Source: Actinomyces sp. zg-332
Lineage (GTDB): Bacteria; Actinomycetota; Actinomycetes; Actinomycetales; Actinomycetaceae
Length of the DNA stretch: 64,000 nucleotides
Reading direction: 5' to 3'
Assembly: GCF_011751945.2 (NCBI RefSeq)
Contig: NZ_CP064951.1
Span: forward strand, 434,001-498,000
This document shows positions 1-64,000 of this stretch, piece by piece (position 1 is the stretch's first letter; every line of letters starts with the position of its first letter). Below the pieces are notes generated by a model that was not told the origin of the DNA, made no database searches, and saw nothing but the letters and a program-made list of their open reading frames with translations. Both the position numbers and the translations under genes were made by a program.

Positions 1-1712
1 CAATCTCTGATATTGTTCGAACAGAGATCGGTTTTAAACAATCATTTGAAAAAGGTACACTTTTATATGAGTTTGGAAAGGTATCTGAAAGACTGTCATT
101 TGAGGGTGTTTTGAAAAACTATATTAGAGAAAACGCTGCTCATATAGGACGCGCTGTAAATAATGTGCGTTGTGGCTTGAAAGATAATGGTTGTGTTCAG
201 ACTTTCAGTAAAAATAATCAGTCAATAGCTGTTTATGTCAGTTCAGTAACTCCACCTGCATATATTAATTTAGAAACTCCTATTGCAAAGGAATTTATTA
301 AATCTGGTTGGGAAAACGGAAAATATGGATATCCTGTAAATATAGAAAGAACAATTATTTCCAATAAGAAAATGCAAGAATTCGAGCATTTGATTGCTTT
401 CTATAATGGAAATGATGTAATAGAAAATCCTAAGTCGAATCCAATAACTAAACATTACTTGCGAAATAGTAGCAGACTTATCTATCCTACAAACAATATT
501 AAATGTGGTTTGAGTAATAATGGTTGTGTTCAGACTTTTATGTCTAACCAAAATGAAAAAGTTGCAGTATATTCCTATGCAGGAAAAATTGGTGAAATAA
601 AACTTGATAAGCCTTATACGAAAGTTTGGGCTAAACAAGGTTGGGAAGAATCACCATTAGGATATCCAACTTATGAGTCCAACAATAAGCAGTATTTTGA
701 AAATGGCTACATTCAAGATGAAAATACTTATATTACGGACAAACAAGCTGCTTTTACTAGGTATTACAATGCTAATAAAGGTATTTATGGTTCAAAAATA
801 GTTAGTAATTTGCGTTGTGGTTTAAAAAATGGTGGGTGTGTAGCTACATTAGAAAAAAATAATGGAACTCAAACAGCTATATACATAACTCCTAAAAACG
901 GTATAGTGCCAATTCAGATAGATGGACCAGTCACAAAGCTTTGGATTAAAGCAGGCTGGGAAAACTCTAAACAAGGTTACCCAATTTCTACTGTATATTG
1001 TGATCCTGTTAGATGTGAACAGCAATTTGAAAACGGTAGAATAATAGCTGAGAAAAAAGCTTACCCGAATAACTCATCACGTATGAGTGGTATTGATATT
1101 GCATCATGGCAACGCACACTGAAAATTAAAAATGTGCCAGAAGCTCAATTTATAATTGTTAAGGCTACTGGTGGTACAGGATATGTAAATCCTTTCCATA
1201 AGACTCATGCCGATCAAGTAATACAGCTTGGTAAGAAGATTGGATTTTACCACTTTGCCCATGAAATTGGATATCAAGGAAGTCCAGAAGCAGAAGCTAG
1301 ACACTTTGTAAATACTGTGCGTCCGTACCTTCGCTATGGACCAATGCTTGTTTTGGATAATGAATCTGACAATAGAACAGATGTTGCGTGGAACAAGAAA
1401 TGGTTAGATGAAGTTTATAGATTGACTGGAGTTAAGCCAGTGATTTATATGTCACAAAGTGTCGTAAACGAAGCTAACTGGTCATCTGTTGCTCAAAGCG
1501 ATTATCCTCTATGGGTTGCATATTATCCTAGAAATGCTTCAACTGGCGTTGCTATAGGTAGCACTCCATATTTCCCTATTAAATGGTGGGAAAAAGCTAT
1601 TATGTGGCAGTACACAAGTAATTTGCGTTTACCGGGGTACGGTAGCGATTTAGATGGTAACGTATTTTATGGTGACGCTGGTATCTGGGCATATTATGCA
1701 CTACCAAGGTAA
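1..1712 (+). CDS. LGFP-repeat cell-wall protein with C-terminal GH25 muramidase (5' end outside window)
   Basis: The frame is open from base 3 with no stop upstream, so the gene starts before the window; the TTG at 111 is only an internal codon. At least three LGFP-type repeats are visible (a GW-E----GYP core followed by FENG, as in GWEESPLGYP and GWENSKQGYP), a module known from actinobacterial wall proteins. Each unit also carries an N-RCGL-NGGCV-T segment. The last ~200 residues form a glycoside hydrolase family 25 domain starting GIDIASWQ, with the acidic cluster VLDNESD where the catalytic Asp/Glu are expected and a late MWQYTS motif. GH25 enzymes cleave the MurNAc-GlcNAc bond of peptidoglycan. 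It probably acts outside the cell as an autolysin or cell-separation enzyme; the signal peptide would lie in the missing part. Confidence 0.88.
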   Translation, partial: ISDIVRTEIGFKQSFEKGTLLYEFGKVSERLSFEGVLKNYIRENAAHIGRAVNNVRCGLKDNGCVQTFSKNNQSIAVYVSSVTPPAYINLETPIAKEFIKSGWENGKYGYPVNIERTIISNKKMQEFEHLIAFYNGNDVIENPKSNPITKHYLRNSSRLIYPTNNIKCGLSNNGCVQTFMSNQNEKVAVYSYAGKIGEIKLDKPYTKVWAKQGWEESPLGYPTYESNNKQYFENGYIQDENTYITDKQAAFTRYYNANKGIYGSKIVSNLRCGLKNGGCVATLEKNNGTQTAIYITPKNGIVPIQIDGPVTKLWIKAGWENSKQGYPISTVYCDPVRCEQQFENGRIIAEKKAYPNNSSRMSGIDIASWQRTLKIKNVPEAQFIIVKATGGTGYVNPFHKTHADQVIQLGKKIGFYHFAHEIGYQGSPEAEARHFVNTVRPYLRYGPMLVLDNESDNRTDVAWNKKWLDEVYRLTGVKPVIYMSQSVVNEANWSSVAQSDYPLWVAYYPRNASTGVAIGSTPYFPIKWWEKAIMWQYTSNLRLPGYGSDLDGNVFYGDAGIWAYYALPR

Positions 1713-1768
1713 CTTATAAAACTAATTTCACAAAGACAATACTTGTATGTCTTGCTTTGAGTTTTATA

Positions 1769-1811
1769 AAAATCTTTAGAGGGGAGAAAATTCTCCCCTC
1801 TAAAGATTTTA
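1769..1811. terminator. Strong bidirectional hairpin terminator after the muramidase gene
   Basis: A near-perfect inverted repeat (AAATCTTTAGAGGGGAGAA and its complement) with a two-base loop ends in T-rich sequence. It lies about 60 bases after the muramidase stop. Confidence 0.85.
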
Positions 1812-2076
1812 ATCCTGTTTAAAATTTACGGTTTATTTGTATGTCTATAAAATATCTTTTATTATTAGCATAACTGTTGTCTTTGTTATAGGCTTTTCTT
1901 TTGTTCTGATTATTCTCTCTTAGCCTTTATACAAAGATTTAAATATTACTTACTCTCATTTCTAAACTGGCAAAGATACACTATATGCTTTTATAAATAT
2001 ATAAAATTTATCAAGAGTGAAATTTTATTCCGTAATGGTATTTGAAGAAAAATATTTATACAAGTAAAATTTTAAT

Positions 2077-3066
2077 ATGAGTAGTATATTGGTAGCTGGT
2101 GGCGCAGGCTATATTGGCGCTCACGTGGTGCGTTTGTTGCTTGAACGTGGTGAAAAAGTAGTAGTCGTAGATGATTTATCTTATGGAAGTAAAGATCGTA
2201 TCGGTGATAGCGTATTTTTCCAATTAGATTTAGCTTGTACACAATCTATTGAAAATTTGGCAAATATTATGCAGGAACACGAAGTACGTTCTGTTATACA
2301 TTTTGCTGCCAGAAAGCAAGTTGGTGAATCTGTAGAAAAACCACAGTGGTATTATCAGCAAAACGTTGGTGGTATGGCTAATCTTTTGATGGCAATGGAA
2401 AAAACTGGAGTGAAAGAAATGATTTTTTCATCTTCAGCAGCTGTATATGGTATGCCACCTGTAGAAATAGTAGAAGAAGATATAGAAAAACACCCGATTA
2501 ATCCTTATGGTGAGACTAAATTATTTGGCGAGTATTTACTAGCCGGTTGCCAAAAAGCATGGGGACTTAAATGGGCGGGTATGCGTTACTTTAACGTTGC
2601 TGGTTCTGGTTGGGACGACTTAGGAGACCCTGCAGTACTGAACTTGATACCTATGGTTTTGGATCGTTTGCAAAGGGGAGAGGAACCAAAGATTTTTGGT
2701 GATGATTACCCTACACCTGATGGAACTTGCATACGCGATTATATTCATGTTATGGATTTGGCAATTGCTCACATAGATGCTTTGGAGTATTTGCGTAACA
2801 ATGACTATATTGAACATAATTCTTTCAATGTTGGAACTGGTAAAGGTACTTCCGTGAAAGAAGTTATTGATATGGTTGCTAAAGTATCGGGGATAGATAT
2901 TAATCCTGAAATTTTACCTCGAAGAGCAGGTGATCCTCCTCAACTAATTGGTAATGCTGAGCGTATAACTAGTACATTTAAATGGAAAGCTAAATATTCT
3001 TTGGAAGAAATTGTACAGTCAGCTTGGGATGCTTGGCAGGCTGGTCCTAGACCAATAAACAAATAG
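2077..3066 (+). CDS. galE: UDP-glucose 4-epimerase
   Basis: This 329-residue protein is the usual length for GalE, which interconverts UDP-glucose and UDP-galactose for sugar metabolism and wall polysaccharides. It opens with the Rossmann motif GGAGYIGAH (NAD binding). The catalytic Ser is in FSSSAAVYG and the YxxxK pair in NPYGETKLFGE; MRYFNVAGS and CIRDYIHVMDLA are typical of the family. The ATG at 2077 is the only sensible start, although no clear Shine-Dalgarno sequence precedes it. It is a single gene, flanked by terminators on both sides. Confidence 0.93.
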   Translation: MSSILVAGGAGYIGAHVVRLLLERGEKVVVVDDLSYGSKDRIGDSVFFQLDLACTQSIENLANIMQEHEVRSVIHFAARKQVGESVEKPQWYYQQNVGGMANLLMAMEKTGVKEMIFSSSAAVYGMPPVEIVEEDIEKHPINPYGETKLFGEYLLAGCQKAWGLKWAGMRYFNVAGSGWDDLGDPAVLNLIPMVLDRLQRGEEPKIFGDDYPTPDGTCIRDYIHVMDLAIAHIDALEYLRNNDYIEHNSFNVGTGKGTSVKEVIDMVAKVSGIDINPEILPRRAGDPPQLIGNAERITSTFKWKAKYSLEEIVQSAWDAWQAGPRPINK

Positions 3067-3083
3067 TAGTGTTTTAACAGGGA

Positions 3084-3124
3084 GGGGAGGAACTTTTTTA
3101 GGTTTCTCCCCACTTTTTTATTTT
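3084..3124 (+). terminator. Intrinsic terminator of galE
   Basis: A 10-bp stem (GGGGAGGAAC with GTTTCTCCCC) and an eight-base T-rich loop are followed by ACTTTTTTATTTT, 18 bases after the galE stop. Confidence 0.8.
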
Positions 3125-3513
3125 CTGTAAAAGAGATAGTTGCATAATAGGGCTGTTTTAATTTTCACGTTGAGTTATTGGTAATAAAAGAACTTTGGAT
3201 AAAGAATAATGCTTCCTTATATTTGAGTGAATCTATAAGTAATGTTATTTATATAGTGGTGAGTTTCAAGTAAAAAGGTTTTATTACTAAAGTTTTTCAC
3301 TCATACTTTTAACAAGTAAAAATTATAAATAGCAGTAACTTATTTACTGTAAACCCAAGTACTTAAACGTATCTCTATTGCGAGTAAGTGCTAAACGCTT
3401 AATTTTAGTGTATATCATAAAACTACAAGTACATGATAAAAGTATCTTTAGTAATAAAATAGGTTTTTAAAGCCAAATTTTCTGTTGTCAGTAGTTATTG
3501 CAAGTTACATAAC
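3125..3513. other. AT-rich intergenic region, no gene seen
   Basis: This stretch lies between the convergent galE and YfcC-type genes. I see no ORF with coding character, tRNA, array or repeat in it. Confidence 0.6.
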
Positions 3514-3548
3514 AAAAATGGTGAGCCTAAATATGACTCACCATTTTT
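3514..3548. terminator. Bidirectional terminator downstream of the YfcC-type gene
   Basis: The 12-bp inverted repeat AAAAATGGTGAG / CTCACCATTTTT gives a T-run on either strand. It sits 24 bases beyond the stop of the minus-strand permease gene. Confidence 0.85.
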
Positions 3549-3571
3549 ATTTACTTTTATGTATAAAGCTA

Positions 3572-4993
3572 TTAGATATAAATACCAATTAGTAGGAATA
3601 CAATAGTATATACGAATATAGCTAGAAGGTATTTCCAAATGTACTTTATCCACTTATCGTAAGAAATTCGACCAATAGCCAATGCACTCATAACAACAGC
3701 ACTTGTAGGAGTGATGAAGTTTACTAGACCTGAAGCTGACTGGTAAGCGGTAACAACGATGTCACGTGTAACGCCCGCAAAGTCTGCTAGAGGAGCCATA
3801 ATTGGCATTGATAGTGTTGCTAGACCTGATGAAGAAGGTACTAGGAATGACATTGGAATGTAGAATATGTAAGTTAGTATTACAAATGGAATCTGACCTA
3901 GTGATGATAGAGAAGATTCACCTAGGTTTAGAATCGTTGCTGTCATGTTACCGTCGTTCATGACGATAGTAATACCATTTGATATACCAATAATTACTGA
4001 TACACCTAGAAGATCACGCATACCATCTATGAAAGATTCGGTGATTTCAGATTCTTTCAAACCATAAGCTACACCAACGATGATGGACATTGTTAAGAAT
4101 AGTACGCTAAGTTCTTTGAATGACCAGCCTAAAGTTGGAATTGCTGTAATTCCCATATCGCTGAATGGAATCAATGAGAATACCATAAAAATGAATGTTC
4201 CAGCGAAAGCAATTAAAGCTAGTCTTCTACGCCATGTCATTTCTGGCTGTTCAGATCCGTTGTTTGAGTGTAAGAAGTGCTTCATGTCATCTTCTCTTGT
4301 GCTGAAGACAACAGATTTTGTAGGATCAGCTTTTACTTTTTCAGCATAGCTGATGACGAAGATATAAGTGATGATAATACCTACAACTAGCATTAGTGCA
4401 CGTAAAATCAGACCATTACCCATTGAGGTTTCAGCAAAGTTTGAAGCGATACCTACAGCAAATGGGTTAACTGTTGATGCTAAGCAACCAATACCAGCAC
4501 CGAGTAAAATTACAGCTACACCAGTGATAGTGTCATATCCTGCTGATAAGATAACCACGATGATTAGTGGGTAGAAAGGAATTGTTTCCTCAGCCATACC
4601 ATATGATGTTCCGCCAAATGCAAAAAGGCTAATTAGCAAGAAAATCATAATTTTTTCTTTACCTTTTAATGCTCTAGTGATTGATGCAAAGCCAGCATCT
4701 AGGGCACCTGTTTTTAATGTAACACCAATGAAACCACCTAGAATCATAATGAAGAATGCTACTTGAAGTGCATTATAGAAACCTAGAATAGGTGCTGATA
4801 GGACTTCGAAGATTCCTTGAGGTGTGTTTTCGATAGCATGATATGTTCCTGGAACTGGAATTTGTTTTCCAGCAATTTCTTTTGTTTCGTACTGTCCAGC
4901 AGGAACAATCCAAGTTAGTGCTGCAACTACTGCAATTAAAGCAAATAAAATAGTATATGCAGTAGGCATACTAAACTTTTTTGTCTTATTCAT
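3572..4993 (-). CDS. YfcC-family membrane transporter
   Basis: This 473-residue protein has about a dozen hydrophobic segments. The N-terminal stretch ALTWIVPAGQYE, the FGGTSYGMAEETIPFYPL region and the Asn-containing segment STVNPFAVGIAS are typical of YfcC / DcuC-related permeases (PF03606). A late PSSSGLATLSMPIMAPLADFAG segment and LVNFITPTSAVVMSAL complete the fold. Relatives are thought to exchange amino acids or carboxylates and often sit by arginine deiminase genes, but no such neighbour is present here, so the substrate is open. The gene stands alone with a 700-base upstream region. Start ATG at 4993. Confidence 0.85.
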   Translation of the reverse strand: MNKTKKFSMPTAYTILFALIAVVAALTWIVPAGQYETKEIAGKQIPVPGTYHAIENTPQGIFEVLSAPILGFYNALQVAFFIMILGGFIGVTLKTGALDAGFASITRALKGKEKIMIFLLISLFAFGGTSYGMAEETIPFYPLIIVVILSAGYDTITGVAVILLGAGIGCLASTVNPFAVGIASNFAETSMGNGLILRALMLVVGIIITYIFVISYAEKVKADPTKSVVFSTREDDMKHFLHSNNGSEQPEMTWRRRLALIAFAGTFIFMVFSLIPFSDMGITAIPTLGWSFKELSVLFLTMSIIVGVAYGLKESEITESFIDGMRDLLGVSVIIGISNGITIVMNDGNMTATILNLGESSLSSLGQIPFVILTYIFYIPMSFLVPSSSGLATLSMPIMAPLADFAGVTRDIVVTAYQSASGLVNFITPTSAVVMSALAIGRISYDKWIKYIWKYLLAIFVYTIVFLLIGIYI

Positions 4994-5692
4994 TTTTGAA
5001 TAACTCCATTAAGTGTAAAATACTTGAAATAAACGGTTATTCTTGTTTTACATTTAAAATATAGATTATGTATCTATATTTAAAATTTTATAAACAAGGT
5101 ATTATTCTCCCTTATACAGTCGATTTATTTTATATTAGATACTCTTCAATATGAAGAACTTTTATAAAATTTACGTAAAATTTGCATATGTTTACAAACA
5201 GCATTAGTGTTTATTGTACTTTAATGTAGTTCTTTGAGAATTTTGGTGAAAATTTTCAATTTTTTTGATATTTACCTAATGATGTTTTGCTTTATTTTTC
5301 ACTTTTCTTTTTAAAGATTTAGGTAACGTAAGTATATTTTAGATAAAACGTTGAAATATGTGTATTTTATATATTGCTTCTAAAATCTTACTGAAAGTAT
5401 TTGTGTAAGATAAAGATTCTTGTAACTAGAAAAATTTAAGGAATATAAGATTTATCGGATGAAACTACTATTTGCTTATTTTCACTTATAGTGAATTATT
5501 AGGTTATTTATTATTATCATCATGTATGCAAACATGATAGTGCATATAAAACAGCACTTATGCGTATTTCCATATAATAATAAAGATAATTCCTTATGAA
5601 GATTATATAGGAATCAAATGTTTTCTTTTTAAGAAATAGATTTTATAGAATGAAAATGTTTGTAACTAAGAGAAAAGGTAACAAAAGCTAAT
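4994..5692. other. Long AT-rich intergenic region between the YfcC-type gene and rpmB
   Basis: About 700 bases without a convincing gene. It must hold the promoter of the minus-strand permease gene near 5000-5150. I see no RNA gene or clear operator in it. Confidence 0.5.
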
Positions 5693-5721
5693 AAAAAAAG
5701 GTCGCCTAAAAGCGACCTTTT
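5693..5721. terminator. Terminator of rpmB (works on both strands)
   Basis: The stem GGTCGC / GCGACC has a CTAAAA loop, flanked by an A-run on the left and TTTT on the right. On the minus strand the A-run becomes a long U-run 17 bases past the rpmB stop. Confidence 0.88.
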
Positions 5722-5737
5722 AATGAAGCCTGTCAAA

Positions 5738-5929
5738 TTACACGTTACGTGTAACCTTACCGCTCTTAATGCAAGTTGTACAAACGTTTAAACGTTTCGG
5801 TGTGGATCCGACTAATGCACGTACACGCTGGATGTTTGGGTTCCAGCGACGGTTTGTACGCAAGTGAGAGTGCGAAACGCTCTTGCCAAAGCCAGGTCCT
5901 TTACCGCAAATATCGCAGGTGGAAGCCAC
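5738..5929 (-). CDS. rpmB: 50S ribosomal protein L28
   Basis: This 63-residue protein contains CDICGKGPGFG, SHSHLRTNRRWNPNIQ and a C-terminal CTTCIKSGKV, the four-Cys (zinc-binding) form of L28. I chose the GTG at 5929 over the longer frame because AGGAGA lies just upstream and the product then begins like other L28 proteins (VASTCDICGKGP). It is transcribed away from the recG group, as in many actinobacteria. Confidence 0.93.
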   Translation of the reverse strand: MASTCDICGKGPGFGKSVSHSHLRTNRRWNPNIQRVRALVGSTPKRLNVCTTCIKSGKVTRNV

Positions 5930-6184
5930 GGATCTCTCCTGATCGTTCAAGCCTATAAAAGACAATTATTAACAATACTTATAAGTGTTATATAAACACT
6001 CAACTCATACATGATAGCAAAAAAGCACAAATATGCAAACAACTATATGTAAAAGAATTAAATCTTTTCCTCAAGATTCTTGAGAATTATCAATAAAACT
6101 TTAGCAATATAAAGAGTGGGAAACAAGGAAAACTGAACAAAAGAAGTAGAATATTGTGTAAATATAGTTTACACGGATAAAAAT

Positions 6185-7747
6185 ATGAATCACGAAAAAA
6201 TAACTGGGATAACTTTTAAAAATTGGTTTATAAACGCTTATATAGATCTTGAAAAGAACAAAGCGCTACTAAAAAGTCTTGCAGTAACAGATGTTGAAAA
6301 AACAGATATTAACAATGTTAGTTACTGCATGAAAAATATAGTTCAAGGACTGGAAAACATTCCTGAAGATGCTGATTGTATATGGGTTTTGGACGTGGCT
6401 ACGCAAATTGCTAAAGACACTGCAAACTCTAGTACATCATTACATTTATACCAGTATTTAATATATGCTCTCAAAGAATTTAAATCAGTTCTAACTCCTG
6501 TTGATGTCATTGAAATAGTGTCCAGATTAAGTGAAAAAGCTAAAGAAGAGATACTCAACAATGACGAAATAACTATTGCTGATATATTTGTAACAGCTAA
6601 AGAGCAATGTGACTTCTTAGATACTGTGTTAGATATAGAATCTACGTGTCAGTGTTTGATAACAGCGAGCCAAATAGTCCTTATGGAAACACAAAATCAA
6701 TATCAAAAAGTGGACTATAAAATCGCGCTTGCTTGCATAATCTTTTCAGCTCTGGAATATGCTTGGAAAGAAAAAGAGTTTACTTCAAATGTCGTATCAG
6801 AAATGATTTCGAATATGCTGAAAAGTGCTTCTACTAATTCTGATAAAACTAAAGTAAAAGAGTGTGAATTTGAAATAATCTACTCCATAGAAACAACTTT
6901 AGAAAATATGGAAAAGATAAAGAAAAATATTGGCAGAACAGGAGCTAAATCACTAATTGTGGGTGAATGTGGACCGTTTGACATAGGAAATTGGACCATA
7001 TTATCAGAAACCAAAACTCCTCTTATGATTCTGCCACTAAAGACGCCTTTTAAAAATCTTAGGTTACAAACAACTCGTCCAATTAAGCTGGATACTTATT
7101 CAAATATAACGCAAGAAAATAGCAATGTTATTAGTATATTTGAAAAAATAAAACCACAAGTTGCTGATAAGCCTAAAAATGATATTGCCATAATTTCTGC
7201 TGTGCAAAACTTACCTTTGCTCGAGCCGATTTCTAGAACAAATGCAACAGTAGTATATAAGCCAGATGATAGCGAAGTTATACAAAATATTATTGAAGTT
7301 TTAGAAACTGAATACATAGTCTTAATGCCTTCTAATGAAAAAGATATGCTTTTGATGAGACGAGCTTTTGAGCTTAGTTCTAAGAATGAAAAAATAATTA
7401 TCGCAGAAACTAAAAATGACCTAGAAATAAAGTATTTATCTGAAGAAATAGCTATGCGACCAGAAGTTATTAAAGAATGCACTGATATAAACAGTGTTGA
7501 AAAGTATATGAAAACAACACTTGCAAAACAACGTACGCTTACATTACGTAACGAATACGAAAACATTGATGATAGTATAATTAACTTTATAGACGATAGT
7601 GATACACGTATATCAGTGCTAGTGGACGCAAAAGAAGTAGTATTTTTGCAACAAAGAATAGAACAAATAATATACAATAAGAACCCAAATATTCAGTTAG
7701 AAATAATAGTGTCTAATTCTGGTGAACTTGTAATAAATGCACATTAA
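6185..7747 (+). CDS. Degenerate DAK/FakA-like (DhaL plus DegV-like) protein
   Basis: I do not recognise this 520-residue protein by direct motif. Its place between rpmB and recG is where actinobacteria carry a DAK-phosphatase (FakA/YloV-like) gene. It shows a faint trace of that fold: an N-terminal helical part where the metal-binding D-DTGTN motif is replaced by TDINNVSYC, and ANSSTSLHLYQYL where GNSG-ILSQ would be. A middle LIVGECGPFDIGNWTI resembles the V-GD---V-VH strand region. The C-terminal half is a DegV-like alpha/beta stretch. FakA relatives phosphorylate fatty acids, but with the Asp ligands gone I would not predict kinase activity. The gene is intact, very AT-rich, and 12 bases from recG, so probably co-transcribed. 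Confidence 0.55.
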   Translation: MNHEKITGITFKNWFINAYIDLEKNKALLKSLAVTDVEKTDINNVSYCMKNIVQGLENIPEDADCIWVLDVATQIAKDTANSSTSLHLYQYLIYALKEFKSVLTPVDVIEIVSRLSEKAKEEILNNDEITIADIFVTAKEQCDFLDTVLDIESTCQCLITASQIVLMETQNQYQKVDYKIALACIIFSALEYAWKEKEFTSNVVSEMISNMLKSASTNSDKTKVKECEFEIIYSIETTLENMEKIKKNIGRTGAKSLIVGECGPFDIGNWTILSETKTPLMILPLKTPFKNLRLQTTRPIKLDTYSNITQENSNVISIFEKIKPQVADKPKNDIAIISAVQNLPLLEPISRTNATVVYKPDDSEVIQNIIEVLETEYIVLMPSNEKDMLLMRRAFELSSKNEKIIIAETKNDLEIKYLSEEIAMRPEVIKECTDINSVEKYMKTTLAKQRTLTLRNEYENIDDSIINFIDDSDTRISVLVDAKEVVFLQQRIEQIIYNKNPNIQLEIIVSNSGELVINAH

Positions 7748-7759
7748 AATAGGTGAGAT

Positions 7760-10153
7760 ATGGGAAAAGAACATCTTGAAGATAAAAATGAAAAAGAAGT
7801 ATCTGAACAAGAAATAAATGCTCATATTCATGATATGAAAGGTGACTTTCTCAAGCGAGTTAGCTTTTTGCAAACTCCATTGGAAAAAATCTTTGGGGAT
7901 AAGTCTGCTAAAAAACTTGAAAAAATTGGCGCAACTACACTTTATGAACTTTTGAGACTAGCACCTCGTAAGTACTATAAAAAAGGTGAACTCACCAAAA
8001 TACAAGACTTACAAGAAGGTGACTATGTAACTGTTCAAGTAAAAGTAGTATCTGTAAACATGAAGAACATGTTTGCTCGTAAAGGCTATATGTTGCAAGT
8101 TTTAGTAACTGACGGAACAGAATACTTAACTGCAAAGTTTTTCGCTAAAAGCCAATACATGTTGCATACTCACAAGAATATTTTAAAAATAGGTGAAACT
8201 GTATTATTTAGTGGAACAGTGTCTACATATAATGGTGTGAAACAGCTTGTACACCCTGAATTTGAAAGTATAGAGCTTTCTGAAGATTATAAGGAAGAAG
8301 TTAGTGACCTCGATTTTTCAAAAAATTTACAAGAATACGTAAATAAACCTATTCCGATTTATCCAGCATCTAATGGTTTTGCCTCTTGGAAAGTAAAATC
8401 GTCAATACAAACTGCTTTAAGTATGGTAGATAAGAGTAGCTTTGACGACTTAATTCCTAAAATTTTACCCAACCCGAACTTATATTCATACTACGAAGCT
8501 ATTGAAAAACTCCATAACCCGACGGAGGAAGCTGAATATAAAAAAGCAAGGTATACGCTCAAATACTACGAAGCTTTTATGCTGAATATGAGTATATATT
8601 TGCGTAAAAAAAGTTATGAGACTTATAGGGCTTTTGAATGTAAAACAAAAACTGATGGATTTGCTGACAGGCTAGTAAACAATCTTCCATACGAACTTAC
8701 AAATGCGCAGAAAAGAGTCGTAGCTGAGATACAAGAAGACATTTCTAAGAAATACCCAATGCATAGAATGGTTATGGGAGATGTAGGTAGTGGTAAAACA
8801 ATAGTTGCTTTGTTATCAATGCTTAGAGTGGTAGATAATGGGTATCAAGCAGTACTTCTGGCTCCAACAGAAGTTTTGGCAACGCAACACTACGAAGGTA
8901 TATGTAACTTACTAGGAAAAGAGGTAAAAACCATCCTAGATCCTCTTACAGATATAAATAACGAGGTACAAAAAGTAGATGTTAACTTATACACAGCTGC
9001 TACCCCCACAAAACTCAAAAAAGAAGTTTTATCTAAGTTAGCTACAGGAACGCCTGGAATTTTTATAGGTACACATGCTTTACTATCAGATAAAGTTTTA
9101 GTAAATAATATAGGGCTGGTTGTAGTAGATGAACAGCATCGATTTGGAGTTGAACAGAGACAAAAACTGCTAGAAAAATCTGAGCATGTGCCACATATGT
9201 TATCTATGAGTGCCACTCCTATTCCTAGGACTTTAGCCGTTACAATATTTGGTGATATGACTGTTAGCATTATTGATGAAAAACCAGCTGGACGTAAGCC
9301 AATTCAAACGTTTTTGATGAATCCTAACAAAGTTTATGTAAAAGATGGACAGAAAAAAACTTGGCAGAATCGTCTTTGGGAAAAGGCTAGGGAAGAGATA
9401 AACGCTGGTAACTGTATTTATGTAGTTGTACCTAAAATATCTGATGGCACTGACGAAAGAAACGATCTGCAAAAGCCTAGTAAAAAGAGTAAAACAGCTA
9501 AAGCAAGTGAGGAAAATAAAACTTCATCTTCTAGTCTAGAGATTATTTCCATAGATGAGGCTTATTCACGTATAAAAAACTCTGAACATTTGCGTGACGT
9601 AAAAATACAGACTTTATCATCTAAAACTACCCCTAGTGAGAAGGAAGAAATAATTTCTAATTTTTCAACAGGACAAGCTCCTATACTCATATCTACCACA
9701 GTTGTTGAAGTTGGTGTTGATGTTAAAAATGCAACGATGATAGTTATAATGGATGCTCATAGATTTGGACTTGCTACTTTACATCAGCTACGTGGACGAG
9801 TTGGACGAAATGATAAACAAAGTTACTGTATGCTACTTACAGATTTAGACGATACGCATCCTTCGTATACTAAGTTAGAAGAATTTTCTAAGACTAATGA
9901 TGGCTTTAAAATTGCTGAGTTGGACTTATCTATCCGTAAAGAGGGAGATATACTAGGGATAAAACAGTCTGGCAGAAAGTCGACTCTGAAATTCTTAAAT
10001 GTAATTAGAGATATTGATATCATTCATAAGAGTTTGGCCGATATAAAAGAAAATGAAGATATATACATGAGTAGTCATGATAATGATAAGTTTGATGAAC
10101 AAGTTGAAGTATTTTTCTCTAATTTTGAGGAAAACTATTGGTTTAAGAGCTAG
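7760..10153 (+). CDS. recG: ATP-dependent DNA helicase RecG
   Basis: This 797-residue protein, somewhat longer than usual, remodels stalled replication forks and Holliday junctions. An N-terminal wedge/OB domain is followed by helicase motifs: Walker A GDVGSGKT, APTEVLATQH, the DExH box VVVDEQHRFG, SATPIPRT, and motif VI QLRGRVGR. A low-complexity insert rich in Lys/Ser (about residues 570-592) accounts for part of the extra length. ATG at 7760 follows AGGTGAGAT. It sits directly downstream of the FakA-like gene and upstream of rsmD, a conserved order. Confidence 0.95.
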   Translation: MGKEHLEDKNEKEVSEQEINAHIHDMKGDFLKRVSFLQTPLEKIFGDKSAKKLEKIGATTLYELLRLAPRKYYKKGELTKIQDLQEGDYVTVQVKVVSVNMKNMFARKGYMLQVLVTDGTEYLTAKFFAKSQYMLHTHKNILKIGETVLFSGTVSTYNGVKQLVHPEFESIELSEDYKEEVSDLDFSKNLQEYVNKPIPIYPASNGFASWKVKSSIQTALSMVDKSSFDDLIPKILPNPNLYSYYEAIEKLHNPTEEAEYKKARYTLKYYEAFMLNMSIYLRKKSYETYRAFECKTKTDGFADRLVNNLPYELTNAQKRVVAEIQEDISKKYPMHRMVMGDVGSGKTIVALLSMLRVVDNGYQAVLLAPTEVLATQHYEGICNLLGKEVKTILDPLTDINNEVQKVDVNLYTAATPTKLKKEVLSKLATGTPGIFIGTHALLSDKVLVNNIGLVVVDEQHRFGVEQRQKLLEKSEHVPHMLSMSATPIPRTLAVTIFGDMTVSIIDEKPAGRKPIQTFLMNPNKVYVKDGQKKTWQNRLWEKAREEINAGNCIYVVVPKISDGTDERNDLQKPSKKSKTAKASEENKTSSSSLEIISIDEAYSRIKNSEHLRDVKIQTLSSKTTPSEKEEIISNFSTGQAPILISTTVVEVGVDVKNATMIVIMDAHRFGLATLHQLRGRVGRNDKQSYCMLLTDLDDTHPSYTKLEEFSKTNDGFKIAELDLSIRKEGDILGIKQSGRKSTLKFLNVIRDIDIIHKSLADIKENEDIYMSSHDNDKFDEQVEVFFSNFEENYWFKS

Positions 10154-10267
10154 ACTTTTGAATAGTTATTTGTTGAGCAAAAACATACGTTTCATAAAAC
10201 CATGTAGTAGAAATTTTTAGAAAGATTAGTATCTACGCAAAGCTAATAGCGTTGAAAGAGAGAGTTG

Positions 10268-10867
10268 ATGAGTAGTATTATTTCCGGTGACTTACAAGGA
10301 ATGAAACTTGAAGTACCTAAAAAAGGCACTCGTCCTACTTCTCAACGAGTTAAAGAAGCACTATTTTCCACTTTGGATCACTATGGATTATTCGATATAC
10401 AAGAGTTGCTAGAAAATCATAGAGATTTAGCTGTATTGGATTTATATTGTGGTAGTGGAGCTTTAGGGATAGAAGCTTTGAGTAGAGGCTATACAGCTGC
10501 AACCTTTGTTGATATGTCTGCTAATGCCATCAATTGTGTGAAAGAAAATGTTTCTAAACGTGCTGGTTTTAAAAAAGATATAACTTACCAGCAAAGTAGT
10601 GTCAGCACTTTCTTGAAAGAACACGCTTGTGAGGGGAAGAATCAGAAGTATTTGCTAGTATTTATTGATCCACCCTACGATTTATCAGCAGAAATTGTAT
10701 GCGATAACATAGCTAAATGTGTGAATTTACTAGCAGAAGAAAGCATTTTGATTTTAGAACAATCTTCTAGAGGGCAGGCAATAGAGCTACCGGAAGAATT
10801 AGAAGTGTTCAGCACAAAGAAGTACGGTGAAACAGTCTTATACTACATTCAGCTAGTAGTAAAGTAA
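10268..10867 (+). CDS. rsmD: 16S rRNA (guanine(966)-N(2))-methyltransferase RsmD
   Basis: This 199-residue SAM methyltransferase acts on G966 of 16S rRNA in 30S assembly. It has the N-terminal SGDLQGMKL--P and RPTSQRVKEALFSTL signatures, the SAM site LDLYCGSGALGIEALSRG, and the catalytic FIDPPYD. I take the ATG at 10268 rather than the in-frame TTG one codon earlier; GAAAGAGAGAG lies upstream. It precedes coaD, the usual pairing. Confidence 0.93.
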   Translation: MSSIISGDLQGMKLEVPKKGTRPTSQRVKEALFSTLDHYGLFDIQELLENHRDLAVLDLYCGSGALGIEALSRGYTAATFVDMSANAINCVKENVSKRAGFKKDITYQQSSVSTFLKEHACEGKNQKYLLVFIDPPYDLSAEIVCDNIAKCVNLLAEESILILEQSSRGQAIELPEELEVFSTKKYGETVLYYIQLVVK

Positions 10868-11169
10868 CTTGCAGTCACTTTACTTGGAGTTGTCTATTAA
10901 TGCTTATTTTTTGAATTTAGATTTTACATACTTAGTTTATGACTTTTGGTTTTATACTTGCCATATTTAATTACGGTTTTAGCTTATTGTTTATGAGAAT
11001 AGTTTGTGTACCTTTACTAAGTAAAAGTATTGCATCTTGACAAGTAGCTAGTGTTTGAAAATGTTTGTTAACTAAATGTGGAAGTATTGCCAATATTTTA
11101 TAGTTACAAAAGTGAATCTAATCCTTGTTTCCTCTAGATAGTATTATTTTTTCCATATAATATTAAATC
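10868..11169. other. AT-rich gap between rsmD and coaD
   Basis: No gene is seen. Right after the rsmD stop there is an 8-bp inverted repeat AGTAAAGT / ACTTTACT without a good T-run, a weak terminator at best. The length suggests that coaD has its own promoter here. Confidence 0.4.
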
Positions 11170-11661
11170 ATGGTAAAAGCATTAGTTGTGGGGTCTTTTG
11201 ATCCTTTTACTTTGGGGCATGAGCAACTTGTATCATCGGCTTTAAAAATTGCTGATGAAGTGCATATTGTTGTGGCTGAAAATGTTGCAAAGAAGTATGT
11301 TTTTCCGCTAAATACTCGCATAAAAGCTATTAAATCCTTGTACGCTGACGAAAATATAATAGTTACTAGCTATAGTGGATTAGTAGCACAATATTGTGAA
11401 GAAAATAATATAGGCATAATAGTTAAAGGAATTCGTAATAGTTTTGACTTTGAATATGAGAAAAATATGGCTATTATGAATGAGAAAATGTGTGGAGTTG
11501 AAACAATATTTGTTACAACAAAACCACATTTACAACATATTAGTTCTACTTTGGTACGTGAAATGTTAGCTTTTGAAAAAGATATAAGCGAGTTTGTGCC
11601 AAGTAAAACAGTAAAAATTTTATTGGAAGAAACGAAGAAAGACGAGAGTAATTATGAATGA
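11170..11661 (+). CDS. coaD: Pantetheine-phosphate adenylyltransferase
   Basis: This 163-residue cytosolic enzyme makes dephospho-CoA from 4'-phosphopantetheine and ATP. The nucleotidyltransferase motif GSFDPFTLGH is at residues 8-17 and the second motif ISSTLVREML near residue 136; KGIRNSFDFEYE is typical of CoaD. Start ATG at 11170. The end overlaps the next gene by 8 bases, implying coupled translation. Confidence 0.95.
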   Translation: MVKALVVGSFDPFTLGHEQLVSSALKIADEVHIVVAENVAKKYVFPLNTRIKAIKSLYADENIIVTSYSGLVAQYCEENNIGIIVKGIRNSFDFEYEKNMAIMNEKMCGVETIFVTTKPHLQHISSTLVREMLAFEKDISEFVPSKTVKILLEETKKDESNYE

Positions 11662-12256
11662 TAACTTTGAAGTAGAATATGAAGGTGATGAAGAAGTTAC
11701 TTCTATTTCTCTTGTAGCTTTGCTTGAGGATGTCATTAGTCTAGTTGATGAAGCTAGAGGTATACCTTTGTCTTCTAATGTGGTTGTAAATAAAGCTAAG
11801 ATTGTTGAATTGTTGAACTTGGCTATTCAGGCTGTTCCAGAAGATATTATTACAGCTGATCGTGTTGTAGCTGAAGCTGAATCGGTTATTGATGAGGCTA
11901 ACCAACAGAGCGAAGATATCGTTGAACAAGCTCGTATACAAGCCGAAGAAATTATTGCACAGGCACATGAACAAGCTAAAACTTTGGTATCTAGCGAACG
12001 AGTTATTCGTTTAGCTAATGATAATGCTGATAGAATTGTTGCTCGAGCTGAAGAGAATAGTCGTAATTTAGCATTGGGTGCAGATACATATTGTGATGAA
12101 CGTTTAACAGAACTTGAAGATTTACTAGAAGCAATCAGTCGTCAGATTAACGCTGGACGTGAAGCTATAGCAGCCCGTAGCGGTTTTGATCCAGTAGTTG
12201 AAAGAATTGATGGCGAACAGGTAGCTGAGGAAAATTACCCATATGATAATGAATAA
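11654..12256 (+). CDS. SepIVA-like / DivIVA-like coiled-coil protein
   Basis: This acidic 200-residue protein opens with a short helical segment (VALLEDVISLVDEARGIPLSSNVVVNK), which resembles the start of the actinobacterial DivIVA-like septation factor SepIVA. A long Ala/Glu/Gln-rich coiled coil follows (ESVIDEANQQSEDIVEQARI onward). The mycobacterial sepIVA gene likewise lies directly upstream of the DUF177 and rnc genes, so context supports the call. It probably acts at the membrane in septation or envelope growth. It overlaps coaD and the DUF177 gene at its two ends, giving a tight operon. Confidence 0.7.
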   Translation: MNDNFEVEYEGDEEVTSISLVALLEDVISLVDEARGIPLSSNVVVNKAKIVELLNLAIQAVPEDIITADRVVAEAESVIDEANQQSEDIVEQARIQAEEIIAQAHEQAKTLVSSERVIRLANDNADRIVARAEENSRNLALGADTYCDERLTELEDLLEAISRQINAGREAIAARSGFDPVVERIDGEQVAEENYPYDNE

Positions 12257-12827
12257 ACACCAAAAACTTGACGATTTAGAAATCTCTTTGGTTGACTTAC
12301 AGCGTCAGCCGGGAGCGATGGATAGTTTTACTTTCAATGTTGAAATACCTGAAGATTTGAAGGTATATGATGTTGAGGTTACCTCAAGTGAAGTTATTGA
12401 TGTTGATGTTAATCTAACATCAGTGTCAGAGGGTGTTTTAGTAGATTTACGTACGAACTTTGAAGCTATTTCTCAGTGTTACCGTTGCTTAGAAGACGTA
12501 GCCCAAAGGTATGATGTAAGTGTACAGGAACTATACTATTATCCAGGTATGCGTGAAAAAGCTATTGCTGAAGGTGACGAAACTGCAGATGAAATGTATG
12601 AAATTGAAAATGATACTGTCGATTTAGGTGCTTTATTGCGCGATAGTATTATTTTAGAGTTGCCAATGCGTATGTTATGTGATGAAGATTGTGAAGGTAT
12701 TTGCCCACATTGCGCTATTCCTTTTGCTGAGCTAGAAGAAGGACATACTCACGAAATTATTGACGATAGATGGCAAGGATTGGCTGATTTAGCCAAGAAA
12801 ATGCAGGAAAGAGATAATGGCGAATAA
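12243..12827 (+). CDS. DUF177 / YceD family protein
   Basis: This 194-residue protein has the two Cys pairs typical of the family: QCYRCLEDV near residue 78 and CDEDCEGICPHC near residue 157. In most bacteria the gene is joined to rpmF (L32) and in plants the homolog helps 23S rRNA processing; here rpmF is absent between it and rnc. Two near-adjacent ATGs (12243, 12249) could start it; both overlap the end of the SepIVA-like gene. Its end overlaps rnc by 11 bases. Confidence 0.88.
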   Translation: MIMNKHQKLDDLEISLVDLQRQPGAMDSFTFNVEIPEDLKVYDVEVTSSEVIDVDVNLTSVSEGVLVDLRTNFEAISQCYRCLEDVAQRYDVSVQELYYYPGMREKAIAEGDETADEMYEIENDTVDLGALLRDSIILELPMRMLCDEDCEGICPHCAIPFAELEEGHTHEIIDDRWQGLADLAKKMQERDNGE

Positions 12828-13548
12828 TCCTAATACTAAGAGTTTTAATAAAAAAATTGTTACCTTATTGGAAAAATGGGGAGCAAGTATTGATTCTGAA
12901 ATGCTTATTTTAGCTTTGACTCATAGGTCTTTTGCTAACGAGGTAGGGGGGATGCCTAATAATGAGCGTTTAGAATTTTTGGGGGACTCTATATTAGGTA
13001 TTATTGTAACTGAGAAGCTATACCGTGATTTTCCAGATGTTCCTGAAGGAAAGTTAGCTAATATGCGTGCTGCTACTGTTTCTCAATCAGCTTTGGCAAG
13101 TGTTGCGCGTAAAATCAATCTCGGTAAATACATTTTGCTGGGTAAAGGTGAGATTGTAACTAATGGTAATGAAAAGGACTCTATTCTTTCAGATACTGTT
13201 GAAGCTTTAATTGGTGCTACTTATTTATGCAATGGTTTAGAAATTACACGCAAAGTAGTAGAAGATTTGTTATCTGAATTACTTAGAGATGTTTTGGTTC
13301 GTAGTGAACAAACTGACTGGAAAACTACTTTACAAGAAATGGTATCTGCGAGAGTAAAATCTGCTATGCCTGTATATACTGTTGAAGGAACTGGCCCTAA
13401 CCATAATCGTACTTTTTTTGCTGAGGTAGTAGTTGATAATTTAGTTTATGGTAGTGGTCAAGGCACTTCCAAGAAAATGGCTGAGCAAAACGCAGCTAGA
13501 ATGGCGACTTTGAGTATGCAAGCTAGTGAAGAGAAGACTGATAAATAA
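12817..13548 (+). CDS. rnc: Ribonuclease III
   Basis: This 243-residue endonuclease cuts double-stranded RNA, including rRNA precursors. The RNase III signature NERLEFLGDSILG carries the catalytic acidic residues, with LTHRSFANE before it and DTVEALIGATYL after it. A C-terminal dsRNA-binding domain follows (DWKTTLQEMV to GTSKKMAEQNAARMA). Start ATG at 12817 inside the end of the DUF177 gene. Last gene of the coaD-sepIVA-DUF177-rnc run. Confidence 0.96.
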   Translation: MANNPNTKSFNKKIVTLLEKWGASIDSEMLILALTHRSFANEVGGMPNNERLEFLGDSILGIIVTEKLYRDFPDVPEGKLANMRAATVSQSALASVARKINLGKYILLGKGEIVTNGNEKDSILSDTVEALIGATYLCNGLEITRKVVEDLLSELLRDVLVRSEQTDWKTTLQEMVSARVKSAMPVYTVEGTGPNHNRTFFAEVVVDNLVYGSGQGTSKKMAEQNAARMATLSMQASEEKTDK

Positions 13549-13672
13549 GTAAGCATATACTTGCCTGTATTTTATATTTACTACTGTACTTTTAGCTTAT
13601 GTGTGATGTTAGAATTTGCATTTGCTGTTTGTACTAAGCTATAAGTTTAGAACTATTTTAGGGTAGATTTTT

Positions 13673-14218
13673 ATGAAATATATTGTACTTTTGAGAGGCG
13701 TAATGCCTACAGGTATGAATAAAATACCTAAAATGTCTTATCTTGTTGAAATACTAGAAGAAGCAGGATTTGAGGAAGTAAAAACTTATATTCAAAGTGG
13801 TAATGTTATATTGCAAACGTCCTATTCTAAGACCAAAGTGGAAAAAATAGTACATGATATAATCCGAGAAAAAATTGGTGCTGATTTAAAGATTATTGTT
13901 AAAACTAAAGAGGAAATTATCACAGCTATTAATAAAAATCCTTTTGTGAAAGATTACGAATTATCAGGAGTACATTTAATTTTTACGAATGATAACGTAG
14001 ACGACGATATCAGTGTGGATAAAATTACTAAGATTAATAGTAAAGACTACGGTGAAGAAAAGCTGCATATTGGGAGCCAATGCATATACACATTTCTTCC
14101 TAAAGAAGCAGTAAAGAGAAAGCTAGACACTGTTTATATTGAGAAACAACTTGGTATAAGTGCTACGATGAGGAAGCTTACAGTTGTACAGCGTTTAGCT
14201 GAAATGTGTGAAGACTAG
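13673..14218 (+). CDS. DUF1697 family protein
   Basis: This 181-residue protein begins KYIVLLRGVMPTGMNKIPKM and contains EEAGFEEVKTYIQSGNVIL, the hallmark of DUF1697, a widespread cytosolic family of unknown function. The C-terminal LDTVYIEKQLGISATMRKLTVVQRL also fits. It is a single gene, convergent with cydC. Confidence 0.88.
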   Translation: MKYIVLLRGVMPTGMNKIPKMSYLVEILEEAGFEEVKTYIQSGNVILQTSYSKTKVEKIVHDIIREKIGADLKIIVKTKEEIITAINKNPFVKDYELSGVHLIFTNDNVDDDISVDKITKINSKDYGEEKLHIGSQCIYTFLPKEAVKRKLDTVYIEKQLGISATMRKLTVVQRLAEMCED

Positions 14219-14419
14219 ATACTGATTTTTGAATAATTTATTTTTCTAAGTTTTTAGCGGTTAGTACTAGCATGAAGAATATTTTTATAAGCACTCGTAT
14301 ATTTACATAAGCTTTAAAACATGAGACATATAAAAGTTATCAATTATATACATCACATTAGCGGGTTTGTATACTAGTGTTTTGGTATACCAGCGTTTTG
14401 TATATTATGTTCTGTAGAT

Positions 14420-16228
14420 TTAACTTTTTTGCTCTTGTTCTAGTAGCCAAGCATACTTTTCAGAAGTTTTGCATAGTTCTTCATGAGTTCCTATATGTTT
14501 GATTTTTGTTGTATCTTTATCTTTTTCAAGCATTATTATTAGATCTGCATTTTCTAAAGGAGTAAGTCTGTGTGTTACAACTATTACACCTCTGCTGACT
14601 TTAGATTCACTAGATTTGTCACTTGTGTTTTTATAAGAAGAATAATTGCAAGTGTTGAATATATCTTTTACTAGTGAATCTGTGGTTTCAGGATCTAGAT
14701 GTTCGTTAGGTTCATCTATTAGTATGAAAGGTGTGTGAGTTGCATAACAGCGAGCTAACAGTATACGTCTGCGTTGTCCACCCGAAATGGAGCTTGCCCC
14801 TTGAGATAAGATTGTATGTATTCCGTCTGGAATTGAATCTATCCAGTTTTTCAGACCTGCGCGCTCTAAGTAAGAATAAGCTTGTTCTTCAGTAATAGTG
14901 TTATCAACAACTCTAATATTCTCGTATATACTTGCTTCGAAGATATGAGAATCTTCAGTAATTAATGTCACATAGTTAGCTAAATCGTGCCTGTTTTCGT
15001 CAGTAATTTCAACGTTGTTTAATGTGAAGTTACCACCTGTTTTACCTAGCATTCCAGCTAGAGTGTACAGCAAAGTACTTTTACCGATTCCGCTTTCGCC
15101 AATTATTCCTATCTTTGTGTTTGTATCTATCTCAAAATTTAAGTTTTCAACAATAGTTTTGCTATTCCAACCAGTTGAAACATTGTCTAACTTTAGTTTT
15201 ATCTTTTGTGAATTTTGGTCTTTTTCTAGTATAGGTACATTACTTACTTGCTCTTCTTGATCTAACAATTTCATAATTCTTACAGCACTCGTTGCACTGG
15301 TTATAAGCTGCACGCTTGCTGGTTTTAGCATTGCTGTACTTTCAAAAGAAGCTAGAGGTAATAGAGTAATTATTGCTAGACTTATGTCTTGTATACCGTG
15401 ATTTAGCACAGCTGGTATGCCTAAAATCATTGCTGAAGCAATAGCGAAAAACATTCCTGTAGTATCTACTATTGATGCTAGAGCATTCAGCTTGGCTGCT
15501 TTGTTTTGAAGAATATGAATTTTATGCTCAGTGTCCTCTAGAAGGCTGAATAATTTTTTATCCTGATTATTTATTACCAGTTCACTACCTGATTCCATAA
15601 TCATCATGGTGTTATCTACTAGGGTAGTTTGTGTTTGTTCTAGCGTAATTTGAGTTATTCTGGTTGCTTTTACTGTTAGTAGGGGAGAAATAACTCCAGA
15701 TATTAATAATCCTATTAGTAGTGCAATGCCTGCACTAGGTAGTATGCAAAAGCTTATGGCTAGTGGAACCAATGAGGACAGCAAAGCTACATATAACGGT
15801 AGTAAGCTTTTTATAACAAAGTTTCCTAATGCTTCTATATCGGTACTTGCTCTTGAAAAAAGATCTCCTCTTTTAATGTGGGCCACACAGTCAATTGGTG
15901 AAGAAGCAAGCTTTTTATAAATATTTTCACGTAAATTGTTGATACCTGACAAAGCATTATCGTGTGATAGGATACGTTCAACATATCTGAATAATGCTTT
16001 TGTAATACCAAACATACGCACAGATACCGTAGCAATTGTAAGGTTTAGTACTGGTGGCATTTTACTAGCCTTAGCTATTAGCCAAGCACTTATTGCGTTC
16101 AGAGCAATAGTTGAAGATATACTTGCAGTTCCAACTAGCACCGCTAGAGCAAATCTGAATTTTGATAACTCTAGCATTTTATAGGTTTGTTTCAATGCTT
16201 GTTTTTCTTCTCGAGTTATTAAAATCAT
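14420..16228 (-). CDS. cydC: Heterodimeric thiol ABC exporter, subunit CydC
   Basis: This 602-residue half-transporter has an N-terminal six-helix membrane domain and a C-terminal ATPase with Walker A GESGIGKST, signature SGGQRRR and Walker B FILIDEP. With CydD it exports glutathione or cysteine in other bacteria and is needed to assemble cytochrome bd. It begins in the stop of cydD (1-base overlap) and is the last gene of the cyd set. No strong terminator follows; three imperfect copies of a ~16-base unit (TTTGTATACTAGTGTT type) lie at about 14365-14410. Confidence 0.9.
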   Translation of the reverse strand: MILITREEKQALKQTYKMLELSKFRFALAVLVGTASISSTIALNAISAWLIAKASKMPPVLNLTIATVSVRMFGITKALFRYVERILSHDNALSGINNLRENIYKKLASSPIDCVAHIKRGDLFSRASTDIEALGNFVIKSLLPLYVALLSSLVPLAISFCILPSAGIALLIGLLISGVISPLLTVKATRITQITLEQTQTTLVDNTMMIMESGSELVINNQDKKLFSLLEDTEHKIHILQNKAAKLNALASIVDTTGMFFAIASAMILGIPAVLNHGIQDISLAIITLLPLASFESTAMLKPASVQLITSATSAVRIMKLLDQEEQVSNVPILEKDQNSQKIKLKLDNVSTGWNSKTIVENLNFEIDTNTKIGIIGESGIGKSTLLYTLAGMLGKTGGNFTLNNVEITDENRHDLANYVTLITEDSHIFEASIYENIRVVDNTITEEQAYSYLERAGLKNWIDSIPDGIHTILSQGASSISGGQRRRILLARCYATHTPFILIDEPNEHLDPETTDSLVKDIFNTCNYSSYKNTSDKSSESKVSRGVIVVTHRLTPLENADLIIMLEKDKDTTKIKHIGTHEELCKTSEKYAWLLEQEQKS

Positions 16229-17883
16229 TACTTTGCCTTTGCTACTACAGTTATATTGTTGTCAGCTATATTTATCAGAGATTGTTTATGAGCTATTAAT
16301 ATGATTGTTTTTTCTTGTTTCTTTAGCTCTTTTATCGTCTCAATAATGTACTGCTCGTTCTGCGCGTCTAAGTGGGCTGTAGGTTCATCTAATATAATTA
16401 TTTGCTTGTTATCCAGTAAAGCTTTTGTTAGAGCTATTTTTTGACGTTGCCCCAAGGAAAGACCAACTCCATTAGTACCGATTTTTGTATCCCATTTATC
16501 TTCTAGGGTTCTTACTACTTCTATTAGCCCTGTTTTTTCAGCGATTTCTTCTATTTTTTCAAGTGAATAGTTATTAGTGAAAGACTGAATATTTTCTAAT
16601 ATGCTACCTTGGAAGATTATTGGATTTTGAGATACCCATGTTATTTGCTGATGTAGGCTTGTTTTTTCTACATCTTTTAAGTCCAGTGTTTCTTTTGTGT
16701 TTGTATCTTCTAATAGAATTTTTCCTTCATCAGGTTGAATTAGTTTTAGTATTGCTAAAGTTGTTGTTGTTTTACCAGCTCCGTTTTCGCCTGTTATAGC
16801 TGTAATTTCTTTTGCTTTGATAGTTGCTGTTAGGTTGTTAGGGGTTTTAATATTCCTAGAATATATTGATAAGTTTTCAATTTTTATGTCTGTGTTGTAC
16901 ATGTTTAGGCAGTCAGTTGGACCATTTTCTGGAGTTTCTTCTTCTAGGAATTCCAAAGTTTTAGTTGCTGCAGCAACACCATCAGCTGAGGCATGGAACT
17001 TCACACCTACTTGTCGTATAGGAGCAAATACTTCTGGGGCTAACATAATTATTATTAAGCCAATTTCTAAATCTAGATATCCGTATACTAGTCGCATACC
17101 AACGTTTACTGCTACTAATGCTACGCATATAGTTGTTAGAAGTTCCAGGACAGCTCCTGATAGGAAAGCAACTTTTAGAGTGTCCATAGTTGTTTTCTTG
17201 TATTGTTTGCCTAAGTAATGAATCCTGTAAATTGGGCTTTTTTCTCTGTTTAAAGTTTTTAGAGTTGTTAGCCCACTAATTAAATCGAGTAGTTGTGATG
17301 TGAGTTTTTGTAAAGTTTGTAGCTTAGAATTTGCATAGTTTTGAGTCATAACTCCAATTAGCCACATAAATATTGGTATTAGTGGAAGAGTAAGTCCTAT
17401 AGTTATTGCTGACCAAATATCGTATGTTGCAACTATGAGCAGGGCTACAGGTGTAACTGTAGCTGATAAAAATAGTTGTGGTAAGTATTCTGTATAGTAT
17501 GGTACTAAATTATTTAAACCTTGAGTTGCAAGGGTAGTTAGTTCAGCAGTATTTTGTTTTTGCCATCTAGGTCCTTGAGTCAAAGCTTGTTTTAGGAGTT
17601 TTTCACGTAGTACCGTTATTGTTTGAGTTGCACTTTTATGAGCTATTGACTCATTGATATAAGTTATTATTAGCCTCAAAATAAAGACTGCTACTAACAT
17701 AAAAATCAGATTAGTAGCCAATGAAAATTTGTCATGGTTGATTATTGGCGAAATTATCTTAGAGATTAATATACTTTGGGAAATTATTAATAATGCTGTT
17801 ATAAAACCAGTGATTCCTGTTAAAAGTACGTATTTTTTAGTGGAACTCGAATGCTTCATCAAACGTGGATCAAATGGTCGCAC
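16228..17883 (-). CDS. cydD: Heterodimeric thiol ABC exporter, subunit CydD
   Basis: This 551-residue partner of CydC starts MRPFDPRLM, as CydD proteins often do (a short run before the first helix). It has a membrane domain followed by an ATPase with Walker A GENGAGKTT, signature LSLGQRQK and Walker B IIILDEP. The order cydA-cydB-cydD-cydC is the standard actinobacterial one. Start ATG at 17883, about 90 bases after cydB with a hairpin between. Confidence 0.9.
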   Translation of the reverse strand: MRPFDPRLMKHSSSTKKYVLLTGITGFITALLIISQSILISKIISPIINHDKFSLATNLIFMLVAVFILRLIITYINESIAHKSATQTITVLREKLLKQALTQGPRWQKQNTAELTTLATQGLNNLVPYYTEYLPQLFLSATVTPVALLIVATYDIWSAITIGLTLPLIPIFMWLIGVMTQNYANSKLQTLQKLTSQLLDLISGLTTLKTLNREKSPIYRIHYLGKQYKKTTMDTLKVAFLSGAVLELLTTICVALVAVNVGMRLVYGYLDLEIGLIIIMLAPEVFAPIRQVGVKFHASADGVAAATKTLEFLEEETPENGPTDCLNMYNTDIKIENLSIYSRNIKTPNNLTATIKAKEITAITGENGAGKTTTTLAILKLIQPDEGKILLEDTNTKETLDLKDVEKTSLHQQITWVSQNPIIFQGSILENIQSFTNNYSLEKIEEIAEKTGLIEVVRTLEDKWDTKIGTNGVGLSLGQRQKIALTKALLDNKQIIILDEPTAHLDAQNEQYIIETIKELKKQEKTIILIAHKQSLINIADNNITVVAKAK

Positions 17884-17938
17884 TTACTTTTCCTTCAAAT
17901 AATGGTGTTTGCTTGTCTAATGTGTAAATTATATAAAA

Positions 17939-17969
17939 ATGGGCGCCACAGTTGTTATGCGACGCCCAT
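17939..17969 (-). terminator. Intrinsic terminator between cydB and cydD
   Basis: On the minus strand ATGGGCGTCGCA pairs with TGTGGCGCCCAT (12 bp with wobble pairs) around a seven-base loop, then TTTTTATAT. It lies six bases past the cydB stop, so cydDC is either read through at a lower level or has its own promoter in the short gap. Confidence 0.85.
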
Positions 17970-17974
17970 AATTA

Positions 17975-19096
17975 TTAGTTACTTAGGAAATTAGCTCCAA
18001 GGCGGATACGCTTAGGATCTAAACCTGCAATCTTTGGAATATCTTTTTCACTAACTCTTGCTCTGAATACCCAGTATGACCATATTGTATAAGCTAAGAC
18101 AACTGGAACTAGAGTTACTGCAACAATTGTCATAACTGTTAGAGTTCCATGTGTTGAAGATGCTTGAGCTATAGTCAATGAGTATGCAGGGTCAATTGAT
18201 GACTTCATTACTGAAGGAGCCATGGCTGAGAATATGAAAGCTACAGCGCTGGCGATAGCTAAGAAGTTTACTGCAAATGCAAATTTATAGTTCTTCTTTA
18301 GCGTTAGTGCTGTTGAAGATATTAGGCTTAATGCTGCAACCGCTAGAGGAACTAGCGATAAGATTGATGAAGAGTAAGCAAACTGTGCCCACAAAGCCCA
18401 AACTGCTGTTAGCAATGTTGCTACTATTGAAAGCGGTAGGGCAAGCTTTTCACTCTTTTGCCTTAATTCACCTGTTGTACGCAAAGTTAGGAATAATGAT
18501 CCATGTGCTAGGAATATGCAAGCTAGTATTACTCCGCCTAGCAAAGTAAACGGTGATAGCAATGAGAAGAAACCACCTGTTATAGCATGCACGTGTGTTG
18601 ACAATACTTCAGGTGTTACTTCAGATGGTGATATTACTTCAAGAGTTTGTGGGTTGATTACTTCTATCTTCATACCTTGTACTAAGTTAGCAAATGCTAC
18701 ACCAAATAGTATTGGTGGTAACCAAGCTACAACAAAGTGAATTGTATCCCAGACTCCACGCCATTTTGGAGAATTAATCTTAGCTCTCCATTCGATAGCA
18801 CATATACGCAAAATTAGCGCAAGAAGTATTAGGAATAGTGCTAGGTACATTCCTGAGAACATCGTGGCATACCATTCTGGGAAAGCTGCAAATGTTGCAC
18901 CACCAGCAGTTAGTAACCAAACTTCGTTTCCGTCCCAAAATGGAGCAATTGTTTTTATCAAAGCTGCACGTTCGCGGTCACTTTTACCTAGAATACGTAG
19001 AAGCATACCAACGCCTATGTCAAAGCCTTCTAATGCTAGGTATCCTGTCCACAATACTGCAATTAGGATGAACCATAAAATACTTAACCAGTCCAT
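17975..19096 (-). CDS. cydB: Cytochrome bd ubiquinol/menaquinol oxidase subunit II
   Basis: This 373-residue integral membrane subunit begins MDWLSILWFILIAVLWTGY then LALEGFDIGVGML, the CydB signature, with NEVWLLTAGGATFAAFP after it. It has about eight to nine membrane segments and partners CydA in the quinol oxidase. ATG at 19096 follows a strong AGGAGG. It is 11 bases downstream of cydA. Confidence 0.95.
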   Translation of the reverse strand: MDWLSILWFILIAVLWTGYLALEGFDIGVGMLLRILGKSDRERAALIKTIAPFWDGNEVWLLTAGGATFAAFPEWYATMFSGMYLALFLILLALILRICAIEWRAKINSPKWRGVWDTIHFVVAWLPPILFGVAFANLVQGMKIEVINPQTLEVISPSEVTPEVLSTHVHAITGGFFSLLSPFTLLGGVILACIFLAHGSLFLTLRTTGELRQKSEKLALPLSIVATLLTAVWALWAQFAYSSSILSLVPLAVAALSLISSTALTLKKNYKFAFAVNFLAIASAVAFIFSAMAPSVMKSSIDPAYSLTIAQASSTHGTLTVMTIVAVTLVPVVLAYTIWSYWVFRARVSEKDIPKIAGLDPKRIRLGANFLSN

Positions 19097-19107
19097 TGAT
19101 TCGCCTC

Positions 19108-20622
19108 CTAGTATTCAAATGACAAAGCTGTTGTAACTTCATCATTATTGTGGTTGACTGCTGGTTTGTGAATGCCTTCAAGTGAATATCTACGCATTAG
19201 TAGGAACCAAACTATACCTAGTCCTAGATATAGAAGTGTGAATACTACTAGAGTTGTTAGAACTTCACCTGAGGTAATTAGAGGAGATACACCTTGATAT
19301 GTAAGCATATATACGCTAGAAACAGGGTCGTTAGCTCCAGTCAGTAGGTTAGGTGCAACAACGAATGGTTGGCGACCTACTTCAGCAAATATCCAACCGA
19401 AAGAAGCTCCAAGGAATGGGAAAGGAACTGCAAATATCGCAAATTTTCCGAGAGCTTTTGAAGTTGGAATTTTGTTCTTACGTGTTGAAATTACAAGCCA
19501 TACACCTAGTATTAGTGATGCTAGACCTGTAAGTATCATTATCCTAAATGCCCAGAATGTTACAGCAAAAGGCGGAGTGTAGTCTTGGTTATCTTTTACT
19601 TTAAGACCGTGAGCGGAAGCTAGCTTTTCTTTGTAGAGTTCGTTTGCCTGTTTTATACCAACTACTTCGCTTGAGAAATCATCATCTGCGAGGAAAGATG
19701 CAAGACCTGGAATTTCACCTATACGAGTTGCGCTCTTACAGTCATTACCAAATACAGCTAAAGTAAATGGAGCAGATTTTTGAGATTCGCATAATCCTTC
19801 TGCTGCTGCAAGTTTCATAGGTTGAGATTTAGCTATGTCTTGTCCTTGGAAGTGGCCTGATACGACTGTTGCTAGACCACCGATAAAAAGAACTAGTATG
19901 CCGAAACGTGTTATCGGTTTCCAGTATTTACGTGCTTCTTGCATGCCTTCTTCGCCAGCATTTGCACTGCGTACTAGCCACCAAGTTGCTATGCCCGCTA
20001 TGAATGTTCCAGCTATCAACCATGATGATGCGATAACGTGAGATATAGCTAGCCAAAGTTTGTGATTTAGAACTACGTTAAAGAAGCCCAAAGCTCCATC
20101 CAGCTCTGCACGTCCTGTGGCAGGATTGAATACTGCTCCTACCGGATGTTGCATCCAAGAGTTTGCACCTACAATCCATAAAGCTGAAACATTTACACCA
20201 ATTGCTACCATCCATATACACAATGTGTGGACTTTTGGCGAAAGTTTGCCCCAACCAAATATCCACAATCCTAAGAATGTGGATTCGATAAAGAAAGCTA
20301 GTAAAGCTTCAACTGCTAGAGGGGCACCGAAAATGTCACCTACGAAACGTGCGTATTCCGACCAGTTCATACCGAATTGGAATTCTTGCACAATACCAGT
20401 AGCGACACCTAAAGCGAAATTTATTAGGAAAAGCTTTCCGAAGAATTGTGTGGCTTTTAGCCAGTGATCCTTTTTGGTTTTGTACCATAGGGTCTGCAGG
20501 ATAGCTACAGCCAATGACATACCTATTGTTAAAGGTACGAGTATAAAGTGGTACACGGTGGTTATTGCGAATTGCCACCGTGCCAGGTCTAGAGGATCTA
20601 GAGCCATCGTTATGGCGTGCAT
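19108..20622 (-). CDS. cydA: Cytochrome bd ubiquinol/menaquinol oxidase subunit I
   Basis: This 504-residue catalytic subunit binds hemes b558, b595 and d and reduces O2 to water with quinol electrons. It shows DPLDLARWQFAITTVYHF (heme-ligand His), GIVQEFQFGMNWSEY, AFFIESTFLGLWIFGW and GANSWMQHPVGAVFNP, all CydA marks. The Q-loop is the short type (no long insert), as in Gram-positive bacteria. Start ATG at 20622, eight bases after AGGGGAAG. First gene of the cyd cluster. It is the only terminal oxidase in the window, suggesting growth at low oxygen. Confidence 0.96.
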   Translation of the reverse strand: MHAITMALDPLDLARWQFAITTVYHFILVPLTIGMSLAVAILQTLWYKTKKDHWLKATQFFGKLFLINFALGVATGIVQEFQFGMNWSEYARFVGDIFGAPLAVEALLAFFIESTFLGLWIFGWGKLSPKVHTLCIWMVAIGVNVSALWIVGANSWMQHPVGAVFNPATGRAELDGALGFFNVVLNHKLWLAISHVIASSWLIAGTFIAGIATWWLVRSANAGEEGMQEARKYWKPITRFGILVLFIGGLATVVSGHFQGQDIAKSQPMKLAAAEGLCESQKSAPFTLAVFGNDCKSATRIGEIPGLASFLADDDFSSEVVGIKQANELYKEKLASAHGLKVKDNQDYTPPFAVTFWAFRIMILTGLASLILGVWLVISTRKNKIPTSKALGKFAIFAVPFPFLGASFGWIFAEVGRQPFVVAPNLLTGANDPVSSVYMLTYQGVSPLITSGEVLTTLVVFTLLYLGLGIVWFLLMRRYSLEGIHKPAVNHNNDEVTTALSFEY

Positions 20623-20682
20623 TTTTCTTCCCCTTGTCGTAGACTAAGATTTCTTACACAGGGTTAGCATACTAAAAATATT

Positions 20683-20847
20683 TTGTAATTGTGTTTGTAC
20701 CTATAGTTTAAAGAGTGATTTTTAGTGTATGATTGATTCAAGTAACGTTGTAATTGTCACACTTATATTACAACTTTAGCGTCATGTAGCTTTGTTTTAG
20801 TGTGTTTTTTGTTTTACTTGTGTTAGCTACAAATGACCTTGTAATTG
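20683..20847. promoter_or_regulatory. cydA upstream region with repeated TTGTAATTG and an inverted repeat
   Basis: The 9-mer TTGTAATTG occurs at 20683-20691, 20748-20756 and 20839-20847. The middle copy is part of a perfect 8-bp inverted repeat, GTTGTAAT (20747-20754) and ATTACAAC (20767-20774), with a 12-base spacer. The region lies between the divergent cydA and rne genes, so it may hold operators for either. A redox repressor such as Rex is a guess only; the sequence is not a clean Rex site. Confidence 0.4.
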
Positions 20848-20932
20848 ATAGACTTTGGTTCTTTAGGAACTAGCATTTCGTGTGGTTTAGTGTGAAAATT
20901 GCCGAAATAAATGACTTTTGTAGGGAAGTAGA

Positions 20933-23260
20933 GTGAATATTTATATTAGTGATATTTGCCTAAGTCCTGCTGGTAGGCAACTTCCAGTAGATTTAAGCAG
21001 TAGTCCTAAATTAGATTTAGGTAAAGAAAGTTTAACTTTTGTCGAACCTAAAATTGAGAACTTAAATGTGATTAAAATCACTTACGACTTTGATGTAGAC
21101 ACACCTCAATACCATGAGTATATAGAGCGATTAAAGAAATTCCATTGTAACTTAAATCCAGATTTACCTTTTTCTTCTCTAGAGAACCTTAAAGATAATC
21201 CGATATCTTTACATGACAACGTCAACTTAGATATTGTTTTTGAAGCTGTAGATTTAAGTCAAATACAACCTATTGAGCACCCTCAGAGGGATCTCGAAGA
21301 AGGTAAAGCTGAAAACAAGGATGAAAAATCTATTTCAAGACGCGTAGAAAGATTACGTACACGCCGTAAATCTAGTGTTTTAGAGATTGAAGAGGGCGAT
21401 GGCACTCGTAGACGCCGTCTGCGTCAGCGTAGACGAGATGACGACGAAGCTAAGGGTGTAGTTGCTTTACAAGGATCTACTCGCTTAGAAGCTAAACGCC
21501 GTCGTCGCCATGACAATAACTTGACAACTTTGCGTCAAACAAAAATTACAGAATCAGAGTTTTTGGCTCGTCGTGAGTGTGTCGACCGCAAGATGGTGGT
21601 ACGTGAAAAAGATGGTTTGAACCAGATTGCTGTTTTAGAAGATGGCTTATTGGTTGAACATTATGTTGCACGTCATTCACAAACGACTTCTGTAGGAAAT
21701 GTTTACTTAGGTAGAGTTCAAAATGTTTTGCCTTCAATGGAGGCAGCATTCGTTGATATTGGCAAAGAACGTAACGCTGTTTTATATGCTGGTGAAGTTA
21801 ACTGGGATGAACTTGGTCTTGAAGGAAATGTCAGACGTATTGAAAATGCTCTAAAACCAGGTGATATTATTCTTGTTCAAGTAACTAAGGATCCTATTGG
21901 GCATAAGGGTGCTAGATTAACATCTCAAGTTACTTTGGCTGGTCGTCACATTGTTTTAGTTCCTTCTGGAGCTATGACGGGTATATCTAAGAAATTGCCT
22001 GAAGAAGAACGTCGTCGTTTGAAGAAGATTTTGCGTTCAATTGTGCCTGACGAGTATGGTGTTATTGTTAGAACAGCTGCTGAAGGCGCAAGTACTGAAC
22101 AAATTGAAGATGATGTAAAGCGTTTAGTAAAGATTTGGGAAGGCATAGAGCATAAGCAAAAGACTAACAACTCTCCTATGGTTGTACATACTGAACCTGA
22201 GTTGGCTTTGCGTGTTATTCGTGACATTTTTAACGAAGATTTCAAAGAGCTAGTTGTTTCAGGCAATAACGCTTGGGACAATATTTCTAAGTATGTAAAT
22301 GAGTTGTCTCCAGATTTGGCTGACCGGTTAGTCAAGTGGACGGATACAAATGACGTATTTATTGCTAATCGTGTAGATGAACAGTTAGCTAAAGGTATGG
22401 ATCGTAAAGTATGGCTACCGTCTGGTGGTTATTTGATTATTGATCGTACGGAAGCTATGACTGTTATAGATGTTAACACTGGTAAATACATTGGTGCTGG
22501 TGGAACACTAGAAGAAACTATTACGAAAAATAACTTAGAATCAGCAGAAGAGATTGTACGTCAGTTACGTTTACGTGATATTGGTGGAATTATTGTTATT
22601 GACTTCGTAGATATGGTTTTAGAGTCTAACCGTACCTTGGTATTACGTCGTCTAATCGAGTGTTTAGGAAGGGATAGGACCAGACATCAGGTTACTGAGG
22701 TTACTTCCTTGGGACTAGTTCAGATGACTCGAAAACGTGTTGGTCAAGGCCTCGTGGAGGCATTTTCTTCAAAGTGTGAGTGTTGTGATGGTCGAGGCTT
22801 TTTAGTTCATTCACAACCTGTAGATGAATCTGCTATTAGTAAGAAAGAACGTAAGAGTCGAAAAAATAATAGTGATATAGATAATGAAAAGACTTTAGAA
22901 GTGTCTGAAGAAGATAAAGATGCTTCTAATGAGTATGGTGTTGACGCATCAAATAAAGATGTGAAAAGCATTGGCGAAAAAGAAAAAAGAAATGAATCTA
23001 GTGATTACAATGTATCTAACTCTCAAAAAGGTCGTAGAGTTAGTAAGAATCACAAAGGTGAAAGCCAAAATAAGCACAAAGGTAGTAGTGTTGCCCTTGT
23101 TGAAAGAAGTCATGAAAGTGAATTTTCAGAAAAGGGTGATGAGGACCAAGTGTATGGAGCTCACTCAGAAAAACCTAAGCGTAAGAAGCGTAAAAGGGTA
23201 GTTTCTCAAGGAACTTTCGCCCCATCAGATGATTCTAACTCTTCAATAATTATTTTATAA
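20933..23260 (+). CDS. rne: Ribonuclease E/G family protein
   Basis: This 775-residue protein is the main RNA-decay and rRNA-processing endonuclease. An N-terminal extension ends in Arg-rich tracts (RRRLRQRRR). The S1 domain (VGNVYLGRVQNVLPSMEAAFVDIG) follows, then the catalytic core with EYGVIVRTAAEGAS, the metal-binding IDVNTGKYIG and IIVIDFVDM, and a zinc-link-like CECCDGRG. The C-terminal ~150 residues are charged and low in complexity, with a basic end (KRKKRKR). GTG at 20933 follows GGAAGTAGA weakly. It lies upstream of rplU-rpmA, the actinobacterial order. Confidence 0.93.
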   Translation: MNIYISDICLSPAGRQLPVDLSSSPKLDLGKESLTFVEPKIENLNVIKITYDFDVDTPQYHEYIERLKKFHCNLNPDLPFSSLENLKDNPISLHDNVNLDIVFEAVDLSQIQPIEHPQRDLEEGKAENKDEKSISRRVERLRTRRKSSVLEIEEGDGTRRRRLRQRRRDDDEAKGVVALQGSTRLEAKRRRRHDNNLTTLRQTKITESEFLARRECVDRKMVVREKDGLNQIAVLEDGLLVEHYVARHSQTTSVGNVYLGRVQNVLPSMEAAFVDIGKERNAVLYAGEVNWDELGLEGNVRRIENALKPGDIILVQVTKDPIGHKGARLTSQVTLAGRHIVLVPSGAMTGISKKLPEEERRRLKKILRSIVPDEYGVIVRTAAEGASTEQIEDDVKRLVKIWEGIEHKQKTNNSPMVVHTEPELALRVIRDIFNEDFKELVVSGNNAWDNISKYVNELSPDLADRLVKWTDTNDVFIANRVDEQLAKGMDRKVWLPSGGYLIIDRTEAMTVIDVNTGKYIGAGGTLEETITKNNLESAEEIVRQLRLRDIGGIIVIDFVDMVLESNRTLVLRRLIECLGRDRTRHQVTEVTSLGLVQMTRKRVGQGLVEAFSSKCECCDGRGFLVHSQPVDESAISKKERKSRKNNSDIDNEKTLEVSEEDKDASNEYGVDASNKDVKSIGEKEKRNESSDYNVSNSQKGRRVSKNHKGESQNKHKGSSVALVERSHESEFSEKGDEDQVYGAHSEKPKRKKRKRVVSQGTFAPSDDSNSSIIIL

Positions 23261-23382
23261 TTGTAGTGATTGGAAAATTCTGATAGTATACTTGTGTTTT
23301 CTGGCTTACATTTTTCAGATTTCATTTGCGAAGAACACTGAAATCTAGTATCATTGTGAGTCGGTGCTTGTTTAAGCATGTG

Positions 23383-23405
23383 GAAAGGATTTTAATCCTT
23401 TCTTT
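23383..23405 (+). terminator. Hairpin in the rplU leader (terminator or attenuator)
   Basis: GAAAGGATT and AATCCTTTC form a perfect 9-bp stem with a two-base loop, followed by TTTG. It sits 25 bases before the rplU start, so it could end rne transcripts or attenuate rplU-rpmA. Confidence 0.5.
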
Positions 23406-23429
23406 GTCAATAGTCCGTTACGATAAGAG

Positions 23430-23750
23430 ATGAGCAGCAACGTGGTCTACGCGATCGTCAAGGCCGGCGGCCGTCAAGAAAAGGTGTCTGTTGGCGATGT
23501 AATCGTCGTCGATAAACTAACTGCTGAAGTTGGTACAACCGTTGAGCTTGAGCCGGTTATGATTGTTGATGGTGACAAAGTCATCACTAACGCAAAAGAA
23601 CTTGAAAGCAAGAAAGTAACAGTAGAAGTTACTGGAGCCGCAAAGGGTCCAAAGATTACTATTGTTAAGTATAAGAATAAGACGGGTTACCGTAAACGTA
23701 TGGGTCACCGCCAGAAGCTAACTACTGTTAAAGTTACTGGCATTAAGTGA
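23430..23750 (+). CDS. rplU: 50S ribosomal protein L21
   Basis: This 106-residue protein begins [20 protein letters not shown] and ends with [24 protein letters not shown], both diagnostic of L21, which binds 23S rRNA. Start ATG at 23430; a few residues (MSSN) precede the usual start. Followed by rpmA after 46 bases. Codon use is less AT-rich than in most neighbours, as expected for a highly expressed gene. Confidence 0.97.
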
Positions 23751-23796
23751 TTTACGTTATTTGTTGATATAAGTATATAGAGAAAGTAGCGTCGAG

Positions 23797-24048
23797 ATGG
23801 CACATAAGAAAGGTCTTGGTTCTTCCAAGAATGGCCGTGACTCGAATGCCCAGCGTTTGGGTGTTAAGCGTTTCGGTGGCCAGTTCGTTAAAGCTGGAGA
23901 AATCATTGTTCGCCAGCGTGGAACACACTTCCACCCAGGTCTAAATGTTGGACGTGGTAAGGACGATACACTATTTGCTTTGGCACAGGGAGCAGTTGAA
24001 TTTGGTACTGCGCGTGGTCGTAGAGTAGTGAATGTAGTTGAATCCTAA
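23797..24048 (+). CDS. rpmA: 50S ribosomal protein L27
   Basis: This 83-residue protein starts [20 protein letters not shown] and has the family motif [27 protein letters not shown]27 reaches the peptidyl-transferase centre with its N-terminus. There is no cleavable N-terminal extension of the Firmicute type. Last gene before a good terminator. Confidence 0.97.
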
Positions 24049-24062
24049 AACTTTTAAAATTT

Positions 24063-24098
24063 AAGGGAACTAGCGCTTGCTTGTTCCCTTATTTTTTT
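24063..24098 (+). terminator. Intrinsic terminator after rplU-rpmA
   Basis: AAGGGAAC and GTTCCCTT form an 8-bp stem with a 12-base loop, followed by ATTTTTTTG. Confidence 0.88.
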
Positions 24099-24556
24099 GT
24101 CGTTATTTTAGTGGACATTTATTTAGTATCTTTGTAGCTATTGTGGATATGTTTAGTTTTATATTTATTTGAATTTTTACATTTGGTATTGAATTATATG
24201 TGAGTGACGTAAAAGTTACGATTTTATTTATGTAATGTATTTTGTTGTGTTTTGTGAAATATGTGATGTGAGCGTTGTGAGGATTTTGTGTATTGTAGTA
24301 TTAGTTTTCAGAAATATTTAAATTATTTTAATAACCATTAGAACATTTGTTCCATTTTTTGTATTTTGGGTGTATTATATATAAAACCACAGACAAATAT
24401 ACTCAAAGATGTTTTTAGTTTTTAGATTATGTTTATTCAAAACAAGTAATTAAATTAACCACTTATGTGATAAGTAATGCGATTTATATAGTAAAATAGT
24501 AAAGATATATTTCTAATTAATGTGAAATTTATATCAAGAATTTTGAAAGGCTTAAT
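24099..24556. other. AT-rich region upstream of obgE
   Basis: About 460 bases of T-rich sequence without a gene. It should hold the promoter for the obgE-proB-proA-nadD-rsfS run. No operator or RNA was recognised. Confidence 0.5.
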
Positions 24557-26071
24557 ATGACTTCCTTCGTAGATAGAGTAAAAATACACCTTACTGCAGG
24601 TAATGGTGGTAATGGTTGTGCGTCTGTACGTAGGGAAAAATTCAAGCCACTTGGAGGACCTGATGGTGGTAACGGTGGAGATGGCGGAGATATTATTTTA
24701 TCTGTAGATTCTCAGACAACCACATTGTTGAATTATCATCATAATAGGAATCGTAAAGCAGACAACGGTACCCAAGGTATGGGTGATATGCGTGATGGTA
24801 AAAAAGGTGAAAATCTTGTACTACCTGTGCCAAATGGGACTGTTGTGAAAACTGCGGACGGTGAACTATTAGCCGACCTTACGGGAAATGATGTTTCTTA
24901 TATCGTTGCTCAGGGAGGTAAAGGTGGACTTGGTAATGCATCATTGGCTACTAAAAAACGTAAGGCACCTGGGTTTGCTTTACTGGGTGAACCAGGGGAT
25001 GAGCTAGATATTATTTTAGAGTTAAAATCAGTCGCCGATGTTGCGTTGGTAGGCTTTCCGTCATCTGGTAAATCTTCTCTTATTGCTGCTATGTCAGCAG
25101 CTAGACCTAAAATTGCTGATTATCCTTTCACAACTTTAGTTCCAAACTTAGGCGTTGTAAGCGCTGGTGATATGCGTTTTACTATGGCAGATGTGCCAGG
25201 TCTTATTCCAGGAGCTAGCCAAGGTAAAGGTTTGGGATTAGATTTTCTTCGTCATATTGAAAGATGCAGTGTTATAGTACATGTATTAGACTGTGCTACA
25301 TTGGAAATTGATAGAGAGCCGTTAAAAGATTTAGATATTATCGAAAATGAATTACGTCAATATGAATCAGATTTAGACCAACATAACGATAGAACACCTC
25401 TTATGCAACGTCCAAGAGTTGTAGTGCTTAACAAGACTGATATTCCTGAAGGTCAAGATCTTGCCGAAATTGTTATAGAAGACATTAAAGCTCGTGGATT
25501 TGAAGTTTATGAAGTATCAGCACTATCACATAAGGGGCTTAAACAACTAGCTTTTAGGTTGGGAGAACTAGTTTCTAACCTGCGTGTAGAAGAAGATTTG
25601 AAACCAGCACGTATAATACTGAAACCAAAACCAATAGATGATGGTAAAGCGTTCACTATCAAAGAAGTTGAATACGAAGGTGACAAAGCCTATCAAATAC
25701 GAGGTAATAAACCTGAACGATGGGTCAAACAAACTGATTTTACAAACGAAGAAGCTATTGGTTTCCTAGCTGATAGATTGAATAGACTTGGAATAGAGGA
25801 TGAATTATTAAAGATTGGTGCAAAAGATGGCGACACCATAGTAATTGGTGATATAGAAACTGGTGTCGTATTTGATTGGGAACCAACTATGCAAACTGGA
25901 GCAGAATTATTAGGAGCTAGAGGAACTGATATTCGATTTGAAGATAGTTCACGTCCAACACGTAAGGAAAAACGTGAGCTTTACTACGAAAAAATGGATG
26001 CAAAAGCAGCAGCACGTGATCAATTGCAGCAAGAAAAAGAAGAAGGAATTTGGGTATCTCCAAATTTGTAA
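24557..26071 (+). CDS. obgE: GTPase ObgE/CgtA
   Basis: This 504-residue protein has the Obg fold first ([22 protein letters not shown], glycine-rich to about 160), then the G domain with [10 protein letters not shown] (G1), [12 protein letters not shown] (G2), DVPGLIPGA (G3) and NKTD (G4), and a C-terminal OCT domain (to [19 protein letters not shown]). It acts in 50S assembly and stress response. The acidic and basic tail beyond the OCT domain is common in actinobacteria. ATG at 24557 is preceded by GAAAGG. Followed at 25 bases by proB. Confidence 0.96.
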
Positions 26072-26096
26072 TTTCTATTTATATTAAGAGGAAATA

Positions 26097-27224
26097 ATGG
26101 CAATAAGTACAAGGTCGGAAATACCGACAGCAAAACGTATAGTTGTTAAACTTGGCTCATCCTCTTTAACATACCCCACGGGGGGATTAAATCACGAGCG
26201 TATACATCATATCGCGAAATTACTATCAGATTGTGTAAAGAGTGGGCAACAAGTGGCAATAGTTTCATCTGGAGCTATAGCTGCAGGCATGACTCCCTTA
26301 CAGATGAACAGTAAGCCAACGGATTTACCTTTAGCTCAAGCTACTTCAGCAGTAGGACAAAGTATATTAATGGCTGCTTGGGGAGAAGCCTTTTCTAAAC
26401 ATAATCAGCAAATAGCACAGGTTCTCATATCTGCTGGTGATATGAACAGACGTAAACATTATAGGAATGCGCACCAAGCTCTTGAGTGTTTATTTTCTAT
26501 GAATGTGATACCAATTGTGAATGAAAACGATATGGTAGCAACACATGAAATTAGATTCGGTGATAATGATAGGTTAGCGTCGATTGTTTCACACTTTGTT
26601 ATGGCTGATGCTCTTATACTCCTAACTGATGTCGATGGTTTATATGACAGACCTCCTAAAGAGGAGGGGGCTGAAATTATTCCGTGTATTAATGGACCTG
26701 AAGACATAGAAGGCATACTTGTATCAGGATCAGGAAGTAAATATGGAACAGGCGGCATGGTTACTAAGCTAAGGTCTGCTACTATCGCTAGCGTATCTGG
26801 TATACCTGTTTTAATGACAAGTGCTGAGAATATAGATAAAGCCATTGCTGGTAAAGACGTTGGTACATGGTTTAATGCTTGTGGTGAAAGACCTGGAACG
26901 AGATCGTTATGGTTGGCTTATGCAGCCATTCCTAAAGGAGTACTAGTACTAGATGAAGGTGCTGTTAAAGCTGTAACTGAAGGAAAACATTCCTTATTAG
27001 CTACTGGTATAGTTGGAGTAATTGGAGACTTTTTATGTCGAGATGTTGTCGAGCTAGTAGACAACAAAGGACAACCGGTGGCAAGAGGATTTGTCTCATA
27101 TGACTCTGATGAATTGCCTTTAATATGTGGTAAGAATAGTGAAGAAATGATTAAAGCAGGTATTAGAGTACCCAAACCAGTTGTACATAGAGACGATTTG
27201 GCTGAAATAAAATACTTAATTTAA
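26097..27224 (+). CDS. proB: Glutamate 5-kinase with PUA domain
   Basis: This 375-residue cytosolic enzyme catalyses the first step of proline synthesis, phosphorylating L-glutamate. The amino-acid-kinase fold shows RIVVKLGSSSLT, VSSGAIAAGM, PIVNENDMVAT, LLTDVDGLYD and GTGGMVTKLRSA. A C-terminal PUA domain follows (KGVLVLDEGAVKAV to RGFVSYDSDELPLICGKNSE). ATG at 26097 after AAGAGG. Directly upstream of proA. Confidence 0.96.
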   Translation: MAISTRSEIPTAKRIVVKLGSSSLTYPTGGLNHERIHHIAKLLSDCVKSGQQVAIVSSGAIAAGMTPLQMNSKPTDLPLAQATSAVGQSILMAAWGEAFSKHNQQIAQVLISAGDMNRRKHYRNAHQALECLFSMNVIPIVNENDMVATHEIRFGDNDRLASIVSHFVMADALILLTDVDGLYDRPPKEEGAEIIPCINGPEDIEGILVSGSGSKYGTGGMVTKLRSATIASVSGIPVLMTSAENIDKAIAGKDVGTWFNACGERPGTRSLWLAYAAIPKGVLVLDEGAVKAVTEGKHSLLATGIVGVIGDFLCRDVVELVDNKGQPVARGFVSYDSDELPLICGKNSEEMIKAGIRVPKPVVHRDDLAEIKYLI

Positions 27225-27245
27225 ATGATATTTGAAGAAGGCGTT

Positions 27246-28538
27246 ATGAATACTACAGTTTCAGATATGAGTGCAGAAGAATTTCTTATATCTCATAAAA
27301 AAACTTTAAAAATTGGTGCAAAATTCCTAAAAAATGCTACTAGGGAAATAAAAGATAGTGCGTTACATAATATAGCCAAAGAATTAGAATTTAGAGCTAG
27401 TGAAATAGTTGAAGAAAATAAGAAAGATTTAGCAAAAGCTCGAGAAAATAATTTAAGTGAAGGAATAATAGATCGACTTTTATTAGATGAAGAACGAGTT
27501 AAAAATATTGCTAATAGTGTTAGAGAAATTGCAAGTTTCCCAGATCCAGTTGGCAATATTGTATCCGGAACTAAAATGCCTAATGGTTTAAAAGTAACAT
27601 CTATAACTGTTCCACTAGGTGTTGTTGGGATAATATATGAGGCACGTCCAAATGTGACAGTTGATACAGCATGCTTAGGAATAAAGAGTGGGAATGCTGT
27701 TATATTACGAGGTGGTAGTGCAGCTTTACATACTAATGCAAAGATAGTAGAAATAATGAATAATGCATTAGTGCAAAGTGGTATGCCTACAGGTTTAATA
27801 TGTAGCGTAGATGAATTTGGTCGTGCTGGAGCAAAAGCAATGATGACTGCTCGAGGAATAATAGATGTCCTTATTCCAAGAGGTGGTGCAGATTTAATAT
27901 CTACAGTGGTTGAAAATTCAACTGTACCAGTTATTGAAACCGGTACTGGAAATTGTCATATTTATGTAGATAAAAGTGCAGATATAGATAAAGCTATAAA
28001 CATATTATTGAACTCAAAAACGCAAAGGGTTGGAGTATGCAATGCAGCTGAAACCTTGCTTGTACATAAAGATATAAAAGACATTTTTCTACAACGCGCA
28101 TTACAAGAATTGTCAGATAAAAATGTTATAGTACATGGATGCGAAAAAACTAAAGATATAGCGGATAAAATTGAAAATCTGAAATTTGAATTAGCTACAT
28201 TGCAAGACTGGGAAAAAGAATATCTGTCACATGATATTGCATGTAAAATAGTGGAAAGCATTGATGAAGCAATAGAACATATAAATGAGTATTCTTCAAA
28301 GCATACTGAAGCAATATGTGCATATGATTTACAAGCTGTGGACAAATTCAAAGAAGAAATTGATTCAGCTACTATTGCGGTAAATGCCTCTACACGATTT
28401 ACAGATGGCGGTCAATTTGGATTGGGTGCTGAAGTTGGTATATCTACACAAAAATTGCATGCACGTGGTCCGATGGGGTTGTCATCACTTACAACTATAA
28501 GTTGGTATGTCGAAGGTGACGGAACTATAAGAAAATAG
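27246..28538 (+). CDS. proA: Glutamate-5-semialdehyde dehydrogenase (gamma-glutamyl phosphate reductase)
   Basis: This 430-residue enzyme reduces glutamyl phosphate with NADPH, the second step of proline synthesis. It has [21 protein letters not shown], the glycine-rich [18 protein letters not shown], the catalytic Cys in [12 protein letters not shown], and a late [28 protein letters not shown] region. I chose ATG 27246, seven codons inside the longest frame, because AAGAAGG sits at the right distance. It forms a pair with proB. Confidence 0.95.
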
Positions 28539-28545
28539 GTTTATT

Positions 28546-29160
28546 ATGCAAATAAATACAGGAAATGACCCTAGCCGAATAGGTATAATGGGCGGAACTT
28601 TTGATCCGATTCATCATGGTCATCTTGTAGCTGCTAGTGAAGTTCAAGATGTATTCAATTTAGATGAAGTCATTTTTGTTCCAACATGTGTACAACCTTT
28701 CAAAAAGGATAGAGACTTAACTCTTGCTGAACATCGATATCTAATGACCACTATTGCCACAGCTTCAAATTCCAAATTTTCAGTTTCAAGAGTTGATATA
28801 GAACGAGGAGGAATTACTTATACTATTGATACCTTGAAAGACTTGCGTAAACTATACCCTAAAGCTGAGTTTTTCTTTATTACAGGAGCAGATGCATTAG
28901 AAACAATATTTAATTGGAAAAATAGCGATGAACTATTTGATTTGGCAACATTCGTTGGTGTTACTCGTCCTAACCACGATATTGATTCACAGATGCTCGA
29001 TAAAGTAAGTATAGTTGAAGTCCCAGCAATGGCAATTTCTTCTACAGATTGTAGACAAAGAGTGAGAGAAAATAAACCAATATGGTATTTAGTGCCTGAG
29101 GGAGTGGTACAGTATATAGGAAAGTACCACTTGTACAAAATGAAAGATGAAGAAAAATAA
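28546..29160 (+). CDS. nadD: Nicotinate-nucleotide adenylyltransferase
   Basis: This 204-residue enzyme makes nicotinate adenine dinucleotide in NAD synthesis. It has [15 protein letters not shown] (nucleotidyltransferase HxGH), the middle [16 protein letters not shown], and [13 protein letters not shown] near the end. ATG at 28546, seven bases after proA. Its end is tightly joined to rsfS, a standard pairing. Confidence 0.95.
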
Positions 29161-29161
29161 T

Positions 29162-29542
29162 ATGTTTGAACCAGAAGTTGAAAATCTAGTTATAGTAGCT
29201 ATAAAAGCTGCAATGGAAAAACAAGCTGAAGAAATAATTGCTATAGATGTTAGCTCTAGATTAGCACTTACAGACGCTTTTATTATTGCCTCAGCTGACA
29301 CGCAACGTCAAGTTTCAGCAATTGTTGACTTCATAGATGAGCAAATGCATAAAAATGGTGTAGTTGCTACAAGAAAAGAGGGACTTACTGAATGTCACTG
29401 GGTACTATTAGACTATGGTGCAATAGTTGTACACGTACAGTTAACTGAAGATAGAGAATACTATGACTTAGAACGTTTATGGTCAGATTGCCCACGTTTT
29501 GAAATACCTAACTCAGTATTTGGAGAATTAACAGGTGACTAA
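29162..29542 (+). CDS. rsfS: Ribosomal silencing factor RsfS
   Basis: This protein of about 126 residues binds L14 and blocks 30S-50S joining in stationary phase. Family marks are AEEIIAIDVSSRLALTDAFIIASADTQRQVSA, EGLTECHWVLLDYGAIVVHV and EDREYYDLERLW. The start is uncertain: ATG 29162 gives the usual N-terminus, but an in-frame ATG at 29147 inside nadD is possible. It overlaps the next gene by 8 bases. Confidence 0.93.
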   Translation: MFEPEVENLVIVAIKAAMEKQAEEIIAIDVSSRLALTDAFIIASADTQRQVSAIVDFIDEQMHKNGVVATRKEGLTECHWVLLDYGAIVVHVQLTEDREYYDLERLWSDCPRFEIPNSVFGELTGD

Positions 29543-30140
29543 GATAATTTTGTGGAGACACGGTCAAACAGCTTATAACTTAGAAAAAAGATTTCAAGGT
29601 CAAACAGATATTCCTCTGAATGAAACGGGGATTAAACAGGCTGAGAATGCTGCTATTTTCCTAAACAAATATAAACCAACTCACATTATTACTTCTGATT
29701 TAGGAAGGGCTAAGCAAACTGGCGAAAAATTAGCTGAGCTATCTGGTATAAAAATTGTAACAGACGCCCGTTTACGTGAAAGTGGATTTGGTGTTTGGGA
29801 AGGTTTGACTAGAGATGAAATTGTATCTAAGTGGCCGAAAGAATTTGAAAACTGGCAGCAGGGGATACGTCCTGAGAACTTGAACATTGAACCAGTAGAC
29901 TCTATTGGTGCTAGATTTAGTCAAAGTGTAAATGAACATGTATCAAACCTCAATGACGATAGTGTCATTGTATTTGTTAGTCATGGCGGAGCTATCTTGA
30001 AGGGTGTTTCTGTCTTACTCGGTTTGTCTGCTGGGTTTAGGGGGATAAGACTTCTAAATAATTGTTCTTGGTGTGTGCTGGAAAAAGCTGCGTCAGGAGA
30101 TTGGGTACTATCAGAATATAATCCGATTAATATTGCTTAA
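29535..30140 (+). CDS. Histidine phosphatase family protein (phosphoglycerate-mutase-like)
   Basis: This 201-residue protein opens with the phosphohistidine motif LWRHGQTAYNLEKRFQGQTD and has SDLGRAKQTGEKLAEL, LRESGFGVWEGLT and VSHGGAI, the full catalytic set of the superfamily. Such genes often follow rsfS in actinobacteria. The substrate cannot be told from sequence; a small sugar or nucleotide phosphate is likely. GTG at 29535 is preceded by GGAG and overlaps rsfS. Confidence 0.88.
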   Translation: MTKIILWRHGQTAYNLEKRFQGQTDIPLNETGIKQAENAAIFLNKYKPTHIITSDLGRAKQTGEKLAELSGIKIVTDARLRESGFGVWEGLTRDEIVSKWPKEFENWQQGIRPENLNIEPVDSIGARFSQSVNEHVSNLNDDSVIVFVSHGGAILKGVSVLLGLSAGFRGIRLLNNCSWCVLEKAASGDWVLSEYNPINIA

Positions 30141-30265
30141 TTATATTTGATTTACCGTTGTAATAGGAGAATACATACTAGTATAAAAGTGATTATTCGT
30201 TATTATTGTGCTTGTAAGTATATAGTGGTATATTAATTGTTGGTGTTTTTATGACATCAACAATT

Positions 30266-30338
30266 GGGGCTATAGCGCAGTTGGTAGCGCGCTTCCATGG
30301 CATGGAAGAGGTCACGGGTTCGATTCCCGTTAGCTCCA
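30266..30338 (+). tRNA. tRNA-Ala (anticodon GGC)
   Basis: The 73 bases fold as a cloverleaf: acceptor GGGGCTA / TAGCTCC with one G-T pair, D stem GCGC / GCGC, anticodon stem CTTCC / GGAAG around ATGGCAT (anticodon GGC), T stem ACGGG / CCCGT with TTCGATT, and discriminator A. The CCA end is not encoded. It decodes GCC and GCU. The GC-rich accessory island begins just after it. Confidence 0.97.
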
Positions 30339-30341
30339 CTG

Positions 30342-30379
30342 AAGGGACGCTCATTTTGATACAAAGTGGGCGTCCTTTT
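30342..30379 (+). terminator. Terminator directly after tRNA-Ala
   Basis: GGACGCTCATTTTG pairs with CAAAGTGGGCGTCC (14 bp including G-T pairs) around a three-base ATA loop; outer AAG/TTT pairs extend the stem and the T-run is TTTT. Confidence 0.88.
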
Positions 30380-30670
30380 GTATGCCCGAAATCTGAACGA
30401 AAAGCCAGGTCAGAGAGGATTTGTTTTCGTCTGGTCTGTTGGGCGGTGCCTGCAGGTAGGGGAGTAGGGCAGCCGAATTTCGGGTACTCGTGCTGCCTGG
30501 TGCGTGCCCGTGGGCTGAGCCGCCAAATTGTGCGGCTTGCGCCAAAAAGTATCCGAAGCGCCAAAAGGTATAGGCAGGTAGTGCGGAGCGTGGCGACTTG
30601 TTGGAAGGGGGGAGGAGTCCGTCGTTGCCGATCATGGGATCTTGCGGCGAGTATGCGTTGAGCGCTGCAC

Positions 30671-31535
30671 TCATCGCACTCGGTCTTGCCGACAATGAAC
30701 TTCACTCGATTGGCGTTGCGATCGCAGTCTAGATTTGGGCACCCTTTGACCCGCTAATCTTTCTCGAGAATTCTCGGAGCCATTGCTTTCGCCACCTCGG
30801 TTGTTAATTTCGACCTCTACTTCTATGCCGAGCGCATCGTTGGAGGCCGGGTCAATGAGGAGAGTCAAGTGACCTGATTCGAGATCTCGTTTGAGTGATT
30901 TGAACTCATCGAGTACAGCTGCTCTGCTTTCCCAAAGCCCCCGGCGAGGAGTTTGTCTGAAGGATCGTTCTCGACAATGGCACCCACGTTTGGGACGATG
31001 GTTGTCTCAAGGAAGTCTCGGTAGGAGTCGAGGGCCTCTACAAACGCTATTGCTTCGCCAGATTCAGCAAACAGTGCATCTTCGAATGTCCAGGGCCTTG
31101 TGGATGACTTCAAAGGATCGATGCACTGATGCCATCCTGCTCGCCTGTGCCATCGCACGATTCTTGTATTCATGTACTCCTGGTTTGCCAGGTAGCCAAC
31201 ATCTTCCTAGAGCTGTTCAATCGAATGGAAAGCAGCTGTAGACAAGGAAGCCAGAGCCTGAGTCCGTAAGAGATGCTGGAATTCAGGAGATTCTATTGCT
31301 GATGCCTCGCGAGCCAATAAGGCGCCTGCAAGATAGAGAGCGCGCCGGTCATTCGCTTGGCCTTGAGCGCCGCGTCCACCTGTGCGTTGATTGCATCGAC
31401 TGCTTCGAGGGCGGGGACCGGGGTTCGGGAGCGAGTGAAATGCCTCGGAGCAAACCTCCGTTGTAATATGCTCAACTTCAATGAAAGCTCGCAAACCCAC
31501 AGGTGAGCCAAAGAGGCCTGTGAATCCGTCCGCAT
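30671..31535 (-). pseudogene. Decayed gene of unknown function
   Basis: Reading the minus strand, one protein can be followed from 31535 to about 30671 through a frameshift near 31350-31370 (INAQVDAALKAKR joins DRRALYLAGALLAREASAI), an in-frame TAG at 31207, and a second frameshift near 30910 (KLLAGGFGKAEQ joins AAVLDEFKSLKRDLESGHLT). The pieces on each side of the TAG are in the same frame (EDVGYLANQEYMNTR follows it directly). I do not recognise the family. It lies back-to-back with the lanthipeptide genes. Confidence 0.55.
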
Positions 31536-31703
31536 CCCCTAGCTGCTCCCCGCTCAGACAGGCGGTCGGACACTCACGTCACCACCGTTCCACGCCACAG
31601 CTCATAGACGTAGGTTCGGTTCGCCATTCATTGAGTCTGGATCGGTCGTTGTTACAAGTCGACTACCATTGCAACGAAATCAAGCAAAGGCCTTCACAAT
31701 CCT

Positions 31704-31758
31704 TATGATATCTGACACACTGGAAACCGTGAATCTCGCCGCAGTTCAAGGAGGATCA
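31704..31758 (+). promoter_or_regulatory. Possible -10 box and strong ribosome binding site before the precursor gene
   Basis: TATGAT at 31704-31709 could be a -10 box; no good -35 is seen. AAGGAGGA at about 31749-31755 is a very strong ribosome binding site that fixes the precursor start at ATG 31760. Confidence 0.4.
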
Positions 31759-31759
31759 A

Positions 31760-32008
31760 ATGTCGACTACGACTCAGATGCCGCAACCCGTCACTACTGA
31801 CCCGAAGACCGACGCTGATCAGCTCTTCACCGATCTCGTCTATTCCTTTGGTACTGCATCTAAGCTCACGGCCTCGGGGTACGATGGGTCTATCGAGGCA
31901 ATGAGCCTCACACGTACAAGCCCCTGCGACTGCAGTAGCTGCGCCTCGATTGTTCCAACGTCATGCGGTCAAACGTATGGCGCCGCTGCTCTATGCCCGT
32001 ATTGCTGA
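31760..32008 (+). CDS. lanA: Lanthipeptide (class I) precursor peptide
   Basis: An 82-residue peptide with a near-perfect ribosome binding site, directly upstream of lanB and lanC. The first ~49 residues, Cys-free and acidic to neutral, look like a leader; LFTDLVY (residues 22-28) may stand in for the FNLD-type box read by LanB. The C-terminal ~33 residues hold all six Cys (56, 58, 61, 69, 79, 82) and nine Ser/Thr after residue 50, enough for several (methyl)lanthionine rings. It ends in a Cys-Pro-Tyr-Cys motif. I do not recognise it as any named lantibiotic. The cleavage site is unknown; no Gly-Gly or Pro-Gln site is obvious. Cluster context makes the call firm, the ring pattern is open. Confidence 0.8.
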   Translation: MSTTTQMPQPVTTDPKTDADQLFTDLVYSFGTASKLTASGYDGSIEAMSLTRTSPCDCSSCASIVPTSCGQTYGAAALCPYC

Positions 32009-32079
32009 CTTCCTAGGTGTCTTTCAGAGCAAAGTCCCGGCATCAATTGGTTTTCTGATGAGAAGGAAGCAGCGGAGGA

Positions 32080-32679
32080 ATGACCAACTATTCTAAGTAT
32101 GCTCCCTTTTCAGGGGTCTATGCACGCAGAATCAGTGCATTGTCTCACGCTGAAGCCAGGCGATTGTGCCGCGAGCTTGTATCTATTATTCACGCTCACG
32201 ACCAAGTTGCGTTTGATGAAGCTCGAATGAATAATCAGCTGCTTGATATCATTCGGGCCGCCAGGCCAGATCTTTACGCTTCAATTGAAGATCAATTCTC
32301 TCCGAATTTATCAGCGAGAGACGTACCAACTCGCAGAACAGATCGAGTCATACGATCAATCGAGAACTATGCATTGCGTTGCGCAAGTCGCGCTACGCCT
32401 TTCTCTCTTTCATCCAGTATCGTTTTCGATCTAGACCAAGAGATTTCGGACCCAGAATTAGAAGAGAGACCTTCCTATATCTTCACAGCTTTCGAAATGA
32501 GCAAAGACTCACCTAATGCTCCCGCACTCGCTGCAGATTCATGGCTCTTCAAGAACCAACTAATTACACGACTCTCACAATCTACGTATGAAGTCCCCGT
32601 TCCATGGAATGCGCATAAACATTCGCAATCGAGCGACCTATTCCTATTCAAGGGTCACCCTAAATTCCACACACTTTGA
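32080..32679 (+). CDS. lanB: Lantibiotic dehydratase LanB, N-terminal piece (frameshifted)
   Basis: These 199 residues match the start of the LanB glutamylation domain (Lant_dehydr_N), with the diagnostic ALRCASRATPFSLSSSIVFDL near residue 110 (compare R-TPFGLFAG in the family). LanB uses Glu-tRNA to activate and dehydrate Ser/Thr of the precursor. GGAGG lies just before ATG 32080. The frame is lost near 32640-32660: DLFLF should continue into SRVTLNSTHFEVL, which is in the frame one base over. Downstream residues to the stop at 32679 are off-frame. The rest of the enzyme is the next entry. Confidence 0.75.
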   Translation: MTNYSKYAPFSGVYARRISALSHAEARRLCRELVSIIHAHDQVAFDEARMNNQLLDIIRAARPDLYASIEDQFSPNLSARDVPTRRTDRVIRSIENYALRCASRATPFSLSSSIVFDLDQEISDPELEERPSYIFTAFEMSKDSPNAPALAADSWLFKNQLITRLSQSTYEVPVPWNAHKHSQSSDLFLFKGHPKFHTL

Positions 32680-34990
32680 AGTGTTGAATCGGGCTAACAC
32701 TGGTGTTCAGATTCAAACACTAATAAGGGAATTTGTCAGCCAATATGGTGTGAGCGAGCAGCGTCTTCGAGACGTCTTACTTAGCCTCATTGAGACTGGG
32801 CTACTAATTCAGATCCGTAATCCTGAACACTTTCTCGACGAGATTCGACCTGTCACGTTAAAGACTGATTCAATTGAGTCGCTTGCGACTATGAGCATAG
32901 ATCCAACAACGGTCATGGCTCGGACTCCGATGACCGAAGCAGCGCAGGTTCCAAACGACGGCAAGATCGCACGACACGTGGATACAACCATGTTATTACT
33001 CGAGCAGACGGCTCCCTCACAGATCAGCAACGCATACGATCAATGGTTAGACAAATTTGCCGAAAACTATGGATTTAATACGGCAGTCAATGCTCTCACG
33101 GTTTTCGATCCAATCGCAGGAATTGGACCAATTCAGCTCGGACTCGAAGACCAACCCTCTGGCACACTTGCCTCGCAGCCATTAGTAAGCTTTCTGTTGG
33201 ATGCGCACCATCCAAACCAGCTGCAGATGAAGAAGGACTTCTACATTCTCGATTCGAAAGTAGTTCACAGAGCACTCAGAGAGCGCAGACAGGACTCGTC
33301 TGGAAGGACAATCACTCACGATTCAAGAGTCAAGGACCTCATGTTTGAGTTGTTCGAGCATCCAACGTTGGGCCTTCTGTTCTTACCAGCGATCCTCGGG
33401 GCTACCGATCCAGGTGCACTCCTTGGCCGATTCGCTTCGCTCCTCAGTTCAAATGAAGTATCGCGGATCTGGGGTCAAGGTTCTTCCGAACAGATCGAGG
33501 TCGTTCAGCTGCGCCCGTTCTTTCACAGTCGACAATGTCAACAGCTTTCGGCCCAGTTTCAGCCCCCGGGACGGTACATATGCCCTCAGGTCGCCAACCC
33601 ATACGATCCTTCGGCAATTTCTTTGTCCGAACTCCTATTCTGTCTCGCGGACGGGGGCATGAGGATCCTAGACCGAAGAACAGGACTACCAATCCTCGTT
33701 CAATCTCAGTCAATGATTACGCTCGCACAGTTCGATCCAATCTCGAAAACAATTCTCGCTATCGCCCGCCGCGGAGAACCTGCCTACACACTTTTCCAAG
33801 AAGAGCCTTGGAGTGCAAGGGAGACGCACCGTCCCGGAGTCATTCTCGATGGTGTTGTCCTCCGACGACCTCAATGGAGGCTGCCCGCTGGAATGTTCTC
33901 CGACTACTCAGATGATGAGCCCTTCCGACGCTGGAAACAAATGGTTAATCTTCCAGATCATGTCAGAATTGGAAGGGGCGATCAAATACAGGAGTTCGAC
34001 CTCTCAAACATAGATGAATACCAAGCTTTCAAACGATCAGTAGGCCCGAGGGCGTCGATCCTAGATGCCGCATTTTTCACCCTCAACACAGACGACCGTA
34101 AAGTTGAATATTTATATAGATATGTCCCAAAGTCAACGAATTCAATCCAGACTCTGAGACCTTCAGAAACTTTTTCGCTGATCGATCCGAAAGACGGCGA
34201 TAAAGTAGAAGAATGGCGCGCATACGAATTTACTACACCATCCGGTTTGATACCGGAGATTTCCGACTTTCGTCAGGTAATTCAATTTTTCAAAGACATG
34301 GGCGGCAAAAATTGGCACTTTCTTCACTATACCAACCCCGATGCCCATTTGAGACTGAGATTCCAGCTGCCTCCCGAGGCGAATGCGCAATCAAAGATTC
34401 TTAACGGGCTTGACGCTTTGATAGAAAGCCTCCGAGGCGAAAACTACAAAAAAGTTCGAATTGTCGAATTTTTTCCCGAATATACACGTTATACTCGAAC
34501 GACATCTATCGAATCAATTTTTGAAATCTTTACCAGAAGTTCCGAGCTCGCTTTGAGTGAGCGGCTCACTCTCCAGACAACACAGAATCGCAAACAGGTC
34601 ATCCTATCCGCCGTAACCTCATTTATGGAGCTTGTCCGATACTATTTTCCAGAAACTTGGGCGACAGCGATCGTTAAAGCATTCAAAAGGGGATCGTTCG
34701 AGGATCCGAAACACTTCGATAAGCAGAGAACTTCATTACGATACGAAATCGTACACGAAATCGAAGATAAAGTGCTCGAAGTTGGGCCTCGCTATAAAAA
34801 TTACAATGAGATTGGCACCGACATTATACCCTCAGTTATGCATATGCACTTTAATCGCGTCGCCGGAATCGATCGGGGTGGAGAAGCTGATTACACCGCG
34901 ATTATCAGGAAGTTTTCGTTATCGCGACTAGCTCGATTAAAGATGAGATGTTATTTAGAGTCATCAGACACTCCGGTGGAATCAGACTAG
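32588..34990 (+). CDS. lanB: Lantibiotic dehydratase LanB, main part with SpaB_C elimination domain
   Basis: This frame stays open for 800 codons; true LanB sequence starts about residue 20 (SRVTLNSTHFEVLNR). It carries the rest of the glutamylation domain (QYGVSEQRLRDVLLSLIETGLL) and, from about residue 545, the glutamate-elimination (SpaB_C) domain, marked by GKNWHFLHYTNPDAHLRLRF. Joined to the preceding piece, the enzyme would be about 970 residues, normal for a full-length class I LanB. The join needs a +1 shift near 32640-32660. A true mutation, an assembly error in CTATTCCTATTC, or unlikely recoding could explain it. The ATG at 32588 may or may not be used. LanC follows after 4 bases. 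Confidence 0.8.
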   Translation: MKSPFHGMRINIRNRATYSYSRVTLNSTHFEVLNRANTGVQIQTLIREFVSQYGVSEQRLRDVLLSLIETGLLIQIRNPEHFLDEIRPVTLKTDSIESLATMSIDPTTVMARTPMTEAAQVPNDGKIARHVDTTMLLLEQTAPSQISNAYDQWLDKFAENYGFNTAVNALTVFDPIAGIGPIQLGLEDQPSGTLASQPLVSFLLDAHHPNQLQMKKDFYILDSKVVHRALRERRQDSSGRTITHDSRVKDLMFELFEHPTLGLLFLPAILGATDPGALLGRFASLLSSNEVSRIWGQGSSEQIEVVQLRPFFHSRQCQQLSAQFQPPGRYICPQVANPYDPSAISLSELLFCLADGGMRILDRRTGLPILVQSQSMITLAQFDPISKTILAIARRGEPAYTLFQEEPWSARETHRPGVILDGVVLRRPQWRLPAGMFSDYSDDEPFRRWKQMVNLPDHVRIGRGDQIQEFDLSNIDEYQAFKRSVGPRASILDAAFFTLNTDDRKVEYLYRYVPKSTNSIQTLRPSETFSLIDPKDGDKVEEWRAYEFTTPSGLIPEISDFRQVIQFFKDMGGKNWHFLHYTNPDAHLRLRFQLPPEANAQSKILNGLDALIESLRGENYKKVRIVEFFPEYTRYTRTTSIESIFEIFTRSSELALSERLTLQTTQNRKQVILSAVTSFMELVRYYFPETWATAIVKAFKRGSFEDPKHFDKQRTSLRYEIVHEIEDKVLEVGPRYKNYNEIGTDIIPSVMHMHFNRVAGIDRGGEADYTAIIRKFSLSRLARLKMRCYLESSDTPVESD

Positions 34991-34994
34991 TGAT

Positions 34995-36326
34995 ATGAAT
35001 ATTGACCTGGATTTTGAAAGACTATCGGAACTCTATCTTGATCAGATCAAGCTTCGCTTGCAACCAAATTCAGACCGTTACTTATTTGACATTTCTAAGA
35101 TGAATCCGAGGGCCGCAATCTCTGATCTTCTTTCTTATCCTTCGGGCGTTGGAGGCTATATATATTGTCTCCGGCTAATCGCAAGCGCAACAGGTTCGCT
35201 TGAGGCTAAAAGTCTAGCAGACCGCCTCTTTGAACTCGCACTTGTTACATATAAACAAAATCGAACAGACATTCGCGCGATTCAAGAACTATTCGCATTA
35301 GCTGATTTGAGCATCTCGCAATACGGCAAGGCCGATTCGCACTTGCAGACAATCATTTTAGAATGGATGGATACCATTTCAGTCGCTCTCTTGGATCAAC
35401 TTGATCGGGAGGACTTGATTCATCACGGCTTTGTAAGTACCGATTTGGTGTCGGGCATTTGTCGTGGAATTCTGCTTGTTGAGGGATATTGCGCTCCTCA
35501 TTCACTCGAATTACTTCAAGAGCTTCTGAAACTTGAGACTTGTGAAAGTGGCAAGCGAGTTAGAGCTTCTTTCAGCGGCGCTCCATCTCTTGTTTGGGCT
35601 GAAAAGGCGGTGGTTGCAAGCCATCGAAACTACGGAATCGTTCATGGTCTCGATGGAATTTGTACAACGCTTTGCAGCGCATTATCTCGTTATTGTACTA
35701 CGGACTCGTATGACGCAGTTACCTATGAGCGAGGTTTGGATACGGTTGATGATTATTTGGAATGGCGGATCGATTCGGCCGAAATGAAGATTGGCCAAAT
35801 TCCCATGACTGAAGTCTTGCTCAACGACGGATCATGCATCGATTGCTTTGCTGATGATGGGATATGGTGTTATGGCGGATCAGGATTGCTTGGCGCATGT
35901 AATGCCCGAATTGGCCTCGATAGCGGCCCATTCGCCCTGACAGACAAATTTGTCATGTTAGCTGATCGCGTATTTCATGATCCGGTTGCGAAGTCTCTCA
36001 CCTTATGTCACGGGGAATCCGGTCGCATTCTAAGTTTGCGCAATTTTAGTGACTTAATTGACTGTGCTTTTTCACAAGAGGAATTGCGCCTGGCTTTCTG
36101 TCAGCGTCTAGGGAAGCTACTCAGCAGGGGTGATTTGTCAGGATATCTCGATCCTGACCTACTGTTTTCTAACGATCCTCTTAATATTGGTGTTCTGTCC
36201 GGATTGGGAGGAGTGGTAATTGCTTATTTTGAAACATTATGCGAACGGTTGCCCCCGTCACATTTTGCAGAAAGTTGTCTATTGGCGGCTCCGTGGCTTC
36301 GGCCATATCGAACGCTCCATGTGTGA
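34995..36326 (+). CDS. lanC: Lanthionine cyclase LanC
   Basis: This intact 443-residue enzyme adds Cys thiols to dehydrated Ser/Thr. It has the LanC toroid motifs: NYGIVHGLDG (His 217), GIWCYGGSGLLGAC (zinc Cys 292) and SLTLCHGESG (zinc Cys 338 and His 339). A late LSGLGGVVIAYFETL matches the last helical repeat. Its start is 4 bases past the lanB stop, so translation is coupled. An IS remnant abuts the 3' end. Confidence 0.9.
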   Translation: MNIDLDFERLSELYLDQIKLRLQPNSDRYLFDISKMNPRAAISDLLSYPSGVGGYIYCLRLIASATGSLEAKSLADRLFELALVTYKQNRTDIRAIQELFALADLSISQYGKADSHLQTIILEWMDTISVALLDQLDREDLIHHGFVSTDLVSGICRGILLVEGYCAPHSLELLQELLKLETCESGKRVRASFSGAPSLVWAEKAVVASHRNYGIVHGLDGICTTLCSALSRYCTTDSYDAVTYERGLDTVDDYLEWRIDSAEMKIGQIPMTEVLLNDGSCIDCFADDGIWCYGGSGLLGACNARIGLDSGPFALTDKFVMLADRVFHDPVAKSLTLCHGESGRILSLRNFSDLIDCAFSQEELRLAFCQRLGKLLSRGDLSGYLDPDLLFSNDPLNIGVLSGLGGVVIAYFETLCERLPPSHFAESCLLAAPWLRPYRTLHV

Positions 36327-36329
36327 ACA

Positions 36330-36715
36330 CGAGTGTTGATTCCAGAACGTCGATTTCGTACAGTGGATGAATGGCTTTTCTCTGCTCTGATTTGCACAGT
36401 TGAGGTGTGTCGCGCCTTTAGAGTTTTGAGGATTGCTTGAACTGGTAGTGTGACGGCGGGTTTACCGATGAAGTCATGGCCAGCGATTCGCATGGTGACG
36501 TGGTGCAGCGGTAGGAGTTCTTGAATTGCTTTCTTGAGTGTGAGGCCGGTTTTGCTCTGAGTTCCTCGGACTACAGCGAGGGCTGTGAACACGAAAGTGA
36601 GGTGGGCTTCGATCGCTTCTTGGGCGTGGTAGAAGATGGGGCGGGCTCGCAGGTCTGTCTTGGACATGCGGAAGGACTGCTTGACGTACCACAGGTCGTG
36701 GCAGGAACTGATCAC
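36330..36715 (-). pseudogene. Remnant of an IS1634/IS4-like transposase, C-terminal part
   Basis: The minus-strand reading CHDLWYVKQSFRMSKTDLRA, then RPIFYHAQEAIEAHLTFVFTALAV, is the C-terminal region of IS1634-type DDE transposases (the Y-LW-VE-SFR-SK motif that holds the last acidic residue; here the Glu is Gln/Lys in YVKQ). The N-terminal two thirds are missing; the fragment begins abruptly about 36715 next to the IS3 remnant. The reading frame runs on into the lanC 3' end without its own stop. Confidence 0.7.
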
Positions 36716-36767
36716 CTCCCGACTTTGCACAGTTTTTGTGTGTCATTTCGCCAGAGCATTGAGGATG

Positions 36768-37046
36768 TGACGCCAACTTCAAAATTTCATTCGTGCGCCG
36801 CAGCTCCGCGTTCTCCTGACGCAAACGCTTGAGTTCGGCGCTTTCCTCAGTGGAAACCCGAGGACGGACTCCGGCATCCACACGCGCTCGCATCACCCAG
36901 CGCCGAAGAGGTTCCCTCGACGTCCCCAACTTCATCGCGGTATCGGCGATCACGCGGGTTTCAGATACTCCCAGATTATCCCGCAGACGATCCTCAACAA
37001 GCCTGACAGCCCGCTCCCCAAAAACTTTTATATAGTTCCTTGGCAT
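36768..37046 (-). pseudogene. Truncated IS3-family transposase OrfA
   Basis: From ATG 37046 the product has a helix-turn-helix (RLVEDRLRDNLGVSETRVIAD to TSREPLRRWVMRARVDAG) and the leucine-zipper-like ELKRLRQENAELRRTNEILKLAS typical of IS3 OrfA. The homology stops at residue 93, and no OrfB with a DDE domain follows. The break point falls next to the IS1634-like fragment, so two elements were broken or joined here. Confidence 0.8.
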
Positions 37047-37139
37047 GCGAAATCCTCTCACAAAAACCTCGGAACAAAACCCGGGATGCTTCAACGCCGA
37101 ATCCTTGCTGTGCGGGGGAACCTTGTGAGATACTAAATT

Positions 37140-37331
37140 ATGACTATCGCTAAATGGATTGTACTCGCGGTTCTCGTGCTAGTTGGATTTGCCATTTGGT
37201 GGCATTTCTCTCTGCGAAGGAGAATTGACAAGAGAATGCATGAAGCTCCGCCCGAAGAGCGTGAAGCTTTGATGAAAGTTCAACGAGATATTGATCGTGG
37301 CAAGGCGGCGCGCCAGGGATTCTTCTTCTAG
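37140..37331 (+). CDS. Small single-pass membrane protein, unknown function
   Basis: A 63-residue ORF with one hydrophobic segment (WIVLAVLVLVGFAIWWHFSL) followed by a basic stretch and a charged amphipathic tail (APPEEREALMKVQRDIDRGK). The composition and length look like a real small protein. I do not recognise a family. It could be an accessory or immunity-type protein of the island, but nothing in the sequence proves it. Confidence 0.5.
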   Translation: MTIAKWIVLAVLVLVGFAIWWHFSLRRRIDKRMHEAPPEEREALMKVQRDIDRGKAARQGFFF

Positions 37332-37472
37332 GTACCGTAGACTGCGACTCGTCTACAAGGAATGTCTGATGACTGGGCTTGGCCAGGATCGCGCTAACCA
37401 GAGACCTGTGGCAGCCAAATTAGTTGATCCGTCTGTGTGAGTATTCGGTAGTCACGATAGGGCGCCCAACGC

Positions 37473-37787
37473 ATGAACTTTGGGTTCGGACACGAGAGTT
37501 CTTCTCGGAGGTCTCTTGATACCCTAGTCTGCGCTCTGTGGGGCTACTCGTTCGAGAACGAGATCCGGGTCAAGGCCGGACGCACTCACTTCGATGAGTC
37601 TTTCACCACCCTCTCAGCACAATTGAATCGAGTAGTTCTTAGTGAGTGCTGGGATCTGTGCAGAGCTCTTCCCGATCGCATCCATTATCACTTCTTTCAA
37701 CTGGACTCCGAAAACAAGCCAGATAGATGTTCGGCGTTGTCTACGCTTGCAGGGCAGCGTTCTCACATTCAAGACTTGGCTATTTGA
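37473..37787 (+). CDS. Hypothetical protein
   Basis: A 104-residue ORF of ordinary composition, convergent with the ABC-3C-like ATPase gene and overlapping its 3' end by 8 bases. No motif is recognised and no good ribosome binding site precedes ATG 37473. It may be a chance frame in GC-rich DNA. Confidence 0.3.
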   Translation: MNFGFGHESSSRRSLDTLVCALWGYSFENEIRVKAGRTHFDESFTTLSAQLNRVVLSECWDLCRALPDRIHYHFFQLDSENKPDRCSALSTLAGQRSHIQDLAI

Positions 37788-39645
37788 ACTCGAGATCCTG
37801 TTCTCCTTCATCCTCACGTAGGTCGACCAAGAGTCCAGGTCTGTCTGCTTCATCATTAATGCCGAATACAAGTTCGGTCGCATCGTCACGGTCGAAGTGC
37901 GTGGTTGGTGTGACGTCGGTGTTGTTGAGAACGATCAGTTGCCCGTAGTCGCCGCTGTTAACCATGTAGTCGAATAGGTTCCGTAGGAGCCCAGTCTTGG
38001 GTCTGCCTGATTCGTCTCGGCTAGTGATGAGATTGTTGCCATCGGCTTGGTGTTCGAAGCCGAGTGTTGGCGTATCGATGACGACGATTGAGGGCTTGTG
38101 GATCGCGTGCTCATGAATGTAGCGACGGAGGGTAAGGACAAGCACGGTATTGAAGAACGCTCGGTATCCCTTTCCGTGTGAGCGTTTTGATTTTCGGCCG
38201 ATACGGATATCGAAGTCTGTCTGATCCAGATACGCCTGGTCTGCATCCTTGAATTGAGATTCAGCCAAGATTTCTTGCAGATACTTAGCCATGTCAGTAA
38301 AGAAGGAAGATGGAAAGAGATCCACAGGATCGTAGTCTTCGGTCGGCGCAGGTGGGCTGGTCAGTGTCGTGATCTGGTCGATTAGTTCGTCGTGTTGAGT
38401 GTCGAGCATACGACTTTCAGTGAGCCTCGCTTGGTGTGCTTCGAGGTCAGCAATTTGACTCTTGAGAGCTGTGATTCTCGGTAGGACCGCTTCAGAAAGT
38501 CTTGTTTCCGCAGATCGCTGCTCATCGCGGAGACTTTTCAGGTGAACTTCAAGCGCGGCAATCTGGTCATTGAGTGATGACTGTACTTGCGCAAGTTCTT
38601 CGAGGTCGCCCACCCGCATTTCTGCCTCTGCTTGTGCTGCCTCTTTGTAATCAGGCATTTCATGGTTAGACAGTGGGCTGCCACAAAAAGGGCAGTCTGA
38701 CGGTTCGGGCAATGTTTGAATCGCCTGTTGAGCGTCAGCAACGAAAGTGAGGCGCTTGATATCGCCGATGTAGACCGACGCTAGGTCCTCATATCGGTCG
38801 GCCGCCATGGTACGAACTGACAGTTCCTGTTCGACTGCAGAGATATTTCGTGTGAGTTCCGAAAGCTCCTGCCGTGCTTGATCTTGGATGGTGTTGAGTT
38901 GAGACAGCTCGGCAGTGAGTTGTGTGATTTCAGCGGTGATATCCCGGCCATCGTCTTCCCCGCGAAATTTCTTGAGTGTTTCACGCATGCGACCAACCTG
39001 ATCGAGACGCTCACCGAGAAAGGGAAGCAGGATGTTCTTTCTTGATTCAACTACGGCGGGATCCTCATGCTCAGGAAGGAGCGAGAGATCGCGGTCATAA
39101 AACAATGTGAGGAATGCTGAGAGAGTGGCGAATTTCGTCGTCGTGAAGATCGATTCCTCTGATGTGATTCGCCCTTCTGATCTATGCAATGTGTCTGAAA
39201 AGCTTTTCCAGGTTAGTGGTTTTCGACTGCCGTATTGGTTGGTAAGAACTACACGTCGTTCTTTGATCCCCAAGAGACGGAGCAATAGGTCTGAGACCGT
39301 TACCCCGCTGGCTGAAGATTCCGTGGGTTGTGCAGGATATTCGTCATAGGGAATGCCGAATACTGGATCTGCGGCAACCGTGATTTTTGAAGAACCAATG
39401 GTGCGAATAAGTTTGACTTTCCCTTCGTCGGTGCGGAGGGTCATCGAGATGACGGAGTAGCCGGTTCCAGCAGAAAATGGCCTGGTTGAGCCAGCCAGCA
39501 TGTACTTGATTGTCTTTGCGAGATAGGTTTTCCCGGTATCTGATGGGCCATGGATGATGTTAAACCCGGGCTTGAAGTCGACTTGTGTTGAGGCAACGCC
39601 ATCTCCTGAATAGATGATGTTTTCAATCCAGAACCCGTTCTTCAT
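37780..39645 (-). CDS. Zinc-hook ABC/SMC-type ATPase, ABC-three-component (ABC-3C) system-like
   Basis: This 621-residue protein has Walker A GPSDTGKT (33-40) after an N-terminal strand pair, two coiled-coil arms (about 210-310 and 340-430), a Rad50-like zinc-hook CPFC (318-321) between them, a signature-like SHGKGYRAFFNTVL (489-502) and Walker B IVVIDTP (520-526), with a late D-loop/His-switch region. The ABC-3C systems described in comparative genomics join such an ATPase with a small middle component and an effector, as biological-conflict or phage-defence units. Here it is the last of three overlapping minus-strand genes, so I infer that role. ATPase cycling probably gates the effector. 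Its Walker B lacks the second acidic residue (IDTP). Confidence 0.75.
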   Translation of the reverse strand: MKNGFWIENIIYSGDGVASTQVDFKPGFNIIHGPSDTGKTYLAKTIKYMLAGSTRPFSAGTGYSVISMTLRTDEGKVKLIRTIGSSKITVAADPVFGIPYDEYPAQPTESSASGVTVSDLLLRLLGIKERRVVLTNQYGSRKPLTWKSFSDTLHRSEGRITSEESIFTTTKFATLSAFLTLFYDRDLSLLPEHEDPAVVESRKNILLPFLGERLDQVGRMRETLKKFRGEDDGRDITAEITQLTAELSQLNTIQDQARQELSELTRNISAVEQELSVRTMAADRYEDLASVYIGDIKRLTFVADAQQAIQTLPEPSDCPFCGSPLSNHEMPDYKEAAQAEAEMRVGDLEELAQVQSSLNDQIAALEVHLKSLRDEQRSAETRLSEAVLPRITALKSQIADLEAHQARLTESRMLDTQHDELIDQITTLTSPPAPTEDYDPVDLFPSSFFTDMAKYLQEILAESQFKDADQAYLDQTDFDIRIGRKSKRSHGKGYRAFFNTVLVLTLRRYIHEHAIHKPSIVVIDTPTLGFEHQADGNNLITSRDESGRPKTGLLRNLFDYMVNSGDYGQLIVLNNTDVTPTTHFDRDDATELVFGINDEADRPGLLVDLREDEGEQDLEFK

Positions 39646-40103
39646 CGCTCACCTTCCTCGGGAGTGCCCAGTCCCTGTCGTTCAACTTGTTTGATGACTT
39701 CATCCTCACTGTGCGAGTCAACGAAAGGGAGAATCGATTCCACGGCTCGTCGAAATTCTGAGGCATATTGGTTCATCAACTGTCGGGAGAATTGTTCCCC
39801 GGTTGTGTTGATCTTGAATCGGATTCCTGTGGGGGTTGTCTGCGGATCTATCAGTCCTCGTGTGACGGCAAAGCGGATACCCTGGTGAATTTGTTGTGTT
39901 CGGGTTGCGAGTTCTGAGGCCGAATAGATCGAATTGCCGTGAAGGTTGGTTGAGTACATCCCAAAATTTGCAGCGTTTGTTGCCATGAAATCGATCGCCA
40001 CCAGCATTCGTTGTGTTCGTGCCAGGTGAGGCCTGGCGGCGAGAATCATTGTGATTCGTGATGCGAGTGACAGATCAGTGTTGTAGAGGTTACGAATTGT
40101 CAT
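39642..40103 (-). CDS. ABC-3C middle component-like protein
   Basis: This 153-residue protein looks like the middle component of ABC-3C systems: LARTQRMLVAIDFMATNAANFG, NSIYSASELATRTQQIHQGIRFA, a GLIDPQTTPTGIRFKIN wing and a QYASEFRRAVESILPFV helix, a winged helix-turn-helix-like fold. It overlaps the ATPase start by 4 bases and the effector-fragment stop by 14, so the three were one translationally coupled operon. Its job would be to link the ATPase to the effector. Confidence 0.7.
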   Translation of the reverse strand: MTIRNLYNTDLSLASRITMILAARPHLARTQRMLVAIDFMATNAANFGMYSTNLHGNSIYSASELATRTQQIHQGIRFAVTRGLIDPQTTPTGIRFKINTTGEQFSRQLMNQYASEFRRAVESILPFVDSHSEDEVIKQVERQGLGTPEEGER

Positions 40104-40524
40104 CTGCCCACCTCAACTTGTCATCGTTGACGAGCATGTGCATGATACCGTGACGCTGTCGCATGCCAAATAGGCGCGGCGTGTTGGACACAGGGGATTT
40201 GTTCAGAGAAATTCGTGCGGCCTGTTCCAATGTGGCAAGTAGCCGCTCATACTCGGACGGATGATTCCTCTTGTATGTTGGGCGAACACCGTGGTAGGCC
40301 TCATCCTTAATTGATTCAAATTCATCTTCACCGTCGAGGCTTACGTCTTTCAGTAATTCTCGAAGTGTGTCCGCAAGGTAGTAGTCCTGGCGCGCTTCAT
40401 TGAAATCTTCGAGGTAGTCGCCGCCGTGATCTTGGAGGGCCTCGAGAGAAATATCTATGCCTGATTCTCGACACAAAACTGTTGTCAGCTGTTCTGTGTA
40501 CTTCTTCTCTTGATTTGCAATCTT
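40090..40524 (-). pseudogene. Truncated ABC-3C effector, C-terminal domain only
   Basis: The frame opens after a TGA at 40525-40527 and runs KIANQEKKYTEQLTTVLCRE to the end. The sequence DFNEARQDYYLADTLRELLKD to RHGIMHMLVNDDKLRW resembles the ABC-3C C-terminal domain that attaches effectors to the complex. The N-terminal effector domain (in known systems a nuclease, peptidase or similar) is missing because the island ends here: upstream sequence is AT-rich host-like DNA. There is no good start codon (a TTG at 40476 at best). So the system is probably inactive. Confidence 0.65.
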
Positions 40525-41031
40525 TCAAAATAATGTTCAGCAAATAAAGATTATAAAAACAAACACTATAAATTACTTTGAAAACTATAACCTTCAAGCA
40601 ATATCTGACCTATTTAGAAAAATCTTCCTTGGAATGCTGAAAAGACGGTATTCTATACCGCATAGAATGACGAGTATAATATCAAAATGCTGAAGAAGGC
40701 CCATAAAAATATATAAATAGTTATTTGCAAAATAATGTTACGTATAAATATGGATGCTTATTAATTAGCCAAAACTCCTCATAACGCTTATTACATAATA
40801 GCTACACTGACCTATTTCAAAACTTATTTACAGAGAACAGAGGATTTTCATAACGTTTAGCACAATATATATAAAACAAAAGCTCTAAGCCATAACCACT
40901 AAACTAGTGATTCGGCTCAGAGCCACAAAATATAAAGGTTTGCAAAACAAAGATAGATAAAGCTTCTATAACACAAATTAACTACCGAATCTTTTTGCGT
41001 AATTATAAGAAGCTACCTAAGACTTGTATCC
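40525..41031. other. AT-rich stretch at the right edge of the island
   Basis: About 500 bases with no gene. It starts exactly where the effector fragment is cut, and contains the terminator of the glycosyltransferase gene. No direct repeat of the tRNA-Ala end is seen. Confidence 0.6.
40878..40924 (-). terminator. Terminator of the glycosyltransferase gene
   Basis: On the minus strand GGCTCTGAGCC pairs with GGCTTAGAGCT, and ATCACTA with TAGTGGT, with small mismatches; the hairpin is followed by TTTTGTTTTAT. It lies about 110 bases past the gene stop. Confidence 0.65.
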
Positions 41032-42891
41032 CTATTTTCTAATCTTTGAGTAGGTTTTGCGAGCTAATCTACCAATTCTACTTTTACGAGGTAGTAGCTT
41101 TACTAGAATCCTTTTTACGAGCGACTTAATCCTGCCTAAAATACTAGGCTTATGTATTATCAAGTTTCTTTGCATACGCATTATAATAGATTCATAGTAT
41201 CCACTTTCTTTAGCGTATTTCCAGAATAATTCCGCGTAATCTACCTCAGGATCACTCCATGGTTTATCTGGACCAGCGTAGTGAATAATCTTAGGATTCT
41301 TATGTGCTAAGTCATATTCATCGCTTAGATACTTTGGAGCGCGAGAAATAATTTCTGGGCGTCTCATATATCGCCAGTTGAACATTACGTTCCAAGTCAT
41401 ATCAACGAATTTTACTCTTCCTTGTGCAAGGTTATTCAATACATCTTGGTCTAGCAACTCCCATTGGTAAGAGCCTGCATATTTCAACATTTCTTCAGTT
41501 GAATATGTTTTTCTAAATTCTTCTAAGTTGAATAAGATAACACCTGCTTGGAAGTAATTATATGGTTCCTTAATCTTTAGAATATTGTCCATATAATGCT
41601 TTTTATCTGGGAGAAAACCATTGTATAGGCCAGCAGTATCAGCGTCATGACAAGCTGCAAGTAGTACACCAGTGACATCAGTCTTATACAGCTCAGCAAC
41701 GTCATGGTTTACAACTAAGTCAGAGTCCAAGTATAAAATTTTCTCGTAATTAGGCATGATTTTTGGCATAAATAACCTAAACCACGTTTCGATAGTGAAG
41801 TGTCCTCTTAGGAAAAGGTGTTTAAACTCATTTTCAAAGCGTGATATATCAACAAAACGCAACGAGAAATTACTGTTATCTTTGAAGATATCGTTTAGTC
41901 TGCGTTGATTTACAGGTGAGATATTCTTGTTCATTACGAATATATCGTAATTATTTTCATTAGATGAATTTTGTTTTATTGATGTAAGTACTGTTGCTAC
42001 GTATGGAACATAATAGTCATCTGCAGCTAATGCTATAGCAACATTGTTGTCCTCGAAAGCTGGTTTTAGCTCCGGGAATGGATCAGTTTTCGTAAGTAGT
42101 ACTGTTGGCAGTTCCCTAATTTTTAGTTGTTTATGATCTTTTAGATGTGCAATATAGATGTTTAGGAGACGTTCTGCTAAGTGTCCTGGTGTCCTGATTG
42201 CTTCTACAGAGTAATCTGTGTAATCAATTCTGTTATCGCATTCAAATAAAATATCGAAAAGCCATTCATTGTATTCGTTGAATAAATCTTTTCGCATTAT
42301 GAACATGTTATTTAGGTAAGTTTTTTTACCAGATAAGTATTTTTCTGCGTATGGTATGTAAATTGGATATTTTTCTTTGAGAACATCTAGCATGATGTCT
42401 AAGTCTTTTTCATGTAAGTAACCGGAACCACAGTATTGTTCACGTATATTTTTACCCATATTAGGCATTAATGTGATGTCTTTAGCTTCAGGTAGAACAA
42501 TATCGCATTCTTGTACTAGCTCTTGTATATGGTTTTCTGATAAATCATACTTTTCAATTACAGCTTTGCTGAGATTTGCCTCTTCTAGAGTACCCCATAC
42601 ACTAGTATCTTTTGAGTATTTGTTATTAAAAGCAAAATACCTTCTATAGTGGAAAAATCCATAGTAATCGTAGTCGCAGTTTTTCCATGCCCAGTATTGT
42701 GCTGTCAATTCGCAGAATCTTGGGTTTTTTTCAGATATATTCTCACCATTATCATCTTGTAGGAAATTTGGAATCCTGTTTCTTCCTTTTATTCCTGCTC
42801 CTACTTGTACGGGAGCGAAAATATCATTTTCAATGTATTCTGATAGCTTATGCGAAGATACAAATATTTTAATAGAAGGTTTGTTATTCAT
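41032..42891 (-). CDS. DUF4422 - GT8 two-domain glycosyltransferase
   Basis: This 619-residue protein has an N-terminal DUF4422 domain (IKIFVSSHK, then PRFCELTAQYWAWKN and YGFFHYRRYF), a family linked to capsule or surface polysaccharide glycosyl transfer. From about residue 280 it has a GT8 domain: IALAADDYYVPYVATVLTSI, the DxD motif YLDSDLVVNHDV (Mn/UDP-sugar binding), FQAGVILFNLEEF and a C-terminal HYAGPDKPW. It ends in a basic tail (RKSRIGRLARKTYSKIRK) that could contact the membrane. It probably adds two sugars to a surface glycan. It stands alone and is AT-rich like the chromosome, just outside the island. Start ATG 42891. Confidence 0.85.
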   Translation of the reverse strand: MNNKPSIKIFVSSHKLSEYIENDIFAPVQVGAGIKGRNRIPNFLQDDNGENISEKNPRFCELTAQYWAWKNCDYDYYGFFHYRRYFAFNNKYSKDTSVWGTLEEANLSKAVIEKYDLSENHIQELVQECDIVLPEAKDITLMPNMGKNIREQYCGSGYLHEKDLDIMLDVLKEKYPIYIPYAEKYLSGKKTYLNNMFIMRKDLFNEYNEWLFDILFECDNRIDYTDYSVEAIRTPGHLAERLLNIYIAHLKDHKQLKIRELPTVLLTKTDPFPELKPAFEDNNVAIALAADDYYVPYVATVLTSIKQNSSNENNYDIFVMNKNISPVNQRRLNDIFKDNSNFSLRFVDISRFENEFKHLFLRGHFTIETWFRLFMPKIMPNYEKILYLDSDLVVNHDVAELYKTDVTGVLLAACHDADTAGLYNGFLPDKKHYMDNILKIKEPYNYFQAGVILFNLEEFRKTYSTEEMLKYAGSYQWELLDQDVLNNLAQGRVKFVDMTWNVMFNWRYMRRPEIISRAPKYLSDEYDLAHKNPKIIHYAGPDKPWSDPEVDYAELFWKYAKESGYYESIIMRMQRNLIIHKPSILGRIKSLVKRILVKLLPRKSRIGRLARKTYSKIRK

Positions 42892-43465
42892 GGTGTCATG
42901 TTATCAATAAAGTTAGTTCAAGTAAAGTTGATATTTATTGAATAATATTGTTGTTTTTGCAAAGAAAATCTAAAAAATAGGTATGAAGTTTTCTCCTTTA
43001 AAATACTACTGCTTTGTTTCACGTTTTTGTTAGAGTTATCGTGTTTTAATATTCAATATTTGCTAATGTGATTTTGCTTATTTTAAATGGGTAAATTTAT
43101 TGTTTCGTTATTTCGTAGATTATTGTTTGTGTTATGCGCTTGACTTTATTAAAAAAGAAAATTTTCTGGAAAACATTTGTAATATATAGAGAGTATTTTA
43201 CTGAAAACATTCCAAAGCTTTATGAAAGTTTTATGATAAATATTTTATGTTTTGTATAAAATAGTGGAGTTACTGAGTAAAACTTGTTTTCTTTTGTAAG
43301 CTATGGTTATTGTTGTGTGTTTAGGGGGCCACTACTTTTATAAAGGTAGAAATTAGTTGTTATATAACAACTACAGTGCTAGTGTTTTAATGTGGTTTTC
43401 GATATATCTACATTTAGTAATTGATACTTACTTTGTGTATGTATGTTAAAGTAAAGAGGAATGCT
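42892..43465. other. AT-rich divergent promoter region
   Basis: About 570 bases between the glycosyltransferase and the PH-domain gene, with no gene. It holds the palindrome reported separately. Confidence 0.5.
43354..43373. promoter_or_regulatory. Perfect 20-bp palindrome, candidate operator
   Basis: TAGTTGTTATATAACAACTA is self-complementary over all 20 bases with no loop, so it suits a dimeric DNA-binding protein rather than a terminator (no T-run). It lies 93 bases before the PH-domain gene. Confidence 0.45.
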
Positions 43466-43837
43466 ATGGAAGCTACAAAGGCTGTAACTTGGACTTTTCT
43501 TCAAGAGATACCTGTTCCTGAAGATGTTGTAGAACTATTAGTTGAAGGTGAAGAACCTTTTGTTGCTTATAAGACTGTACGTGACTCGGCGGTTTTTACT
43601 TCTAAGCGTTTGATTGTACGTGATGCTCAAGGTATAACTGGTAAAAAAGTTGAGATTTATTCTCTTCCTTATTCCTCGATAAATATGTGGTCTACTGAAA
43701 ATGCTGGCCGTTTGGATTTGAATGCTGAAATACAGCTATGGACACGTGCAGGTGATATTAAGATTAAAATTGACCGTAATCTTGATATTCGTAGCCTTGA
43801 TAAACTTATTTCTAATTACGTTTTAAATAGTAAATAG
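43466..43837 (+). CDS. Bacterial PH-domain protein
   Basis: This 123-residue protein has a bacterial pleckstrin-homology domain (bPH type): VEGEEPFVAYKTVRDSAVFTSKRLIVRDAQG, then KKVEIYSLPYSSINMWSTEN and DLNAEIQLWTRAGDIKIKI. I chose ATG 43466 because AGAGGA lies 6 bases upstream; a longer frame begins at TTG 43421 without a site. The function is not known; relatives are small, widespread, cytosolic and possibly membrane-associated. Confidence 0.85.
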   Translation: MEATKAVTWTFLQEIPVPEDVVELLVEGEEPFVAYKTVRDSAVFTSKRLIVRDAQGITGKKVEIYSLPYSSINMWSTENAGRLDLNAEIQLWTRAGDIKIKIDRNLDIRSLDKLISNYVLNSK

Positions 43838-44144
43838 TATTCAGAACAAGAGGCTATATTTAGAGTTATATCCATCTTGGTCTAGGAATTATAACTTTTG
43901 ATTCAAATAAATTTATTTTATTACTGCTTGAGAAAGCTGTAGGGATTTGTGCAGGCTCGTTTGTATTACTTTGGGTTATTTTGTGTTCATATTTACTTAT
44001 GTGTTATGGAAATATAACTCATCTAGAATATTTTATCGTTAGGTTTAAATAAGTCTTTTGCAAATTATAGATGATAAATGTAATTATAAAGTTTGCAATA
44101 CGTCTCTTTTTCGTGTATATATAAGTTATATAAATTGAATATAT
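43838..44144. other. AT-rich gap, no gene seen
   Basis: About 300 bases between the PH-domain gene and the terminator of the metal-importer operon; no coding or RNA feature recognised. Confidence 0.5.
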
Positions 44145-44215
44145 AAATAAAACGATATGTTACTTTCTTTTAACTTGCGATTTTCCCCTGAAAGTAACAA
44201 CATATCGTTTTATTT
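44145..44215. terminator. Large inverted repeat ending the metal-importer operon
   Basis: AAATAAAACGATATGTTACT (continuing TTC) and its complement at the right form a 23-bp stem, with a 3-base bulge and about a 22-base loop, in a T/A-rich setting. It lies 18 bases past the stop of the last permease gene and ends in T-rich sequence on both strands. The length and near-identity of the arms also allow a tiny repeat element. Confidence 0.6.
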
Positions 44216-44233
44216 ATTTTTGTTCCTAAAAAT

Positions 44234-45124
44234 TCAAGTTTTATCTGTAGCGACGAATCTATCACTGTAAGATTTGAAATAGCTAATAGTCCATTTCCAC
44301 ATTACACAAGATAAATATATTACTGCGCAAAAAATAGTAATCATACCACCAGAAGACAAACCTACTTGTATACTTACCCAAAGCCCTAAGCAACCAGCTA
44401 GTATATCTAATAGGGGAGCTAGTATTAATGCAGTCCAAAAAGAGTTTGTGACGTATATTGCTCCAGCTGCTGGACCTACGATGAGAGCAATAGATAGTAT
44501 TGAACCAACTGCTGGCATTGCTACAACTACTGTTAATGTTATTAAAGATAGTATTATGAAATCAGTTATTTCTAGATTGAAACCTGCAACTTTGAAACCT
44601 GTTTCGTCAAAACATGCAAATAGTATTCTTCTACCATAAACTGTTATTAGTATTAGAGTGAATATAAGGCTTATAAAAGTTATTTTTATATCTAGACTAT
44701 TAGAAGTTAAAATATTGCCTGATATAAAACTTCCAACTTTTACTGGTAACGGCTGAAAAAGTTTTAACAGTAAGAATCCTAGTCCAAATCCTACAGTTAG
44801 AAGTATACCTGCTGCTGTATGTGATCCCTGCCCTTTTACTTTAGATATTGCATTCATAAAATAAATCATTGGTAGACACATGGCAGCGGCACCTATAAAT
44901 AGGGATAAGGATAAAATGTGTGATTTGCTAGCACTGTTAAAAGTGTCTAGGTTAAATAATACTTTTGATGCTAAAACGACACCAACTATTGCTCCTGGGA
45001 AAGTTGCGTGTGTTAATGCTTGGGTGTAAAAGACTCTTTTGCGTAGGCAAGCCAATACTCCTACTATTCCAGATAATGCACCTAATAATATTATTTCAAG
45101 ATAAGCATTGTTTATAAATTGCAT
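44234..45124 (-). CDS. Metal ABC transporter permease (second)
   Basis: This 296-residue permease of the ABC-3 (ZnuB/TroC/MntB) type has about eight helices: GALSGIVGVLACLRKRVFYTQALTHATFPG at the start and GFNLEITDFIILSLITLTVVVAMPAVGSILSIAL, the conserved cytoplasmic-loop region. It begins in the stop codon of the first permease gene (1-base overlap). The two different permeases suggest a heterodimeric channel. Confidence 0.9.
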   Translation of the reverse strand: MQFINNAYLEIILLGALSGIVGVLACLRKRVFYTQALTHATFPGAIVGVVLASKVLFNLDTFNSASKSHILSLSLFIGAAAMCLPMIYFMNAISKVKGQGSHTAAGILLTVGFGLGFLLLKLFQPLPVKVGSFISGNILTSNSLDIKITFISLIFTLILITVYGRRILFACFDETGFKVAGFNLEITDFIILSLITLTVVVAMPAVGSILSIALIVGPAAGAIYVTNSFWTALILAPLLDILAGCLGLWVSIQVGLSSGGMITIFCAVIYLSCVMWKWTISYFKSYSDRFVATDKT

Positions 45125-46071
45125 TATTTCACCAACTCTTTGTGTGCGTTGGCACTATCTTTTTTAACATTCATTTTCAGTAATAAGAACCTCATAGGAT
45201 ATGCAAGTGCGTAGAGAATAGTCATGTAGCAAATTACCATCGCTTGAGGAGATAATTCAACTACTTCAGAGGTATAAGTAACGGTCAGTAAACCTAAATA
45301 TCCGCTAAATGTAGCAACAAAAATCGATATAGGTATCATAGTGGAAATTCTATTACATATAAGTTTTGCTGTTGCTGGAGGTATTATAACGTACCCAATT
45401 GCCAGTAAAGTTCCTACAGCTGTGCTGGCTGCAATAACTGCGAAAGTGATACTTAGGTTTAAAATCAAGTCAGTCCAAAACACTTTGTAACCGTATCCTT
45501 GATACCCGTCCAAATCAAAAGCTCGAAATACTTGTTCTTTCCATGTTGTACAGCATAATAATAAGCTTATAAAACATACAAAGATAGTTTGTGTTACAAG
45601 ATCTTCAGTAACTGTTAGTAATCGACCAAATAATAGGGATTCCAGCTGTCCCGACATGTCTTTTACATAGCTTACTATTACTATTCCTATACCGAAAAAA
45701 GTAGTTAATGTAAGGGCTATTAGAGCTTCACTGCTTGTTTTATGTTTTGTGGATATAGTAAATATGAAAGCTGAAATTATTCCTATGAAAACTGCTCCTG
45801 GAATTATACCTATTACGCCGTTTAGTATTGCGAAACCTCCAATGATTCCGGGAAATATTGCGTGTACTATTCCTTCAGAGATGAATTCTAAATGTCTGAG
45901 ATTTACTAAGACTCCAAGAGTGCCTGAGATGATTCCTAGCAGAATAAGTATTAAAAATGGCCTAAAAATATATGAGGCTTCAGTTAAAGGCTCTAAAAAG
46001 AATATATAGGAGGCAAATGTCCTTAGAGACTCTATTATTTCTTCAGGTAAAGAGGTAAAACTATTTAGCAT
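45124..46071 (-). CDS. Metal ABC transporter permease (first)
   Basis: This 315-residue ABC-3-family permease has GIISGTLGVLVNLRHLEFISEGIVHAIFPGIIGGF near its start and LLAIGYVIIPPATAKLICNR later, both family marks. It abuts the ATPase gene directly (45124-46071, next to 46072). Same operon as its three neighbours. Confidence 0.9.
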   Translation of the reverse strand: MLNSFTSLPEEIIESLRTFASYIFFLEPLTEASYIFRPFLILILLGIISGTLGVLVNLRHLEFISEGIVHAIFPGIIGGFAILNGVIGIIPGAVFIGIISAFIFTISTKHKTSSEALIALTLTTFFGIGIVIVSYVKDMSGQLESLLFGRLLTVTEDLVTQTIFVCFISLLLCCTTWKEQVFRAFDLDGYQGYGYKVFWTDLILNLSITFAVIAASTAVGTLLAIGYVIIPPATAKLICNRISTMIPISIFVATFSGYLGLLTVTYTSEVVELSPQAMVICYMTILYALAYPMRFLLLKMNVKKDSANAHKELVK

Positions 46072-46839
46072 TTATTGTTGCCTTTCTTCCTCATTATCTG
46101 TAATGAGAGCGAAAGAATTTGCTCCGTAAGCTGCAGATATATTTTCCCCTGTTAATGTAGATTCTATATCTCCAAATGCGATTTGCTTATTTTTAATAAT
46201 TAGTACTTTTTCACATACGGAATAGGCTAAGTCTAAGTCGTGAGTGGAAACTATAACAGTAACATTTTCTTTTTTTAAGTCTTTGATTATGTTTATTAGT
46301 GCTTTTCGGTTAGGTTGATCTAAACCGTTGAAAGGTTCGTCTAAGAGTAGCAATTTAGGGTTAGAAACAGTTGCTCTTGCTACTAGAACACGTTGTTGCT
46401 GACCGCCTGATAGATTTCCAAACTTTTCATTAGCTCTATCAGCAAGCCCAACTTTTTCTAGCATATCCATCACAAGTTTCTGGTCTTTAGGCTTGATTTT
46501 CTTAAACCAGCCAATTCTTGAATATAGTCCCATTGTTACTACTTGTTTTACTGTAACTGGGAAAGTTGGATCTAACCTGGAAATTTGTGGAACGTAACTT
46601 ATGAAGTTTTTATATTTTTCATACTCAGTATTTTCTAGGACCTTTAATTCACCATTTGTTATTTTACAAAGATGTAATATGGCTCGTAGCAATGTAGTTT
46701 TTCCTGATCCGTTAGGACCAATTAATGCTAATGCTTCACCTTGCGCTATTTGTGCATTTATGTCCATTAATACATCTCCTGCTCCATATGAGGCGGATAG
46801 ATTATTGAATGTACATACTGGTAAAGTTGTGCGAGCCAT
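46072..46839 (-). CDS. Metal ABC transporter ATP-binding protein
   Basis: This 255-residue ATPase has Walker A GPNGSGKTT, signature LSGGQQQRV, Walker B LLLLDEP and the His switch STHD, the pattern of Zn/Mn importers of the ZnuC/TroB type. It lies between the binding-protein gene and the permease genes. Zn versus Mn (or Fe) is not settled by sequence. Confidence 0.93.
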   Translation of the reverse strand: MARTTLPVCTFNNLSASYGAGDVLMDINAQIAQGEALALIGPNGSGKTTLLRAILHLCKITNGELKVLENTEYEKYKNFISYVPQISRLDPTFPVTVKQVVTMGLYSRIGWFKKIKPKDQKLVMDMLEKVGLADRANEKFGNLSGGQQQRVLVARATVSNPKLLLLDEPFNGLDQPNRKALINIIKDLKKENVTVIVSTHDLDLAYSVCEKVLIIKNKQIAFGDIESTLTGENISAAYGANSFALITDNEEERQQ

Positions 46840-46903
46840 ATTATATTCCTTTATTTGTACTGTATAAGGGGATGTATGTTATGAATTTTAGCTAAATTAT
46901 TTG

Positions 46904-47914
46904 TTATTTCTTGTTTTTATCGTATTTCTTTAACAACTTTGGTAAGTCAGCAATTTTTCCACCAGTGTTTTTTACGAATGATTTAACATTGTGAATAATA
47001 GAGCCAATGTATGTTTCACCGCTGCTGCCTTTTGGACCTAAGGAATCTCCATACATAGCGTCGTGTTCACTTGCTACTTTTACTTTTGTTTCTCTAGCTA
47101 AAGTTTTAATGTTCTTATCAGAATTAGAATTTTCCGCAAAGATAACTTTTGCTCCAGAGTCTTTGATTTTTTGAGCGACTTCTTTCAAATGTTGAGCTGT
47201 TGCTTCGCCTAAATCTGAGAAGTCAGGGATAGCTGAGCCTAGGAATTGAATTTTGTAGCGCTGTGAAAAGTAGCCAAAAGCGTCGTGGCTAGTAAAGAGA
47301 ATACGCTGATTCTCTGGTATTGAATTTATGGATTTTTCTGCCCACTTGTCTAGTTCATCTATGCTTTGTGTGTATGAAGTGCCGTTTTCTTTGAAGAATT
47401 TAGCATTTCGTGAGTCGGCACTTGATAAACCTGTAACTACGTTCTCAACTTGTGTTTTAGCATTTAGAGGTGATGTCCAAATGTGTGGGTCGTTCTCAAA
47501 TTCTGGTGCTTGGCCATTTTCTCCAGGGAATGTCCACTTATTTAACTTTACATTTTTGCTTGTTTCAACTACTTTACCTTTAAAACCTGATGCTTTTATA
47601 GCTTGGTTTAGGAAAGCTTCTAAATTGACACCATTTTTTAATAGTAAATCAGCTTTTTCTAGAGCTTTCATTTGTGAAGCTGTTAGTTCTAGTTCGTGTG
47701 CAGAAGCATTTGGAGCTAGAAGACAAGTTAAATCAACTTTATCTTTTGCTATTTCTTTAGTGTAGTCGCAAATCTGTGTTGTAGTTGCTACTACTTTTAG
47801 TTTTTTAGTGTTGGATTCAGCTTTGTTTGTATCTTTGCTGCTTGAGGAACAAGCAGTTAAGGTTGTTCCCAGCGAGACAATTGTCAGAATTGCTAGTAAT
47901 TTTGAGTTACGCAT
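46904..47914 (-). CDS. Metal-binding lipoprotein of the ABC importer (ZnuA/TroA type)
   Basis: This ~336-residue protein has a signal peptide with the lipobox LTAC, so it is anchored outside the membrane. Cluster A-1 features include the first ligand region NASAHELELT, DPHIWTSPLNA (second His), TSHDAFGYFSQRY (third His) and the late EHDAMYGDSLG (Asp). Three His plus an acidic residue fits Zn or Mn. No His-rich loop of the ZnuA type is seen. I chose ATG 47914 over an in-frame TTG two codons earlier because GAAGAAAG is well placed. First gene of the operon. Confidence 0.9.
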   Translation of the reverse strand: MRNSKLLAILTIVSLGTTLTACSSSSKDTNKAESNTKKLKVVATTTQICDYTKEIAKDKVDLTCLLAPNASAHELELTASQMKALEKADLLLKNGVNLEAFLNQAIKASGFKGKVVETSKNVKLNKWTFPGENGQAPEFENDPHIWTSPLNAKTQVENVVTGLSSADSRNAKFFKENGTSYTQSIDELDKWAEKSINSIPENQRILFTSHDAFGYFSQRYKIQFLGSAIPDFSDLGEATAQHLKEVAQKIKDSGAKVIFAENSNSDKNIKTLARETKVKVASEHDAMYGDSLGPKGSSGETYIGSIIHNVKSFVKNTGGKIADLPKLLKKYDKNKK

Positions 47915-48141
47915 TTTCAATCTTTCTTCAAGTAAGGCAGTGCTTACCTATTTCTTATTTTCGGCTATGTGAAATTAATTATAAAGTCTATTGAAGAATA
48001 AATAAATAGGGTAATAGTTATAGTTGCGTTTTTATACAAAATGAGATTTTCTTTTTATATTAACTTTTATTTTGTGTAAACTCGTGAATTGTTAGATATT
48101 TGTGTCAAGAAATAAAATCAGTAACTTGTAATAAAGTAAAT

Positions 48142-48173
48142 GGGCTTTACTTCAAAATGCTGAAATAAAACCC
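48142..48173 (-). terminator. Probable terminator of deoD
   Basis: On the minus strand GGGTTTTATTTC pairs with GAAGTAAAGCCC (12 bp with two G-T pairs) around an 8-base loop, followed by A/T-rich sequence (ATTTACTTTAT). It is about 75 bases past the deoD stop; the T-run is modest. Confidence 0.55.
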
Positions 48174-48247
48174 ACTTTATAAGATAAGTTAAAGAACGAA
48201 CTTGCTAGAATGGAAAATAAACGATATGTAAGTATAATTCCTTAGTG

Positions 48248-48958
48248 CTACAAAGCAGCTGCTAGTGCAAGCTCTAAAGTTGTTTGGAATTTTGTTTCAC
48301 GTTCTTCAGAACTCATATCGTTACTGTGGTCTAGTAAGTGGTCAGACACTGTTAATATCGCTAATGCCTCTTTTTTGTATTTTGCTGCAATAGCATATAA
48401 CGCTGCAGATTCCATTTCCACACCTAGAACGTTGAAATCTTTGAGGGTATCAAGTAAACCGGGAGCTGCGTAGTAAAAGTTATCTTTCGAAATTATTGTA
48501 CCTGTGTGTACCTTTGAATCTGTTAGCTCTAAACTCTTGTTATAAGCTTTATAAGTTAGAGGGAATGAAGCTACACTCGAATAATGGAAACCTTGTGTTT
48601 GCCGGTCAATTATAGCTGATTCGCTGTGTGCCCCAGTTGCGATTATTGTATCCCCGACTTTTACATCTAGACTAATTCCTCCACAAGTTCCAACCCTAAT
48701 TATTCTTTCGACTCCATACTCTTGAAAGAGCTCAGTGGCATATATGCTGATTGAAGGTTGTCCCATGCCTGAGCCCATTACAGAAAGTCGAGTTCCGTTA
48801 TATGTGCCTGTGTATCCAAGCATGCCTCTTACATCTGTTACTAGTTTTGCGTCAGGCATTAGCTGTTCAGCTATGCGTTTAGCTCGTAAAGGATCTCCAG
48901 GCATAAGTACAGTTGCTGCAAAATCATTTTCATTTGCGTTAATGTGTGGGGTAGGCAT
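48248..48958 (-). CDS. deoD: Purine-nucleoside phosphorylase DeoD
   Basis: This 236-residue protein is the hexameric type that splits purine (deoxy)nucleosides with phosphate. It starts PTPHINANENDFAATVLMPGDPLRAKRIA, has VMGSGMGQPSISIYATELF, RVGTCGGI and VLGVEMESAALYAIAA, and a late VSDHLLD, all family marks. ATG 48958 follows AAGGAGCTGT. Divergent from the NSS transporter gene. Confidence 0.95.
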   Translation of the reverse strand: MPTPHINANENDFAATVLMPGDPLRAKRIAEQLMPDAKLVTDVRGMLGYTGTYNGTRLSVMGSGMGQPSISIYATELFQEYGVERIIRVGTCGGISLDVKVGDTIIATGAHSESAIIDRQTQGFHYSSVASFPLTYKAYNKSLELTDSKVHTGTIISKDNFYYAAPGLLDTLKDFNVLGVEMESAALYAIAAKYKKEALAILTVSDHLLDHSNDMSSEERETKFQTTLELALAAAL

Positions 48959-49163
48959 ACAGCTCCTTATTAAGAAATATTAAAATATCGTAAAGTTTAA
49001 CTAAATTTTACATTCTTTTGTAGAATAAAAAGTTACATAACTATTATTTTACTTTAAAATTATAAAAACTTGTATCATTATATGGTTTGCGCTTTTTATT
49101 TTGAGACATTTAGTGTATCGTTTACCTACATTCCAGAATTATATTAAAATTTAAGGAAAGAAA

Positions 49164-50699
49164 ATGAGTAAAATCCAGAAAGGAAAGGAAACCAAAGGCC
49201 GTGAAGAATGGTCTAGTCAACTAGGTTTCTTGATGGCTGCAATTGGTTCAGCCATAGGTTTGGGAAATATATGGCGTTTCCCTGCAGTTGCGTACGAAAA
49301 CGGTGGTGGAGCATTTTTGGTTCCATACTTGATTGCTTTGTTCACAGCTGGTATTCCTGCACTCCTCTTGGATTACTCTATTGGACACAGATTCCGCGGT
49401 AGCCCTCCTTTAAGCTTTAGACGCTTGCATAAAAAAGCTGAAGTTATCGGCTGGTGGCAAGTATTAATTAGTTTTATTATCATGGTTTACTATGCTGTAA
49501 TTATTGCTTGGGCTTTACAATATATGGTTTACTCAGTAAATCAGGCTTGGGGACACGATTCAGCAAAATTCTTCAACGAATCCTTTTTGCAACTATCTGA
49601 ACCAGGAACTGTGTCAGCAATGCCGGTATGGAGTATTTTTATAGCCCTTGTGCTTGTATGGGTAAGTGTGCTGGTAATTATTGGTAATGGTATTCAAAAA
49701 GGATTGGAACGTGCTAATAAGTTCTTCTTGCCTTTGCTAGTGGTTTTGTTCGCTGCAATGGTTATACGCGCTATTACATTGCCAGGCGCTTTTGAAGGTT
49801 TAAATGTATTCTTTACCCCTGATTGGTCAAAACTATATGATGGAAAAGTTTGGATTGCTGCTTATTCACAGATTTTCTATTCATTGTCAATCTGCTTCGG
49901 TATTATGATTACTTATTCTTCATATTTGGGACGTAGATCTAACTTGAGTGGTTCTGGATACGTTGCAGCTTTTGCTAACTCTTCATTCGAACTTTTAGCT
50001 GGTATTGGTGTTTTTGCTGCACTAGGTTTTATGGCTGTTCAACAAGGTGTTACAGTAGATAAATTGGAAGGTATTTCTGGTATTGGCTTATCATTTGTTA
50101 CTTTCCCTAAGATTATTTCTATGATGCCTGGTGGATCTTACTTCGGTGTTCTATTCTTTGCTTCTCTTGTTCTAGCTGGAGTAACATCGTTGATTTCGCT
50201 AGTTCAAGTGGTTGCTTCTGCATTTGAAGATAAGGTCGGCTGGAGTGCTTATAAGGCTTCTTTGATAATCGGTACGGTAGCAATGGTAATTTCTCTTGCT
50301 CTGTTCTCAACACATTCTGGTCTATTTGCTTTAGATGTGATAGACGCTTATATCAATGAGATTGGTATTGTTTCTAGCGCTATTATAATGTGTGTATTTG
50401 TTACAGTTGGTGTTGGAAAGTTGCCAGAATTACGTAAACATCTAAACTCTGTATCTTCAATCCCAACTGGTAAGTGGTGGGAAGTAATGGTTGGTTTCTT
50501 ACTACCTGCTCTATTATCTTCAATGTTTATCACAGGCCTAGTCAGATTTATATCACAAGGACACGGAGGATACCCAACTTGGTATGTATTGGTATTTGGT
50601 TGGGGAGCAATTGCTGTGGGTCTTGTTTCAGCAATTGTTATGACTATTGTTCCTTGGAAAAAAGATGAGAATTTTATCCCAATTGAACTAGAAGATTAA
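49164..50699 (+). CDS. NSS-family sodium-dependent transporter (MetP-like)
   Basis: This 511-residue protein has about 12 helices and the neurotransmitter-sodium-symporter start WSSQLGFLMAAIGSAIGLGNIWRFP (Na and substrate site in helix 1), then GGGAFLVPYLIALFTAGIP. A small MetS-like gene follows at 30 bases, matching the Corynebacterium MetPS methionine/alanine importer, so Met/Ala uptake with Na is the best guess. ATG 49164 follows AAGGAAAG. Confidence 0.9.
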   Translation: MSKIQKGKETKGREEWSSQLGFLMAAIGSAIGLGNIWRFPAVAYENGGGAFLVPYLIALFTAGIPALLLDYSIGHRFRGSPPLSFRRLHKKAEVIGWWQVLISFIIMVYYAVIIAWALQYMVYSVNQAWGHDSAKFFNESFLQLSEPGTVSAMPVWSIFIALVLVWVSVLVIIGNGIQKGLERANKFFLPLLVVLFAAMVIRAITLPGAFEGLNVFFTPDWSKLYDGKVWIAAYSQIFYSLSICFGIMITYSSYLGRRSNLSGSGYVAAFANSSFELLAGIGVFAALGFMAVQQGVTVDKLEGISGIGLSFVTFPKIISMMPGGSYFGVLFFASLVLAGVTSLISLVQVVASAFEDKVGWSAYKASLIIGTVAMVISLALFSTHSGLFALDVIDAYINEIGIVSSAIIMCVFVTVGVGKLPELRKHLNSVSSIPTGKWWEVMVGFLLPALLSSMFITGLVRFISQGHGGYPTWYVLVFGWGAIAVGLVSAIVMTIVPWKKDENFIPIELED

Positions 50700-50729
50700 C
50701 TGAAAACTTTATAATTGGAAGGAATGGAA

Positions 50730-50876
50730 ATGAGTATTTCCGCGATAACTATGTTGATAGTTTCATGTGCTTTAGTTTGGGGAGGATTAGTTGTATCTGT
50801 AATCGTCATGAATAAGCTAAAAGCTCCATGGCAACTTAAAGATATTGATAGTTCTCAAACTGAAGAATCACTGTAA
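50730..50876 (+). CDS. MetS-like small subunit of the NSS importer
   Basis: A 48-residue protein: a single membrane helix (AITMLIVSCALVWGGLVVSV) then KLKAPWQLKDIDS. It matches the pattern of the methionine/alanine importer small subunit: a short TM protein just after the NSS gene. ATG 50730 has GGAAGG at the right distance; an earlier ATG at 50724 overlaps that site. Confidence 0.85.
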   Translation: MSISAITMLIVSCALVWGGLVVSVIVMNKLKAPWQLKDIDSSQTEESL

Positions 50877-50888
50877 CTTATTGTAAAA

Positions 50889-50926
50889 ACTGGGTGTGGG
50901 ATTGTTACTCGCACCCAGTCTTTCAT
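50889..50926 (+). terminator. Terminator of the NSS-MetS operon
   Basis: CTGGGTGTGGG pairs with CTCGCACCCAG (11 bp with two G-T pairs) around ATTGTTA, followed by TCTTTCATTT. Confidence 0.85.
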
Positions 50927-51214
50927 TTAAGTAGTATTTGTGTGTATTAAGTTTTTTGAATATTGTTTGTGTGGAGTTTCTTATTCAACTTATAAGAGTG
51001 TTTTTATATGACAATTATTTAATCGTAATCATTTTAGAAATAACTAAAATTTTCACTGTATTCTGTGGTGGATAGATATTTGTTTAAGTAATATAGTTAT
51101 TTACAAGTTGTGTATATAAATATTTCAAGATGTAGTTATAAGTCGTATAATGATAGTATATTAAACTTGTTGTATTTGAAATTAAATTCATCTACAGAAA
51201 ATAGGAGAAACTAA

Positions 51215-51676
51215 GTGCGAGTATATATTCCAGCTACTTTTGAAGACATTCAATCTCCTGTTTTACAAGTGTCAACAGGTGTTGCTGTAACTAGTGCTTT
51301 TTGTGAGCAATTTCTGGAAGAAAATGACTTAGAGTTTTTAGAAGATTGTGCCTTTACTCAAGCTTCATTTCTTAGTTTTATGAAGTTGCAAAGTAATAAT
51401 GTTTCTATAAAAGCAAGATTTGTTATTTCCGCTGATATTTCAGATGAAGACTGTTTAGAAGATAGTAATTTTCCAGGTAAAGTTAGTATAGAAAAACCTA
51501 TTTCTTGGGATAATATTGCGTGTATTCATGCTGAAGATATAGAAGAAATTTTTAATATCATTAAACTTTTATCAAAGGGTGAAGAAGAGGTAGAATCTGA
51601 GATAGATACTATTCCTTTGTTATGGTTCGATAAAAGTGAAAGACCTATTCTAATAGACATGTTTAAAGGCTTGTAA
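51215..51676 (+). CDS. DUF6912-type actinobacterial protein
   Basis: This 153-residue, acidic protein begins MRVYIPATFEDIQSPVLQ and has TGVAVTSAFCEQF, the start typical of DUF6912, an actinobacterial family of unknown function. A DISDEDC segment and LLWFDKSERPILIDMFKGL end it. GTG 51215 after ATAGGAG. It stands alone. Confidence 0.75.
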   Translation: MRVYIPATFEDIQSPVLQVSTGVAVTSAFCEQFLEENDLEFLEDCAFTQASFLSFMKLQSNNVSIKARFVISADISDEDCLEDSNFPGKVSIEKPISWDNIACIHAEDIEEIFNIIKLLSKGEEEVESEIDTIPLLWFDKSERPILIDMFKGL

Positions 51677-51777
51677 ATAAAATAATAAGTTTATCTTCCA
51701 AGGTTTTAAATTTTAAGATAACTGTTTAAAATTTATTGTTTACCTTGTGTTTTTCTAAAAGTAATTACAAGTAATAA

Positions 51778-51951
51778 ATGTTGATTTACCTTTGTTACAA
51801 AGTTAGTAAAGGTTTCCATTTTGTATTAAAACTATCTGTAAAGCTACAGCCAAAGCTAGCAGAAACTGGTGTAGAAGAATATCTTCTACCTTCAGCAGCT
51901 TTGATTCTAGTTTTAGGTTTAGCTATGAAAATTACTAGAAAAGAAAAGTAA
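51778..51951 (+). CDS. Short ORF ending in an LAETG sortase sorting signal
   Basis: This 57-codon ORF (ATG 51778, after a stop at 51775) ends with LAETG, a hydrophobic stretch (YLLPSAALILVLGLAM) and the positive tail KITRKEK. That is the complete pattern of an LAXTG cell-wall sorting signal. There is no signal peptide, so it is probably the tail of a lost surface protein; a terminator follows it directly, as for a real gene end. It could also be a chance remnant. Confidence 0.5.
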   Translation: MLIYLCYKVSKGFHFVLKLSVKLQPKLAETGVEEYLLPSAALILVLGLAMKITRKEK

Positions 51952-51972
51952 TTTATTTTCTAGCTTTTTATA

Positions 51973-52005
51973 AAATAGGGGAGAGATAATACTCTCTCCT
52001 ATTTT
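51973..52005 (+). terminator. Terminator after the LAETG ORF
   Basis: AAAATAGGGGAGAG pairs with CTCTCCTATTTT (one bulged G), followed by TATTA; the right arm itself supplies the T-run. Confidence 0.8.
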
Positions 52006-52532
52006 TATTAATACTATTTGAAATGTGAGCTACATTAATAACTGAGCAACGATTTTTTTACAATTTGTTATAGCTATAATTTCTATCGTGGTGAAATATA
52101 TTTATATTTAGCTAAAACAATAAAGTATTAATACAATAAAATGTCTAAGTTTTATAAATTCTTACAAAGTTATGTAAAAGAAAACTTATCTGAATCAAAT
52201 TAGTGTAAAACAAAACGCGAAAGTCGTACTAAGTGTGTAAAACACTTTGTAGCTAGTATGGTAAAACAAATATCTGAAATATAACTTCATGGCTTTATGG
52301 TTAGAAAATTACTGAAAATAATACTAGGTTTTATTACAAGGGTAAAAGTAATTATCTGTAAAGTGTTAACTATAACTTCATAATATATAAGAAATATGAT
52401 TTCTAAAAAGAATAAAGCTATATGAAAACAAGGGTTTATAAGCACTAAAGTATCTGGAAAATAAGGCTTTATAAGCACTAAAACTGTAGTATGTTAAAAG
52501 CAGTTTTACAAACAGTAAAACTATATAAAAAT
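52006..52532. other. AT-rich gap with a 33-base direct repeat
   Basis: No gene. TTTATAAGCACTAAA occurs at 52435-52449 and 52468-52482, in two loosely similar 33-base units. No function is evident. Confidence 0.5.
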
Positions 52533-52562
52533 ACGTGAGTGGAAGATACGAACCACTCACGC
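52533..52562 (-). terminator. Terminator of rpsT
   Basis: On the minus strand TGCGTGAGTGG pairs with CCACTCACGTA around TTCGTATCTT, then TTTTTATATAG. It begins 12 bases past the rpsT stop. Confidence 0.9.
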
Positions 52563-52574
52563 ATTTAAAATCTT

Positions 52575-52844
52575 CTAGAGAGCGTTTATTTGCTTTGCTA
52601 GCTTTGACTTACGCTGTGCAGCTTGGTTTGCATGGATAATGCCCTTTGAAACAGCTTTATCTAGTTTGCGACCAGCAATACGTAGAGCTGCTTCTGCTGC
52701 TTCTTTATCATTAGCTGCAATAGCTTCACGTGTGCGACGTACGTAAGTTTTTAGTTCTGAACGAACCGCTTGGTTACGAATACGACGCTTTTCGTTTGTA
52801 CGAATACGCTTCATTTGAGACTTAATATTTGCCACTTTAGACAC
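52575..52844 (-). CDS. rpsT: 30S ribosomal protein S20
   Basis: This basic 89-residue protein begins [20 protein letters not shown] and contains [25 protein letters not shown], diagnostic of S20, which binds 16S rRNA. ATG 52844 is preceded by AGAAAGTG, a weak site. It is divergent from lepA, the usual actinobacterial arrangement. Its leader is unusual (see the regulatory entry). Confidence 0.95.
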
Positions 52845-52877
52845 TTTCTACTAAAAATAATAAGGTCGTAGAGGGCT

Positions 52878-52925
52878 GGTCATGACCGGGACTGGAGCGT
52901 GGGGATGCTCTGCGATGGTCATGAC
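52878..52925 (-). promoter_or_regulatory. GC-rich structured leader (or twin operator) upstream of rpsT
   Basis: GGTCATGAC occurs at 52878-52886 and again at 52917-52925; each core GTCATGAC is itself a palindrome, and the two copies can pair to form a 9-bp stem. Between them GAGC / GCTC (minus strand) can form an inner stem. The segment is notably GC-rich for this genome. It lies 34 bases upstream of rpsT and 125 bases upstream of lepA. It may be an autoregulatory S20 leader or a two-site operator. Confidence 0.45.
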
Positions 52926-53050
52926 AAAAGATTTAAGTATAAAATACAAAAATCCAATCAAACTCTATCATAAAGAATTCTATAAAGATATAAAAAATAA
53001 TGTAGAATACTAAAAGATAGTTTTTAAAATACAAACAAGTGAAGGTAACA

Positions 53051-54919
53051 GTGGCTCCTATTCCAACACCTGAAGAATCATTAGATATTCAACCATCAGG
53101 TACAGATCCGAGTTTAATAAGAAACTTTTCAGTAATTGCACACATTGACCATGGTAAGTCAACGCTTGCTGACCGTATGCTACAAGCAACTGGTGTGGTA
53201 GAGCAAAGAGTTATGCGTGACCAATATCTGGATCGTATGGATATTGAACGTGAACGTGGTATTACAATAAAATCTCAAGCAGTTCGTATGCCTTGGCGAG
53301 TAAATGATGTTTCTTATGCTTTAAATATGATTGACACTCCTGGACACGTGGACTTTTCATACGAAGTGTCAAGGTCATTGGCTGCTTGTGAAGGAGCTTT
53401 GCTACTAGTAGATGCAGCTCAGGGTATAGAAGCTCAAACCCTAGCTAATTTATATATGGCTCTGGAAAATAATCTAACTATTATTCCTGTTCTAAATAAA
53501 ATCGATTTACCAGCAGCTCAACCAGAAAAATATGCTGAAGAATTAGCTAATTTAATCGGTTGTCAGCCAGAAGAATGTCTGCAGGTATCTGGTAAAACAG
53601 GGCAAGGAGTTGAGGCTCTGCTTGATAAGATAGTAGAAGTCATTCCTCCACCAGTTGGTGTTGCCAACGCCCCATGTAGAGCCATGATTTTTGACTCAGT
53701 ATATGACACATATAGAGGTGTGGTTACTTACGTTAGAGTAGTGGACGGACAATTGAATCCACGTGAACGTATTAAAATGATGTCTACAGGTGTAACTCAT
53801 GACTTGTTGGAAATAGGTGTGATTTCTCCAGAGCCAAAACCATGTGCAGGACTTGGTGTTGGTGAAGTAGGGTATTTAATTACTGGTGTGAAAGATGTTC
53901 GTCAATCTAAAGTTGGTGACACAATAACAGGAGTAAATGAACCAGCAACAGATCCTTTGGATGGCTATCAAGACCCTAAACCAATGGTTTATTCAGGTTT
54001 ATATCCTATAGATGGCTCAGATTACCCAGCTTTGCGTGATGCTTTGGATAAGTTAAAACTAAATGACGCAGCCCTAACTTTCGAACCAGAAACTTCAGTT
54101 GCTCTAGGCTTTGGTTTTAGATGTGGTTTCTTAGGGCTTTTGCACTTAGAGATTGTTCGTGAACGTTTGGAAAGAGAATTCAACCTAGATTTGATTTCTA
54201 CAGCCCCTAGCGTAATATACGACGTAACTTTGGAAGATAACTCTAAAGTTATAGTAACTAACCCTTCAGAGTTTCCTACAGGGCTGAAGATAAAGTCTGT
54301 TGAAGAACCAGTCGTGCGTTCAACTATACTTACACCTAGCGAGTATATTGGTGCAATTATGGAATTGTGCCAAAGCAGACGTGGAGTAATGCACTCTATG
54401 GATTACTTGAGTGAAGATCGTGTAGAAATGCATTATACTTTGCCTTTGGCTGAAATTGTGTTTGATTTCTTTGATCATTTGAAATCTCGTACAAAGGGAT
54501 ACGCTTCACTAGACTATGAACCAGAAGGCAAATCAGAAGCTGACTTGGTAAAAGTAGATATTCTTTTGCACGGCGAACAAGTAGACGCTTTCTCTTCAAT
54601 TGTACATAAAGAAAAAGCTTATTCTTACGGTTTGATGATGACTCAAAAACTCAAAGAGTTAATACCACGTCAACAGTTTGAAGTACCAATTCAAGCTGCT
54701 GTAGGTTCACGTATTATTGCTCGTGAAACCATTAGAGCTTTGAGAAAAGATATGTTAGCTAAGTGTTACGGTGGTGACATTACTCGTAAACGCAAACTTT
54801 TGGAAAAGCAAAAAGAAGGTAAGAAGCGCATGAAAGCTATTGGTAAGGTAGATGTGCCTCAGGAAGCCTTTATTGCTGCACTTACAACTGATTCTTCAAG
54901 TAAGGATAAAAAGAAATAA
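53051..54919 (+). CDS. lepA: Elongation factor 4 (LepA)
   Basis: This ~622-residue translational GTPase has [19 protein letters not shown] (G1), the [14 protein letters not shown] switch region, [12 protein letters not shown] (G3) and NKIDLPAA (G4), then EF-G-like domains and the LepA C-terminal domain ([21 protein letters not shown]). GTG 53051 is my start because GAAGG lies just upstream; a GTG four codons earlier lacks a site. It acts on stalled ribosomes and 30S maturation. It begins a housekeeping run with trmB two bases downstream. Confidence 0.95.
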
Positions 54920-54921
54920 AA

Positions 54922-55725
54922 ATGGACGATAAATCTGATCTGCAAAGTAACGTTTTAGATGAAATGGGCTTAGCTCAACGAGAGTTTTTTTCACGTACAC
55001 GTTCTTTTACTAGACGTGGCGATAGAATATCAGAATCTTTGCAAAATACATGGGATAAGTACCATAAAGACTACATAATTGAAGTTCAAAGAGGCTTTGG
55101 TGAAACAACTGTAGCTGAAGATTTTGAAATAGATTTAGATGAAGTCTTCGGTCGTAAAGCACCACTAGTAATAGAAATTGGGTGTGGTGCTGGTGACCAG
55201 ATTGTAAACTTCGCTAAGAATCATCCAGAATACAATTGTTTGGGATTTGAAGTATGGTACCCGGGGCTGGTTAAAACAATTTCCAGTGCTGTAAAAGAAG
55301 ATGTTAAAAACCTAAAGCTTATCGAAGTTGATGCTGTTCAAGCTTTGCCGATTATAGTTCCAAATAATAGTTGTGCTGAGGTTTGGACATTTTTCCCAGA
55401 CCCTTGGAGGAAAAAACGCCATCACAAACGTCGCATAGTGCAACCTTTATTTTCAGAAATTGTAGCTAATGTTTTAATGGAAAATGGTGTTTGGAGACTA
55501 GCTACTGACTGGAATGACTATGCATGGCATATACGTGACGTTCTAGAAAGCTCTGATAGGTTTGTCAATTTACACAAGGGTGAGAATCCTGATCTGCTAG
55601 ACGAAGAACCAACTCGTGGTGGTTTTGCTCCAAGATGGTCTGAGCGAGTTATGACTCGTTTTGAGCAACGAGGAATAGACGCTGGTAGATCTGTACATGA
55701 TTTTACTTTCAAAAAGAATGGCTAG
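54922..55725 (+). CDS. trmB: tRNA (guanine(46)-N(7))-methyltransferase TrmB
   Basis: This 267-residue SAM enzyme methylates G46 in tRNA. It has EIGCGAGDQIVNFAKNHPE (SAM site), FEVWYPGLVKT and the signature FFPDPWRKKRHHKRRIV, with a late DWNDYAWHI. ATG 54922 is two bases past lepA, so translation is coupled. An N-terminal ~70-residue extension is common in actinobacteria. Confidence 0.94.
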   Translation: MDDKSDLQSNVLDEMGLAQREFFSRTRSFTRRGDRISESLQNTWDKYHKDYIIEVQRGFGETTVAEDFEIDLDEVFGRKAPLVIEIGCGAGDQIVNFAKNHPEYNCLGFEVWYPGLVKTISSAVKEDVKNLKLIEVDAVQALPIIVPNNSCAEVWTFFPDPWRKKRHHKRRIVQPLFSEIVANVLMENGVWRLATDWNDYAWHIRDVLESSDRFVNLHKGENPDLLDEEPTRGGFAPRWSERVMTRFEQRGIDAGRSVHDFTFKKNG

Positions 55726-55728
55726 GCT

Positions 55729-57012
55729 TTGTCATCTGCTACAGAAAAACTACTAAAGCTTGACGATATTTCCTCAAAACGACCTAGACATGAGGTCACC
55801 TTAGAGAACTTATCTTCTGACCTGAGTCCTAGTCTGTTTGCTAAGAGGAAATTCAGTGCATATATACATATTCCTTTTTGTAAGCATAGATGTGGATACT
55901 GTGACTTTAACACCTATACGAATACTAATTTTGGTGTAGGTGCAAGCGTTGGAGACTATGTTGATTCTTTGTGCTTAGAATATGACTTTGCTGTCGAAAA
56001 TCTTGAAAACTCTGGTGTGGAAGTCGATGAGATTGATACTGTTTTCTTTGGAGGAGGCACACCGACTTTTTTGGAGGCAAGTGAGCTTTCTAGAGCATTA
56101 GAAGAGTTATCTAAACGTATACCTTTATCCAAAAACGTTGAAGTAACAACTGAGGTTAATCCTGAAACTGTTGACGAAAACTATATTAGCCATCTAGCTG
56201 AAAACGGTTTTACCCGTTTGTCTTTCGGAGCACAATCAGGTGTTGATAAAGTTTTGAAAATTTTAGATAGGCAACATGACAAGGAAAAAATAGCTCCTTT
56301 AATTCAATGTGCTAAAGATAAAGGATTGCAAACTTCTGTTGATTTAATTTATGCCACTCCAGGTGAAAGTGTTTTAGATTGGGAAGAATCAATAAATTAT
56401 GCGCTAAAGCTAGATACAGATCATATATCTGCGTATGCCCTTTTGATTCATGAAGGTACGAAGCTAGGGCAAGATTTAAAGCGAGGAAAAATTCCTGCTG
56501 TTGATAGTGACGATGAAGCCGTAAAATATGAGATTATTGACAATATTTTGGCAGAAAATGGATACAGATGGTATGAAATATCTAACTGGGCTAAAAATGA
56601 TAAAGTTTGTAGGCATAATTTAGCTTATTGGAATAGTCATAATTGGTGGGGCTTTGGGTGTGGGGCACATTCTTATGTAAATGCTACCAGGTGGTCTAAT
56701 CTAAAACACCCTAGAGTTTATGCTAATCGTTTAGCTAATAACCAAAGCCCTGTGTATTCTAAAGAAATATTGACTGAAGATACTATATATGAAGAAAAAC
56801 TAATGCTTGAAATTAGGCTTAGAGAAGGAATCGATTTAGAAAACAGTTGCTTTTATTTTGCTGATGAACAAATAGAGGCTCTTAAATCAGCGCAATACAT
56901 TTTAGAAGAAGAATATGCTAAAGGAAAGCTTGTTCTATCGCTAAAAGGTAGGCTTATGGCAGATACAGTTACACAAATTCTATGGGATAGTTTTTCAATA
57001 AGGAATATTTGA
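55729..57012 (+). CDS. hemW: Radical SAM protein HemW (heme chaperone, coproporphyrinogen oxidase-like)
   Basis: This 427-residue protein has AYIHIPFCKHRCGYCDFNTY, a CxxxCxxC iron-sulfur motif followed by a DF pair, which marks HemW. It also has FFGGGTPTFLE (SAM binding), RLSFGAQSG and the HemW C-terminal domain. HemW delivers heme, fitting the cytochrome bd genes here. The start is a TTG at 55729, three bases past trmB; the site before it is weak, so a later start is possible. Confidence 0.92.
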   Translation: MSSATEKLLKLDDISSKRPRHEVTLENLSSDLSPSLFAKRKFSAYIHIPFCKHRCGYCDFNTYTNTNFGVGASVGDYVDSLCLEYDFAVENLENSGVEVDEIDTVFFGGGTPTFLEASELSRALEELSKRIPLSKNVEVTTEVNPETVDENYISHLAENGFTRLSFGAQSGVDKVLKILDRQHDKEKIAPLIQCAKDKGLQTSVDLIYATPGESVLDWEESINYALKLDTDHISAYALLIHEGTKLGQDLKRGKIPAVDSDDEAVKYEIIDNILAENGYRWYEISNWAKNDKVCRHNLAYWNSHNWWGFGCGAHSYVNATRWSNLKHPRVYANRLANNQSPVYSKEILTEDTIYEEKLMLEIRLREGIDLENSCFYFADEQIEALKSAQYILEEEYAKGKLVLSLKGRLMADTVTQILWDSFSIRNI

Positions 57013-57081
57013 TTATTTAAGCTAAGTGAGAAATGTCTTTTACTTGATAATAAATAGATTATAAAATTCTATTTAAGCATA

Positions 57082-57108
57082 TTAGCACTCGCTATTATTG
57101 ACTGCTAA
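57082..57108 (+). promoter_or_regulatory. CIRCE operator for HrcA
   Basis: TTAGCACTC, nine bases, then GACTGCTAA. It matches the CIRCE consensus (TTAGCACTC-N9-GAGTGCTAA) except for one base in the right arm. It lies 44 bases before hrcA, as expected for HrcA self-repression of the hrcA-dnaJ operon. Confidence 0.9.
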
Positions 57109-57151
57109 CAAGGTGGTATAGTTTATCTTATAAATTAAACGAGGAGGTGAC

Positions 57152-58171
57152 ATGTCATATAACCGAAGAATGGAAGTACTACACGCAATTGTTAGTGATT
57201 ATGTAAAAACACGTGAACCAGTAGCTTCTAAAACTTTAGTGGAAAGGTATAAGTTTGGAGTTTCACCAGCCACTATACGAAATGACATGGTTATCCTTGA
57301 AGAGCAAGGTTTAATTCATCAACCACATACATCTGCAGGACGTGTCCCAACTGATGCAGGATATAGAGTTTTTGTTGACCAAATCGCTGAGATAAAGCCA
57401 CTTTCCTCAGTTCAAAGAAATGCTATATCCACATTTTTATCTGATGCAACAGATATCCAAGATGTAGTTGAAAGATCAGTAAAACTACTGGCTCAGCTCA
57501 CTAACCAAGTTGCAGTAGTTCAATATCCATCTATACGTAAAGTTAATTTAAAACATATAGAAATGTTACTTTTGAGCCCTAATAAAATAATGTTCATTTT
57601 TATTACGACCAATGGTTATGTAAGCAGGCGTGTTATTGAAACAACAATGCCAGTTAAACAAGAGGCTTTAGATAGTTTGAAACTAAAGTTAAATATTGCT
57701 TGTACAGGAGTTGAATCTTCGCAAATAATAATATCTTTAGAGGACTTAAACCGAACTCTTCATCCCAATGAACAGCACATAGTTCAAGGTTTGAAACAAA
57801 TAATACTAGACATTTTAACTATCGATTCTGAAGAAAAATTAGTAACAGCTGGTTCTTCGAATTTAGTAAAAGTTGATGACGACTTTAATAATTCAATCGT
57901 ACCAGTTTTAGATGCTCTAGAAGAACAAGTAGTCTTGTTACGCTTATTTTCTCAAATGAATAACGATAAAAAAGTTGAGGTTTCCATTGGTGTAGAAAAC
58001 CAATGTGAAGATTTACTTGAAACTTCAGTTGTTGCAGGAGCCTATGGTACGACTGAAGCCAAAGCACATATAAGCATTATTGGTCCTAAACGAATGGACT
58101 ACGCAAAAAATATGGCTGCTGTAGAAACTGTATGTAAGCATTTGTCTGAGCATTTATCACAGAATGGATAG
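57152..58171 (+). CDS. hrcA: Heat-inducible transcription repressor HrcA
   Basis: This 339-residue repressor has an N-terminal winged helix (RRMEVLHAIVSDYVKTREPV, then SPATIRNDMVILEEQGLI and PHTSAGRVPTDAGYRVFVD). A dimerization and sensor region follows. It binds CIRCE and is held active by GroEL in known cases. ATG 57152 follows GAGGAGGTGAC, a strong ribosome binding site. dnaJ follows at 6 bases. Confidence 0.96.
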   Translation: MSYNRRMEVLHAIVSDYVKTREPVASKTLVERYKFGVSPATIRNDMVILEEQGLIHQPHTSAGRVPTDAGYRVFVDQIAEIKPLSSVQRNAISTFLSDATDIQDVVERSVKLLAQLTNQVAVVQYPSIRKVNLKHIEMLLLSPNKIMFIFITTNGYVSRRVIETTMPVKQEALDSLKLKLNIACTGVESSQIIISLEDLNRTLHPNEQHIVQGLKQIILDILTIDSEEKLVTAGSSNLVKVDDDFNNSIVPVLDALEEQVVLLRLFSQMNNDKKVEVSIGVENQCEDLLETSVVAGAYGTTEAKAHISIIGPKRMDYAKNMAAVETVCKHLSEHLSQNG

Positions 58172-58177
58172 AAAGTA

Positions 58178-59281
58178 ATGGATTATTATGAAGTATTAGG
58201 TGTGAGTAAAGACGCTACTCAAGATGAAATCAAGAAAGCTTACAGAAAAAAAGCTAGAACTTTACACCCAGATGTTGCTGGTCCAGATAAAGAAGAAGAG
58301 TTTAAAAACGTTACAGTAGCATACGAAACACTTTCTAATCCACAAAAAAAGCGTGCTTATGATATGGGTGGACAGTCTCCTTTTGGAAGTACTACAGGAT
58401 TTGGTGGAACATCATTTGAGTTTGGTGATATATTTGATACATTTTTCTCGGGAAGATCACAATCTGGTCCATATCCAAGGGCTCAAAAAGGACAAGATAG
58501 ACTTATTTCGATTAGCTTAGACTTATCAGAAATAGCCTTCGGAACTGAAAGAGAAATAGAGTTTGACACCTATGAAAAATGTGAAGACTGCGATGGACAA
58601 GGTACTAATGAGCCTTTGACTGTTTGTTCCGTATGTAATGGGCAAGGAACAGTTCAAAAAGTAGTACAGTCTCTACTTGGACAAATGGTTACTAACTCTG
58701 CTTGTTCAGCTTGTGATGGGCACGGAACAATAATTTCTAGTCCATGTAATACTTGTAACGGAAACAGTCGCGTGAGGAAAAATAAAAAGATTAAAGTTGC
58801 TATTCCTGCTGGTGTAGAACAAGGTAACAGAATACGTGTATCAGGAGTGGGTGAAGCCGGTTTATTTTCTGGTCCAAACGGCGATATTTACGTAGAAATT
58901 AAGCAGAAACACCACTCTATGCTGGTACGTGAAGGCAATGATTTACACACTAAGTTACGTATTCCATTAACAGCTGCAGTTCTTGGTACAAAGTTTGATA
59001 TTGAAACTTTAGATGGAATGCAGACAGTGAACATTCAGCCTGGAACACAGTCAGGTGAAACAGTAAAACTTGCAGATAAGGGCATAGGATACTTAAATAG
59101 ATCAGGCCGTGGCGATTTATATGTTCATGTTGACATTGAAATTCCTAAGAGCATATCTGATGAAGAGAAAGAATTATTTGAAAAAATAGCTAATATAAGA
59201 AATGAAGAAGTTGTTGAACCTGAAATAGATAAGAATGAACAAGGATTCTTTTCTAAGCTTTGGGAGAAATTAGATTTATAA
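58178..59281 (+). CDS. dnaJ: Chaperone DnaJ
   Basis: This 367-residue Hsp40 has the J domain (DYYEVLGVSKDATQDEIKKA, HPD in TLHPDVAG), a Gly/Phe-rich linker, four zinc-binding Cys pairs (CEDCDGQG, CSVCNGQG, CSACDGHG, CNTCNGNS; the last lacks its final Gly) and the C-terminal substrate domain. The hrcA-linked DnaJ2-type copy is the actinobacterial rule. It ends TAATG, overlapping the rsmE start. Confidence 0.96.
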   Translation: MDYYEVLGVSKDATQDEIKKAYRKKARTLHPDVAGPDKEEEFKNVTVAYETLSNPQKKRAYDMGGQSPFGSTTGFGGTSFEFGDIFDTFFSGRSQSGPYPRAQKGQDRLISISLDLSEIAFGTEREIEFDTYEKCEDCDGQGTNEPLTVCSVCNGQGTVQKVVQSLLGQMVTNSACSACDGHGTIISSPCNTCNGNSRVRKNKKIKVAIPAGVEQGNRIRVSGVGEAGLFSGPNGDIYVEIKQKHHSMLVREGNDLHTKLRIPLTAAVLGTKFDIETLDGMQTVNIQPGTQSGETVKLADKGIGYLNRSGRGDLYVHVDIEIPKSISDEEKELFEKIANIRNEEVVEPEIDKNEQGFFSKLWEKLDL

Positions 59282-60057
59282 TGACTTACCCAGTTTTTAT
59301 ACAGCCTGATAGAGATTTAGATATCTTAAATGTAGGTGAAAAAGTTAGTATTTCTGGTACAGAAGCTCATCATGCAATTGCAGTTATGCGCCTTAAAAAT
59401 GGTGATATAACTGATATTGTGGATGGAAGAGGTACACGTTTGCGTTCACGTATTGTACATAGTGACAAAACACAATTTACCGCTGAAATTATAGAAAAAA
59501 TAACTGATGAGCCTAAGCGTATACAACTGCATTTAGTACAAGCTTTAGCTAAAGGATCAAGAGACGAACAAGCAGTGGAATCTTGTGTAGAATTAGGGGT
59601 AAAAAGCATTACTCCTTGGAAAGCTGAAAGATGTGTCAGCGTTTGGGTAGGTAATAAGGTACAAAAATCTATAGCTAAGTGGCAGAGCCTAGTTTTTGCA
59701 GCAACTAAACAATCTCGCCAGTCTTACTTACCAGCAGTAAATGACTTATGTGACAGTAAAAAACTATCTACTTTTATTGAAGAAAAACAAAGTGATAAAG
59801 TGGGATTTTTTGTTTTGCATGAGTCTGCTGACAACTATTTATCAGATTTACCTCAAAAGTTATTTGATACTTATGAGGAAATTTATATTATAGTTGGGCC
59901 AGAGGGCGGAATAACTGAAAATGAATTAGAAATGTTCACCCAGAAAGGTGCAATAAAGGTGCGTTTATCTGATAGTGTTTTACGCACATCTAATGCTGGA
60001 AATGTTGCTATAGCAATGATAGGTGCTAAAGCTAATCTTTGGACTGATAAATCTTGA
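59281..60057 (+). CDS. rsmE: 16S rRNA (uracil(1498)-N(3))-methyltransferase RsmE
   Basis: This 258-residue SPOUT methyltransferase has EAHHAIAVMRLKNGD, KGSRDEQAVESCVELG, the SAM loop IIVGPEGGITENELEMF and LSDSVLRTSNAGNVAIAMIG. ATG 59281 overlaps the dnaJ stop by one base (TAATG), the usual pairing in this operon. It modifies U1498 in the 30S decoding region. Confidence 0.95.
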   Translation: MTYPVFIQPDRDLDILNVGEKVSISGTEAHHAIAVMRLKNGDITDIVDGRGTRLRSRIVHSDKTQFTAEIIEKITDEPKRIQLHLVQALAKGSRDEQAVESCVELGVKSITPWKAERCVSVWVGNKVQKSIAKWQSLVFAATKQSRQSYLPAVNDLCDSKKLSTFIEEKQSDKVGFFVLHESADNYLSDLPQKLFDTYEEIYIIVGPEGGITENELEMFTQKGAIKVRLSDSVLRTSNAGNVAIAMIGAKANLWTDKS

Positions 60058-60186
60058 AATTTTACTAAATATTTATTTTATGTTTGTATATAAAGATAAT
60101 TTTGAGTTTTTGCTTGAAATATGTTGATACTGCGTATAAATGATAAGAAAATATGAGATAAAGATATAAAACACTTAGGAGAAAAC

Positions 60187-60654
60187 GTGACTATTGAAGT
60201 ATGTAATGAAACTACTTACAAAGTAGATGAAAAAGAATTTGCTGATATTGCACGCTTTGTATTAGATAAAATGCACGTAAATCCTAAAGCTGAACTATCT
60301 ATTATATTCATTGATGAAAAAGCTATTGAGAAGTTACATATTGATTGGTTAGGTCTTGAAGGTCCAACCGATGTTATGTCTTTCCCAATGGATGAACTGC
60401 GTCCCGGAACTGCTGACAATCCTAGCGAAGAAGGGATTTTAGGGGATATAGTTATCTGTCCAACTGTTGCAGCAGCTCAGGCTAGTAAAGCTGGACACTC
60501 AGCAGTAGAAGAAATGCTTTTATTAACTACTCATGGAATACTGCACTTGCTTGGATATGACCATGTAGAAAAAGAAGAAGAAAAAGTTATGTTTGACTTA
60601 CAGCGTAACTTACTGCTCACATTTTTAGCTTCTAAAGAAAATAATACTTTATAA
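60187..60654 (+). CDS. ybeY: Endoribonuclease YbeY
   Basis: This 155-residue metal-dependent RNase matures 16S rRNA 3' ends and aids rRNA quality control. The zinc site is HGILHLLGYDH, with a GPTDVMSFPMDE and ILGDIVICP pattern before it. GTG 60187 follows TTAGGAG. It lies upstream of the CBS/CorC gene and era, a conserved set. Confidence 0.95.
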   Translation: MTIEVCNETTYKVDEKEFADIARFVLDKMHVNPKAELSIIFIDEKAIEKLHIDWLGLEGPTDVMSFPMDELRPGTADNPSEEGILGDIVICPTVAAAQASKAGHSAVEEMLLLTTHGILHLLGYDHVEKEEEKVMFDLQRNLLLTFLASKENNTL

Positions 60655-60683
60655 AATGCTAGTATCATTTAGGTAAATTTGCC

Positions 60684-61940
60684 ATGGATTATATTTGGTT
60701 TTTGATTCTAGGTTTAGTCTTAGGAATATTTTCAAGTATCGTTTTGACTGGTGAAAACGCTGTTGAGCGACTAAGTCGTGCTAGCATCGATGAAACAAAA
60801 TATGGCAAGAAAGATAAAGAAAAACTTTATTGGCTTGTAGATAATGTAATGCAGTCTATTTTGTCTTTAAAAGTCTTTTTTGTGCAGATTTTTGGCTCTG
60901 CTGTAATATTTTTTACTGTATTCTCTTTCACATATTTTACTGAAAAATGGGTGGCTATTGTTTTTTGCTTAATTTTTACACTTATTTTTTCTTCAATTTT
61001 TATAGGTATACTACCTGTGGTTGTAGGTAAAACTTATGCCGTTAAAGTTGCTTATATTTTGAGAAATTTATTGTATGGAGTTAGCCGTATAAATAATCGT
61101 CTAAATAGGGTAATCGTTGACCATAAACAAGAAAATATATCTGAGTTTGAGATTCGCACTAATGTTGCACGCGATTTACGTGAAGTTGTTGATGGTGCAG
61201 ATAGCATTGAGACTTTCGAAGACGAAGATAGAGAAATAATAGAGTCGGTCTTTGAACTTGGCGATACTATTGTGCGTGAAGTAATGGTCCCTCGTATTGA
61301 TATGATTACCGTTTCACCTAATGAAACTATTAATACAACTTTGACTTTATTTGTAAAATCAGGTTATTCGCGTATACCAGTTGTGGGTAAAAATATAGAT
61401 GATGTTTATGGGGTTGTATATCTGAAAGATATTTTGCATAGATTACATTATCATCCTGATGATAAGAACGAGCTAATAAATACTGTCATGAGACCGGCAC
61501 ATTTTGTGCCTGAGACAATATATTCTGATAACTTACTCAGAAAAATGCAAGAAGAGCTTTTTCATATAGCTATTGTAGTTGATGAATATGGTGGTACTGC
61601 TGGGCTAGTTACTATTGAGGACTTACTTGAAGTTTTAGTTGGTGACTTATTTGATGAACATGATAAAAAGATTCAAGAGCCTGAAGAAATTTCACCAGGT
61701 ATTTGGAAAGTTCCAGCGCGTTTTCCTATCAATGAGCTAGATGAATTATTGGATGTCGAAATTGAAGATGAAGATGTGGATACCGTAAATGGCTTATTAG
61801 CGAAAGCTATAGGTAAAGTTCCTTTGCCTGGCACAAGCGGTAAAATTTATGGGTTGAATTTGATAGCACAAGAAGCGATTGGTCGTAGAAAACAAATAGG
61901 AGCAATAGTTATATCTAAAAACGATGAATTTGAGGAATAA
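60684..61940 (+). CDS. Hemolysin C/CorC-type CBS-domain membrane protein
   Basis: This 418-residue protein has an N-terminal CNNM-type (DUF21) membrane region with three or four helices, a CBS pair (VREVMVPRIDMITV and TVMRPAHFVPE) and a CorC/HlyC C-terminal domain (SPGIWKVPARFPINEL). A VVDEYGGTAGLVTIEDLLE motif is typical. Relatives are linked to Mg/Co efflux. It is between ybeY and era, as is usual. Confidence 0.92.
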   Translation: MDYIWFLILGLVLGIFSSIVLTGENAVERLSRASIDETKYGKKDKEKLYWLVDNVMQSILSLKVFFVQIFGSAVIFFTVFSFTYFTEKWVAIVFCLIFTLIFSSIFIGILPVVVGKTYAVKVAYILRNLLYGVSRINNRLNRVIVDHKQENISEFEIRTNVARDLREVVDGADSIETFEDEDREIIESVFELGDTIVREVMVPRIDMITVSPNETINTTLTLFVKSGYSRIPVVGKNIDDVYGVVYLKDILHRLHYHPDDKNELINTVMRPAHFVPETIYSDNLLRKMQEELFHIAIVVDEYGGTAGLVTIEDLLEVLVGDLFDEHDKKIQEPEEISPGIWKVPARFPINELDELLDVEIEDEDVDTVNGLLAKAIGKVPLPGTSGKIYGLNLIAQEAIGRRKQIGAIVISKNDEFEE

Positions 61941-62081
61941 TTTACTTGCTGTGGTGATATGAAAAAGTAACTTATAATTTATACTAAAAGAATAAGAAAA
62001 TCTGTAATAATTTGAAATCTAAGACCTTTAATAAGGTATTATTTGTAGTAGAAATAAATTTTTGGCGACAGGGGAATAGCA

Positions 62082-63059
62082 ATGGATTTTCCATCAGATA
62101 AAGACCTTATGAACGGTCCTAATGCACTGGATGGATTTGTATCCAAGTTTAAGGTTGATTATCCTGATGATTATCGTTCAGGATTTGCTTGTTTAATAGG
62201 GCGTCCTAATGCTGGTAAATCAACTTTGACTAATGCTTTAGTGGGCGAGAAAGTTGCGATTACTTCTATGCGTCCTCAGACAACTCGTCATACTATTAGA
62301 GCTATTGTCCATAGGCAAGAGGGACAAATAGTGCTTGTGGATACGCCCGGTTTACACCGTCCACGCACTTTGCTGGGGAAACGTTTGAATGAACTAGTAC
62401 GTGAAACTTTATCAGATGTTGATGTTATTTTATTTTGTCTGCCTGCTGATCAAAAAGTTGGTCCTGGAGATAAGTTTATTGCAGCTCAGTTGTCCTCAAT
62501 TAAAACTCCTGTTATAGCTGTTGCTACTAAGACTGATTTGGTTGACCACGAAAGACTTGTAGAACATTTATTAGATATCTCAACTTTGCATAATTTTTCT
62601 GACATTATTCCTGTTAGTGCACTAAAGAATAAGCAAGTTGACGACCTTATAGATCTTGTTATTTCTAAGCTACAGGTTTCTCCTCCTTTATATCCTGAGG
62701 GTGAGCTTACTGATGAACCAGATGATGTTATGATTGCAGAGTTAATCAGAGAGGCGGCCCTAGAGGGAGTAAGGGATGAGCTTCCACACTCCTTAGCAGT
62801 AGTTGTTGAAGAAATGATTACTCGTAAGAATAAAAATAAAGAAGAAATAGTTAATATTTATGTAAATCTTTATGTTGAAAGAGATTCACAAAAAGCAATT
62901 ATCATAGGAAAAAATGGTTGTCGTTTGAAAGAAGTAGGAAGTAGAGCCAGAAAAGGCATTGAAAACTTATTAGGCAAAAAGATTTATTTAGATTTGCATG
63001 TGAAAACAGCCAAAGACTGGCAACGAGATCCTAAACAGCTACAAAAATTAGGGTTTTAG
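62082..63059 (+). CDS. era: GTPase Era
   Basis: This 325-residue ribosome-assembly GTPase has GRPNAGKSTLTNALVG (G1), SMRPQTTRHTIR (G2), VDTPGLHRPRT (G3), TKTD (G4) and a C-terminal KH domain with AIIIGKNGCRLKEVGSRARKGIE. It binds 16S rRNA near the 3' end. It is about 30 residues longer at the N-terminus than E. coli Era, as often in actinobacteria. ATG 62082 after AGGGGA. Confidence 0.95.
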   Translation: MDFPSDKDLMNGPNALDGFVSKFKVDYPDDYRSGFACLIGRPNAGKSTLTNALVGEKVAITSMRPQTTRHTIRAIVHRQEGQIVLVDTPGLHRPRTLLGKRLNELVRETLSDVDVILFCLPADQKVGPGDKFIAAQLSSIKTPVIAVATKTDLVDHERLVEHLLDISTLHNFSDIIPVSALKNKQVDDLIDLVISKLQVSPPLYPEGELTDEPDDVMIAELIREAALEGVRDELPHSLAVVVEEMITRKNKNKEEIVNIYVNLYVERDSQKAIIIGKNGCRLKEVGSRARKGIENLLGKKIYLDLHVKTAKDWQRDPKQLQKLGF

Positions 63060-63087
63060 TATTGCCTAATTCTAGAGTAGGTATGGT

Positions 63088-63849
63088 ATGGAAATTTTAG
63101 ATACTGTTTTTAAACATCGTTCTATTAGAGATTTTAAAGATGAAACACTGAGCGAGGAAACGCTTGAGACTCTTTATAAATCAGCCATTGCAGTATCTAC
63201 CTCAACTAGTAGCCAAGCTTGTTCTATAATTCATGTAAGTGACCCTAATATAAAGAACGAAGTTTCAAAAGTTTCACGTCAAGAATTTATAGCTAAGGCA
63301 CCTCATCTTTTCATATTTGCTGTAGATAATTACAGGAACAAAAGCATTGCTGAAGAATCTGGGGTAAAGCAAACTTATGCTAGTAGCATGGATCTTTTCT
63401 TCCAAGGATTTAGCGACGCTTGTATTATGGCTCAGACTATGGCTTTAGTGGCGCAAAGCATGGGATTGGGTATCTGTTTGCTTGGAAGTATCTTGAATAA
63501 TCCTGAGCGCATATGTGAGCTTTTAAAAATGCCTCAGCTTACTTTTCCAGCTATAGGACTTGTAGTAGGTAAGCCTAGTGACAAAGTTATTTATCAGAAA
63601 CCGCGTCTAGACTTTTCAATGCGTGTATTCGAAAATGAGTACAAAGTTTACGATGATTATTTGTCAGAAATAGCTGAATATAATGACGAGATTGCTCAAT
63701 ATTTCATCAAGCGTAACGATGCAAGTTCTGGTAGCCAATATCGTAACGATTTTGTAAAAGTAGTTATTTCTCGTTTGAAAAAAGATTACCCTTCACGTAG
63801 GAAAATACTAGAGTTTGCTCGTAAACAAGGCTTTGAAGTTGAACTGTAG
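63088..63849 (+). CDS. NADPH-dependent nitroreductase family protein (NfrA/NfsA-like)
   Basis: This 253-residue flavoprotein has KHRSIRDFKDETLSEETLETL (FMN-binding RSIR), SSQACSIIHV, SDACIMAQTMALVAQSMGLGICLLGSI and a C-terminal part with PSDKVIYQKPRLDFSMRVF, matching the oxygen-insensitive NfrA/NfsA type. It reduces nitro compounds or quinones with NADPH. It sits between era and recO, an unusual place. ATG 63088 after TAGGTATGGT. Confidence 0.88.
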   Translation: MEILDTVFKHRSIRDFKDETLSEETLETLYKSAIAVSTSTSSQACSIIHVSDPNIKNEVSKVSRQEFIAKAPHLFIFAVDNYRNKSIAEESGVKQTYASSMDLFFQGFSDACIMAQTMALVAQSMGLGICLLGSILNNPERICELLKMPQLTFPAIGLVVGKPSDKVIYQKPRLDFSMRVFENEYKVYDDYLSEIAEYNDEIAQYFIKRNDASSGSQYRNDFVKVVISRLKKDYPSRRKILEFARKQGFEVEL

Positions 63850-63883
63850 TTGTAAGTAAGTGGAATTAGCGAAGGAGTATGCA

Positions 63884-64000
63884 TTGAAAATTTATCGTAG
63901 TGAAGCGATAGTGTTGCGTACTCGTAAGCTTGGGGAATCAGACAAAATCATTACTATCTTTACTAAAGAATATGGGATAAGAAATGCTGTGGCTAAGGGA
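63884..64000 (+). CDS. recO: DNA repair protein RecO, N-terminal part (runs off window)
   Basis: The first 39 residues, MKIYRSEAIVLRTRKLGESD, then KIITIFTKEYGIRNAVAKG, match the RecO OB-fold start, and era-recO is a common pairing. I chose TTG 63884 because GAAGGAG sits 7 bases upstream; the ATG at 63879 hits a stop at once. Confidence 0.9.
   Translation, partial: MKIYRSEAIVLRTRKLGESDKIITIFTKEYGIRNAVAKG

What the first reader, a model, noticed from the sequence alone, without database searches (positions are those of the whole stretch)
31760..32008. Unfamiliar six-Cys class I lanthipeptide precursor
The 82-residue precursor carries six Cys and nine Ser/Thr in a short C-terminal core that ends Cys-Pro-Tyr-Cys; the first three Cys are packed in six residues (PCDCSSC). 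I know no named lantibiotic with this spacing. The leader has LFTDLVY where class I leaders carry an FNLD-like box, and no obvious protease site. It sits directly before lanB and lanC with a very strong ribosome binding site. This is the best candidate for a new peptide product in the window.
Basis: partly seen in the sequence, partly recalled or inferred. Interest (0 to 1): 0.85.

Follow-up and report, generated by a model that had tools for sequence, protein, structure and literature searches.

The report
Lanthipeptide precursor beside a broken lanB
A real gene for an unnamed six-cysteine class I lanthipeptide sits on a DNA island shared almost letter for letter with a relative, Schaalia vaccimaxillae, but the modifying enzyme LanB is broken by a different mutation in each of the two genomes, so the pathway looks dead or dying here while an intact distant cousin survives in a third actinobacterium.

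Summary
The 82-residue ORF with six Cys is real. It starts at 31760 behind AAGGAGG and is followed by lanB and lanC genes. (2) The cluster lies on a roughly 10.2-kb, 50% G+C island (30340-40526) in a 35% G+C chromosome, beside tRNA-Ala(GGC). The island is 99.2% identical to one beside the same tRNA in Schaalia vaccimaxillae DSM 15804; flanking genes match at only 65-74%. (3) The Schaalia copy lacks the frameshift but has a nonsense codon in lanB and another at codon 6 of the precursor. Differences in lanABC (15 nonsynonymous, 5 synonymous) fit neutral drift. (4) Of about 1,250 actinobacterial genomes sampled, one (G482) carries an intact distant relative: lanB 28% identical, lanC, and two precursors. 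One shares the core pattern CxxC...CGxTY...CxxC; the leaders share SF[GV]T. So the precursor is a genuine, rare, undescribed class I lanthipeptide family (known kind, new member), probably a degrading remnant in this genome. No library model matches the peptide. Product chemistry and activity remain untested.

The parts
31760..32008 (+). lanA: 82-aa six-Cys precursor, open here; Gln6 is TAG in the Schaalia copy
31748..31754 (+). Shine-Dalgarno AAGGAGG, 5 nt before the lanA ATG
   Evidence: read directly
32080..32679 (+). lanB 5' part (start of Lant_dehydr_N, includes NYALRCASRATPF); frame ends in a premature stop after the frameshift
32641..32642 (+). Frameshift: CTATTCC here against CTATCC in Schaalia L002:10053, one extra T
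32588..34990 (+). lanB 3' part (rest of Lant_dehydr_N plus Lant_dehydr_C, elimination domain with HLRLR, EYTRY, MHMH motifs aligned to NisB). The ATG at 32588 is mechanical and has no ribosome binding site in view
34995..36326 (+). lanC cyclase, 443 aa, open; HGLDG (217), WCYG (291) and LCHG (337) motifs of the LanC zinc site present
30266..30339 (+). tRNA-Ala(GGC) at the left edge of the island
30340..40526 (.). Horizontally acquired island, 50.0% G+C against 34.6-35.3% in the flanks; 99.2% identical to S. vaccimaxillae DSM 15804 (L002:7734-17937)
36474..37094 (-). IS3-type transposase HTH remnant, frame changed by an indel at 36724 relative to Schaalia
37780..39645 (-). Lamassu/ABC-3C defence ATPase LmuB, on the same island, separate from the lanthipeptide
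39642..40103 (-). LmuC / ABC-3C middle component MC2
40090..40526 (-). LmuA remnant: only the C-terminal third is left; the island ends inside it

Best explanation
31760-36326 is a minimal class I lanthipeptide operon (lanA-lanB-lanC) on an island acquired by lateral transfer into a low-G+C Actinomycetaceae chromosome. In the working ancestral form the leader, through an unusual box (hydrophobic-x-x-Asp/Glu...SF[GV]T in place of FxLD), would be bound by LanB. LanB would glutamylate with Glu-tRNA and eliminate from Ser/Thr in the C-terminal ~30 residues, and LanC would close the six Cys onto the resulting Dha/Dhb. Leader removal and export would rely on genes elsewhere, since none was identified on the island. 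In this genome the extra T in lanB separates the first ~187 residues (including RATPF) from the rest of the enzyme, so the peptide is most likely no longer dehydrated: a decaying cluster. Shown: gene order, families, transfer, frameshift in this assembly, independent lesions in the second copy, neutral substitution pattern, intact distant cousin. Inferred: leader recognition, ring formation, inactivity, use of outside protease and exporter.
For: LanB N and C domains and a LanC domain by Pfam; catalytic-region alignment to NisB; LanC motifs. Island 99.2% identical to Schaalia against 65-74% for flanking obg-proB-proA-nadD genes, with a G+C jump from 35 to 50%. Frameshift at 32641. Schaalia lanB read through has one TGA at codon 450 and its lanA has TAG at codon 6. 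Substitutions in lanABC: 5 synonymous of 20, neutral expectation 30%, p=0.81. G482 carries lanA1-lanA2-lanB-lanC, all open, with LanB 28% identical at E=1e-39. Precursor similarity to A1: 0 of 5000 shuffles reach the full-length score, 12 of 5000 reach the core score with Cys held in place. A1 and A2 are paralogues, 0 of 5000 shuffles.
Against: A one-base indel could be a sequencing error; no reads are available. The genome is one contig at 99.4% completeness, which speaks against many indel errors but does not settle one site. In Schaalia the TAG is followed at once by ATG, so its precursor could restart six residues in. Substitution density is lower in lanABC than in the island's non-coding and IS parts (0.45% against 0.74%), though not significantly (p=0.11), so selection may have lapsed only recently. 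With only 20 substitutions the neutrality test has little power. Only one distant cousin supports the precursor family.
Confidence: 0.75

Rival explanations
1. The operon works in this strain: the frameshift is an assembly error (or is bypassed by slippage), and the six-Cys peptide is made and modified.
For: lanA and lanC are open; the only frameshift in lanB is a single T in a two-T run; the genome may come from long reads, which make indel errors (inference).
Against: TT is not a long homopolymer; the Schaalia copy is independently broken; substitutions look neutral. No slippery site or second start with a ribosome binding site was evident by eye.
Confidence: 0.18
2. LanB works as two pieces in trans, like natural split LanBs.
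For: [quoted passage not shown]
Against: The break is about 187 residues into the glutamylation domain, not at the domain border; the Schaalia and G482 genes are one continuous frame there; the downstream piece has no ribosome binding site in view.
Confidence: 0.03
3. The ORF is a small zinc-ribbon-like protein (C58-x2-C61 ... C79-x2-C82), not a lanthipeptide precursor.
For: Both it and G482 A1 hold two CxxC pairs 16-17 residues apart.
Against: Position before lanB/lanC in two distant genomes; leader-core layout; a Cys outside the pairs lies in the conserved CGxTY; paralogue A2 keeps leader and CGxxY but not the pairs.
Confidence: 0.04

Closest known systems
Class I lanthipeptides (LanB + LanC; nisin/NisB type)
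   Same: LanB with glutamylation and elimination domains, separate LanC, Cys/Ser/Thr-rich C-terminal core directly upstream
   Different: lanB is broken here; no strict FxLD box in the leader (LFTDLVY...SFGT); no LanP, LanT or immunity genes identified on the island; no characterised peptide with this Cys spacing is known to me (memory, not a test)
Island copy in Schaalia vaccimaxillae DSM 15804 (NZ_ATUX01000006.1, L002)
   Same: 99.2% identical over 10.28 kb, same tRNA-Ala(GGC) site, same genes
   Different: No frameshift in lanB, but TGA at codon 450; TAG at lanA codon 6; LmuA runs on past the point where the window copy ends
   Same: lanA-lanB-lanC order; precursor core CxxC-x(6-7)-CGxTY-x5-CxxC; leader SF[GV]T
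   Different: LanB only 28% identical; intact; a second precursor (A2) with only two Cys overlaps the lanB start; 62% G+C locus
FxLD-type actinobacterial class I precursors (e.g. L012 beside LanB of G351)
   Same: Short core rich in Cys, Ser and Thr near a lanB
   Different: That leader reads FDLD and the core DDGCSSTCTSRGCSATCRC; P0001 matches no curated precursor model

Membership tests
Class I lanthipeptide biosynthetic cluster | LanB-family dehydratase gene with N (glutamylation) and C (elimination) domains | tested here: met
   PF04738 and PF14028 above cut-off in 32588-34990; N-terminal start of PF04738 in 32080-32679, just under the cut-off
Class I lanthipeptide biosynthetic cluster | The LanB gene is intact (full-length enzyme possible) | tested here: not met
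   Extra T at 32641 shifts the frame; read errors not excluded. This bears on whether the cluster works, not on which family its genes belong to
Class I lanthipeptide biosynthetic cluster | Separate LanC cyclase with zinc-site motifs | tested here: met
   PF05147 E=7e-11; HGLDG, WCYG and LCHG present
Class I lanthipeptide biosynthetic cluster | Adjacent precursor with leader and Ser/Thr/Cys-rich core, conserved beside homologous lanB/lanC | tested here: met
   P0001 and G482 A1 share pattern and position; only one distant relative found
Class I lanthipeptide biosynthetic cluster | FxLD motif in the leader | tested here: not met
   LFTDLVY; G482 leaders have VLSEF and LVLEG instead. Not a universal feature: Bacteroidetes class I leaders use another motif (PMC7268733)
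Class I lanthipeptide biosynthetic cluster | Product contains (methyl)lanthionine | not testable with these tools
   Needs mass spectrometry
Curated lanthipeptide precursor families (NCBIfam, Pfam) | Match to a precursor model | tested here: not met
   No family up to E=10
Lamassu (ABC-3C) on the same island | LmuB and LmuC with a complete LmuA effector | tested here: not met
   LmuB and LmuC match; the LmuA match starts only at profile position ~207 in the window and ~147 in Schaalia

The most novel reading that the evidence does not exclude
The three precursors (window, G482 A1 and A2) define a small, undescribed class I lanthipeptide family whose leader is recognised through a hydrophobic-x-x-Asp/Glu...SF[GV]T box instead of FxLD, and whose minimal A-B-C operon travels on mobile islands and relies on host genes for trimming and export.
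Probability: 0.45. Interest if true: 0.5.

Novelty: new member of a known kind. Interest (0 to 1): 0.36.

Why it matters
It adds a rare precursor family to class I lanthipeptides and points to the one locus (G482) where the family is intact and could be tested. For this window it is a caution: a clean precursor with a strong ribosome binding site beside lanBC is not evidence of a product. The island also gives a clear case of lateral transfer followed by independent decay of the same biosynthetic operon in two species.

Tried and rejected
LanB search in 213 Actinomycetaceae genomes: only the host and one more genome, taken to be S. vaccimaxillae. Class and phylum samples: only weak, generic LanBs; of 20 neighbourhoods scanned besides G482's, none had the Cys pattern and one had an FxLD-type precursor. 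Precursor profile in 396 genomes of the order: nothing convincing beyond the sequences it was built from; the other hits start at E=2.8e-4 and look like chance. IMG/VR: none with lanC, lanA, lanB or the precursor profile. Plasmids: none with P0001, P0004 or the island; the G482 LanB finds only ~24% Streptomyces and other LanBs. Phages: no match to the island. Site-specific integration: no copy of the tRNA 3' end at the right border and no integrase found by Pfam in the island stretches scanned, so how the island moved is open. Literature: no held paper pairs vaccimaxillae with lantibiotic.

Full report
Observation. The ORF at 31760-32008 is as described: 82 residues, six Cys, ending CPYC, with AAGGAGG five bases before the ATG. 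No Pfam or NCBIfam model matches it, even at E=10.

Neighbours. Downstream lie LanB and LanC families. LanB is in two pieces: 32080-32679 carries the first part of Lant_dehydr_N and 32588-34990 the rest plus Lant_dehydr_C. The near-identical Schaalia gene has one base fewer at this point (CTATCC against CTATTCC at 32641) and reads through it in a single frame. The lesion cuts the glutamylation domain about 187 residues in, after the RATPF region, not at the domain border where natural split LanBs divide (PMC7268733). LanC is open and keeps HGLDG, WCYG and LCHG. The elimination domain aligns to NisB around HLRLR and MHMH.

Island. The window flanks have 34.6-35.3% G+C; 30340-40526 has 50.0%. 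Over 10.28 kb it is 99.2% identical to S. vaccimaxillae DSM 15804, in both cases just after tRNA-Ala(GGC). The genes before the tRNA (obg, proB, proA, nadD) are in the same order in both but show only scattered matches at 65-74% identity. This is lateral transfer, not common descent of the locus. A genome with the same LanB, taken to be the Schaalia one, is reported as the same family as the host. The right end in the window falls inside LmuA, with no repeat of the tRNA end found there. Pfam found no integrase in the island stretches scanned.

Decay. The Schaalia copy has TAG at lanA codon 6 (directly followed by ATG, so a restart is possible) and TGA at lanB codon 450. Between the two copies lanABC differ by 5 synonymous and 15 nonsynonymous changes, two of them nonsense; 30% synonymous is expected without selection (p=0.81). 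Density is somewhat lower than in non-coding and IS parts (0.45% against 0.74%, p=0.11), so constraint may have ended recently. The IS3 remnant and truncated LmuA fit a degrading island.

Relatives. In 396 genomes of the order, one (G482) has a LanB at 28% identity, E=1e-39. Its locus has open lanB and lanC and an upstream precursor ending WACNTWTCANCSAAPSPCGNTYLGMAMCVPCT, behind a purine-rich AGGGAGGG. Against the window peptide, 0 of 5000 shuffles reach the alignment score; for the core alone with Cys positions fixed, 12 of 5000 do. A second precursor, 9748-9972 on the minus strand of L011, overlaps the lanB start, is a paralogue of the first (0 of 5000 shuffles) and carries RSFGT like the window's YSFGT. 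The leaders thus share SF[GV]T, with an acidic residue a few positions before it. The leader similarity on its own is not significant between the window and A1 (729 of 5000 shuffles), and the window peptide against A2 alone is not significant (463 of 5000), so the leader box rests on the three-way alignment and is a hypothesis. Wider samples gave generic LanBs without this pattern, and the precursor profile found no further convincing member in the order sample.

Mechanism. Known for class I (PMC7268733): LanB glutamylates Ser/Thr from Glu-tRNA and eliminates glutamate; LanC adds Cys thiols. Here all six Cys could in principle close rings, with T72 the only Ser/Thr between C69 and C79/C82; ring pattern is unknown. 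No protease or exporter gene was identified on the island. With lanB broken, the likeliest present state is an unmodified, perhaps unused peptide.

Verdict. A genuine class I lanthipeptide precursor of a rare undescribed family, in a transferred and probably dead cluster. New member of a known kind; the interest lies in the intact G482 relative and in the parallel decay.

Noticed in passing
37780-40526: Lamassu/ABC-3C defence genes (LmuB, LmuC, C-terminal third of LmuA) on the same island; LmuA is truncated here and, at another point, in Schaalia.
   Followed up: partly
window as a whole: The host is a 1.54-Mb single-contig genome, the only one of its genus in the family sample, with about 35% G+C in this window: unusually low for Actinomycetaceae, to which the search tool's kinship with the Schaalia genome assigns it. 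Species not identified.
   Followed up: partly
L011:9748-9972 (-): G482's second precursor overlaps the lanB start in another frame and has only two Cys where its paralogue has six; it may be a decaying duplicate or a second peptide.
   Followed up: partly
30526-30560: A block of about 20 nt present in Schaalia is missing in the window copy, next to similar GCCAAAA-GTAT units.
   Followed up: no
41032-42891: Fused DUF4422 and glycosyltransferase family 8 protein just outside the island, in host-like low G+C.
   Followed up: no
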